From positions 102,589,759-102,653,758 of the forward strand of contig NC_080578.1 of NCBI RefSeq assembly GCF_029962835.1: 64,000 nucleotides of DNA, read 5' to 3'. Origin of the DNA: Magnolia sinica. Lineage: Eukaryota; Streptophyta; Magnoliopsida; Magnoliales; Magnoliaceae. A program made the position numbers and the translations under genes. The number at the start of each line of letters is the position of its first letter. The stretch's first letter is position 1. Below, piece by piece: positions 1-64,000 of this stretch. Under the pieces are notes generated by a model. It did not search any database, was not told the origin of the DNA, and worked only from the letters and a program-made list of their open reading frames with translations.

Positions 1-2754
1 GTACCTCGTAAGGTGCTAAGGTACTTCCCATTAATGCCGAGGTTAAAAAGACTCTACACTATACCAGAGATTGCAGAGAATATGATATGGCATTCAAAGT
101 CGGCTCAAGATGATATTTGCATGCGTCATCCAGTGGTTTCGTCTATGTGGAAGATTGTAGATGAAAAGTATGCTGATTTTACTGCGGAGCCACGTAACGT
201 TCGTTTAGGACTTGCAACGGATGGATTCAATCCTTTTGGGAATATGAGCAATTCATATAGTTGCTGGCTTGTTATGATTGTTACGTATAATCTCCCGCCT
301 CATTTATGCATGCGGAAGGAGTTTACCATGTTAACACTTTTGATCCCTGGAAAAAAAGGTCCAGGACATGACATTGACGTTTACTTGCAACCGTTGATTG
401 TAGAGTTACTTGAATTGTGGGAAGGATCTGTGACATATGACTCGCACAGTAAGAATATGTTCACAATGAAGGCAATTTTACTATGGGCAATACATGATTT
501 TCCAGCATATGGACATCTTTTTGGTTGTAGGACAGGAGGAAAGCACGCATGCCCTATTTGTAGTGAGGAGATAGAATCGGTTTGGCTTGAACATGGAAAG
601 AAGTTTGCATATATGGGACATAGAAGATTCCTGCCATTAGGTCATGACTTTAGGACTGATAGAACTAGATTCAATGGGAAAGAGGAAAAAAGAAAGGCTC
701 CGAAGCGTATGAAAGGTTCAGATGTACTATGTAAAATGAATAATATTGAAACCGTTTTCGGAAAGCAAGTGGGAAAGACTAAGAAAAAGTCTAAGAATGA
801 CCCGAACAACATTACTGTCTGGACGAAGAGATCAATCCTTTTTGACCTGCCATACTGGGAGCATTTGCTCATTCGTCACAATCTGGATGTGATACATGTT
901 GAGAAAAATGTCACCGAGAACCTTATTGCAACAATCATGGATACAAAAGATAAGACTAAGGATGGTTTACAAGCCCGTCAGGATCTTCAGGCTATGAAAA
1001 TAAGAAAGTCTATGTGGCCTGAAGAAAGAAACGGCAGGTTATTCTTACCCAAAGTTCCTTTCACGTTGTCCACATCTGAAAGAAATATGTTTTGTCTGAC
1101 ACTGAGCAATTTGAAAGTCCCAAGAGGATATTGTGCAAACTGGACACATCGTGTCAATTTAGAGGATTGTCAGCTAAAGGCCCTCATGTCACATGATTAT
1201 CACATTGTGATACAGCAATTGCTACCAGTTTTGTTGATGCACTTGTTTTTAGGAAAGAAGAAGACATTGCGCACTGCCATTTGTGAAATGTCAAGATTCT
1301 TCAACGTCATATGTTCAAAAGTTATTAATCGTGAAGAGCTTCAAAATATGAAAAATAAAATAGTGGAAACATTATGTGTATTTGAAAAATATTTTTCCCC
1401 ATCTTTTTTTGTTCCTATGACACACCTAGTGGTGCATTTAGCAGAGGAAGCACAACTTTGTGGACCTGTCAGATATTGGTGGATGTATCCTTTTGAGAGG
1501 TAACATTAATTATCAGAATTTATCAACTTTCTTTTTCCATTTTTTTTTTTTAATTTATATCCATATCTGATTTTAATGTGTATAGGATGATGAGAACATA
1601 CAAAAAGTATGTGACGAATCAAACTTATCCAGAGGGTTGTATTGTTGAACGCTACATACTGGAAGAGTCCATGATGTACTGCATGGACTACATGCCTGAT
1701 AAGATGTTAGGAAGCCATAAGAGAGTGAAAAAGATATTCTATGATGAAGGTGATGATAATACCGATAATTTCCAAATCGATAAAAAAGGAAAAAGTTATC
1801 TTCTTACTAATGTGCAATATCAACAAGCACGCAAATGGGTATTACAACATCACACTGAAAATGCTCAATGGCTGGGGTAAGTTGATAAAAGTCTATGTTT
1901 CCATCCTTAATGTTTTTAAATTGTACCATGTAAAGTAAAAAGTTTAATTTATATATTATATTATATGTGAATTGTAGGAAGTACAATGAATACATTCATG
2001 GCCAAACACGCAAGGGACAAAACAGGAGGGGCAATCCGTCGGTACAAAAAGAAGTAGATTACAATGCTTGGTTAAGGGATCAATTAGAGAATGAAGAAAT
2101 GTCACAATTTAAGAGAATCGCTACTGGTCCTAGCTACGATGCCACATCATACAGTACATACTCAGTAAATGGATATGTTTTTTGCACATCAGACTCTGAA
2201 AAAACTTGACAACACAAAACAGCGGAGTCTCTATGAAAGCCTTAACTATGTTCAGGGCGAGTGCCAGGGATAAGAACTTGGTGGAACAGGAAGCCACCTA
2301 CTATAGTATCATTAGACAAATTCTTGAATTAAACTACTTCACCTTCAAGATAACATTGTTCTACTGTGATTGGGTGCATATCGAAGATACTTCAAATGGA
2401 TGCTATGTAGATCCTGAAACAAATCTGATATTTGTTAACTTAGGAAGGTTTAGAAGGAATATCAAGGAAGAGGATGAGCCATTTATACATGCATCTCATG
2501 CGGCTCAAGTCTTCTATTGCAAGGATCCGACAAGAGATGACTGGCATGTTGTATTAGATGTTCCGAAGCGACTAACAAAAGATGCATATGCATTTGAGGA
2601 TCCACTAGTGTTTGAGGCCAGGTTGACTACAGGTTCCTCGAGCCCTTCCTTAATAGATGATCTGTATGACCCAACTAGTGAAGATATACAAGAAGGGTCA
2701 TATGTAGAAATTGAATCAAGTAACCCACCTATTCAGAAGCGAAAGAGAAACTGA
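1..2754 (+). pseudogene. TNP2-like CACTA transposase (Transposase_21 / DUF4218 / DUF4216), partial and frameshifted
   Basis: This is the catalytic transposase of a plant CACTA element, which acts in the nucleus on the element's terminal repeats. Three exons can be read: 1-1499 (open from the window edge), 1586-1876 and 1978-2754, with GT/AG borders at each intron. The first exon shows Transposase_21 features (LRYFPLMPRL, ATDGFNPFGN, ACPICSEE) and runs into DUF4218 (FVPMTHLVVHL, PVRYWWMYPFER). Exon 2 continues DUF4218 (MRTYKKYV). Exon 3 ends with DUF4216 (LFYCDWV, HASHAAQVFY). One base is missing or extra near 2195-2205: the frame closes at TGA 2207-2209 and the homologous frame resumes at once in another register, so the copy is a pseudogene unless that is a sequence error. 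The N-terminal transposase-associated region lies off the left edge. Confidence 0.9.
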
Positions 2755-2927
2755 TTAAGTTTCATATCAAGTTGAAATAAATTTAAGTACTTTTACTATA
2801 TTAGATTATTTTCCTTTTCATTTTTTTCTAAATTCAGTAAAAACTTATGCATGTGTATAGTGTCATCTCTTTATTATGTATAGCAACATATTAAATGACT
2901 AATAATCTTAATTTTTTTTTAGAAATT

Positions 2928-4536
2928 ATGTCGTATGTAAGGCCTTCTAGTTCTGCCCCAGGAAGCACTACAAAGATAAAAGTTTCAATTGGTCCAGTTG
3001 GAGAGAGTACTGGAGATAACAAAAATCAATTCACCTCATTTCTAGGAAATGTGGTCAGGACTCATTGTCCAATTGCATACAAAGACTGGCGGCTTGTGCC
3101 AGATACCATCAAGGATAATGTTTGGTCAACTGTTTTGGTAAGCATTTAAATACATGAGTTTTACTTTCTAATATTTATAATATAATTGTTGTTGACTAAT
3201 TGCCCTATTTAATGAAATATGTAGGCCAAATATGATGTTGACGACAGTGATAGCTGTAAAACTGCCATAATTAAGCGTGCTAATGATATGTAGAAGGACT
3301 GGAAGAACCGATTACAAGGAACTGTCCTAGATATGTATGATAATGATGGAGACAGGAAAAAAAATTGCCCTAATGGCGTAAAGCTAGAAGATTGGGTCAA
3401 ATTCGTTGATTATGAATCTACAAAAGAGGCAAAGTCTCGTCGTGGAAAAGGAAAGGAATCCAGAAGCGAAATGAAGTTCCCTCACACGACTGGGTGACTG
3501 GGATCTGCTAGGACGGTAGAGTTGATTGTAAGTTTTTAATATAACTTTAATTTCTTTTAATCCAATTTAAGAATACAGAATAATTAACATGATTTCTCAT
3601 TGTAAATTACAACAAAAAAAAATCCAGATACTCAAATCACGAGAACTGAATTGTTTCTGGCAACTCATACTAGATCCGATGGGTCTCTCCCTTCACAGGA
3701 GCTGAGCATCACAACGGAAAAAATAAAAGACATAGTTGTCAATGACCCGGCTTGTATACATAATGATTTAAATCACGACCCGGTTGCACAGGTTTTTCAT
3801 TCATTCTCTTCACTTTGACATACTTAGCTTTGTGAACATTTTTTGTTACTAATATACATGCATTACTAATAATGGTTGATTATCATTTAGGTTTGTGGTC
3901 TTGATAAAAGAGGACGTGTAAGGGGGTTGGGTCATATTATAAAAATTACCATTATTGCTTCAACCCCTTACATTAATGAAATTAGAGAAGGAAATGGCGA
4001 AATTGCTGAGGTTAAAGCATCGATGATTATATTAAAAGAGCAAATGGAAAACAAGATCAACGAGTGCAAGGACATGATATTGACCATTGGAGAACGTTTG
4101 CTTGAAGTTTAGAATCAAATAAATACTCCAGTTCAACCAATGCAATGCTCTCCAGGCACTGCTGGTTCTCAGGTATTTTAACAATAAAAGAATAATGTAC
4201 AGTTACTATTTTATCCATGAAAATAATAATTATTATTTCTTGTAGGCGTTTTTTCGATCTGGCGATACCTCAAGTCATCGTGATGAGTCAGCTCCACATC
4301 CAACTCCACTTCTACGGGTGGAACAAATCTGTCATTTGACAGATATTTGTAGTCGAGTTGTTGCACGTGGGCGTCTGATTAGAGATAATGCAGGCATCCC
4401 TCCAGATTGCATCAAAGTTATATTGGATGTTGTTGAAGTTCCCAGTGCGAATATGTTTGGTGACATTGAGAAGACGTTAGCCGATTGCGACGTGGATGAT
4501 GTTCTCGTTTGGCCTAGAATGCTGACGAAAATATAG
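2928..4536 (+). pseudogene. TNP1/ENP1-like CACTA accessory protein (Transposase_24, Ptta/En/Spm), decayed
   Basis: This is the second gene of the CACTA element, 170 bases after the transposase stop, on the same strand. TNP1-type proteins bind subterminal repeats and assist transposition. Exons read with GT/AG borders are 2928-3137, 3225-3527, 3628-3791, 3891-about 4172 and 4246-4536. Recognisable family blocks are CPIAYKDWRLVP in exon 1, KDWKNRLQ plus a FPHTTG block in exon 2, RTELFLATHTRSDGS in exon 3, GLDKRGRVRGLG in exon 4 and a C-terminal block ending DDVLVWPRMLTKI in exon 5. In-frame stops at 3291-3293 (TAG), 3495-3497 (TGA) and 4110-4112 (TAG) break it, so it looks inactive. Family assignment is by motif memory; exon borders are inferred. 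Confidence 0.75.
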
Positions 4537-5220
4537 ATATTAAAGGAGTTTACTTAAAACTTTTCCTAAGTCAAGAACATATTTTTGTAATTTGGTCAGG
4601 ACATATGGATTGTGTTTGAGGTTATTTTGGATATTATTTGACTAAATCTTTATCTTGAATTATTTAGTAGTTTTGCTTGACTAATCTAGTGATTTGTTTC
4701 AGCTTTTCATCTTCTTATGCGTGACAAAAGATACACATATTTCTATTATGATTTATTTTAATTTTTTTCTTTGCTTATGCGTAAAATGTTCTGATTTAAA
4801 TATTAAGAACTACATAGTGGCTTGATCCCAATCTTCCAAACATTGGGTACGTAGGCAACCGTTCATACTAGACCGTATCGGTGCAGCCACAATTTTATTT
4901 TATTTTCCCTTCTCGTAGTGTGGATGCATTTTCATCAAGACTACTTGACAATAAGAGCGAGGTGGATGTAAGTTCTCGAAACCTTTAATTAGTCTCAAAT
5001 CATTTATATCTTTATCGCTTCATTTATATGTTGTCGTTAGGGTCAACTTGTAACTCCTCAGAACCCGCTCTGCCGTAAGACATTACGGTGCATAACGGTT
5101 CCCAGTAGGTTAAGTTGCAAATTATTATTAAGAGTTGGTTGGATATATTTTATTTTTTGTAAATGTTGTTAATAGTTTGATGGATGATGAATGTATTTGT
5201 GAATGTAAATGAAAAAAAAA

Positions 5221-5222
5221 AC

Positions 5223-5290
<68 letters not shown>
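5221..5290. repeat. Compound microsatellite (TTA)n-(AT)n
   Basis: A TTA/ATT trinucleotide run directly followed by about 20 AT dinucleotides. It lies in the non-coding part of the CACTA element. Confidence 0.95.
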
Positions 5291-5293
<3 letters not shown>

Positions 5294-6889
5294 ATCAATG
5301 GAGGATGCCTTGTTTAGGGGGACATGAAATTTTGTAGCTTATGGTATGGTGCCCCAATATTGGTTGTATGTTACTAGTATGTAGTAGATAATACTAGGAT
5401 CAATAGTAAACATTTTGTTTTGAGTGGAAGACCAAGTAAAAGAATTTGGAAGATGTACTTTTTATGCCTTTCAGCTTCAAACTAGATACCTTTTGGATAA
5501 ACCAAACATCCATTCACCACTAGTTTTCCAACTTCAGATTCATACTTTGGAATTCAGATTTAACAAATACCAACCTGGCATGTTTTGGTAGGAAATGAAT
5601 AGATAGTTTAATGTTTATTTTTTCTTCTTTTAATGCGATTTGTGTGATAGACGGTTGCAAGTGTTCGGTTTATGTGATTGAATTTGCTATTTTTTTCCTT
5701 ATTTTTTCATTCCAAAGTTATCTGGGATTTTTTTTAGTCTAATATCATCCCTTGCACTTGCATTAAGCACTTCTATGGGCATTTTCACGTGTTGTATCTT
5801 TTACAACATACATGGCTGACTCCAATGGTGATGGTTATGGCAAAACTGAAGATGTTAATGCATTGACAATCATGGTTTTTTTTTTTTCCCCAACTTGACA
5901 GTCATTGAAATCAAGTGATTCAGGTGAGATTTTACAAGGACATTGTTAATGAACTGCACATGCATTGGATTCTTTTCTTTAGTTTGATCTCCAAATTCTT
6001 GCATTTTACTACTAACAGTATTTGTTTTAGTTGCAATGCATGTTTGGGGATCTATTTATCTTTTCTTCTTTTCCATTACACCTAGAGCTCTTCCTTAGCT
6101 CTGGAATTGTTTGCCTCTCTATTTAGTCATTGGTTGCTAGGATCTTTGGCATGAATCTCTCATATACATGGAATCTAAACTATGGATATCTATTTAAATG
6201 GGTACATTTTCTCCTTTTTTTTTCCCTTTCAAATAGACAATATGTGCTTGACCAAACACATGATATTTTCGTATACAAATCAAGTTTCTTCATGTGGTCC
6301 CGAACAGTCAACATGCATGTGGGACCAGCCTGAATTATGGGCCAGGGCATCTATACATATAGGGTTCATCTGATGCATGGATTGTGCTGATTGCCAAGGT
6401 GCTCCTCATGGTAGGCCCACCTTTTGGACAAGTTGGATGTTGCATGCATGACAGGTTAGAAGTTGTCCACTAGCTGGACAATAACCTATGGTCCAACTTA
6501 GCTGAACTTAATGCATTATCCCTACTCAAAAAAGAGTTCGAATTGTTGGGAAATAGGAATTTTCCAGTTCCCACACTTTCCTTTGGTCATGTCGTTAGAC
6601 ACTAGTGCATCAAATGCAGATTGCCTTGCACTATTGTGTATTGATTCCAACATCTAAAGATCCTTTCAAACTGTATTGTGCTCTCCCAGTGAATGCTATG
6701 AAGTTAAGAAATGCTCTTACCTGAACCTCTAATGGCTAGGATGAATTCTAATCTTTTATTTTGTTAATTGGTTTCAGTTGATTAAACTCTTCACATTTCA
6801 TGGATTTGAGCTGGTTATTTGTAATATATGAAGGGTTGACTAAACTATTCTTTTCTTGGATTGAATCTGGTTGTTTATAATATATGTAG

Positions 6890-6974
6890 GAAGGGCTCAA
6901 AAGAAGGTTGAACAAGAGCAGATACTAAGTAGCCAATTCAAGGCAAGGCATAGCCAACAGCTGAAGTTCCGGGT
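6890..6974 (+). other. Possible captured exon inside the CACTA element
   Basis: An 85-base segment preceded by AG and followed by GTAATTT has one open frame rich in Gln, Lys and Glu (AQKKVEQEQILSSQFKARHS) that looks like part of a coiled-coil host protein rather than transposase. I do not recognise the gene. The evidence is only an open frame with plausible splice borders, so it could be chance. Confidence 0.3.
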
Positions 6975-7202
6975 AATTTCTTTTGTACGGGTCCTAGTTT
7001 AAGAGGCGAAAATGTTTAGTTAGTAGGGTAAGTCAATTTTTGTTGGAGTGGGCCACTTGGATCATTTCCTCTTTTATTGAATTGATTTGTTACCAATTTT
7101 GTGAATAGGATTCTTATCAAACGGTAGTTTGAATTATTTCTTGAATGACTATCAGGTGCCAGATTAAAAATAATAATAATAATAATTTATCAATATTTTG
7201 TT

Positions 7203-7715
7203 TTATTTATAGATATTTTAGCGACGGACCAAATCCGTCGCTAATTTGTGAACAAAACAAAAGACGGATTTGAGGTCCGTCGCTTACTCATATTAGCGAC
7301 GGACCCTATCCGTCGCTAATTTCTGACCGTTGAACATCAACGGATTTGAGGTCCGTCGCTTATTCATATTAGCGACGGATCTTATCCGTCGCTAATTTCT
7401 GACCGTTGAAGATTAACGACGGATTTGAGGTCCGTCGCTTGCTCATATTAGCGACGGATCTTATCCGTCGCTAATATTTTTAGTAACGACTGATTTTTTG
7501 AATTTTACCGATGGATTTTTTTACTTTTTACGACAGATCTTATCCGTCGCTTTGAAACGATGGACGTTATCTGTCGCAGATTAAACGACGGATTTTATCC
7601 GTCGAAAAAAAATGACCCAATAAACAGCAACGGACCCAGCGACGGATGAAATACGTCGTTTATTTGGTTTTACGACGGATTTGGTCCGTCGCAAATTGGC
7701 GATTTTGGTGCAGTA
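7203..7715. repeat. CACTA subterminal repeat array and 3' terminal inverted repeat
   Basis: The motif GCGACGGA and its reverse complement TCCGTCGC recur more than a dozen times, often as paired inverted copies around short spacers (for example at 7219-7243 and 7295-7319). The segment ends in GGCGATTTTGGTGCAGTA. In CACTA elements such arrays are the binding sites of the TNP1-type protein. Copies decay toward the middle (for example ATGGACGTTATCTGTCGC). Confidence 0.85.
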
Positions 7716-9300
7716 TCCTAAGAGTAGAAGTAATCAAGTAACAGTAATTCTTAGCAATAGTATTTAATTGTAATCCAAGTCTACGGTTATACAGAGGATT
7801 TGTTCTATATCCGATATCAAGTAGTTCTTTTAGGAGACGCATTCTTGCGATAGCTCCTAGTGACTGATTGTGAGTTTTTTTTTTGTTTGATTTACATTGA
7901 TATTCTGAAAGTCATCTCTTGTGGAATGCATAAAGTAATCTATCTTTGGAGGAAGAACTTTACTCTCTGATTATCTCCTAATCGTTATAAACTTCTGCAA
8001 GTGATTGAGTAAGCGACTGATCTTCTCATAATCTGGTCATATACGTTCATATTGGACGTATCTTCTTATTTTGGTGCTTGGGGTCAAAGTTGATTAGTTT
8101 TGATCGAGTTGTTGTATCAATTATGGCATGCCCGCATAATTAAAAATAAACCGAGCAGCCAAGACCAACTTGTGAGACCCGAATCCCAAAAGACTATTTG
8201 TATACCTAGTTTCTAGTATCGTCACACTCAGAATAGACTGGATCTGCGAATTTTAATAAGACGCTTTATTTTAGTACCGTAACGATGCGAGACCTATACT
8301 CAAAAGACTACACGGACGATATAATTTCAATGCCACATGCAATGCCCCATTTTGACTATTGAATCGAAAGAGGTGCGCCCCATTAAAATCAACGCATGAC
8401 ATGAATCATACGTGTGCGCATACATGACGTGTGGACCACTTAGTATAAAATATCTAAAATAGTAAAACATTGCTTTCAAATAAAAAAATCAAACGTATTT
8501 ACGCCTCAACGCATACCAAGTCATGCCTCTCCCACGTCTTCTCTCCTCTATTTTCAACGATGGCCATGTCATCCTCACCCATTTAAACCGCCTATGTCCA
8601 TGTCACCGTCTCGACTGCATGAAAGAAATCAACATGAGAAGAAAAGAAATGATATAGAGAAAGAGAAGATAAAGTTGGAACGAGAGATTTGAGGAGGTTA
8701 GGGAGAAGGAGAGGCGGTCTCAACCGTTCGTGTACACATCGTCTCTAATTCTACCATTGAGGTGAGTGTATGGATTGTTTACCAATTGTCTTGATGTTGG
8801 GCCCATCAAATGGAAACCATCTTGATGTATATATTGATATCCATGTCATTTTAATTTTCATTTTTTCTAGAAGGTGTGATCCACCCGTCCATGCTATCCA
8901 ATATTGTGGCTAATGTGTCGTCCACCTTGATGTGCATATGATTCGTATATATGGGTCCCATAATAGCGGATAATGCTCATTCGATGGCGGGAATTCCATG
9001 TTTTCTTTGCCCTCTCCATTTTTCTTTTCTTGGGTTTTGATAGATATGTGAAACTCAGTAGGCCCACCAAAAGTTGGCCAACCTCGTTGACGAAGCAGAT
9101 CACTCATGTGGACCCTGCTTATGTATTTACAAAAATAAAAATAAAATAGGTAATCTATCAAAGACACTTCACGCTGAGAGGTTGTTTATGTCGTGAAGTT
9201 TTTCACTCCTACATCCACTTTGAAGCATTTGATTAATTCCTGTCATCCATCCTTTTTGTCACATTATTTTAAGATGGGGCCTAAAATAGTGGTAATTAAA
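7716..9300. other. Intergenic DNA without a recognisable gene
   Basis: Short open frames only, none with a familiar protein. A purine-rich run at 8625-8715 (gagaagaaaagaaatgatat…gagaaggagaggcgg) could be a relic of a retrotransposon leader. 'tgtggaccctgctta' type phrases near 9100 belong to the MITE vocabulary of this genome. Confidence 0.4.
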
Positions 9301-9303
9301 CCA

Positions 9304-9417
9304 CACTATTGAAAACAGTGGTAATTAAACACCCGGTCTAAACTTTTCAAGCCTTATATAAGCCACACTATTGAAAACAGTGGTAATTAAACACCCACGG
9401 TCTAAACTTTTCACTAG
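9304..9417. repeat. Tandem duplication of about 62 bp
   Basis: The block 'cacactattgaaaacagtgg…taattaaacaccc…ggtctaaacttttca' occurs twice in direct order, starting near 9303 and 9365. The copies differ by a 2-base indel. Confidence 0.85.
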
Positions 9418-9585
9418 AGGTAAGTGTCATTACGGCACTACAAGACAAAAGGAGTAATGATGAGAAAAAAAATACATATATGAGAGAGGGCAACCATTCC
9501 GTGTTACCACCAAAGGGTATTAGGGCAGTAACGTGCAATGCTAGGTCCACTTAGTTGGCAATGTGTGGGGCCCTATGGACCCCAC

Positions 9586-11088
9586 TAGAGCTGGGCATCG
9601 GTCCGGATCGGATCGGATTGGGTATAACTCAATCTGATTCGAAATCTCTATAGCCTGATCCGAACTCAATCTGGTCCGGGACCGAGTTCGGGTCACCTGA
9701 CTTGAACCGATCTGATGCATAGTTGGCCTGACCCAAACCGAGTCAGACTCGGTCAGGGAAACTGAGTCGGATCAGGTTGGGTACAATTCGGATAGTTTGA
9801 ATTTAATTCAATTGTTTCATGTGGAGTGGTCCACTTCAACCTTCAATATACAACATTTTTATGCTTAAGGCCTAAAATGATATGTCAAGATGGATGAATG
9901 GCTTAGATAAAACATATACATCAAGGTGGGCCCCATGTGACTCTAAAAGAACACTATCCATGTTTTCACCAGAAGTATTACAGTGTTGATGTGCACTGCA
10001 CGAAAGTGCAGTGCCGTCCTTTTCAAGCAAGTCCGTGACTTGCCGTATGTAAGTTATGTGGGTCTGATAATGGGTATGTGTTATATCCAAACCGTCCATC
10101 CATTTGGCGAGCTCGTCTTAAGGCTTAAGACGAAAAATAAGACAAATCTAACTATTATGTGGCCCATACGAATTGTTTATTGGTGAAAATATTCTCTGCT
10201 GCTATTTGTGGTGTGGTCCAGATGATCTTTGGATATTATTTGTTTTTTTTTTATAATGCTCTATAATGATATCTAAAAATATATGAACGGTTGAGATATA
10301 ATAAATACATCACTACGGGCCATGTAACTTTGATATCCTTTGAACTGTTCATACAACTCGAGCTCGAGGAGCATCAGTGCTCATCTTTGCACGACACGTA
10401 CCTATAGCAGCTGATGGATGTCAGATAGACATCATGGTGGGCGGGCGCACAGAGAGGGAAATGGATTGGCTACTCCCCCTAACATGGTCAGTGATATGTG
10501 GGCCCTACCATGACGTATGTGTTTCATCCATGTCGTCCATCTATTTTTAGAGATCATTTTACAGTACGAGTCCAAAAATGAGGTATATCCAAATCTCAAG
10601 GGGACCACATTACATGAAACAGTGTTGAATGAGAGTCAACCATTAAAAACATTTTGAGGGCCATAAAAGTTTTAGATCAAGCTGATCTTTGTTTTTTCTC
10701 TTCATTTGGGGCTGTATGACCTAATCAACAAATTAGATGTCAAATAAACAGTATAGTAGGCCTTAGGAGGATTTTAATGGTGGATATCCAACTGTTATTG
10801 TTTTCATGTGGTGTGGTCCACCTGAGATTTATATTCCTCTCATTTTTTGGTACCAAGCTATAACATGAACTTTAAAAATTGATGAACGGAATGAACGAAA
10901 CACATATATCCAGATCGGGCCGGATCGGATCGGATCAGTTCGGGTAGGCATGGATCCGAACTCGACCGAAAAAACTTTCGGATCCAGCCTGACCTACTTG
11001 ATCCGCACCGATCCAGATTGTCATATCGGTTCGGATCTAGTCGGATTGGGTCAGATCCACTGGATCAGGCCAGGATTGCCCAGCTCTA
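9586..11088. mobile_element. Non-autonomous hAT-type transposon, complete, with 8-bp target duplication
   Basis: Terminal inverted repeats TAGAGCTGGGCA at 9586 and TGCCCAGCTCTA ending at 11088 are perfect over 12 bases. They are flanked by an identical 8-bp duplication GACCCCAC at 9578-9585 and 11089-11096, as hAT elements produce. The subterminal parts are dense in GATCGG/CCGATC and GACTCGG motifs on both sides. The interior has no transposase and carries MITE-like sequence (around 10450-10910). Length is 1503 bp. A second, left-truncated copy lies at 12948-14439. Confidence 0.9.
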
Positions 11089-11096
11089 GACCCCAC

Positions 11097-11852
11097 CCTT
11101 GATATATGTGTTTAAATCCAAGCTATTCATATATTTTTCCTAAATCATTTTAAGGTATAGCTCCTGACGTGAGGCAAATCCAAGCCTTGGGCGGACCACG
11201 CCACACAAAACATTTTCGACAGGATGACCACCATTCGAATGTTGGGCTAACCATAATGATTATTTTGCCATTAAATCTAGAGGTGTCTGGGGCTTACTAT
11301 GATGTTCCACCTGATGCTTTTCTATTTTATAAGTTCATTTTTTAGCTTGGACCTAAAGATTGGATAAATCAATACCCAAGTGGACCACACGTAGACAGTG
11401 AGACCTACCCAAGTTGTCCAACATGTAGGCCCTGCTTTGGAGCACTTGTTAGGAGTTTCCATGATAACCACCATAATGTATATGCTTTATCCAATAGTTT
11501 ATTTTATGTGTAGGCCCAAGTGAGGGGACTGGCCCAAGTGTGCCATGCCACATAGATATTTAAATTTCTACTAGAGCCGTCATTAAGGTCCATGCTCATT
11601 ATCTTAAGTTATTTAATGTTGGTTATCACATATACTGTGCAACCTGCATGGTATACATGAATGGGAATATGTGTATGTACCAAGATTGGTAACATGTTAT
11701 TACACCCGGCCCTAAGGTCGACACTAATAATATATTTAGTATAAGGCATATCATGCTCATTCATATGCCCACATGCATCATTTGTATGCCTGTTATGGAT
11801 TCTGATTGATCATAGCATATACTGGCTTGATATACTTAGGGGACTCGTATGA
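11097..11852. other. Intergenic DNA, MITE-vocabulary sequence
   Basis: No coding potential. It contains phrases of the 'ggcggaccacgccacacaa' and 'cctgatgcttttctattttat' kind shared with other MITE relics here, without clear termini. Confidence 0.4.
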
Positions 11853-12950
11853 GAGAGGGTCGCTTGCATGATCATCATATGACTTGATGCATGACTTAAA
11901 TAGTATGATTCGTGCCTGACGTATTTTGTATGACATGTTGCATCTACTCCCTAGCAACACCAGGGGTGTAATCCCACAACTAGGATGTGGCACTACGTGA
12001 AAAGGGAGAAAATAAGACAAATTTGGAGATGGTTGTGGACTGTTTGCAAAATCCCTTGGTTTAAAGACGGCTATGAACCGTCTCTAAAATTTCAGACGGC
12101 TCTTAACCGTTTTTAATATGAACCAAAATCATCTTATAAATGTCGAACATCCACAAATCATTTAAGACAATCAAAATTCATTGGTGACTGTGGAGAAAAG
12201 ATGGTTATCGACCGTTTAGAATGAAAGACGGTCCTTAGTTGTCTTATAGGGACTGTCAGAGATCATCTACATTAGAAACGGTCCTTAACCGTCTTATTAA
12301 ATCTTGGTTTCCTCAACATGAAAGTGGAACCACCTGAAAATTACGCCGATCCAACCATCATGTGAGGGATCAAATGAATTTGGAGGATTTTGAGTGGTTT
12401 TAGAATGTTTTCTATGTTGTGGCGTACCCAAGGATGGCGTATATGTGTATGGACATCGGAAACTATTGAGGTTATAGGGCGTCATAGGCGTCCCTAGGTG
12501 AAAGTCTATAAACCATGTGGTAGTAGTAAAATACTCCAATATCTAGACCGGGAGGATTTATGAGTGCACATGGCTGAATAGTGGTAGGTCGTGTCTCCCA
12601 CTATGTTGAGGTCAAGTCTAACTTGCTCGTGAAATGGGTTCGCTCGATGAGTCAAGTGGGTTTTCTTATACCATTGACGAGACGGATAGTAAGGTCTCTT
12701 GCACCCACATGATCATCATATGACTTGATGCATGACTTGAATAGTATGATTCATGCCTGACACATTTTGTATGGCACGTTGATCTACTCCCTAGCAACAC
12801 CAGGGGTGTAGTCCCACAACCAGGATGTGGATGGCGTATTTGGGTATAGACATCAAAAACTATTGAGGTTACAGGGCATTATAGGTGTCCCTATGTGAAA
12901 GTCTCTAAACCATGTGGTAGCAGTAAAATGCTCCAATGTCTATACCAGGA
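11853..12950. repeat. Direct duplication flanking a CACTA relic
   Basis: The sequence 11868-11990 plus 12434-12540 matches 12704-12945 in direct order. Shared blocks are 'gatcatcatatgacttgatg', 'ctccctagcaacaccagggg' and 'ctattgaggttacagggc'. The first copy is interrupted by 11991-12433; the second is not. The unit itself looks like decayed LTR or intergenic repeat. I see no gene in it. Confidence 0.8.
11991..12433. mobile_element. CACTA-type relic, one terminus preserved
   Basis: It begins CACTACGTGAAAAGGG, which fits the CACTA terminus class CACTAC--GAAAA. Inverted subterminal motifs follow (AAGACGG…ACCGTCT, ACGGTCCTTAACCGTCTT) between 12060 and 12300. The other terminus is not CACTA-like (…gcgtacccaagg), so it is truncated or rearranged. 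The paralogous copy at about 12820-12832 joins '…ggatgtgg' straight to 'atggcgta…', which shows the state without this segment. Confidence 0.65.
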
Positions 12951-14439
12951 TTGGGTATAACTCGATCCGATCCGAAATCTCTATAGCCTGATCCGAACTC
13001 GATCCGGTCCGGGACCGAGTTCGGGTCACCTGACTCAGACCGATCTGATGCATAGTTGGCCTAACCCGAACCGAGTCCGACTCGGTCAGGGAAACCGAGT
13101 CGGATCGAATTGGGTACGATTCGGATAGTTTGAATTTAATTCAACTGTTTCATGTGGTGTGGTCCACTTCAGCCTTCAATATATAACATTTTTATGCTTA
13201 AGGCCTAAAATGATATGTTAAAATGGATGAACAACTTAGATAAAACATATACATCAAGGTGGGCCCCACATGACTCTGAAAGAACTCTATCCATGTTTTC
13301 ACTGGAAGTTTTACAATGTTGACGTGCACTACACGAAAGTGCAGTGCCGTCCTTTTCACGCAAGTCCATGACTTGTTGTATGTAAGTTATGTGGGTCTAA
13401 TAATGGGGTATGTGTTATATCCAAACCGTCAATCCATTTGGCGAGCTCGTCTTAAGGCTTGAGACGAAAAATAAGACAAATCTAACTATTGTGTTGACCA
13501 CACAAATTGTTTAACGATGAAAATATTCTTTGCTACTATTTTTGGTGTGGTCAGATGATCTTTGGATATTATTTATTTTTTGGATAATGCTCTATAATGA
13601 TATCTAAAAATATATGAACGGTGTAAATATAATAAATACATCACTGTAAGCCATGTAACTTTGATTTCCTTTGAACCGTTCGTACAACTCGGAGCTCGAG
13701 GAGAGTCAGTGCTCATCTTTGCACGACACATACCTATAGCAGCTGATGGATGTCAGATAGACATCATAGTGGGCAGGCGCACAAAGAGGGAAACGGATTG
13801 GCTACTCCCTCTAACATGGTCGGTGTTATGTGGGCCCCAACATGACGTATGTGTTTCATCCATGCCATCCATCTATTTTTAGAGATCATTTTACAGTACG
13901 AGTCCAAAAATGAGGTATATCCAAAACTCAAGTGGACCACATTACATGAAACAGTGTTGAATGAGAGTCGACCATTAAAAACATTTTGAGGGCCATAAAA
14001 GTTTTGGATCAAGCTGATCTTTGTTTTTTCTCTTCATCTGGGACTGTATGACCTAATCAATAGATTGGATGTTAAATAAACAGTATAGTAGGCCTTAGGA
14101 GGATTTTAATGGTGGATATCCAACTACCATTATTTTCATGTAGTGTGGTCCACCTGAGATTTATATTCCTCTCATTTTTGGTACCAAGATATAACGTGAA
14201 CTTTAAAAATGGATGAACGGAATGAACAAAACACATATATCCGGATCGGGCCAAATCGGATCCAATCGGATCGGATCGGTCCGGATAGGCATGGATCCGA
14301 ATTCGACCCGAAAAACTTTTGAATCTAGCCTGACCTACTCGATCCGCACCAATCCAGACCGTTGGATCGGTTCGGATCATGTCGGATCTAGTCAGATCGG
14401 GTCGGATCCACCAGATCGGGCCAAGATTGCCCAGCTCTA
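12948..14439. mobile_element. Second hAT copy, left terminus missing
   Basis: It is a near-identical direct copy of the element at 9586-11088, ending in the same TGCCCAGCTCTA. It starts inside the element: about 30 bases of the left end, including the TAGAGCTGGGCA repeat, are absent. The homology abuts the duplicated segment at 12945. No target duplication can be tested. Any mobility would need the lost terminus. Confidence 0.85.
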
Positions 14440-15261
14440 CTCAAGATTGTGGATGCGTAAATATAATTCAATATTATATAATCATGGACCTAGTCCTAAT
14501 AGGTATGGGACTATTCGAGATCATGAGTCTATCATCCTGGAATTACATTACATGTTAGGTATACAACTAACATGTGTTATAACCTTGTGTGTGCGGCCCC
14601 TATCGGCATAGATACTACACATTACAACACGTTCATTTATCATGCGTTTTTATATTGCATTGTTGTATATGACATTTGGCTCAATGTGACTTTTACTTAT
14701 ACAACATTGGTATGACCATTAGCATTCATGGACTTGGCAGCATAGCTCTCCATCATTTTCACATACTCTATTATCGCTATAGTACTTGTCATATCTATTA
14801 TGCATGCACACATGTATTCCCCAAGCTTCATAATAAGCTTACGCATGTTGTTCATGTGCAGGTTATGCTAAACAATAGCAGTAGTGAGACAGGAGCACAT
14901 GTTTGACATTTGTTATTTTTATATATGTATTGTATTTCCCTTTCCAGTCTTGTACTCAAATCCTTTTATAATGGATGAATGTGATGATGTTTTAGCTTAT
15001 GGTACATTCATCGTTACGCTTATATTTAATAATAATAATAATAATAATAATAATTACCCAAAAAATCCTCCTTGTGAGATTTCATTTTCAAAACTCGACG
15101 CAAGCTAAGAATCAAAATCGGAGTACCACGAAGGCTGTCAACATCGAATTCAGTTAACAGCAAATGAGCACCAGAAATTGAATTTGAGGCATGACAAACC
15201 CATCATTAGTTGAGCCCTCCAATGTTAGGAAAATCCAACCCGATCATTAACTTAGACGACC
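14440..15261. other. Intergenic DNA without a recognisable gene
   Basis: Short open frames only. An (AAT)n run of about nine units lies at 15029-15052. Nothing else is recognisable. Confidence 0.5.
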
Positions 15262-15269
15262 CACACCAA

Positions 15270-15837
15270 TAGGGGTGTACATCGAGTTGAACCAAGTCGA
15301 GCTAGCCTCAGCTCGGCTACTGGCTTACCTCTGCTCGAACTCGGCTCGGTCCTCGAGCCTGACTGGCCAGCTCGGCTTGGTTCAGTTAGTAGCTCGGGCC
15401 GAGTTCGCTATTGGGGCATTTCCACAAACACCTGGACTACACCTTCAAAATCCCTTTGTATGTGAAACAAAAGCAATAATTTTATAGGTATTTTATCAAA
15501 CACCTTCTAAGCAACATAAAAACCAAGAAAACCAAGAAAAAAAGGGTTTTGTTTAATATACATAACTTCCTTGCCACCTGCCACACTTCGTTGAGTCATT
15601 TTATCAAACACTTGGTGAGCAACATCAATGGCATAATTCGATCCGAGTTCGATTTGAGCTGGATTCGATCCGAGTTGAGTCGAGCTGGGGCCTACTCGAA
15701 CTCGGCTCGAACTCATTTTCGAGCTCAAAAAATCAGCTCAACTCGGCTCAAACTCAGCTTCGAACCGAGTCGAATCAAGCTTTTTCGAGTCGAGTCGAGT
15801 GAGCTAACCGAGCTAGCTCGGTTCGTGTACACCCCTA
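15270..15837. mobile_element. Short hAT-type transposon (568 bp) with perfect 8-bp target duplication
   Basis: Termini TAGGGGTGTACA and TGTACACCCCTA are perfect inverted repeats. They are flanked by CACACCAA at 15262-15269 and again at 15838-15845. Subterminal parts repeat GAGCTCGG/CCGAGCTC and GAGTCGAG motifs. No coding capacity. This terminus class is common among plant non-autonomous hAT elements. Confidence 0.92.
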
Positions 15838-15845
15838 CACACCAA

Positions 15846-16472
15846 AGAGAGTAATGAGGGGCGCTGAGGATGGATGCCCAATCTAGAAACTTCTAGATGG
15901 AATGCAGGGTCCACCACAACTTTTATATGCTATCTAATCCACTCATCAGGTTGTCCCCCACCAAGACCAAGGGACCCACCCCAAGTAAAAACTTCAAATT
16001 TAGTTGGCCAACAACAAGTGAACATATTTGCTATAGGCATTGGTTGTGCATTACACGTGAAGTGTAATGGAAATCATTTGCAAGTACTCAAATCCATACT
16101 GTATATGCCTATTTTCCCCATTTAGATATGTACACTTTTTCCTGCATTTAATTAGATATTGATGAATGCAGTTAGCAACGCAAAGTTGAATTGTAATTCT
16201 TTAATGAACTTATTTTATGTGAAATCATGTCTTTTTCGATCCTTAGAAAAAAATTTCTTCATTTCGAGGGAAAGAAACTTAAATTAGCTCCTGAAAGGCT
16301 AATCTAGACACGGTCCAAAATAAGCCTATTTAAACTATTGTTTGAATTATGTATCTCCAATATTATCGTTATCTCTAGCTTGGCAATACTGATAATGCAA
16401 TAGCAATACCGATAACACAATAGCAATACCGATAACACCAGTAGTATTAAAAATTCTAAGTATCAACAATGT
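15846..16472. other. Intergenic DNA without a recognisable gene
   Basis: AT-rich. A three-copy short repeat 'aatagcaataccgataaca' lies at 16390-16437. No open frame worth naming. Confidence 0.5.
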
Positions 16473-16910
16473 ATTCACTACACCAAAATTGCTGTTCTGG
16501 AACGGCTATAGTTTTGGTTCAGAAACGGTTTTAAGCCCTTTCTGATGCAAAACGGTTTCGAACTGTACTCGAGTACAGAGATGGGGCACATTTCTAAACA
16601 CTTAATTAAGACCAGGCCCACCATGATGTTTACGAGAGATCTATACCGTGCATTTGTTTGGAGAGATCATTTTAGAACATTAGGATAAGATTGAGTTGGA
16701 TCGAAAATTCAAGTGGGCCTCACGGAAGGAAATGAGGGGATTGGGTGACCACCGTTTGAAACATTCGTACGGCCACCAAGTTGATTAGGTCAGGAGAAAA
16801 AATGCTCTCTGTAGCAGCAGTTGTCTCAGAGCCCTTTCTTCTTCTCCAGAGCAAAAAAAGAAAAAGAAAAATCATCTCCAGCATCTAGAAATTTAAAAAA
16901 AATAATAATA

Positions 16911-17159
16911 ATGCTTGAAGAATCACTGCCGTCCATCTGGGATTCCATGCACAGCTGGTTCATCCCTACCGTCCTCTTCATCATCATCAACGTCGTCATC
17001 GGCACCATTTCCTTCTCTTCCTCCCAAAAGGAAGAAAAGAACCCCAAACCCCAACTCGCCCGCACCTCCATTTTAGAAAGGCTCAGATCCTTCAATCTCT
17101 ACCGTCTGAAAGCAAAAGAAATCCCTACCACCCCCCCCCATATCGTTACCCCCAAATGA
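16911..17159 (+). CDS. DUF4408 protein N-terminal fragment captured in the Pack-CACTA
   Basis: An 82-residue open frame whose N-terminus (MLEESLPSIWDSMHSWFIPT) matches the plant DUF4408 family. A hydrophobic segment at about residues 17-34 (PTVLFIIINVVIGTISF) and the conserved SILERLRSFNLYRLK block follow at about residues 51-66. Family members usually run on to a C-terminal DUF761 block that is absent here; the frame closes at TGA 17157-17159. The chosen start is the family start; the same frame is open 30 codons upstream. The family is of unknown biochemical role; some members are stress- or pathogen-induced. Because the fragment lies inside a transposon and lacks its C-terminus, I infer a transduplicated piece. 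It could still be transcribed. Confidence 0.7.
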   Translation: MLEESLPSIWDSMHSWFIPTVLFIIINVVIGTISFSSSQKEEKNPKPQLARTSILERLRSFNLYRLKAKEIPTTPPHIVTPK

Positions 17160-17867
17160 TCATCATCACCCAACACCGGTTCCGTTAATCCGGTTAGGGT
17201 TTTGGCGGCAGCAGCGTTGGGCGTGGTCAAGTTAGGCTTTTTGTTAAAATTGGTCTATGGCGGAATCTGATGGTTTACAAATGTTTTTTTTCTTTCTTTT
17301 GTTGAGATTAGGGATTTTCCAATATATTTGTGATTGATCGCATTTTGAGTTAGATATGTGGTGTTTGTTGGGTTTTCATCTTTGTGATTGTGTGAATCTT
17401 GCAATAAATGCTTGTTCAGGGTTCGTTTAGACAAAAAAAAAGATCTTCTTATCAGAGATGAGAAGTCTAGAAGCTTCTTACTGACAATTTTCTCAACGTT
17501 TTCTGCTTTTTGGAACTTCGAATCTCACAGTTTTTCTTGCTTTGAGGTTACCTTGTGGAGCGATTTTTAGGATTTTGTAACTGCATTGCTCGGTTTTTGC
17601 CTGTTTCCGTGAGAAATCTCATTTTGAAAGGCAAATGTGAGAGGTTTCATCTTGTTTTTACTCAGAATGTTGATTTTTTTTCTAATTTCCTCTCTCTTTT
17701 GATCACACACTCTCTCTCGCTCTCAAACCCTACATTCAAATCTGAACCCTAAATCCCCCTAGAAATCTCAAATTTTGAGCACAACCATCCAATCCATTGA
17801 TCACCGGCCTGAAAATATGAAATCTCTGGGTTTTTTTCGGTCCGATTCTTCAATTCCATTGCAGAAA

Positions 17868-17960
17868 ATGAGCAGTAGGAAGGAGGAGCAGAACGAGAAG
17901 ATTATCAAAGGTTTGATGAGACTTCCTTCGAATCAGAGATGCATCAACTGCAATAGCCTG
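17868..17960 (+). pseudogene. First exon of an AGD14-like ArfGAP gene, captured fragment
   Basis: The 31 codons from ATG 17868 to the GT donor at 17961 encode a sequence (NEKIIKGLMRLPSNQRCINC) typical of the N-terminus of plant ADP-ribosylation-factor GTPase-activating proteins of the AGD14/ZIGA4 group. It includes the first two cysteines of the ArfGAP zinc finger (C-x2-C). The next exon, which should carry the other two zinc ligands and the arginine finger, is not found downstream. The 500 bases before it may be the donor gene's leader. ArfGAPs act in vesicle traffic; this fragment cannot. Confidence 0.75.
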
Positions 17961-19860
17961 GTAATTGCAATCTCTCCAATCCTTTCTTGATTTTTTGTAT
18001 CCTCTGAGTTGTGTATGTTATAGTGGGACAAGCAAGTTCGCTTGCTGCTTATACATGCTTCAATTGGAGCTGGGACGAGGTTCATCTATGGTTGGAATAC
18101 ATTTCTTCTTCAGTTGGAATGAATTTCATCCTCATTAAATTTTATTTCCAATCAAAGTAGAAATGCATTTTAGGTTAAAAACATTAATGACTCGTTACTT
18201 AGTATATTATAAATTAGCTTGGATCATATACAAGCTTTTGTATGTAATAAAATCCCGAATAAACTTAAACCGATAGGAAACTAGAATATTAATCCCACAG
18301 AGAAGAGGAGAAGGGAAGGGGATTTAAGGAGTTTATGGGGTTTTGGATTGTGATTTTACAATTCACACCTTTCAAATATAAGAAGGATTAAGAGTTTTAT
18401 CTTTCTTTCTCTAACTCTGTCATTTTCTATTAGAAAATTCCAAAACTGATCTCAATGCGGGGAAAGAAGTCCTACAATCCTTGTAATTCTTTAACTAATC
18501 CCACTAATCTCAGCCTCTTAACTAATCATAATGATTAGTTGCTAAAGATCTTTGATTAGTTACTAAGAAAACTAACCCAACAACCTACAGCAGAAAATTA
18601 ATAGAATACAACTGAATTCCTGCTCAAATCAACAAATAGTAGAAAACAGTTTGGATGGCATATAAACATCAAGACGGAGCCTAGGAAGGTTTCAACGGTA
18701 GGAATTCCTTTTTGCACTATTTCATCTTGTATGGCCCAGTTGAGTTTTGGATCCTCCTAATTTTTTATCACGTCCTAAAATGAGCTCGAAAATTAGATGG
18801 ATGGGTTGGATTTCCCCACCTTGCATCCCAGCGCAGGAACTTCTGCGAAGGCCTTTCGCAGGAAATCTGCGTCCCCAGAGACGAGTAGGCATGGGAAACG
18901 GATCGGCTACTGCCCCTGACGCGTGGCTGGTGGGAAAAGGAATTCCTACCGTTGAAATAGTGGGCCATACAAGATGAAATAGTGGGAAAAGGAATTCCTA
19001 CCGTTGAAACCTTCCTAGGCTCCGTCTTGATGTTTATATGCCATACAATATGATTTCTTTCTCAATCTTCTTTTTTTTTTCGTTTTTTATTTTTATTTTT
19101 TGTTTTGTTTCTTTTTAGTAGAAAATCAGTAATAGTTTGTTGATGATAACATTTATAGGATAATGAGAAAGTGGATATGCGAAGGCTTGTTGATTGGAAC
19201 CAATCAAAGGGTAGGTGTTTATGAAATACAATTGCTTTCACATCATGTTGGTAATGACCTTCATGATTTACTATTCTTTGCTTTTCTCTGTCATATTCAC
19301 AAAAGTCTTGAAGCTAATTGCAATACCTGCTTAACGCTTTTAAAAATGGGTTCAATTCCTTGCCCAAAAACATATCAGTATGTATTCAATTATCTTTCAC
19401 TGTGCTTCAGTGTTATAATCAGGACAATCTACGTTGGATCATTGATGATGGTTTTGTACGTCACATGTCTAGTCACCAAAACATTGTACATCAGCATGTC
19501 TGCCATTAGAGTTCTTTTTTCCCTGGAATTTGTTGTAAAGATGCCATCTTTTCATGTTTTTCTTTGATTTGTCTGTGGTGATGATTTTCCACATCTGAAC
19601 TTTATGGCCCAGTTTGTCAGAACATCTCCATGTTTAAAAGGTGATACTATCAAAAAGTTCATGGTTAAGATGGGCCTGTTCGTGATAAGTGGGTCTTTGG
19701 CCAGTTTATTTTTATGTCCAATCTTGCATTTAAGCATGTAGCAAGCTGGTTGTGTGCATGTGTATGCAAAATCATCATGCCATTATTTTTAGTCTGAATG
19801 CATAGATTAAGTTGAATGTGATTAATCTTCAAGGTGGTATGTTACACTTCAGCTTTGTTG
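17961..19860. other. Pack-CACTA interior between captured fragments
   Basis: Holds the foldback repeat at 18656-19043. A possible captured exon at about 19160-19208 (AG before, GTAGGTG after; frame DNEKVDMRRLVDWNQSK) comes from a gene I do not recognise. The remainder is AT-rich non-coding sequence that could be donor-gene introns. Confidence 0.4.
18656..19043. repeat. Foldback element / hairpin with 83-bp arms
   Basis: 18656-18738 and 18961-19043 are near-perfect inverted repeats, for example 'tttcaacggtaggaattcc' against 'ggaattcctaccgttgaaa'. The loop is about 220 bp. It contains a second palindrome (ttcctgcg-type, around 18835-18865) that also occurs at 34855-34895, and a short extra copy of one arm segment at 18936-18975. 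It looks like a foldback MITE nested in the Pack-CACTA. A transcript would form a long hairpin. Confidence 0.85.
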
Positions 19861-19867
19861 AATGTAG

Positions 19868-19955
19868 GATGGTCATTTAAGAGTTTTCAAGTGGCTAGTA
19901 TGGAAGTCCTTGATCAGCCTGATGCCCATGCCTCTGTCAAAGATTTAGATTTCAG
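19868..19955 (+). pseudogene. SEC12/PHF1-like WD40 exon, captured fragment
   Basis: An 88-base segment between AG and GT reads DGHLRVFKW and then, after one or two single-base losses, DAHASVKDLDF. These are signature stretches of plant SEC12-like WD40 proteins and the phosphate-transporter traffic facilitator PHF1, ER proteins that promote export of secretory cargo. The shifts between the two halves break the frame, so it is non-coding as it stands. The segment 20733-20780 (frame YKDRFLAAL) may be the next piece, but that is weak. Confidence 0.65.
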
Positions 19956-20780
19956 GTACATGAAAATAATTGTAAATGTCTGAAAAATGTTTGTATATGT
20001 TTATCATCGTGTGACAAAAACATTTCTTTAGAATGATTAGCAATCCAAGGTGAGGCATCTCAAATAGATGTTTCAAGTTGATGATTAGATCTATTTTTAT
20101 CTGCTTTTACTGCCATTCTTTTGTTAGTACTTTCAGGTACAAGCAATAAGTTGCATTGTGAGTCAATGTAGGCATTTACATATAAATCTCAGAAGAATAT
20201 TAGTCTTGCAACCATTTATTTATCTGTTTGATTCGATAATGGATTGATGGATTCAGGCTCTTAGCATGCTGGATTGCCAATGCTTGAAGTGGCCTATCTA
20301 AAACAGGGCGCTGACCTAAAGTCATGTTGGTCCACTTATCTGGTTAGTGGTTAGCCACTGCATGTGGTGAATATGGACCATCTGAAAGAAAATGACTAGC
20401 AGTCTAGATTCCATGGCCCATCAATGAGTAGACCAGCATCATTTTGTGCCTGGAATGTTATTGGTGGGATCAACCTGATGAAGGATGTCACATAAATGTG
20501 TCATGTTGGCACGTGTGATGATTCACCTCTTGGATATCTCCTTGTTTTATTTATTTATTTATTATTATTATTATTATTTTTTGGTGTTCTCATTGTCTAT
20601 GTGAGGGAGTTCACCCTTATATAAGATGTGAACAAACATAAATCACTCATGCTTGCCTGTCAGCCTACTGGGATGTATGCAATTTTGCGTAATCTTTCAT
20701 CTGAATGTAATTGAATAATAATGTTGATTTTCAGCTACAAGGACCGATTTCTTGCTGCTTTGCGAGCACCTCGTGCTTCA

Positions 20781-20874
20781 ACCAAATCATATTTGAAATC
20801 TTCAACACTCCTGCTATGTATGTTGCAATCTAGGTTGTTCTCTTCCTTTATGTCAGTGGTTGCACGACTGGTAA
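20781..20874 (+). pseudogene. Actin gene fragment, captured
   Basis: About 94 bases align by eye with the actin coding region around residues 115-150: QIIFEIFNTPAMYVAI, then a stop in place of a Gln codon, then VVLS and LYVSGCTT. A stop (TAG at 20832-20834) and a small indel after it disable it. The right edge is not at a normal actin intron, so the piece was cut inside an exon, as expected of transposon capture rather than retroposition of a whole message. Confidence 0.85.
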
Positions 20875-21249
20875 GCAAGACTACTAGTTCTTATTTTGGT
20901 TTCTCTGGGCTGCATTCTCTTGATTACTTAAACAACAACAATGATACTCTTTTTTTTTTCTCTTTTTTTTCTTTTTCTGTCAATTATCAATTAATAGATG
21001 TTTCTATATTTGGTTCACTCTAATTTGAGAATACAGAACATCAATGCTTGATTGAACTTTGGAAGGTATTCGTGAATCAAAATACTCAAAATTATATGTT
21101 AATGCAAGCATGCAACTAATTTTCCGAAAGAAGAAACACATAACAACAAATTACAAAGACTTTACTAGTATGGATAACAAGGATTCTTTGTGCAAACACA
21201 TAACTCTACTAGTTTGGCTAACATTGCATTGTTGTTGCCAATTTTCAGG

Positions 21250-22905
21250 TATCTTTATAAGAGAGATTTGCTTCTTGCATCAGAGTTCAATATCATGACT
21301 GATTATATGCTGTCAGGTTTGTCAATTCAAGAGTTCAATATCATGTTGTTTATTTATTGTTTTTCTATTTTCCATTTCTTCTGATACCTATTGTTCGTGT
21401 TCATAAGCTATGCAGTTGTAGATTAAGAATACATCACGTCATGTCGAAATCATGGAGTTTTTGTTCAAATTGTAGTTTGTTCTTTCCTAGAGGTTAGCCC
21501 GTCAATGCTTCACGTAATATTAAAAATTTGTAGGAAAACCATCATTGTCATCATCATCGTGGCCCCTCCTAGCTATTTGTGGTTGACTTTTAAATGGTAG
21601 ATTGCAGAAGTTTTATAGTGAGCTGCCTACAAGATATCAACCTCCTCTTTTACCGGGGATCTTGAAAACGCCAATGGAGAGGCTCATATTAATACCACTT
21701 TCATGCTAACATCATCCCACACAGTACTGATCTCTAACGTAACTATTACACACAGACCCCCAGTGGGGGGACAGCAAAGTAGTATCACAGGCGAACCTAT
21801 ACTATGCTCATTTTAATTTCTGTTCCTTGCAGGTGTTCTGCAAATTGGATGGTTTAGTGGAGGAGATCCGATCATTGCAGCCACCAGTGGATTTGTGGAG
21901 GAAGTTTGTATACTGTACTTCTCTATCAGGTTACAGTCTTGGGACAGTGGATCATATGCAACCGCAAGGTAACTTTCAGCTTATTTGAGTGTGACACAGA
22001 AACATGATGGTTTGCTCATGAGATTAGGATTCCGAATCTTACTCAACCCACACATGCCAATGCTGTATGTGTGGTGAGTCTCAGCTGTTCATGAAATGGG
22101 TCCCCACTTGCTGTGAAAAAATAAAATAAAATAAATCAAGTGGTCTGGCCACACATTGTTAACAATGGACGCTTAAAAAGAATCAACTAGGTCCACATTC
22201 AACATGACATGTGCCACCTAATGACCAGATTGGTGTGACTTTTGTTCCAGAGGAGGGGAAAGTTGGACTTCTACTCCACTGAGTGGCCATAGCAAGCTCA
22301 TAGCATTTAAGCTATTTCCTGAACGTGGTTGTTAAAGATGGATGGTCGAGAAACTCACCCTGCTGCATTCCTCTTCTGCAGATTTTGAACGAGTAGTCAG
22401 CCCAGTTTCTGTTGCACACTTATCACAGTACAAGCTTACCAGATTGCTGCTCAAGCAGCTAGAAAAACTAAACTTTCATGTTTATACCTGTGATGGGTCA
22501 CAAGTCCCAAACAAAGGTTCCACATGGGAAAGGGAGATTTTGATGGGTCATGAATGCATATCAATTGATCGCACTGCTCATGGTGTCATGGTAGGTGCTT
22601 CCTTTCTTAAGGGAAAAAGCTACAGAGAAACATCCACTGCCATATCCTTGTTGGTTCAGATGGTGCCAGAATTAATGTGAGAAAACTGGTCGGCGTAGAT
22701 ATGAAAGGCGAAAGGGACTTGCAGAAGCTCTTCAGTGTCCCTTTCTTAAGCAGAGATCTTGGACAATTCCTACTGCATCAGAGGCCTGGAATGTTATTCT
22801 TTATATTTAATCCAGAAGCCATAGGGTTTCGTGTTGCGCATGATCTTGGACAATCACCACTACTGTATGATCCTAGAGAAATGCTTGCTATCCTTGGATT
22901 TTAAG
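21250..22905 (+). pseudogene. Exons of unidentified host gene(s), captured
   Basis: Four open blocks follow each other. 21250-21315 (YLYKRDLLLASEFNIMTDYM) and 21832-21970 (KLDGLVEEIRSLQPPVDLW … SLSGYSLGTVDHMQP) have AG/GT borders. 22342-22680 is open for 112 codons (LTRLLLKQLEKLNFHVYTC … SIDRTAHGVMVGASFLKGKS). 22677-22905 overlaps it in another frame (EAIGFRVAHDLGQSPLLYDP). Composition and periodicity look like real protein, possibly one multi-exon donor gene. I do not recognise the family. The last two blocks only join through a frame change, so the copy is probably broken. Confidence 0.5.
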
Positions 22906-23190
22906 TTTCTCTACAGGGAGCCTGTTTACAAGATCATAGCAAGGTGAAGGTATGCTTCTCTTCTTCCATCTCTTCCTTTCAGTTTCTTTTAAATAGCTTC
23001 TAAAAATAAAATCATGTCTATCTCTTTGTTGATGGAAGGAGTAATGCCAGAGTTGAAGAGCCCAGAGTTATCAGAGAGCAGCCTTTATAGGTAAAGCACA
23101 CAAATCTAATTTCCTTATGGTTAGATATATGTCCATATGTGCTTTTGACACATTTAATTTCCTTCAACACGTTTATAGGTACAGCCGTGA

Positions 23191-23537
23191 GGTGATAGCT
23201 TCACGAGACGGTCCATCTTTGACTGTATGATCGCCGATTCCATCCCGGTTTTCTTCTGGAGGCGTACAGCCTACCTACAGTACGAGTAGCATTTACTGAA
23301 AGACCCGAACTCGTACTCAGTTTTCATTGATAGAAGGGCTGTGAACAACGGAACCTCAATTCGAGCCGTTTTGAAAGGGCTGGGAGAGGAAAGAGTGAAG
23401 AGGATGAAAGATAAGATAGTCGAGTATATACCGAAGTTTGTGTACGCCACCCCCAAAGAGGGGTTGGCTGGTATGAAGGATGTGTTTGATGTTTCCTTGG
23501 AAGGGTATTGAGAAGATTCCAGGAGCAAAGGACATAA
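23191..23537 (+). pseudogene. GT47 glycosyltransferase (exostosin-like) C-terminus, captured and broken
   Basis: The frame [20 protein letters not shown] followed by [11 protein letters not shown] and later YSVFIDRRAVNNGTS is the C-terminal part of plant GT47 exostosin-family enzymes (MUR3/xyloglucan galactosyltransferase-like), Golgi enzymes of cell-wall polysaccharide synthesis. A TAG stop at 23287-23289 stands where the family has Trp, and one base is missing near 23503, after which the normal C-terminus is out of frame up to TAA 23535-23537. The N-terminal two thirds of the enzyme are absent. The fragment ends about 340 bases before the right subterminal repeats. Confidence 0.8.
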
Positions 23538-23859
23538 ATGGAATTAAAAAATTAGGAACGGGAGATCTTGTGTGTTGTATTTTGTACTTATCTTGGGTGG
23601 GGTATATTGACGAAGGGACAGGATGTTGAAGTAAATCGATGGACAGTTGGATGGATGTGGTTGGTGGATTTTATATTGATTGGTTAGCTACAAAGACAGT
23701 TATTAGTTGCTACTGCAGTCTCTATAGTTAGAAGATTATTATGTGTGTGAATCATTCTATTGTCTTTTTCTTCTATTTGTGTAATTACCTGGCATATAAT
23801 ACAAGTAGATTACATACCCCACTCTCTCATACAATGAACAAAGGGGTTTAAAATTGTTA

Positions 23860-24107
23860 TTAAAATTCCGTCCTAAAATCTTACCGTTGGCAACATTAAT
23901 AAGCATTCATAACCGTTTCTAAAATGGTGCCTAAAATGTGACCGTTGGCACCAGAACGGTTTAAAACCGTTCCTAAAACGGTACCCAAAACAGTAATGAA
24001 CCAATCCTGATTTTCTGCTACGCTTCATTTAGGAATGGTATTAAACTGTTCCTGAAGAATTTAGGAACGGTTTAACACCGTTCCTAACTGACGATTTTGG
24101 TGTAGTG
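23860..24107. repeat. Right subterminal repeats of the Pack-CACTA
   Basis: Repeated AACGGTTT / AACCGTTCC inverted pairs end in GACGATTTTGGTGTAGTG. The same core motif AACGG is present just inside the left terminus, which supports both ends belonging to one element. Confidence 0.8.
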
Positions 24108-24110
24108 ATT

Positions 24111-24688
24111 ACTAGTACTACTAACGAATTGATATCACCAATATTTTCAATTGTGTAAATTTCAGGCATCACTTGTATTGCTAATGCATCGATATCACCA
24201 ATATCTTCGAGTGTGTAAATTCTAGGGGACGTGTGTATCACAAGTGTATCGGCGATATTTCAATAACATCACCAATCTAGAAATATCACATAAAAGTATT
24301 TTAAAAAGTCTATTTCAAATTTTTTTTAATGAGCGTATTATTGCATGCAGTTTTCAATTCTTCGTTGCTAATATTGATAATATCTCAATATTATCATTAT
24401 CACAACATGTGCGATATCAAGACTGCAATCTTTTGTTTCCTTTCCTGTTGTTGATTTCTTTCCAAATTATCACGAGTTATCAATATTCTACGGTATCAAT
24501 AGACATTTGGATGTAAGGTTGGAAGGTTAGATGGGATGAATGGGATGGCCAGAGTCCGTAACTTCCTGTACAATTGGTAAAACTCACCAACTTCCAGTAG
24601 AATAGGACTCCAACCGTTATTCTATTAAAAAATATATTAAAAAAACCATAAACACCTCGATCAGATCAAAAAAGAGAGATATAGAGAG
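24111..24688. other. Upstream region of the carboxylesterase pseudogene
   Basis: AT-rich. A degenerate direct repeat of about 65 bp lies at 24115-24245 ('atatcaccaatattttcaat', 'atatcaccaatatcttcgag'). A purine-rich leader (24668-24688) precedes the ATG at 24689. No obvious TATA box. Confidence 0.4.
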
Positions 24689-25673
24689 ATGGGAGATATT
24701 AGTGAGAGTTCAAACCTCGATGATCCGTACCATCTCTTCAAGATCGTTTTTAATGCAGAGGGTTCATTCACACGGCCCAACTCCATTCCTCGCTTACCTC
24801 CACAAGCTGAGGTGCAGCCACCCTACTACGTTCTCTCCAAAGTCATATCCCTTAATCCCTCCAACAACACATGGATTCGGATATTTCGCCCTCAGATTTT
24901 GAAACCTATGGCCCCTCTCCCCATCATTATCTATTTCCACGGTGGCCGTTTCATCATCGGCAGCGCTGCATCTGCTCCCTTCCGCGTGGCATGCGAGCAC
25001 ATGGCCAGTCTTATCCCTGCCATCGTCATTTCGGTCGAGTACCGACTAGCTCCCGAGCACCCTCTCCCCGCCGCGTACGATGATGCGATCGAGGCCGTCT
25101 GTTGGGTAAGATACCAGGCCATCTCCGATCTCCACCCCGACACGTGGATGGCCCCCGATCTCGCCGATTTCTCGCGTTGTTTTCTCATGGGCGCAAGCGC
25201 CGGCAGCAACATCGTCTACCACGTGGCCCTACGGGCGTTGGATCTGAACCCTCCGTTCAAGATTGCTGGGGCGATCGTGAACCAGCCCTTCTTCGGTGGG
25301 GTCTAGAGGACGGAATCGGAGCTGAGGATGGCCCAGGATCGGATCCTGCCCCTCCATTACAACGACCTGATGTGGCGCCTGTCCTTGCCGGGTGGGGCCG
25401 ACAGGGACCACGAGTTCTGCAACCCGATGACGCCCGGGTCCTACCACGATCGGGTCGGGTCTCTGCCACCGTGCTTGGTGAAGGGGTATGGCGGGGACCC
25501 GCTCGTGGACCGCCAGCGCGCTCGTAAAGATGCTGGAAGATCGTGGGGTCCGCGTGGTGGGCCAGTTCGATGAGGAAGGGTGCCATGGCGTTGAGTTCTT
25601 TGATCCACAGAAGGCCCAGGCCCACTTGATGGACGTTAAGGATTTCATCTCGTCAGTCAGCAGTGGGCTGTGA
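24689..25673 (+). pseudogene. Plant carboxylesterase (CXE, alpha/beta-hydrolase fold 3), one stop and one frameshift
   Basis: An intronless frame of about 327 codons, the normal size of plant CXE/GID1-type hydrolases, which cleave small esters or (in GID1) bind gibberellin. Seen in order: oxyanion-hole block YFHGGRF near residue 85 (family HGGGF; the third Gly is Arg here), EYRLAPEHPLPAAYDD, nucleophile block MGASAGSN near residue 168 (GxSxG), NQPFFGG, the Asp block DPLVDRQ and the His block GCHGVEFF. Thus all three catalytic positions are present in the sequence. A TAG at 25304-25306 replaces the usual Gln after FFGGV, and one base is missing near 25516-25522, so the His block is in another frame. 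The coding part is much more GC-rich than its surroundings. It is a recent pseudogene unless the two changes are sequence errors. Confidence 0.85.
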
Positions 25674-25844
25674 GTGTCCCTGCTTGAGGTCTGGTTGTCT
25701 AAGCACACCCCTCCGCACGTGCCAACCTGGCGCGCGTATGAGGCGTCTGAACCGTTCATGACATGCGCTGGACGTTGCAGAGGACAGTTGGCCTACGGCC
25801 ACACTCCGGTATCATAAGGATAGGATAGTTCTACAAAGATAAGG

Positions 25845-26320
25845 GGGAGCGGATTAGGGGTTACCCTTGCCGTGGGACCCACCTTGATGATTTGTTGTAT
25901 ATCCACGCTGTCCATCAGTTTCTCTAGCTCATTTTAGATGTGGTCCTAAAATATTAGGTAGATCCAAATCTTAGGTGGACCACACCAGAGGAAACAGTGG
26001 TGATTGAGGGACTCACCGTTAAATATTCCAGAAGGCCCATCGTGGAGATTTTCTCAATGTTTATTTGCCATCCAACCTTTTTATAATGTCAAGCAGTGAA
26101 AGGAAAATACAAACATCAGCTTGATCCAAAACTTTTGTGACCCACACAAAGTTTTTAATAGTCATTCATCACTGTTTCTAGTGGTGTGGTCCACTTGATA
26201 TTTTTACCTACGTAACGATTGGTATTACGTCTGAAAATGAGATTTAAAAACAAATGAACGGTATGGATATACGACAAATACATCAAGGTGGGCCCCACAT
26301 GGTAAGGGTAATCTGCTCCC
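25845..26320. mobile_element. MITE with imperfect terminal inverted repeats (Mutator-like class?)
   Basis: Left end GGGAGCGGATTAGGGGTTAC; right end …GTAAGGGTAATCTGCTCCC. Next inside come 'gtgggacccaccttgatga' and 'catcaaggtgggccccaca', again inverted. The direct repeat AAAGAT lies just outside both ends (25835-25840 and 26321-26326), perhaps the remains of a longer target duplication. The interior ('gatccaaaacttttgtgacc', 'gtggtgtggtccacttga') is shared with several other elements in the window. No coding capacity. Confidence 0.7.
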
Positions 26321-26464
26321 AAAGATTAGATAGGTTGCTGTCCACATTCAACGGTAACGTTGTGTTCCTAATTATGTTGTATTTGGAATGACTTGGAATT
26401 CAAATCACAGTTATATGTGAATTGAAATCCTCGTATGGGTTTAGTAGGCTGTAATTCGATTTTA

Positions 26465-27025
26465 TTTTTTTTTCAACAAAAAAGAGGCTATTTCATTAAT
26501 TGCTGAACAAAAGAGGCTATACAGCCTACACCACTCTGAAGGCCCTTCGGGCAGCCCCAGCTACAAAAATAAGCTGGGGGGCCTATCATACGGGGACGCA
26601 TAGCGGCCCTCTATGTACAGGAGAAAAAGCTCAAGAAAAACTGACAAAAAACCATATAGAAAAAAGACTGAAACTAGATGGCGCTGACTGTACCTAGCCC
26701 GACCCTATCTAGGAAAATCAAGCCATGCATGTGCCTTGGGAGAGAGGCCATGTGAACATGGAGAGAAGTAGCTTGACTGCCACTCCCTTCCCGGGCCATA
26801 CCGTCTGCCAGGCCGCTCCCTTCACGCAAAATATGGCTGAAGGAGAAAGCGTCGAACTGCAACAATCGCGAGATCCTAGCAATCCATGGCTTCCACCGCC
26901 AAGGGATGCTAGATTTCCCAAGGAGCAAATCCACAACCATTTTTGAATCCGATTCGACTGCCACCTTCTTCAGGCCCCTGTCTAAGCAAATAGACATCCC
27001 ATCAAAAATCGCTCGTAACTCATGT
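26465..27025 (-). mobile_element. L1-type LINE 3' end with RNase H-like domain, truncated
   Basis: On the minus strand the frame 26674-27111 shows an RNase H-like domain (RVT_3): GLKKVAVESDSKMVVDLL, FSHILREGSGLADGMA. Plant L1 elements end this way. The frame is followed by about 200 bases of 3' UTR and a poly-A (the T-run at 26465-26478 on the plus strand). The 5' part (endonuclease, reverse transcriptase) is absent, as in most LINE insertions. The first residues of the open frame read through a simple repeat and are not LINE sequence. Confidence 0.8.
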
Positions 27026-27034
27026 TGTAATTCG

Positions 27035-27125
27035 AATTGCATTGGAATTAAAATTTTATGTTGGTGCTTGTATTGCATTGGAATCTTTTTATGTTGGTGC
27101 TTGTATTGCATTGGAATCTCTTTAT
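27035..27125. repeat. Tandem repeat, unit about 38 bp, 2-3 copies
   Basis: The unit 'tatgttggtgcttgtattgc' plus 'attggaat…ttttta' occurs twice in full and once in part, next to the 5' break of the LINE fragment. Confidence 0.85.
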
Positions 27126-27155
27126 ATCTATGAGAACATGAAGTCGATTAACTAA

Positions 27156-27873
27156 GGGGTTGTTTAGGGTTTATATGGATGCCTGTAATTTTATTTACTT
27201 GTAAACATATTACACATTTAAAGAGTTTCAGGTGTAATCAGTTTACATGATATTCAGTTTGGCTTTTAATTAGTGATAATATGTTTACAGGTAAACAAAT
27301 TATGTGTTTGGCTAGCTTGTAAAGTCTTTACAATGAATAAAGTAAGTATTCACACCGAAGAGTTTAGACAGTAAACCTTTCAAAATCTACAAAAATTATG
27401 TAAGAAAAACTTGATTTTTTTTACTTTTTTTTTATTTTTATATAGAGCCTTTAGAGGGCATTAAAGCATGTCCACACTAAATGGATTTAATATTCTCCAC
27501 CCATCACAATGAGCCCCAAATGCAATCTAAAATTTGTTAATGGTACCACATTTGATAATGGATGAACTGTTTTTTTAGAGCTACCAGAGAGCATCAAGAG
27601 AAGTACATGATGGATAGATTAGATGTACCATACATATTACGGTGGGCCCCGTATATCATGAGTGTATATTTATCATTGTGTTCTAACATGTATAATGCAT
27701 TTTTAGTTGTAAATACTCCATGTTTCAAATTACAGCTAAAAGATGTTAAGCTTTAATCAGTTTAACGGCCGCGAAACCTTTACAGACAAATACATGAATC
27801 CAAAGAGCCCCTGTAATCATATTACCTATAATCCCTCTACAATTTATGAACTTTACGGGCATCCAACGACCCC
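27156..27873. mobile_element. DNA transposon or MITE with GGGGTTGTTT-type ends
   Basis: The left end reads GGGGTTGTTTAGGGTTTATA, with ATGGATGCCTGTAA just inside. The right end is …TTACGGGCATCCAACGACCCC, its imperfect inverted repeat. The flanks are TAA and TTA, compatible with a decayed 3-bp target site of the PIF/Harbinger kind, though hAT is not excluded. No coding capacity. Confidence 0.6.
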
Positions 27874-28262
27874 TTAAATCATCTTTAATATCCCAAATAA
27901 GTTTCAATCCTATTGCCTAGTGTGCCCACGTCACTGAGTTCTATTGGCCCCACCATTATGTATGTGTTATATCCAAACTGATGTCACACAAGCCTAAATG
28001 AAGGGAAAAGATAAATATCAACTAGACCCAAAACTTTTGTAGCCTATTAATGGTCAATCACCACTTTTTCATATGGTATGCTCCACCTGATAATTGGATT
28101 TGATTAATTTTTTAGATCATGTACTAAAATGATCAAAATAAATAAATAGATCACATGCTTCTTTTGAGGTCCCACACATGCCAATCTAATTAAATGCTTC
28201 TTGTGAAACTGCACAGCAAATACCATTCATAGCTTTGGCTTTATAAGTTTTCTTCTCTTAAT
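27874..28262. other. MITE relic
   Basis: Contains 'ggccccaccattatgtatgtg', 'acccaaaacttttgtagcc' and 'atggtatgctccacctgat', shared with other MITEs here, but no clear terminal repeats. Confidence 0.5.
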
Positions 28263-30209
28263 TATCAAAGGCAGTCCACATCTCTTTTGATTTTGGTTTG
28301 GTTACAGTTGTGCCATTTTCGAATCACATGTTCAATTGGTGGCACATATCCATTCTCAACTGTTTCCCAACTATCATGATCTAGATATTGTGGAAAATAG
28401 TGCATTCTTGCTTTCCAGTACACATAATTTGAACCATCAAATATAGAAGGTCTAGAGACTGATGCTCCCTCTCCTTTGGCCATAACTTTCAACTTCAGTC
28501 AAGATATCTCTCTAGGTTGTTAAACTCTTTTAAGAGGAACCCGCTCTGATACCAATTAAAATTGCGGTTTAGACCACTACTATTAAAGAATGAATGTATG
28601 GCTAAGGTCCTAGAGGGGGTGAATAGGACTTTTTAATAATTATGCCATTTTCAAATCCTTATTGCATAGCTTAAACTAATCTCTAGTTAAACTAAGTAAG
28701 GTAATCTAACTCTATAGGCTTCTAAGCCAATAGAGGATCCAATCTCATAGATTTCTAAAAATGTATCAAGCAACTAGTCTATAGCATGGTGAACATGTGT
28801 GAATGGAATATGTTACTTATTAATCCTAAGAATTTATCTTATCACGCATACATATCTAAGCATTCAAACATATAAACATGAATCAAACAGATGCACAAAT
28901 GTCAATCCCAAACAAAAGCATGTATAGTGGTTCGGCTATGTGCCTACTCCACTCCCGACGGACTCACTCTCTCCTAGAATGTACCGAATTTCACTATGAA
29001 AAGGTTTTAAATCAGGTTTACCTCAAACCTTTACAACTTACACAATGTATTGCCTACACAAGACAATCATATATACCTACACAAGGCATTAGGTCCTACA
29101 CAAAGACGTTATACGTACTCTCCCATCGGAGGCCTACAAAAGGTCTTAGTGAGTTTGAGAAACAAACTCTGAAACCAAATCCTATACAAGGAAGATGTTT
29201 CAAATTCTTTGGACTCTTATACTTACTTATAAGTGGGTGAGCCCTTCTTGTTGCACTTCTTGGGTTGCTGGATCTCTGCTCTCTTATGCTTCAACCAGCT
29301 CCCTAATGCTCCCCCGATCATGTTATTGTTTTTTTGTCAAGGTTTCAACTCCACGATCAATTTCCTTACATTGGGTGTTTCGGTAAGGTTGTCAAGGTGA
29401 TGGGAGTGGGTTGAATCTCCTATAACTAGGTGGTAAGTGAATTTCCCAAGGAATTCAACTGATGGATGCTCTAGAGTATCATGGAGACTATGAATATATC
29501 AATAAGTTTGGTCTCAATGCTCTAGAGAAAGCTCAAGATCATGTTCTTCACTAATAGGAGGTTTGAATGCTCATTAAGGTGAGGAATCACAATGATAAGA
29601 ATATGAATATCATAGGAATAGAGTCTAGGATGATTTGGTTAAGCTTGGGATGCACTAGGGACTTTAAAATGCCTTAATTCATGATTTCTACAAAGGTCTG
29701 AATGCTCCTTTTATAAGAAAACGGTTGCAACGGATCCATAACGGATATATTTCGGTCCTACCGAGAGGTCCTTCTATCGGACCGAATTAATGTTCCGTCG
29801 GACCGAATAAGGTCCTCAGGTTGCTAGACAGTTTTGGTTACTTTCAATCGGACCGAGGCTATCTTCAGTTGCAGTTGATCAGATCAAATTTCAGCTCGGT
29901 CGAACCGAATTAACTCCAAACCTTGCTGGACAGTTTTGGTCACCTTCGGTCAGACCGAGGCTGTCTTCGGTTGCACTCGGTCAAACCGAATTAACTCTGA
30001 ATCTTGCTAGACAATTTTGGGTTGTTTCAGTCGAACCGAAGGGTACTTCGGTTGGACCAAAGATGACATTCGGTCGGACCGAGTCTAACTGAATAGATAC
30101 CAGATTTTCTTGTTAAGTTTTTGTCATGTAATAGCCATGTTCGATCGGACCGATGCTATGATATGTCGAATAGAAGGTTGTTATTTTTCAATGTTTATTT
30201 CAACAACAT
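28263..30209 (-). mobile_element. Ty1/copia retrotransposon 5' end: LTR, primer-binding site and start of gag
   Basis: On the minus strand TGGTATCAGAGC (28543-28554) is the standard primer-binding site for initiator tRNA-Met. The LTR lies to its right, from about 28563 to perhaps 30209 (…CAACA). gag begins at 28492 and is cut at about 28265. The LTR is long (about 1.65 kb) and has many copies of TCGGTCGGACCGA-like palindromic motifs between 29750 and 30150. The rest of the element and its second LTR are not in this place. Confidence 0.75.
28265..28492 (-). pseudogene. copia gag N-terminal fragment
   Basis: The frame from ATG 28492 reads SRPSIFDGSNYVYWKARMHY and DSWETVENGYVPP, the hallmark start of copia gag polyproteins (DUF4219/UBN2 type: '(P)xFDGxNYxxWKxRM', 'WxxVExG'). 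It stops after 75 residues at the truncation. About 50 bases separate the primer-binding site from the ATG, the normal arrangement. Confidence 0.85.
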
Positions 30210-30449
30210 GAAACCTCTAAGGCCAAATATAAGGAGATAGGCAATATGAACTTTATGGCTTAAGGGATGATCTAAATAAGGTTTCCTATTTGGGTCAGGA
30301 TCATTTAAAGGGTATACGTGTGTTTTATTTTCAGAGTTGGAATCATAGGAGCATCTTTTTACCCTGTGAGTGTTTCTTGATGCTTCTACTCTAGTTGCGT
30401 CTTCAGTCTTCATTTTTCAAGGGGCTCACCCGACTACTTGACACAACGA

Positions 30450-30725
30450 TTCACATGGTTAACAAACTAGTGTGCAGGAAAGGGTGTACTAACAGAGGTG
30501 AGTCGTCGGTTTCAGCCTTTCCTTCCCTCTGATGAAGTTGGTGATGAACACATTGCTGAGTTGAGTGAATGAACTGATGGATCATGGCTTCAGCTGTCGA
30601 AACCACTTCCAGGCTGTTCCAGTTAAGGTTACAGAGAAGGCTCGGCACATTACCGCTATTCACGCACCCTGAAGCTCCATCCACGCCTTGAAAGATTTCA
30701 GATGTTCGGTCGAATTAGCGGCTCC
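30450..30725 (-). pseudogene. Ty3/gypsy gag fragment, decayed
   Basis: Read on the minus strand in one frame, the segment shows AVMCRAFSVTLTGTAWKWF, then QLSNVFITNFIRGKERLK, the Retrotrans_gag core of plant gypsy elements. In-frame stops (one near AVMC, one after RQLKP, one after TTHLC) disable it. A longer open frame on the same strand (30451-30684) is in the wrong register. The LTR to its right (31347-32110) has the same orientation and probably belongs to the same element. Confidence 0.75.
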
Positions 30726-30946
30726 GAAGGGGCAATCTGTGGCATCCGAAATCTGGGTGGGAGTCGAGCGTACATGATGTCAGCGGTGGATGGTGGCTCG
30801 ATCTCCTCCAACATGGCTTATATTAAGGTCGGAGCACGCGCATGGTAGGCTTGTCGTATGCCACCGATCTAACCTCATAGCTCGTTGAGCTTGGCCTCCC
30901 AGAGATCTTTGCTTTTGGCTACTATCTCAGCAATTTTATCCTCTTA

Positions 30947-31843
30947 TGAGGTTGATGGTATTCGTGGCTCTTCAGGATTTGCATATTGCATTTGCATCAT
31001 CGGCATCTAATATTTAGTTCTCTATGATTTCGCATGTGTATAGTCGATCCGCATTGCATATTCTGATATTGTGTGACTTATGGGCTTACTAGCATGTTTC
31101 CACATTACTCTGATATTTATATGCTTAGCACTTATCTTGTGCACGCACTTTCACCATCCTCTAATCTTTCTATAAGCTTATGCATGATAGATGTATGCAT
31201 GTAGCGTTAGGTTGCAACAGCGTTGAGCTTGGAGCGTGCAGCTGCCTTCTGGAGCTTTGATTTCGATATATGTATATCCTTTTCAGCACTATATTCAAAT
31301 GTTTATATTAGTGGATATGTGATGATGATGTTGATGATAGCCTCCTTGGACCACTTGGGACCTGTGAGGTAAGACAAAGACGATGACCATGGCTGCTGTA
31401 GGGAACCCTCTAATGCCAAAATAAGAAAGGCAAGCTAGGTCTAATAAGACAAAAACATCATCATCACATATCCACTAATATAAACATTAATTTGAACATA
31501 GTGGTGAAAGGAAAATACATATATCGAAATCAAAGCTCGAGAAGACAGCTACACGCTCCAAGCTCAACGCTGCTGCAACCTAACGCCACATGCACGCATC
31601 TATCGTGCATAAGCTTATAGAAAGCTTAGAGGGTGGTGAAAGTGTGTGCACAAGATAAGTGCCAAGCATATAAATATCAGAGTAATGTGGAAACATGCTA
31701 CTAAGCTCATAAGTCACACAGTATCAGAATATGTAATGTGGATCGGCTATATACATGCGGAATCATAAAGAACTAAATATCAGATGTCGATGATGCAAAT
31801 GCAATATGCAAACCTTGAAGAGCCACGAATACCATCAACCTCA
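30947..31843. repeat. Large inverted repeat, arms about 390 bp, spacer about 120 bp
   Basis: 30947-31332 and 31452-31843 are reverse complements with few differences, for example 'ggttgatggtattcgtggct' against 'agccacgaataccatcaacc', and 'cttggagcgtgcagctgcc' against a nearly matching right-arm segment. A third single copy of part of the arm lies at 46779-46985. The spacer (31347-31440) is repeated in direct order at 31856-31950. The sequence is LTR-derived. Confidence 0.85.
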
Positions 31844-32600
31844 TCTAGGTCATCCTTGGACCACTTGGGAGCTGTGAGGTAAGACAAAGACGATGACCAT
31901 GGCTGCTGTAGGGAACCCTCTGATGCCAAAGTCAGAATGGCAAGCTAGGTCTAGGAGGACATAAGGTTTTGGGGTGTGAGATTGTGCGTACCTTTCACCA
32001 TTGGAAGTGCTCCTATTTATAGGTGAGGAATGGCGGTGACATAGAGGGTAATTTTTCGGTTTAGTGGGAAGGTATTGTAGAGGGATTCAAATCCCGAACA
32101 TGTCATGAGGATCTCCTAAGATCCTCGGCTAAGATCTCGGGCGTATCCGTATTGCAGTCGCCTTCTTAGATCATCGGTTGGGATCTCGAGTAGATACAGT
32201 TCAAACCAGGTCGGAACTAGTAGAAGAGGGATTATGCCAACCTGACTCCTTTGGCAAGTAGCAGTCGAGTCATTCCTTAGTATCGAGTAAGTTACCAACC
32301 TGCCGACCTTCCTCTGGGGCATGTAGCTGTGCACTAGTGCCAAGCTCTTTTCCTTAGTAATCCACAGATGGGATATCGATGATGACCATCCTCTTTGTCT
32401 TGTCGTACAATGGAGATTGTACCCCAAGAGTCTTTGCCAAGAGATGTTCCAAGCACCAGCTCGAAAATGCATGGGTCCGTGGACAGACTCGACATCTAGA
32501 AGGGTTCGATGTCGGTTGGAAACAGAGAGATTCTTTCTATTGATAGTCGACCACAAGCTTGTTCCGTGAAATGTAACAAAGTGTCTTTCTTTGGCCATTA
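31844..32600 (-). mobile_element. gypsy-type LTR relic, minus orientation
   Basis: Contains a TATA motif on the minus strand (32014-32021, TATAAATA) followed leftward by leader-like sequence, and the block 'ggctgctgtagggaaccctc' that recurs at 31400. A 160-codon open frame on the minus strand (32116-32598) has no recognisable protein character and is probably chance within the LTR. Ends not defined. Confidence 0.5.
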
Positions 32601-32689
32601 AGGAGCTCCTTGGCTATGCGTTGTGCATGTATATCCAAGCTAGTTTTTCCTTGGTGGCTAATCTGTTTTTACCCATAACACTACATAAC

Positions 32690-33320
32690 CCAACTTTTAA
32701 TGTGTGGAGCTACTTTGGCCACACAATGATTTATGCTTTAGATCCACAATGTCTATCAATTTTTAAATATCATTTTAAAGCATGAGCTCAAAAATGAGGC
32801 ACATCCAAAGCTCAAGCGGACCACACCACAAAAATCAACAGGGACTAAATTTAAAATCTTCTTAGGGTCTACTATGAGGTTTTTATTCCATCTAACCTCT
32901 TTATGAGATCACACCGACTCCAATGAAGGTAAAACACAGATATCAGCTTTATCATAGCCTTACGTGGATCTAAGAAGTTTTTAACAGTAGGCATCCAATT
33001 CCCACTGTTTCTGTAGTGTGGGCCACTTGAGATGTGAATATGCCTTGTTTTTTGTCTCATTCACTAAATGGTATGGAAATGGATGTACCGTATGGATCCT
33101 ATACATACACCGTGATGGGGTCTATGAAAGTTTCAAGTTTCGCATGTCAATATTTACGATTTTCTTCCATCCACCTATGATGTGCTACACTACTATACAA
33201 GCAATGGAATTTCTTAACGCTAGTGGAATTTCACCACCTATGGTTACTCAAACCCTCGACCGATTGTTGAAACTCCTGAGAGTCTACCACCCGGGCAAGA
33301 GTAAAATTTTATAAATTTGC
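32690..33320. mobile_element. MITE relic of the 'accacaccac / gtgggccacttga' class
   Basis: Inner blocks 'caaagctcaagcggaccaca' (32805) and 'gtagtgtgggccacttgaga' (33012) occupy the same relative places as in the elements at 25845 and 33770. Termini are too decayed to set. Confidence 0.5.
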
Positions 33321-33769
33321 CATGTATTAAATAAGCCTTATGGTTGGCCCTAACAAAGTTTCAACAGTATTTTGTACAATCCCCGCATTATGTGGTATGA
33401 TACACTTGGGCTTTGGCTCCATAGTTGTCTTTTAAAAAAAATTTAAAAATTAAAAAACAAAAAAGAAAAAACAAAGAAAGAGAAAATAGCGTCTTGAGAC
33501 GTCTGCCTCATTAGAAAGTTTTCAACCATATGAATTCATTTGGACCGTTCATAGAACTCGAGCGCTACGATTCTAAGCATCTGGTCTTAGCACGACACGT
33601 ACCACACCAACCAGATCAGTGGTGTATGGTACACCAGCCAATCGGTTTCGGAGGTATACGGTACACGACACGCTGCTATACGGTTGATGCGTTGATGTCA
33701 TCAAGTTTTGTGGGTCCCATCATGAGATATGTGTTATATCATTTGAACCGTCCGTACATGGATGAACAT
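33321..33769. other. Short intergenic stretch, MITE fragments
   Basis: A-rich run at 33430-33485, then 'gtgggtcccatcatgagata' style sequence. No gene. Confidence 0.4.
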
Positions 33770-34292
33770 GGATCGGCTACTCCCCTGACACCAGCCCTGT
33801 GGCTGATGGTCTTCTCTGTGGGCCCCACCATGATGTATGTGTTTCATCCATTCTGTTCATCCATTTTTACATATCATTTTAGGGCTTATACGAAAAATGA
33901 GAGGGATATAAATCTCAAGTGCACCACACCACAGGAAAACAATAGTGATTGGATATTCACCATTAAAATACCCCTGGGCCCACTGTACTGTTTATTTGAC
34001 ATCCAATCTGTTGATTAGGTCATACAGACCCAGATGAAGGGAAAAAGAAAAAGATCAGCTTGATCCAAAACTTTTATGGCCCCCAAAAAGTTTTTAATGG
34101 TAGATGTTCATTAAACACTGTTTCCTATAATGTGGTCCAATTGAGTTTGTAATATACCTCTTTTTTTGTCTCATTATATAAAATGATCTAGAAAAATAGA
34201 TGGACGGCATGGATGAAACACATACTTTATGGTAGGGGCCACAGAGCACAGACCATCAGCCATTGGCAGGTGGCAGGGGGAGTAGCCAATCC
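33770..34292. mobile_element. MITE with GGATTGGCTACTCCCCCTG-type terminal repeats
   Basis: Left end GGATCGGCTACTCCCCTGAC; right end …CAGGGGGAGTAGCCAATCC. The next 35 bases are also inverted ('ggctgatggtcttctctgtg' and its complement near 34245). The interior is the shared MITE core. The same terminus class appears inside both hAT copies (10460, 13795) and in the foldback loop near 18900. Confidence 0.8.
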
Positions 34293-34406
34293 GTTTCCGT
34301 TGTGGATATACTAAATACATCAGGTCCGTGTAACTTTGATATCATTTGAACCGTCCGTCCAACTCGGAGGTGGAGGAGATGGAACGGTCGTCTTAGTACG
34401 ACACAT

Positions 34407-34867
34407 AAGTTCCTGCGCTGGAAAACTGGGTGGGGCTCAACGTGATGTTTTTGAGAAATCCACCCCGTACATCAGTGTTCTGAGATCATTTTAGGACTTG
34501 AGACTAAAACTGAGAAGGATCCAAGACTCAAGTGGGCCGCACTAGAGTAAAAGGTAGGTATGAAAATTTCTACCGTTGAAAACTTTCTGGGGCAGAAAGT
34601 GATGTTTAAATGACATCCATACCGTTAATAACTTCATTCCTACTTGGATGAACTGAAAACACAAATATTAGCCTGATTCAAAACTTCTGTGGCCCACAAA
34701 TATTTCAACTGTGTACGTTCAATACTCACATTTTAGGTCCACTTGAGTATTGTATACCGCTCATTTTTGGCCTATCATCCTAAAAATATCTCAGAAAACG
34801 GATGTACGGGGTGGATTTCTCAAAAACATCACGTTGGGCCCCACCCAGGTTTCCAGTGCAGGAACTT
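34407..34867. mobile_element. Foldback MITE with about 67-bp terminal inverted repeats
   Basis: AAGTTCCTGCGCTGG at 34407 is the inverted counterpart of CCAGTGCAGGAACTT ending at 34867. The match runs inward through 'gggtggggct', 'cgtgatgtttttgagaaat' and 'ccaccccgtacatc' with few differences. The interior shares the MITE core. It ends about 340 bp before the start codon of the PQT3-like gene. A TTTCGCAGGAA palindrome follows directly at 34868-34895. Confidence 0.85.
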
Positions 34868-35128
34868 CCTGCGAAAGGCTTTCGCAGGAAATCCGCGTCC
34901 GCTGGTGTGAGGTACACCAGCCAATCCGCTTCCCTCGTTTTGTGGGCTTTTGCCCATTAATGATTTTAAAAAATTGATGGACGGTGTGGATTTCACACAA
35001 ACATCACTATGGGCCCATCTGGATCTCGGAACAGTGCATTTGGGAGGAAATCCGCCTCCCGATCCGCGTACTGCGTACGCATATCCTTCTCCAATTCCCG
35101 CCAACGGAAGCTTCTCCGCTAAGCAAAC

Positions 35129-35139
35129 GATAAATAGCG
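35129..35139 (+). promoter_or_regulatory. Possible TATA element of the PQT3-like gene
   Basis: The sequence gataaatagcg lies 71-81 bases before the ATG at 35210, a plausible place for a core promoter. It is a weak match and the start site is unknown. Confidence 0.3.
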
Positions 35140-35209
35140 ATTGCCATATTCGTTTTTCTTCTGCAGAAGCAACGGCCATCTTCAATCCGAAGGGAGGTTC
35201 AGAGAGAGA

Positions 35210-41720
<6,511 letters not shown>

Positions 41721-43078
41721 GTGAGTCTGTTACATTTGGGTTTTTTTTCTTTCTTTCTTTCTAAATAACATCTATCCATGATTTCTCAATATGTGACTGA
41801 AACCCACATGTATTACGAAATATGCATGGCTGCCCCCTTAGGTGAATACATGCTGGGTTTGGGAGATCTTCTATTGGAAAATTTCATTTGCACCTTCATT
41901 CTTGAAAACAAAAAATCCGAACTTTGAAACCTGATACAGTATTAGTCTTATGTTTTAGCAAAATAATGACCTAAGTCAATGCCAAAGATACTGTATTTAT
42001 GGCATAACTGTCTAAGATCACCTGCAGGGATTTTTTTTTAAAACCATTTCCATTATCTTGTGATTTGAAAACCAAAATGGTTGAATAATATTATAATTTA
42101 TTTTTGCAAATGCGCTTGTGCACACGCAAACAGAGGGAGGAATTAATGCAAGGATAAGTGCCAACCTGTCAATTATGTACAACATCCAACCCGTCTGACA
42201 GGTTCACCTGCTTCCACAAACTCCAAGCCAATCCACTCATCAGGTGGGCTACACCATAGCAATTGACAGAAGCCCATCTGATTCAGAGTACAGGTATGGC
42301 CTACCTAACTAGTGGATCAGGCTATTTTTTATGGCAGGCAATCTTCATGGTGGGCCCAAACTTTGGATGGGTTTGATGTGTTACACAATTAACAGGTGGG
42401 TTCTCATCCACTAGTTGGATGGTATATGAGACGGGTTTAGAGGCTCTGTTGGTGCTGCAAAATTGGAACAAGGGATGGCTTTGCAAGGCCTAAATCCACA
42501 TAGTCAGTTTGGTTATAACTTATGTTGATTAAGGATGAATTCTCATTTTGATTTACTAGCATTCTAAGTTCTCAAATTCTATTTTCATTCATGGATATAA
42601 CGTTGTTTAGAAATTCAATTTCTGCAAGTATTGATATGCTTGTGGTGACCTGCAGTTGACAAAGTGATCTCAACTGCTCTGTTCCATTGTTACACACAAG
42701 GATTAGAATGATGAATCTTACTGACTGTTGAAGAAAGAGAAGGCACACATTTGAAGTTTCCAAGAAGTCAATGTGAATTTTGTTTTTTGGAAGAAATGTA
42801 AATAGGGAAAATTTATTTTTCTTATTTATTTTGGTGGTTGCCAAACAATTGTATAATAACTTATTTTTTGGTTATATAAAGAAAAAATTCATTTGTGCAT
42901 GAGACTTGCTGGTTATTGTCTTTACTTGAATCTTGATAGGCATTATCCATGGCACATGCATTTTTTGACATGTATCCATTGGATAGAGAAGCTTTGAGTT
43001 CGTTGGTGAAAATGCCATACATTTCTTATTTGCTTGTATGGATTTTGTCCAATCAATGTTGATGGGGGGTTTGAATCT
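41721..43078. other. Downstream of the last recognisable PQT3-like exon
   Basis: A good donor (GTGAGTC) follows 41720, so more exons are expected, but none is recognisable up to the repeat at 43079. MITE-like phrases occur at 42200-42440 ('catggtgggcccaaact'). Confidence 0.5.
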
Positions 43079-44045
43079 GATAGATGCCTCACATATAAGG
43101 GTGGCAATTGGCAGGGTAGCCTGCCGAGTCTGACCCTATTTTGGGCCAGGCTTGGAGTAGCTAATCCTGTGGGCTGGTCTTAGGCCTCGCATTCATGGCC
43201 CAAATAATTTTTAAGTTGGGCTTGGACTTTTATGTCATTTTAGCCCAATGTGAATGTAGACCATTGGTTTCGTTTCTCTAAAATGCTTACGCCTTTTGGC
43301 CCAACCTTTGATTGTCAATCCATTTTCAAAGTCACTTTGATATGATTACCCTACTCGTCTGATCAAAAGGATGGGAATGCATGGCCCATATTTATTATAC
43401 TAGAAAATTTTCAACTTAGTTATTTGGACTGTCCACCATTTGGGGCTACCTTTAATTGCCTCCACCTCTTATGATTTGACTTTATTTGGTGATCATAATC
43501 ATCCAATTATGACAATGAAAGGATGATCCATAACGATTATACTAAAAAAGTCAAGTTACTGATTTAAGGAATTTTTACGAACAAATTTCTCATAAATTTC
43601 AATTTTACCAAAGGATTCCTTTACAAATTAACAACTCCTGGTAGTTCTTTTTAAGAAGGGAAATTATGGAACGAAAATTTGGGGCCCACATGGTATGTAT
43701 TGAATCACCACATAAGCTACACGTTCATTTTTCATGTTTTTAAATGGTGTATCTTAACTTTTATGGTGTGGGTCACCTTATGTTTAAATTGACTTCTTCT
43801 TTTTTTTCTGCCAACACCATGGTAGATTACATATTTTGGATGGGTTGGATATCATAAAAGTATTACGTGGACCCCACAATTCTCCACTTTACCACTTTCT
43901 ATTTGATAGAAGTCTCACATGTAAGGGTGGCAATTGGCCAGGTGGCCCACCCAACCTGATGAGTCCAACTCGACTTTGGCCCATGTTTTGAATAGCTTGG
44001 CCCGTGGGCCTAGCCCAGTTAATTTTTAAGTCGACTTAGGCTTAA
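43079..44045. repeat. Direct repeat with a hAT-like terminus
   Basis: 43085-43230 and 43910-44045 share 'ctcacat-taagggtggcaattggc', the wording around 'ggcccatgttttgaatagct' and 'taatttttaagt'. AAGGGTGGCAATTGGC resembles a common plant hAT terminus. The second copy is cut at about 44045 by the plant-mobile-domain sequence. No partner terminus found. Confidence 0.6.
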
Positions 44046-45890
44046 ATGTGCGCTCCGAATCACCGGATGGAGTATTAACCTCGGATGGACTGCTCGAGGT
44101 GACATTCTCTGTACCGGTCGAGGTATCTAAATCCACCACCATTGTGGCTGCAGGGGCAGGATCTCTAAGAATCTCAGTAAAAGCTGGAAGTGCAGGAAGA
44201 AGTGCAGCTAATGGGATTGTTGGTATCGGTTGCATACTTTGTCCATGAGCTGGTGCTGATTTGGGTAGTTCCCAAGTCACTAAAAGGATCAAAACAAAGA
44301 TGATAAGTGTAGGCGTGAGAATATCAATTCGAGTAAGAGCATAAAATGAATGACCTCTACATAAGTTAGATCAAATTGTGTGTATGACTGGTAAGCCTTG
44401 GATGGATTCAGGATTCTTTATTACAGTCACTAATGGTCGAGCAGGATTCTTTATTATAGTCACTAATGGTCGAGCTGCAATAGGAAATGGTGGCAGTTAG
44501 GGATGGTAAGGCTTGAGATATTTTTCAAATGGAAGGTCAGGATCATCCAATCTCTCCTTGTCCTGAATCCATTTGTTAAAACATTTATTGTAATGAGCGC
44601 CTTTATGCCGTTGAATGCCCGCAACTATTTCTTCAGAGTAATCTGCTTCGTCATGGTGATGCTAATATTTTACTTTAAAATATTTTTCAAAAGAAGTAAT
44701 GGCCTCAATAGAAGAAGTGTTCATCAATTTTTTAGCTCTCTTTAATGGTTGATGTTTTATGGGTAAAGGAGGTTTAGAAGGAACTGATCGTTTGAGAGAA
44801 AGAACAGGAGAATTTGGAGGCCATCTGTTGTGGTCGAGCGGCCGCCAGGATATCAAGATGTTCCTGGGTGATCTACGAGACATCTGGATAAGGAATTTCA
44901 GCTGTTGAAATAGGAAGATCAGTAATCAGCTTTGTTTTCGCTCTTGTTGTCCTCTTTGTGGTAGTAATTGAGGAGGCAGAAATACTTCTTTTCTTACTCT
45001 CCACCTTGCCTAATTGGGAGCAGAGTTGAAGTGAAAGTTCTGTGGTGCTTTGACTGCCTAAGGGCTTGGCATATTGATGGTCCCACCATGATATAAAGTT
45101 GTTCATTGCTGAAGGATATTCTAGATAAACTGGCATGTAGAGGACGACTGCTTCTTTACGATAAGCCAACTCAAGAGAGACAGAACTCCTCATCAATAAC
45201 TATTACTTGGTCGATGGAGGCTGATTGTTTGTTACATGAATAAGAGGACATGGAATATGTTGTACAAGCCCAGCTATCGAGCGATGAGAGAAGGGCGATA
45301 CTATTCGATCCCTACTTTTGCATTCTTACCTTTTCAATTGTGCCCTTAAAAGCTAAATCTCGGCTGACGACATAGCAGTTCCAAGCGTGATGAAGTTGGT
45401 TGACTTCATGCTCATCCTCGGGATCAAATTTTCCTATGAGCTATCGGCTCATAGGTTTTTTTCTCTGTGAAAGTTGTGAAGGATAGACTATTGTCAGAAT
45501 TGTTAAGAGAAAAGAAACCTCGTAGATATTCATCGACTGTAGCATTCTCTAGGGTAGTGTGAAGAATTCGGTCACCATACAAAGAAAACGACCGATTGGC
45601 GTGCTCTTAATCGAAAAGTTATGGCCGAAAATACACAACGAACCACATTTGCGAAAGCCATATTTGCCCCTAGCTGGATATAACCCTTTAATATTGATCT
45701 CATAAGGACCTCTGTACAAGTGACTGAGGACAAACGGTGCCAATGCTATTCGTTGCCCTTGAACAACGCATTCGGCCAGAGCGATGTATTTAGTCGTAAC
45801 TTGTTGGTCTTTAACACACAGGAGATGACGACAAATCCAGAAAAGAATGAAGGCTAGATATTCAAGTTCCTCGACCGGTCCGTTGAATTT
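44030..45890 (-). pseudogene. Plant mobile domain (PMD, aminotransferase-like) protein, decayed
   Basis: On the minus strand from about 45890, the frame ELEYLAFILFWICRHLL, QQVTTKYIALAE, GQRIALAPFVLSHLYRG and PYEINIKGLYPA is that of plant mobile domain proteins, known both as free genes (MAIN, MAIL) and as domains carried by gypsy and Mutator elements. After ARG the frame shifts. A further block (FISWWDHQYAKP, within 44873-45196) and a Ser/Thr/Pro-rich tail (44026-44292) fit the C-terminal region. There are several frame changes and stops. It directly follows the truncated integrase on the same strand. Confidence 0.7.
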
Positions 45891-45899
45891 GTGGTGCGC

Positions 45900-46592
45900 G
45901 GTTATGAAATTAGTATATCCTTTCGCATCTTATCAAAAGGGGGCCTATGATGTTTATCCCCCATTGGGAGAACGACCATGGCCCGGTCATAGGAGTCAGC
46001 TGCTCAGGTGGCTGATGGGGTATAGCTACGAACCTCTAACATTTGTCACACTTCCGAGTATGCTGCTTAGCGTCTTTCTGGATGGTCGGCCAGAAGTACC
46101 CTTGCTGGATGACCTTGTGGGCGAGGGCACGACTGTTGAAATGATTGCTGCAAATTCCTTTATGGATCTCTCTCAGGACATATTCGGCCTCATCGGGTCA
46201 AAGACACCAGAGGTACGGAAGGGAGAATCCCTTTTTGTACAAAGTGTCTCCAATGATGGTGTAGCGGGCCGACCTGAATCGGAGCCTGCGTGCTTTGAGT
46301 CGTTCTTCGGGCAACTTGCCCTTCCGAAGATAGTCGACTATCGGGTCCATCCAACTAGAGGCCCGATTCACTGGGAGAACTAGATCGGGGTCAGGCTTAT
46401 TGATTCTTGGTTCAGCTAAGAACTCGATGGGGATCACCTCCGGGGTTTTATCTTTAGCCGTTATGGCCAGCTTTGCTAGTGTATTTGCTTTGGAGTATTC
46501 TAACCTAGGGATCAGGGTAACGCCACATTTGGAAAATTTTCTGATGAGTTCCTGGGCCTTTTGTAAGTAGGCGATCATTCTTTCGTCATTAG
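45900..46592 (-). pseudogene. Ty3/gypsy RNase H end and integrase start, broken
   Basis: Minus strand: the frame DERMIAYLQKAQELI, VTLIPRLEYSKANTLAKLA is the end of a gypsy RNase H. Then DPIVDYLRKGKLPEERL and LYKKGFSLPYL lead to the integrase zinc finger (EIHKGICSNHF, QGYFWPTIQKDA, CDKC) and the start of the core (PWSFSQWGINIIGP) at about 45930. Stops stand at about 46196-46198 and just after CDKC. The catalytic DDE core is missing: homology ends and the PMD sequence begins. Confidence 0.85.
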
Positions 46593-49580
46593 TGTCATGC
46601 CCCAAACTCGGAAAATGGGCTCACAAAATTCTCGATCACCAAATCTGGCGCCGACAACCTCCATAGTGCCCCATTCTCGGATCCCAGCACTTGCATGCCA
46701 GATTCCAGTCCTGTGATCCTACAAGGAGGATTTTCAGTATGATTTTTTTTTGTAATGGAGCATAACTAAGTCACAAAAGAACATCATCATCACCTATCCG
46801 CTAATATAATCATTTGAATATAATGCTGAAAGGGAATACATATATCGAAATCAAAGCTCCAGAAGACAACTACACGCTCCAAGCTCAACGCTGCTGCAAC
46901 CTAACGCCACCTGCATGCATCTATCATGCATAAGCTTACAAAAGCTTAGAGGGTGGTGAAAGTGTGTGCACAAGATAAGTGTCAAGTATACCATAAAGCC
47001 AATAAATTATACATCATCGGAATAAGTGGAAATACTGACAAGATCATGAATCATACGATATCAGAGTAAGTGGAAATATACTAGTAAGTCCATGAGTGCT
47101 ATCAGCCGTACCAAGGCTATGCGATGCAAAACATAATAAGACAATAACAGATGCTGAGAATGCAATGCAATATGTAAATCCTGACGAGTCACTAATATCA
47201 TCAACCTCATCTAGGCCATATAAGTGCAAAACATAGTAACCCAAAATGCTAAGTACTGCGGATGCAATGTAATATGCAGTGCGAATGAAATGACCATGTA
47301 GGAACGTGAAGTCGGGATGATAGTACGTAGTATCGCAGGCTACGGGGTCCACCAGAAGGGACTTCTATCCAAACCAGTCCCATACCTAAATTTGAATAGT
47401 CTGACTCAATGTGGTAAACTCCTGATCTCAAGTTAGTCGCGCGCCCAACCGAAATCCTGGTCATGCGAAGGTACACGTAACAAATAGTTACGCACCACCA
47501 ACCCGAGTGGATAGTAAATGAATGAATGAATGGATATGCAATTCCTGTTCAATAAGTCCACATATCAGTACGGTTGCTCTCTGAAAAAATCATCGAGGTC
47601 TATTACACTCCACACCGACTGCCTCCTCCCTAGCTGCACAGCCCAGTGAGTGGAAGAGACCTCACTATCTGCCTAGCCATCAGTCTACCGTTGATACGGT
47701 TACACAGACCCTGGTGAAGAGGGAAAACAAATTTCATGATGATCTAAAACTTCTGGGACACCTAAAAGGGGTGCAATGGCAGACGTTCAATCTCACTATT
47801 TCCTGCGATTTGGGTCACCTGAGTTCTAGATAGGGCTGATTTTTGGAGTGGCCCACTAGTCAGAAGGGAACCAACAAATGCACGAGGTTGATGATCAACC
47901 CACATCATGGTGGGGCCCACGGCTGGGATCCCCTGTCCGTCCAGCGTACACAGCAGGACGTTGCTGCTGGGCGTCCTCAGCAGCGCCTGCTGCTATTTGA
48001 TTTTATTTTTTTTAAATATGTTTTTCTAAGGTTTTTCTGTGGTAGGGCCTGCATCAACAAAATCCACCACACCCATTGGTCTTTACTGCCCAAGACAAAC
48101 CAAACGAGCCCAATATTCGTTATATTTTGGCGCATCAAAACAACTGGGTGGATTTCAATAGTAGACACACTGTTTGATATGCTATGGCCCGCTTGAGAGT
48201 CAGATTAACCTCATTTTTCAGGTCAACGCCATAAATGGTATGGGGAAAAGGATGGACGACGTGGATTGAATTTATACATCGAGGTGGGGCCTACATGGAC
48301 AGCCCTTCCCAAAACCATTTTTTTTTACTACTGACGTTAGTACACCCACTGTCAACTCACCCTTCACTGTGTTGCCTGGACACTGGACGGTTGCATATAA
48401 CACATTTAAGGTGGGCCCCACCCATAGACGTGCTACTAGGGTGGGCCACCAAATGGTTGGATGGTGTGCATAAGGCACACATCAAGGTGAGGTCCATTTG
48501 ATGAACGGTTTGGACATCTCCTAGCTCATTAAGTGGGCCATACAATCACATCTTCATACACAAAACAAATGAAAAAAAGAGGGGGAGAGAGAGAGAGACA
48601 CACGTGTGACAGAGGGACCCCGACATTATAGTCCCTCCCTTGCATGATTTAAAATATACATCAAGTGGGTCCCAATACATGTGGGCCCACCAAATCAAAG
48701 ATCAACAGTGGAGATTCCTTTTCCACCCAAAATGGACGGTCTAGATGACCTCTTTTCATGCAAGGAAAATAAACATCATGATGGGGTCCATGGAGAATGG
48801 CCCCATCATGGAATGATCATGAGAATCAAGGTGGGCCATCGGCCACGTCTTAGGGTCCAAAGTGAGATCCATACCATCGATCGGTAGGCCTCACTTGGTC
48901 CATCATAAAAACATGAAAACTAGCCTATAGAAGCACCCACCGTTTGATCTTCTTGGTCCGATGGAAAGTCGATCTCCTTGTGCTTCACTTTGACGAAAGA
49001 TGATGAGGTTTGAATGGCTAGGATGATGGTTTTTTGGGTGGGAAGTGGGCCACACACAACTCACTTTCTCTCCATGGGAAGGCTTGGACGTCCACTTTTT
49101 TTTGTGCTTGGAAAATGTGTTTGAGAAATGGGAGAGAGAGAATTGTAAGGAGAGAGAGGTGAGTGATGGATGTGAGGTGAGTGATGGGTGAGGTGAGAAA
49201 TTGGTTGACTTTTGGGGTTTGCTTGACTTGTGAAGGAAGAAAGCATGGGTGTGTGTACTTGACATGAGGTGATTGATTGATTGATTTGAGTGATTGATTA
49301 ATGCGATATATTGTAGATATTCTCTTGGGATTGCAAATGCACGGCGTTTCTTTGAAATAAATGTCGACCCACATCTTCTGACCTGGGTATCGGGTCAGTG
49401 CGCGACTGCGGCGACGGTGCGGTCGCAATGATACAAGTCTCAGATTAAGCCGACTCAAATCTACGGGATACAACTTCAGGTTGCGCGCAAACGTTGATTA
49501 TACGTCGCAGATTGCTAAAATTCGACGGGAATGATCGTGACAGTCGACGGAACAGTATGGACTAGGATACGGGTCTTACA
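46593..49580. mobile_element. About 3-kb LTR inserted in a gypsy RNase H
   Basis: TGTCATGCCCC at 46593 and …GGGTCTTACA at 49580 give TG…CA ends. They are flanked by ATTAG (46588-46592) and CTTAG (49581-49585), a 5-bp duplication with one difference. The outer gypsy RNase H frame stops at one edge and resumes at the other. The interior is non-coding: it shares a 200-bp block with the inverted repeat at 30947-31843, has MITE-like sequence at 47820-48560 ('ggtggggcccacggctggga') and a purine-rich run at 49120-49260. No internal genes, so it is a solo LTR or a similar non-coding unit. Confidence 0.7.
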
Positions 49581-49585
49581 CTTAG

Positions 49586-50527
49586 CCTGACGATGAGTTG
49601 TGAATCACTGTGGACTTTTAGGTTCCAAGCTCCTCATTGTTACCGCCAACCTTAGTTCAGCAAGTAGTGCCTCGTATTCTGTTGCATTGTTCGATGTTTG
49701 TAATCCAAATCTTAAGGCATATCGCATGCACGTTTGGTCGGGAGCCTCAAACACTACATCGGCCCCGCTACCTTTAGAATTGGATGAGTCATTGTCGTAT
49801 AATGCCCAGGTCGACAAGTCTGATTCGGTTGACTGACCTAGAGATTGATCGGTTTTACTGCTCGGACTGGCTTCCGTGTCGATTCCGCGGGCTAGCTCGA
49901 CAATTAAATCAGCTACTGTCTGGCCTTTGATTGTGGTTCGAGGCTGATATTTAATGTTAAATTGTTTGAGTTCGATCGCCCATTTTGTAAGTCTTTTCGA
50001 CACTTCAATTTTTTAGAGTACCTGACGAAGAGTTTAGTTGGTTAGGACTATAATGGTATGGGCTTGGAGGTAAGGTTGGAGGCGGCGAGATGAGACGACC
50101 AGAGCTAGAGCTAGCTCCTCAATGTTTGGATACCTGGTATCGGCCGAGACCAAGGCTTTGTTGACATAGTAAACCGGTAATGATTTCTCGTCTCGTTTTC
50201 TGATAAGGGCTGAGCTGACTGCTGTTGTTGGGATTACTAAGTAGGAGCGGTTCTCCTCGTTTAGGCTTTGAAAGCAGTGGTGGTGAACTTAGGTATTGTT
50301 TGAGATGTTGAAAGGTCAGCTCATAGTCCTCGATCTACTCTATTTTCTGTTTTCCTTTCAGCTGTTTGAAGAAGGGGAGACATTTATCTATGGCTTGGGA
50401 GATGAATTGACTGAGGGCGACTACCCTCCCTGTGAGGCGCTGGATTTCTTTTGTTGTCCTGAGCAAGCTCATGTCTAGCAAAGTTCGGATCTTGTCGGGG
50501 TTTGCCTCGATTCTCCTCTGGCTAACT
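49586..50527 (-). pseudogene. Ty3/gypsy reverse transcriptase end and RNase H start, broken
   Basis: Minus strand: RIEANPDKIRTLLDM, TTKEIQRLTGRVVALSQFIS and LKQYLSSPPLLSKP are the C-terminal part of a plant gypsy reverse transcriptase. LPVYYVNKAL, TKWAIELKQFNIKYQPRT and YALRFGLQTSNNATEYEALL follow in RNase H. A stop (GAG TAG near 50329) and a shift near 49620 break it; after the shift the SDSQLIV block is in the other frame, just before the inserted LTR. The finger and palm parts are absent: the element is cut at 50527. Confidence 0.85.
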
Positions 50528-51190
50528 GTTGAGGGTCAAATATTGCATGTTGGACACCATTTATTACTTGGTTTTATGAACATGATAATGCTTAATATTT
50601 TATTTTAATCATGTTTGTGTTGCAATGTGAATTCAAAAGCTTGGATTGAAAAGGATGTTAAAAGCATGGATTTAACACTCAAGAATCACCAAAGTCAAGA
50701 GTGGATCTGATGAAACTAAGAATAAAGAATGCACATACTGAAGATCCAAGAAAACCAAGTCAAGAATGAAGAAAATCGAAGTTTTGAAGTGAAATTCGGT
50801 GAGTTTCGACTAGTCCTAGCTCTGGCTCTACCAGTCCTGGCTTCGGCTCAACCAGTTCTGGCTACGCACGACCAGTCCTGGCCTCTGTTCCATCGGTCGA
50901 AGGTGCCTTGACTCGAATTCCAGTGAATAAAACTTCTAAAACTGTCCTGCTCAACCCGTCGAAGGAGACCCTCGACCGGTCGAGGGTGGCCCACGACCGG
51001 TTGAAGGTGGCCCACGACCGGTCGAGGGTTATGCAAAACTTGGGCAGACTGCGTAAATTTGAGACGGTTTCCAAAAATTTCCATTCGATGCGAAAGTTTA
51101 AGACCTAAAATTATAAATATGAGTCCATAAGGCACTCCTGAGCATCATCTAGAGTTTGGGGAGTGAAGCACAAGCATGTAGAAGTCATCG
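50528..51190 (+). mobile_element. copia-type LTR fragment
   Basis: Begins TGTTGAGGGTC at 50528, abutting the truncated gypsy. It contains several CTCGACCGGTCGAG-like palindromes (50955-51028) and the words 'gcagactgcgtaaatttgag', seen inverted in the solo LTR at 35686-36267. It is cut at 51190 by the next LTR. Confidence 0.55.
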
Positions 51191-51884
51191 TGTAACACCT
51201 CGTACTTCCCAATACACTGGTGTTACCATGTACTCTAATTTAATATAAATACAAGCATGGCTTAAGTGAACACTCACATTCATTCTAGCCTAAATCCAAT
51301 CATTGAGAACAATCCCCATCCATGTACCAAACTGTCCATCCGTTGTCGTGCGAGAAGAGTCATCACGTCGTTAGGAGGACTCTTAGGATTCTAATTTCAT
51401 TAACAGAAAGATCTAACTGACCATATTAGATTTAGAACCTTTGATCATCGTGATGCCTAAATATGGGCTAGGACGGCCCACAATACATCGATAAGGTCTA
51501 AAGTCAAACCACCTTGGGTTGAGCGTTGATTTATCATAATGGGTTTGCGTCTCTTATAACCATCCAACTTTGCAATCTAGATTAGCCATCGGGTTATAAA
51601 TGTAATTGTCGAAAGTTCCCTAAACTAGTACAGGAAACATTAGGTGCGCTTAGGATCAGTTGTAGAATTATCCGATCATTAGATTAACCATCCAATTTAG
51701 GATATATAATATGTAATAATTATCTAATATACATAACCTATCACATATATATACGTATTTCGTAATCTAACTATTTAATAATCATTAAAATAAGTGAAAT
51801 AATACGACATAAATACATGTACCATGAAATGTTATTTATATACCTTGTAAAGATTTAAAATTTCATGTTAAGACAATAGGTAAC
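51191..51884 (+). mobile_element. First part of a plus-oriented LTR, interrupted
   Basis: Starts TGTAACACCTCGTAC. The same 15 bases begin the minus-oriented LTR whose end is at 56117, so both are one LTR family. After 694 bases it is interrupted at 51884, and appears to continue at 56118. AT-rich, no genes. Confidence 0.6.
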
Positions 51885-53479
51885 CGTAACGCCCCGGTTT
51901 TCAGAACCGGAGTACACGACTCAAATTCCAAGAACCCAGGAGTTAGCTAAAGATAATGGTAATTAATGAATGAATCAAAGTGCAGATAGCGGGAAAAAGA
52001 AACATAATATATATCTGAACCAACATACGAACAATATTCTGGCTCACTCAGCTGGGGGCCAATTACATAGCCTCAAGTTTCTCAAGTTCCTAAATGTACT
52101 GAAAATAAAAATAAAGAGCTAATCTACTGGTTTAGCCCAAAATAGGCAGCCGCCTTCTGCTGCGGTTCCTTGTCATAGAGCTCCTCATCGACTGCCACCG
52201 CTTCCAAGTCTGCCGCGTACACATCGGCCTCTATACATGCGTCCTCTGTACGGTTGAACATTAATGAATGAGTGGTCAGCTCAGTGTGATCTCCCCTCAA
52301 GATTATACACCGCCACCCTAAACAAGGAACAACATAAAACACACAGGTAATCCAAAACATAGTAGATGCGGTCTTATTAAGTGCATGGATGTATGGAATG
52401 CAATCATCGTCCCGGGGATGCTTATCCGTGCGGACAGTAGGCTCGTCACCCATGCAATCATCGACCTGGGAAAAACATCCAGTTGGACAAATACGTACAT
52501 CACGTACGATAGCAATAGATGCTGGTTTGTGCCATGTATGCATGATTAGTCAATCCGTCATTAGTCCCATTACACTCAGCCAGTTTAATTTAGCTCACGG
52601 TCACTACGGGGAGCGCATGGCCCAACATAAGCCGACGGCTCGGGCATAGTGTCCCATGACCACCATCCCTGGCCCATAAGGCTGCCGTCTTTAGGGTCTG
52701 TGTACTACCCACCAACATGTGGTCAATCAACTCAATACCAATCAAAACCTCCATGTCAGGGGCCTACTCACATCATGTCTAATCCGATTACACCCTAAGC
52801 ACGGACTCTCATTTGCTTAGAACTTCCCATGGAGAGATTCCAACAGTATGTGTGTCATATTATCATAACGGCAACATAGATCTTAACATGAATAGCAAAT
52901 AAGGAACAATACATATATTTCTATCAATACACACTAACTGAGTTAACATAAGATACATGACATGAGCGGTTAGATTATTCACCTAGATAGTTCAAAGAAA
53001 TCAAGAGTCTAACAATAGTAAGCATGTTAAATGAATGCGATCTATTTCCACACACAGTTTATCGCTAGCCTAACTAGCCATTAAATTAATTAAAGCTACT
53101 ATTTTTGGTCTAGCTAGGGATGGAAAGCTTAAGGGGAAGAAAATCATCACCGGAAAGATCGTAATGTGCTCCTAGATGCGAGTGTCCTCAAGAAGTAAGT
53201 GGCTCCATGTCACTCGAATAGTTCCTTGATGAAATTCTTTTCTAGCATTAGATAATACATCTTAAGGCATTAAGCATGGAGGTTAGTGAAAGGTTTGATA
53301 ACCCTTAGAAAATGTTGTTTGGGCTTTCACCAAGAAAATCAGGCACATCTATGCTAGCTCCAACAAGAGCCTGACTGGCCAAGGTTTAGATCCTATCTGG
53401 GCTAAACTTGGGCCCGATTCGTCCTAATTTATTGGCTCCCAAGGTGGCCCAAGGACTGGGCCTAGCAAAAATTAATAGT

Positions 53480-54220
53480 GTGGCCCACCTGCATTTAGCA
53501 TGGTGCGGCCCATTGTGATGTGTGTCGTGGACCTCTTGAAATGGGCGTGGCCCACCTGCCTTCAGGCAGGGTGCAGCTCACCTAAGTGTAGTGAGGCCCG
53601 CCAGTGGTGCAACCCACCCATGTACACGGCCCAAGATTGGCTAGGCAGGCCATCTGTGAGGCTCTCAAAAGGGAAGGTTGGCTCACTCTAGCTCCCAATT
53701 TCAGCCTGAACTGGGCTCGATCAGGGCCCACATCTGTTGTCCCTAGCTGACCCAAAAATTGAGCCATGGTGGGCCCTGTTTGGCCCTAACACAGCAGCCC
53801 ACCAGCTACATGAATGAGGCCCACTGGGTATGTACGGCCCGTCAGGGTTGTGAGCTAAGGTGAGGCCCACTGCTGGGCGTGGCCCTCCATATCTGGGGTG
53901 TAGCCCATTTGACATTGAAGTGGGACCCACTACAGAGTGCGGTCCACCTGAAGTTTGGGTCGAGTGAGGTCCACCATTGTATGCATGGTGAGGCCCACTA
54001 GGTTGGCCGTGGTGCGGCCCACTGAGATGGATCTCAGGTGCGGCCCACCCTGCTCTCAAACCAGGTGCAGCCCAACTGCTATGCATGTTGTGGCCCACCA
54101 ACATTCGGCATGGTGCGGCCCACCTATTTCGATTTCAAGGTGCGGCCCAACTGAGGCTATAGTGGGGCCCATTATCATACATGGTGTGGCCCACCAGAAA
54201 TTGTATATGGCCCAATAGGC
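53480..54220. repeat. Degenerate array of GGTGCGGCCCACC-type words
   Basis: About two dozen copies of 'g-tgcggcccacc' or 'ggtgaggcccac' occur at irregular spacing of 20-45 bases. The same kind of array is at 61670-61880 in the neighbouring LTR copy. It creates long Gly/His/Pro-rich false frames. Confidence 0.75.
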
Positions 54221-55072
54221 CCGTTCTCAGTCCGGCTGAGAGCTACGTCTGTGCAGCTCGTCCGATCGTGGCCAGCAACGGCGTCCCGAGCTCCTACACG
54301 TACCAACAAGAGCGCCCTGGGCTTCTGCTCGTACCAGTCCTGCCTGGGGTCCGATCCCGATCCTTGATCATGGCCCACCGGAGTTGGTTTCGGTCCATCT
54401 CTTGGACCGACTCCCTGCTCACAAGCTGTCCCAGTTTGAGACCGAATCTGGCCCGATTTCAACTCAAAACAAAGCTTCGGTTCTACCTGGTTTTGGCCTG
54501 ACGCACGACCATTGTTTGGCCTAGTCCTGGCCCGAAATGGGTGCTGCAGTTGGGTCGGACGTCAACCCCAAGGCATTGTTATCACATGGTCTGTCTTCAG
54601 CCCAAAATAGAGCCACTGATCGGCTCAGTTTCAGATTAAAACAGAGACCCAACTTACTATTTCCTCAGTCCGTCTCACAACCATTAATTGGCTGGTCTCC
54701 AACCCGAACCTGAGTCGGTTTCGAAGCTTTACAGAGAGCTCAAAATAAAGCTTCAAATGGGGCCTGAATTGGTGCCCTGATTGACTGCATTGCAACCTGA
54801 AGCGGGGCAATTTCTTGGCTTAACTCCAGCACCCAAACGCCACTGCTGCTGGACCGAACTTAGCCATTGCTTGGCCTGGTTTTGGTCCGAGCAAGTGTTG
54901 CCTTTATCTAGTTTGAAAACTACAGGGAGATGAGAAGAAACGGTCACCTGAGCTACTGCTCTCTTCTCCCTCAACTGTGCTGCTGCAACAGGGTGCCGGA
55001 CCTCCCTGTTTTCTCTCTCTCTTTCCCTCTCTTTCTTCTCCTTCTCGGTCCGAATCCCAAGAGCTTTGTGCT

Positions 55073-55082
55073 CTATATATAG
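55073..55082 (-). promoter_or_regulatory. TATA motif of the nested LTR
   Basis: TATATATAG on the minus strand, followed leftward by a GA-rich leader, at the same relative place as the motif at 63227-63235 in the sister LTR. Confidence 0.45.
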
Positions 55083-56117
55083 CCAGGGAGGGGAGGCTTC
55101 AACGGTCGGATCACCATGCAGCCAACGAACGGCCGCGATTCCCCAGTCCCTATCTTTCCCAAAAGAGGAAGGTCTTCTCTCTCACTCCTTCCACAGGCCG
55201 TGCCTGGCTATTTTTAGCAAGAGAAAAAGCACGCCTCCAATAGGAAAATGGACGGATGGGATTACACGATCGGACCGATCGTGAGCCGTCCAACAGATTT
55301 CATTGTGGTCCCCACTCTCGGATGCCTTCCACATGTAATGCGTTGGATGGCCATAACCTATCTCCTACGTCCGTTTACCAGGGACCGAAAGGCTATACGG
55401 TTTTGTTAAGTTGGGCCCCGTAGAGGATTTGAACGGCTCAGATGGCCCGAAAAGTGGCCATGGTGGGCCACCTAGGAGCTCAAAGATCAGCTATTTGAAC
55501 TCTGTTTTGGCGGTTTTGCTCTCATTTTCAAAAGAGCTCGGTCAAAGTTCATTTGACCGAGCCAGTAGTCCCAGTGTAAGTCGTGTGCACATGTATGGGG
55601 TGCACGTGCACTCCGTGAGAGGGCCCATCGTGATGGTTGTGTCAAATCCATTCCGTCCATTTTTCTGGAGACCCAGGAATAGGGGTCTTGGCCCATTTTT
55701 GGTGCTGGGCCAAGGCCCAGGTGGGCCGTTACCCACTTCTTTGGGCTATTATCGACCCATATGACGCGATCCGTTGATCGGGTGGGCCTGATTCTAGTTT
55801 TTTATGGTTAATATAAGGTACTTGCTACGATGAGGGCTTGGTTTGTTATCAACTAACTCTCAAGTGTTGGTGACAAGTGTGTTGTACCAATATAAATCGA
55901 CATAATGGCTTAAATTTAGAGTGTTCGAATAGCCTCACCTTCTTGACTGTCGTAGGGCGCGTCTTGGCTCCTAGAGACCCTAATGGATGGCCTTAATATT
56001 GACTGGAATCCCCATCCTATATATGTTGAGTTCAAGGTATTTGGTTAATCCAATCTGATTTAGGTTGATGTGGGTTTAAAGGGTAACACTCGTGTTCCAA
56101 AGGTACGAGGTGTTACA

Positions 56118-59100
56118 ATAACTGTAACTCATAATATATGTATACACTTACGATATCATTAATATAAATTACAAAATCTATAATACATGAAAATAAAATA
56201 TACTAGAAAAAGTTACAATGAATAACATATTTCAAACAATTTAAAAACTTATATGAAATTAAAACATACACATATGTAACCCTACAAATAATGTACAAAT
56301 AATATATACATTAATCTTTGCTTGCTAATATTCGTACAATTTACATGTTAACAACTTGTGATAATATAAAATATATAAGTGATAGTAATAATGATAATAA
56401 TAATAGTAATAATAATACTAATAATAAATAACATTATTAAGAGTGGTGTAACATGATATTTAGTGTTATAAAAACATAACAGATCATATATCCATAATCT
56501 AACTAGTGATTTCTAGCTTGAGTGGTCCCATGAACCCTTTTAACTATTGACGTTCGATTTCGGGAAGATCCGGTCGTTAGATCGACGGAAATCTACCATT
56601 AGAACTAGGAATCAATCTGCATGGCCCACCTGAGCTTGGGATCCACCGGATCGTTGACCAAAGTCTCTTATAAGGCCCACGAAGTGGAATGAACAAAGTG
56701 GATGGGCCGATGCATCGACGTGGATCCCACGATGAACTAGGTGTGCACTACTGTGATCGTGCACTCACGGTGCACTGAGCTGAGAAGCTCAGTCAGACTG
56801 CGCTGACATGAAATTTCTCTAAAAAGAGAGATTTCTCCCTCTCCTCAGTTGCACCAGCCGACGGACGCACGTCGTGTTCCTTGATTGGTGGCCCACCTAC
56901 GTTGACCATCTGGACAATCCAAACTGCCCATCTGGTGCAGACAATCATTCTGACCAAACCCCACCAAATCCTATGCCTGGGATCACGTGTGCATGCGCAC
57001 AATCCCTATTGCAAATGGGTCCTATAAACACTCGTTTCTAGAAATGGAAACTGTTCTCCGTGTAAACACGCTGGTGATCCGCGTGAGAGGTGTTCGGCAC
57101 AATCTAGAACGTCTAAACAAGCGAAATCTTGGTCGTCCATTGCTTAGGGTTCTACTAACAAAACCACTACCGGTTTCCATCCTACCCACCGGATTTGAAA
57201 ATGGTTTCAGCCAGAGCAAATCCAAACCGTTTATTCTCAATCTAACGGTTCTAGAATGATAGGGTGAACCATAAAATGGGAGAGGATTAACCAACGACTC
57301 TCTTGCTCCATCTCTTGCGGCCGTCCGAGAGAAAGCCTAGCCGCAACCTCCTCCATTTGATCCCACCAACCTAACCACCTCCAACCTTCGAAAAAGCTCG
57401 TCTATAAGCTTTCTAGGGCCTATACAGGTTGTCCCGACAGAATGGATTGGAGGAAGAAGCCGGGAAACAAGAAATGCCATTAATGGCAGCCATCTTCTTC
57501 TTCGTCCAAACTGCAACGGGGTCATTTTAAGTAAGGTCGAACCGAGTCGTCTAAGGTTGTTGATCCTTCCAACGGAAGGAAAAGAAGAGAGAAACTGGAA
57601 GAGAGGAAGAAAACAGAAGAAGCAAGAAGAGAGGAGAAAATGGGGTGGTGTGGTTGTCACACTGCACCACCGTGACCGGCCGTCCCGGGCTGTGGGTTGG
57701 GTCTATTGAGTTGGTCCAGATGCTCTTAGACCTGCAGCAGCAGGGGTGAGGAGAAGAAAGAGAAGAGAGAATGGAAAGAGAAGAAATAGAGGGAGAAAGA
57801 GGAGGTGCGTGTTGCACCAACTTGAACCGAGCCGAGTTCGACTCGCTAAGGGGTTGAGTTCGAGTTCAGGTCGAGCCAGTTGGGTCGAGTTGGCTTGGGT
57901 CTGCTCCAGACCTCACTGGAGTCCTAGCAGATGGGTGAGAATAGAAAGGAGAAGAAGAAGAAGGAAAGCAGGGAGTTGAGTCGGGTTTGCTGGCGAGTCA
58001 ACTGGGGTCGACTCGGTTCGAGTCACAGCTCGAACCAGTCAGCTTTCTTGCTGGAGTTTTCCAGCAGTAGGAGAAGAAGGAAGGAAAGAGAAAGAAGGAA
58101 GAAGAGCGGTTGGTTGAGTCGAGTCAACTCAGCTGGAACCGAGTCAACAAGGTGAGTCCACGTTCTTCCTTCCATATTGAAGTTTTTCGATTACAATTAG
58201 CAATGTTATCATTATTATCATTAATAGGATTATTAATATTAAGAATGATTATACTACCTATACTAATGTTAGTTATTACAAACAAATTGCCATTGTTAAA
58301 TATAAATACTTTATTCTTCACTCTTAAATATTATTATTGTTAGTAGAGCATATTATTTATTTTCATCGCAATGACTATTAATGTCACATCAATAATATTA
58401 ATTATTTCCTTAATGTTAATGATCACCATGAAATTATTAATATTATTAATGTCATGGTCAATAATACACCGATTAACGCTTGAATCCTAGAATCTAAGCA
58501 TTTAACAAAACCCTAGGATGAAATCCTAAAAGCTAGGTAATCAAAACCCTAGGTTAAGACCCTAACCCTAAATAGTGTATAAGCTTGGATCTAATTGTAC
58601 AACTTCACGATTGATGGTAGGAATTGATTCCAAGAAAACACGCATTTCGTAGCGATGGTGAAGGCGATTCAAACATAAGGTGATGATTTTCTTCCCCATG
58701 AGCTTTCCATCTCTAAACTGGATTAAGGATAGTTTTTCTTGGCAGTTGTAAATGATATCCTATGAGTGGATGATCATTCGACTTGCTTAAATACATGCCT
58801 TATAATTGTACTTAGCCATTGGTTGACTATTGAATAGATATTTTGGAAATGATTAAATCTCTAACATTTTTTTATCACCGATCATGGATCCGATCCTTTG
58901 ATTAGTTTACCATTATCACATGTTTTAGAAAGTCATTAAATCACATGATTGTCTTATCTAAAAGTACGTCCTAGATTCATCAAAGAATTTGATTAGTTTT
59001 GCTAGAACTATATATTTAGAACTGAATCATGTTTATATCTTTATGTATCATATGATTATATTGGTTGCAAGTCACGTAATGATTGAAACCTCTCTATGAA

Positions 59101-59762
59101 AACTCATATTAAAAGAGAGTCCGAGCTTAGGGTGTAACGAAACGGATGTGATGAATATACCCTCAACATGAAAGTTATAATTAGTGGCGATTGAATTATG
59201 GGGCTCACCATCTATGGAGTGATTCCACTTACCTGACTGTGGAGTGAACCACACCATGTTTATACTCACCAATGTTTACTCGCATTGATCCATACATACC
59301 GTCTTACTTTAATCGTTGTATTTAATGATTTCTACATTTCATTCCTAGTCAGCATACAGTGGTGGTTCCCTAATATTGAGAATTGATTAGCCACGTGTTG
59401 ATGGGTTCGATACACACCCTAAGGCGGTAGCCTCATGAGCCGGGGATGGCGGTATGAGACCTATGCCTGAGTTGTCGGCCTACGCTGGTGAAAAGCCCCC
59501 GTAGTGACCTTGAGCTTACCTAAAATGGTTGATTATAACTGGACTAATAATGGTTGGCTAATCATGCATACATGGCACAGACCAGCGTCTATCGCTATCG
59601 TATATGATGTACGTATTTTTTCGACTGGTTGAGCATTCCCAGGTCGATGATTACATGGGTGACGATCCCAAATTCCACACGGATGAGCATCCCCGGGGCG
59701 TTGATTACATGGGTGACGAGCCCAAATTCAGCATGGATGAGCATCCTCGGGGCATTGATTAG
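56118..59762 (+). mobile_element. Remainder of the plus-oriented LTR
   Basis: Continues the LTR started at 51191 after the nested insertion. It runs through an AT-rich part (56118-56500), MITE-like words, a GA-rich leader zone (57540-58110) and the left arm of the large inverted repeat (58678-59762). It stops abruptly inside the 54-bp repeats at 59762, where the next LTR begins. Open frames here (for example 57022-57294, both strands) show no protein character. Confidence 0.5.
59640..59762. repeat. 54-bp minisatellite, about 2.3 units (left arm)
   Basis: Units contain 'acatgggtgacga' and 'ggatgagcatcc'. They are the inverse of the units at 60185-60370. Confidence 0.85.
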
Positions 59763-60184
59763 CAGATAAGCGTAAAATGGACAAGTCAACATAAAGGAAA
59801 ATTTTCATTTATATTTAAAATATACAAGAGATTGCCCATAATGACTTATACAAACCAATGTCTCTACATTAACAATTACAAGATTTACATGATTTGATAT
59901 ATGGAGAATAACAAAAGCATACAAATGTCAGCCGCAAAATCGCGCAGCTCCTCTTAGCAATACAGCCGAGCATCCATGGCACTTATGCCCGGCTCCTCAT
60001 CAGTCTGAATCTGAAAATCACTTAAGCCACCTGTGCTACCTGTACGGTTATATATTTGATGGATGAGTGGCCAACTCAGTATGAATTTTTCTCAAGATTA
60101 CACACCGCTACCCTAGATAAGGAATAGCATAAAAGATACAGGCAAGCAAAATATAGTGAATGCAGTCTTGTATATGCATGGATG

Positions 60185-60370
60185 CGTGAATGCAATCGAT
60201 GCCCTGGGGATGCTCATCTCTGTGGAATTTGGGCTCGTCACCCATGCAATCAATGCCCTGGGAATGCTCATCCATGCGGAATTTGGGCTCGTCACCCAGG
60301 CAATCAACGCCCTGAGGATGCTCATCCGTGCGGAATTTGGGCTCATCACTCATGCAGTCATCGACTTCGG
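60185..60370. repeat. 54-bp minisatellite, about 3.5 units (right arm)
   Basis: Units of 54 bp built on 'gcggaatttgggctcgtcac' and 'atgcaatcaatgccctggg'. Three nearly identical units and a partial fourth. The unit length is a multiple of three, which is why open frames run through it. Confidence 0.92.
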
Positions 60371-61949
60371 AATGCTTAACCAATCAGAAAAATACGTACA
60401 TCACGTAAGATAGAGATAGACGTTGGTTTGTGTCATGTATGCATGATTAGCCAAATATTATTAGTCCAGTTACAATCAACCATTTTAGGTAAGCTCAAGG
60501 TCACTACGGGGGCTTTTCACCAGCGTAGGCCAACAGCTTAGGCATTGGTCCCATACCACCACCCCCAGCTCATGAGGCTACCGCCTTAAGGTGTGTATAG
60601 AACACATCAACACATGGCCAATCAATTCTCAATATTAGGGAACTACCACCGTATGCTGACTAGGAATGAAAAGTAGAAATCATTAAATACAGCGACTAAA
60701 GTAAGACGGTATGTATGGATCAATGCGAGTAAACAGCTGTAAGTATAAACATGGTGCGGTTCACTCCACAGTCAGGTGAGTGGAATCACTCCATAGATGG
60801 TGAGCCCCATAATTCAATTGCCACTAATTATAACATCCACGTTTACGGTCGATTCATCACATCCGTTCCGTTACACCCTAAGCTCGGACTCTCTTTTAAT
60901 AGGAGTTTTCATAGAGAGGTTTCAATCATTATGTGACTTGCAACCAACATAATCATATGATACATAAAGATATAAACATGATTCAGTTCTAAGCATATAG
61001 TTCTAGCAAAACTAATCAAATGCTTCGATGAATCTAGGACGAACTTTTAGATAAGACAATCATGTGATTTAATAAATTTCTAAAACATGTGATAATGGTA
61101 AACTAATCAAATGATCGGATTCATGATCGGTGATAAAAAAAAAAAGTTAGAGATTTAATCATTTCCAAAATATCTGTTCAATAGTCAACCAATGGCTAAG
61201 TACAATTATAAGGCATGTATTTAAGCAAGCAAGTCGAATGATCATCCACTCCTAGGATATCATTTACAACTGCCAAGAAAACTATCCTTAATCTAGTTTA
61301 GAGATGGAAAGCTCAAGGGGAAGAAAATCATCACCTATGGGCCGTAGTCCCTTTCTTGATTCAAATCACCGCGTGAAGTTGGTGGCTCCAAGTCACTCAA
61401 ATAGTACCATAGAGAATTTGTATGCATTAGATAATAACTTCTAATCATATTGAAGGTTTGTGGGGGGTTAAAGGACCTATGAGAATTAATGGGCTTGCTT
61501 TAGAGCGGCTGGGCCTACCAGATCTTGCCCTTAAAATGGCCCAAATTTGGGCCTGGGATTTGTTCCAATTTCAGGTCCAGTTTGGCCCAACGTTCGAGGC
61601 CTGAGCTGTGCCTGGTTCGACCCAGCCTGGTGGTCCCAAGAGTGGCCCAAAACTCGACCATGCTTACCAGATTCATGTGAGGCCCACAGCACCTTAAATG
61701 AAGTGCGGCCCACTAGTTTTGAGTGTGGTGCGGCCCACCCATTTGTAATGTGCAACCTACCTGGTTACGGGACGTGGCCCACCTGATTTTATAAGGTGCA
61801 ACCCACCTGCTGCAGTGTGTAGCCCACCTGTTTACACAGGGTGCGGCCTAGCTGCAGTTTGAGGTGAGGCCCACATGTTTTTGAAGTTTGTTTGGGCCCA
61901 CGTGGAGGTTCATTTTTCTGGGCCGTTTTTGGCCCAAAATGTTGTCCTT

Positions 61950-62450
61950 AAGCTGAATTTTCAGCTGCAAATCTCAGCTTTTTTCAAGCAGAACATTCAG
62001 CTATCCACTAGTTGAAATCTCAGCCACTTTCAAGCCGATTTTCGCCTGTTTTCAAGCTCAAAATTTCAGCTATTTGCAAGCAGAAAAACGGCTATTATCA
62101 GGCTGATTTTTCAACCATTTACAATCAAATTTCCAGCCATTATCATGCCTGGATTCCAGCCCGTTTTCAGCGTGGTATCAGGCCTAATTTTTCAGCCTGT
62201 TTGCATGGTCGGATGCGGCTAGGTTCCGGCCATCTTTTTAAGCTGGATTTTCAGCTATTTAACAGGCTGGTTTTCAGCTATTTATCAGGCTGATTTTCAG
62301 CTATTTTTAAGCTGGATTTTCAGCTATTTAACAGGCCGGTTTTCAGCTATTTATCAGGCTGATTTTCAGCTATTTTTAAGGTGGATTTTCAGCTATTTAA
62401 CAGGCCGGTTTTCAGCTACTTATCAAGCTGATTTTCAGCTCATACCACAA
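61950..62450. repeat. 23-bp tandem repeat organised in 69-bp higher-order units
   Basis: Monomers of the form 'attttcagctatttatcaggctg' recur throughout. From 62240 to 62440 three slightly different monomers (ending aacagg-, atcagg- and tttaag-) alternate in fixed order. The segment 'aagctggattttcagct' or its variant therefore recurs at 62240, 62309 and 62378, exactly 69 bases apart. The left part (61950-62235) is degenerate. Confidence 0.9.
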
Positions 62451-63024
62451 CCCAAAACGTGGTTGAATAACGGCCCAGCTAGGATCTGTTTTTCAGCCTG
62501 TTGCAGGGTCAGTTGAAGGATGTTTTCAGTTGGCTGTTTTTCCTTTTAAACCATGGCTCTTTTGAGGGCTGTTTCGCCTCATATGGTGGCCCATTAAAAT
62601 GGTCGTTTGCACCAGGTTATACGGCCTGCTGGGAGCCATTTTTGGCCTGACTGAGAGCCCTTGTTTCGGCCCAAGGTTCGGTCCATTTCTCTGCTCAGAT
62701 CAGGGTCCAGTCGGGACCTTATTTCAACCCAAACCCAGGTCCCGTTGAGAGCTGTTTTCAGCTCTTTACAGGGACCACTTACAAGCCACCTTCAGCCCAT
62801 TATAGAGCCCAAATAGAGCCCCTTTTTGGCTCTCTGTATGGACCTGCTAGTGGGGTGCTTGCAGCCTGAAACAGTCCTATTAGGGGGCTGTTTTCAACTT
62901 TGAACAGGACCTGATGGAGTGTTGGGTTTTAGCTTAGCTTGGAGCTTCAAGAGGTTAGAGGGGAAAAAGTTACCTGCCAAGGTCGAGCTAGACTCGAACT
63001 GAGGATGGAACGTACACACCCACA

Positions 63025-63028
<4 letters not shown>

Positions 63029-63070
<42 letters not shown>
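63029..63070. repeat. (CT)n microsatellite
   Basis: About 21 CT units in the leader zone of the minus-oriented LTR. Confidence 0.95.
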
Positions 63071-63072
<2 letters not shown>

Positions 63073-63226
63073 ATGTGCTGCAGGTCAGCACTGATCCGAC
63101 TCAGTCTGATTCGTGCGGGCTGAGTTGGTGCAGTAGAGCACCGAGTCACCTTGCTCACTCGCTCTCCTCACTCTCTCTTTCTCTCCTTTTCTCTTCTCTG
63201 GTGTGAGTTCTGAAGGGAACTGAGCC

Positions 63227-63235
63227 CTTTTTATA
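63227..63235 (-). promoter_or_regulatory. TATA motif of the minus-oriented LTR
   Basis: TATAAAAAG on the minus strand, followed leftward by a GA-rich leader, a normal LTR promoter layout. Confidence 0.5.
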
Positions 63236-64000
63236 GGCAGGGAGAGGGGGTGACCGACGGTTGGCAAGTGTCCCCCACTTCCAATGGTTGGGATTTAAGG
63301 GTGGGCGCGCATGGGCCCATCCATGTGTGGGGATGCACAGCTGGTGCCCTGGGCCACCCAAAAATGCATCCACCTGGCCTGGTGGGGTCCATCTCGCGAT
63401 CAAGGTTGGATGGGTTATTGAGGAAGATGACCCATCCATTAACGGTGGATTGTTGCTTTGGGGGTTTTAGGGCAATCCGGACAGTTTGAGCGGACTGGAT
63501 ACGGCCCATAAACGGTGTAGGGTCCACTTTTCAGATCACAGATGTGGATCTTGATCTATCTCATAAGAAAAATCTGTTTTCTCCTCTCCTTCTCATGAGA
63601 TGAGATAGGTGAGCTTCTCATCTCGTACCACCCTACTGGGAGGGCTAGTATGGCTCCACGTGGCCCCATTAGACGGCCCTAATGGTGCCAGCCTCCTATT
63701 GCCAAAAATGGGATTCCTACTTTTTCTTCCTTAAAGCTTGCCTAGCCTTTTTTGGTCATGAAGAGACCTTCCCCAGCTGGTTCATGGGAGGCTAAAATCC
63801 TCTGGATAAAGAGGATGCTGGCTTGCAAGTGAAGCCACCTGATGGTCCCCCATCTTGGATCCTAGCCACATATGAAGGAAACGGACGGTTCAGACCCAAC
63901 TCCCCCATTTCTAAGCATGGGCCCAAATACCTATACCGTTTTAGTTGGGCGGACCCCACGAGAAAAGTGGACAGTTTGGACAGTCCGGAAAGTGGCCAGG

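Follow-up and report, generated by a model that had tools for sequence, protein, structure and literature searches.

Positions 16476-24107 of the window, i.e. of the whole 64,000-nt stretch of Magnolia sinica DNA that was analysed (GCF_029962835.1, NC_080578.1:102,589,759-102,653,758, forward strand), are occupied by a 7.6-kb non-autonomous Pack-CACTA transposon. We consider it, with a probability of about 0.87, to be a mosaic that moves, or has moved, as one cut-and-paste unit, in which the fragments of host genes are passengers and not parts of a coding gene. Its features are listed in Table 1; positions within the element are prefixed "el", with el 1 at window position 16476 and el 7632 at 24107.

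Table 1. Features of the Pack-CACTA element and its target site, in window positions
Feature	Positions	Strand	Remarks
Target-site duplication ATT, left copy	16473-16475	.	
Left terminal inverted repeat (TIR), CACTACACCAAAAT	16476-16489	+	exact 14 bases, begins CACTA
Left TIR with adjoining subterminal region, containing AACGG repeats	16476-16801	+	
DUF4408 gene fragment (beginning of CDS and sequence upstream of it)	16805-17129	+	PF14364, 9.2e-12
Piece matched by clustered loci on C5 (23.67-23.89 Mb)	17129-17428	+	without 122 bp found at C5
Piece 85% identical to C8:87397211-87397457	17442-17691	+	source unnamed
Presumed ArfGAP exon 1 with upstream sequence and intron start	17710-17997	+	85% to source-like exon C15:4596293
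Nested MITE-like inverted repeat	18641-19058	.	arms 98 bp, 94% complementary
WD40 gene exon (~19860-19955) with intron flanks	19732-19982	+	83-85% to source-like genes
Sequence found upstream of transposase in C18 CACTA	20311-20948	+	96%
Stretch between the two C18-type pieces	20949/21015-21202		about 190-255 bp
Sequence found downstream of transposase in C18 CACTA	21203-21359	+	93%
FAD mono-oxygenase (FAD_binding_3) segment, exons and introns	21367-22846	+	PF01494; 95.3% to C3:61715371-61716862
End of FAD segment	22847-22930	+	15-base filler like 22755-22774, followed by 69 bp of source beyond a skip of ~160 bp
Right module, ends in right TIR	22926-24107	+	common to C18 CACTA and four more loci besides the five copies
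3' end of GT47 (exostosin) gene with the sequence behind it	23182-23728	+	93% to C6:17643031-17643581
Right TIR, 14 bases	24094-24107	-	exact match to CACTACACCAAAAT
Target-site duplication ATT, right copy	24108-24110	.	

Termini, target site and copies

The preliminary description had claimed inverted termini, an ATT target duplication of 3 bp and matching subterminal AACGG motifs, and all three are borne out. The 14 terminal bases agree exactly on both sides and AACGG-type repeats lie near both ends. In the window the exact 14-mer is found only at the two element termini, and with up to two mismatches there are 5 matches against 0.90 expected; in the whole genome it occurs 628 + 599 times, and the reversed control 7 + 9 times. 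At all seven paralogous empty sites that were fetched, the flanking repeat runs uninterrupted across the junction, with a single ATT in six of them and ATC in one. Convergent TIR pairs of the family fetched whole (15) are flanked by a perfect 3-bp duplication in 11 cases, by one with a single mismatch in three and by none in one.

Five copies of the whole element, including that in the window, have been found in the genome. The copies on C1, C10 and C17 have their own perfect 3-bp duplications (ACA/ACA, GAG/GAG and TCG/TCG, respectively), and the copy at C6:37994398 has eroded ends; because there are four more copies, three of them with such duplications, both ends are those of a single mobile unit. 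In other elements the left module and the right module do occur apart, and one might therefore suppose that the two termini come from different elements with unrelated neighbours in between, a possibility that the preliminary description had allowed for; however, with both modules together at four other loci within this one genome, three perfectly duplicated targets among them, and empty sites spanning the junction, we regard this as extremely improbable. The copies differ from one another in their middle part by a K2P distance of 0.015-0.029. The C1 copy lacks 680 bp that are present in the window. An insertion in the window was considered as the cause and rejected, since the gap is common to three copies and interrupts the nested inverted repeat; we take it to be a deletion in the sublineage formed by these three, the C1 copy included. 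This nested inverted repeat had been missed in the first reading, and arms related to it occur elsewhere in the window. Furthermore, 19095-19665 is a multicopy stretch, and a LINE-like context was seen at C14:70293376 for el 2918-3841.

That the element lacks a transposase had been stated earlier and is confirmed: none of 36 element pieces scanned (26 on the + strand and 10 on the - strand, out of 115 listed ORFs of at least 35 aa) gave a Pfam transposase match, and where the element aligns with the C18 CACTA, the transposase ORFs of the latter are passed over. Pfam matches identified related elements with tnp2-type transposase ORFs, namely that on C18, which has a homologous right module (PF02992, 2.1e-66; PF13960, 5.4e-17), and a CACTA-family element on C2 (PF13963, 2e-17). 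Transposase is probably supplied in trans by such relatives, tnp2-type CACTA elements whose 14 terminal bases are the same as here.

Host gene fragments and their orientation

The DUF4408 fragment, recognized in the preliminary description, has a source gene at C1:132064431-132064762, which is 92% identical, with the frame open (K2P 0.07). The short exon that we take to be ArfGAP, AGD14-like, gave no ArfGAP Pfam match, and its identity as exon 1 is upheld by the source-like exon on C15 (K2P 0.15). The WD40 exon piece, presumably SEC12/PHF1-like as first proposed, matches source-like genes with further exons (C3:124647.8k, C13:63528.4k and C15:49329.0k), and the GT47 piece, likewise correctly named, has its source gene on C6 (PF03016, 1.1e-56; K2P 0.055). 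In the fetched stretches these source genes are without CACTA termini. The genes located need not be the donors themselves and could be their paralogues, above all for ArfGAP and WD40 (83-85%). The proposed actin fragment, on the other hand, has to be dropped: no Pfam match to it appeared among the 36 element pieces, and the candidate frame of 102 aa over 20715-21020 gave no meaningful PDB match. Short-fragment PDB searches with the GT47, WD40 and 23057-23230 pieces yielded nothing useful. The 122-bp gap relative to C5 was considered as a mark of capture from a spliced transcript (retro-capture), which was not accepted, its edges by eye not being canonical splice sites.

The largest gene piece in the element, the FAD mono-oxygenase segment (21367-22930), had been missed in the first reading. 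It is separated from its source by a K2P distance of 0.03, its joints carry short similarities or fillers, and one 4-bp frame-breaking deletion is common to 5/5 copies, in which 8-14 nonsynonymous changes are found vs 3-4 synonymous ones. In the GT47 piece the ratio is near 1:1 (4-12 nonsynonymous vs 3-10 synonymous), so this piece alone gives no sign of neutral decay.

All five named fragments (DUF4408, ArfGAP, SEC12-like WD40, FAD and GT47) lie in sense on the + strand, as had been claimed for all of them but FAD. It is conceivable that this orientation was selected by way of a putative spliced chimeric transcript or of small RNAs acting on the donor genes; in the C18 parent the tnp2 ORFs run in the same direction, and the fragments in soybean Tgm-Express1 are reported to be spliced as exons (PMC1947982). 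However, five of five in one orientation would arise by chance once in 16 cases, the FAD frame is broken in every copy, and in L011, of the same family, an LRR fragment runs the opposite way, which makes selection very unlikely. The shared orientation is thus not general in the family, of which another member, L012, has a P450 fragment in the same sense.

Assembly from two CACTA lineages

The left module (el 967-1717) was found at 11 loci at 85% identity or more, six of them besides the five copies (28/28 candidates scored), and the right module (el 6451-7632, partial at two loci) at no fewer than 10, at least five of them besides the five copies (40/181 candidates scored); among the candidates scored, the two occur together at the same five loci only. 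Five left-lineage loci besides the five copies match the left end (16476-16801), over el 1-320/326 (or 26-326). The C18 CACTA, 26.3 kb long and flanked by TTG/TTG, contains the same GT47 piece as the element and shows the order el 3836-4473, tnp2 ORFs, el 4728-4884, el 6451-7632. The earlier view of one element with several donors is supported by the copies with both ends, the empty sites and the source genes devoid of termini, but its corollary of serial collection is not, since two lineages have been fused. The other doubt raised in the preliminary description, that the fragments might lie at one and the same place without the termini, likewise found no support within this one genome.

In the history that we propose, the left half would come from a Pack-CACTA lineage already in possession of the ArfGAP and SEC12-like pieces and later also of the DUF4408 piece, and the right half from a transposase-bearing C18-type CACTA after capture of the GT47 3' end. 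This right-hand parent would then have lost its transposase through internal deletion, and as the final step, not long before the five copies spread, the FAD segment would have taken the place of an internal stretch. The distances of GT47 and DUF4408 do not give a reliable order, since the right end evolves faster. The joints, each read from a single instance, suggest break repair with template switching. Alternatively, a left-type and a right-type CACTA may have flanked a copy of the FAD gene, lost their inner ends and been moved with everything in between by the outer ones. Elements of both types do exist separately in the genome, AB fusions have been published in rice and an Arabidopsis Pack-CACTA model is described likewise (PMC8903248), yet the FAD segment lies within the right-type parent sequence (between el 4884 and 6451, replacing 1.94 kb) and not between left-type and right-type parts, and a search for a remnant of an inner TIR with up to two mismatches found only the two terminal 14-mers in 16476-24107. 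We therefore think this course of events unlikely, if less so than the alternatives above, and favour internal replacement in a fused element.

Known relatives and significance

The phenomenon itself is known, and the Magnolia element is one case of it that is well resolved. The 5.7-kb soybean CACTA element Tgm-Express1 is reported to combine exonic and intronic stretches from five host genes unrelated to one another (PMC1947982), which is the likeness to our element, whereas the latter is 7.6 kb long, is present in five copies, holds other genes, has not been seen within a gene and has visible parent lineages. Arabidopsis Pack-CACTA and rice and maize Pack-TYPE elements share with it TIRs, coding DNA from several loci and fusion of elements (PMC8903248); it differs from them in being derived in part from a transposase-bearing CACTA with the same captured GT47, and in one capture that resembles internal replacement. 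Animal Pack-TIRs are reported to have formed by gap filling, with internal filler and microhomology at breakpoints (PMC8277862) as here, but the Magnolia element is a multicopy plant CACTA with several donors.

Published models of Pack-type gene acquisition compete, with fusion of neighbouring insertions on one side and gap repair from other templates on the other. Here the parts, several intermediates, the transposase-bearing parent and the likely donors are all present in one assembly, and therefore the steps of assembly can be put in order. For annotators this is a warning, as the five gene fragments are transposon cargo and not genes. Tentatively, and with somewhat less than even confidence, we suggest that the family may be a record of modular assembly, in which a transposase-bearing CACTA captures the ends of host genes, then trades halves with Pack-CACTA relatives and mends its internal breaks from host genes, so that such elements may act as vectors bringing captured genes into the non-autonomous pool.

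Termini, insertion site and further copies

The exact 14-mer CACTACACCAAAAT stands at both ends of the Pack-CACTA element, at 16476-16489 on the plus strand and at 24094-24107 on the minus strand, with ATT on the left and on the right, so that the inverted termini and the 3-bp target duplication of the preliminary description both hold good; the 64-kb window (C6:102589759-102653758) contains no further exact match. In the whole genome (1.84 Gb in 127 contigs) the 14-mer was counted 628 + 599 times, and its reversed control 7 + 9 times. Convergent pairs, mostly less than ~12 kb apart, were picked among the matches listed. A perfect 3-bp duplication flanks 11 of the 15 pairs with both ends fetched (including the C1 copy), a duplication with one mismatch flanks three (fetched stretches L017, L019 and L026/L027), and none is seen in one (L009). 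This count excludes L023, whose right end lies outside the fetched stretch, and the inner right end of L021, which does not match the left flank, whereas the outer right end does. Joined with a single ATT, the flanks of the element match a dispersed repeat, with at least 38 loci besides the window aligning across the junction at 76-86% (best 40 of 1948 candidates scored). All seven paralogous empty sites that were fetched are continuous through the site, with a single ATT in six and ATC in one.

Other copies with the same termini also came to light: a search with the whole element (best 40 of 6557 first-look candidates scored) found both halves at four or more further loci, of which the copies on C1, C10 and C17 are flanked by duplications (Table). 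Aligned over 6895 sites, the window copy and the C1 copy show 218 differences (K2P 0.032). A deletion of el 1719-2396 (el, position in the element, i.e. window position minus 16475) is common to the C1, C6 and C17 copies, while the window and C10 copies retain this stretch. The C10 copy is without el 4798-5652 and el 6724-6852; the C17 copy is without el 4621-5361 and has a ~3 kb insert.

The window also contains, at 1-2751 (+), tnp2-type transposase remains of another CACTA element (PF02992, PF13960, PF13952), and, at 34455-34900, 13858-13956 and 25911-25999, sequences related to the inverted repeat nested at 18641-19058. A carboxylesterase-like ORF (24689-25303, +; PF07859, 4e-34), starting ~580 bp downstream of the element, is probably a decaying gene, since it meets an in-frame stop at 25304 and its frame is lost further on.

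Cargo pieces and their likely source genes

Features of the element, its copies and a transposase-bearing relative
Feature	Position	Strand	Likely source or similar loci, identity	TSD and remarks
DUF4408	16805-17129	+	C1:132064431-132064762, 92%	
Unnamed-source piece	17129-17428		C5 cluster	
Unnamed-source piece	17442-17691		C8	
ArfGAP exon 1	17710-17997	+	C15:4596293-4596581, 85%	
SEC12-like WD40	19732-19982	+	C3:124647.8k, C13:63528.4k, C15:49329.0k, 83-85%	
FAD mono-oxygenase	21367-22846 and 22862-22930	+	C3:61715371-61717091, 95.3% and 94.2%	
GT47	23182-23728	+	C6:17643031-17643581, 93%	
Copy	C1:19507263-19514209			ACA/ACA
Copy	C10:18316082-18322757			GAG/GAG; two changes in right TIR
Copy	C17:40791832-40801033			TCG/TCG
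Copy	C6:37994398-38001368			eroded ends
C18 CACTA, 26.3 kb	C18:13024997-13051290 (L041+L043+L044)			TTG/TTG; carries right module

The proposed DUF4408 and GT47 fragments were borne out, the C1 source of the former having an open frame with a PF14364 match and the C6 source frame of the latter matching PF03016 (1.1e-56); the plus-strand orientation was likewise found for all five named fragments. The proposed actin fragment, however, did not turn up in the 36 element pieces scanned. The FAD mono-oxygenase source frame on C3 matches PF01494 (3.6e-12), and the similarity includes introns, so the segment was captured as DNA. ArfGAP exon 1, which we take to be of AGD14, has the frame MSSRKEEERNEKIIRGLMKLPPNRRCINCNSL at the C15 locus, and no later ArfGAP exons were seen at C15:4596293. 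The WD40 piece presumably comes from a SEC12/PHF1-like gene; the exon that follows it at the source-like genes matches WD40 structures (best LST8, 3.3e-8), with a weak Pfam match.

Two lineages and their joints

The left module (query 17442-18192) was found at 11 loci at 85% or more, and partially at a twelfth (C15:36075781, 81%). The right module (el 6451-7632) occurs at no fewer than 10 loci (with only el 6996-7632 on C19, and gapped on C10), and short stretches of it at many more. Among the matches listed, the two are combined only at the five copies. An element on C12 (L039) preserves parts of the left module between el 26 and 3821; its ends are eroded, and it matches the right end only distantly (75%). 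The C4 element comprises el 1-2174, 2622-3475 and 3467-3841, interrupted by an insertion whose ORFs we take to be hAT-like; behind a right TIR at 45791379 stands TTG, which does not agree with the left TGT of the element and leaves its right end unproven. The C9 element carries the right module (TSD TTA/TTA).

The C18 element contains, in the element direction, el 3836-4473 (96%), an LTR-retrotransposon-like nest, tnp2-type ORFs (PF02992, 2.1e-66; PF13960, 5.4e-17), el 4728-4884 (93%) and el 6451-7632 (92%). An 11.3-kb element on C2 with the same ends is 93% identical over 2329 bp to the C18 ORF region; its ORFs yield a match to PF13963 (2e-17) and a weak one to PF03004. From this layout and the shared segments, el 3836-7632 has the look of a C18-type CACTA in which the transposase was lost and the FAD segment gained, and which was fused to an element of the left lineage at el 3821-3836.

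The joints were inspected by eye in alignments. At the left-right junction lie ~15-18 bases that fit neither of the two parents. The FAD segment, standing in for ~1.94 kb of C18 sequence, starts ~7 bases past the end of the C18-type match at el 4884, and its other end overlaps briefly (TACA) with the restart of that match at el 6451; within the segment ~160 bp of the source are skipped, and the bridge resembles 22755-22774 (85% over 20). The neighbouring-insertion model, as set out in part of PMC8903248, can explain the left-right fusion, but it fits the FAD replacement more poorly. The fillers suit break repair with template switching, which may have produced the filler-bearing joints of the FAD segment, and part of PMC8277862 describes such fillers for animal Pack-TIRs.

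Several related loci have features of their own. The LTR-retrotransposon-like stretch nested in the C18 element seemingly holds three LTR-like copies of ~2.5 kb each. The C9 element (L042) adjoins an NLR-like ORF at L042:37-1382 (PF23559, 5.5e-23; PF00931, 2.5e-6), and perhaps interrupts a resistance-gene relative. Its piece L042:6279-6686, by look presumably the 5' exon of an AP2/AIL gene, with no Pfam match passing the cut-off, recurs at 14 or more other loci (92-96%), several of which share right-end segments too; its last 72 bases correspond to window 22926-22997. With identical boundaries, el 2918-3841 recurs at 97% at C11:64335111 and on C14 (L047, C14:70293000-70295300), there adjoining an ORF that we assume to be LINE-like. 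L049 (C15:36075500-36077500) holds an older joined copy (81%) of the C8 and ArfGAP pieces, beside a presumably GATA-factor-like exon.

Order of captures, decay and possible expression

Mean K2P distances to the sources over the copies are 0.150 for ArfGAP, 0.138 for the C8 piece, 0.070 for DUF4408, 0.055 for GT47 and 0.030 for FAD, and copy-to-copy values are 0.015-0.029 in the middle part and 0.042-0.064 in the right part. Because the FAD distance is the lowest and near the copy-to-copy values, FAD is, by these estimates, the youngest dated capture, close in time to the spread; the order of GT47 and DUF4408 is not safe, because the right part changes faster. Against the source frames, nonsynonymous / synonymous changes in the five copies number 8-14 / 3-4 for FAD, where all five share a 4-bp deletion in the frame, and 5-10 / 3-6 for DUF4408, and both pieces look unconstrained. 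For GT47 (4-12 / 3-10) the near-1:1 ratio does not decide on constraint; beside it stand one or two new stops in four of the five copies.

Chimeric transcripts or small RNAs from the element are possible, since the gene fragments of Tgm-Express1 are spliced, according to part of its description (PMC1947982). All five fragments would share the sense orientation by chance in 1 of 16 cases, and an LRR fragment in L011 lies in the opposite sense. Literature searches on CACTA gene-fragment transduplication including Magnolia (no listed title on this element family) and on the Magnolia genome with CACTA and Pack-TYPE (no paper found) are of little weight. Multi-donor CACTA elements have already been published, as part of PMC1947982 indicates, and the present element belongs to this known kind; its fragments are best read as the cargo of a non-autonomous transposon.
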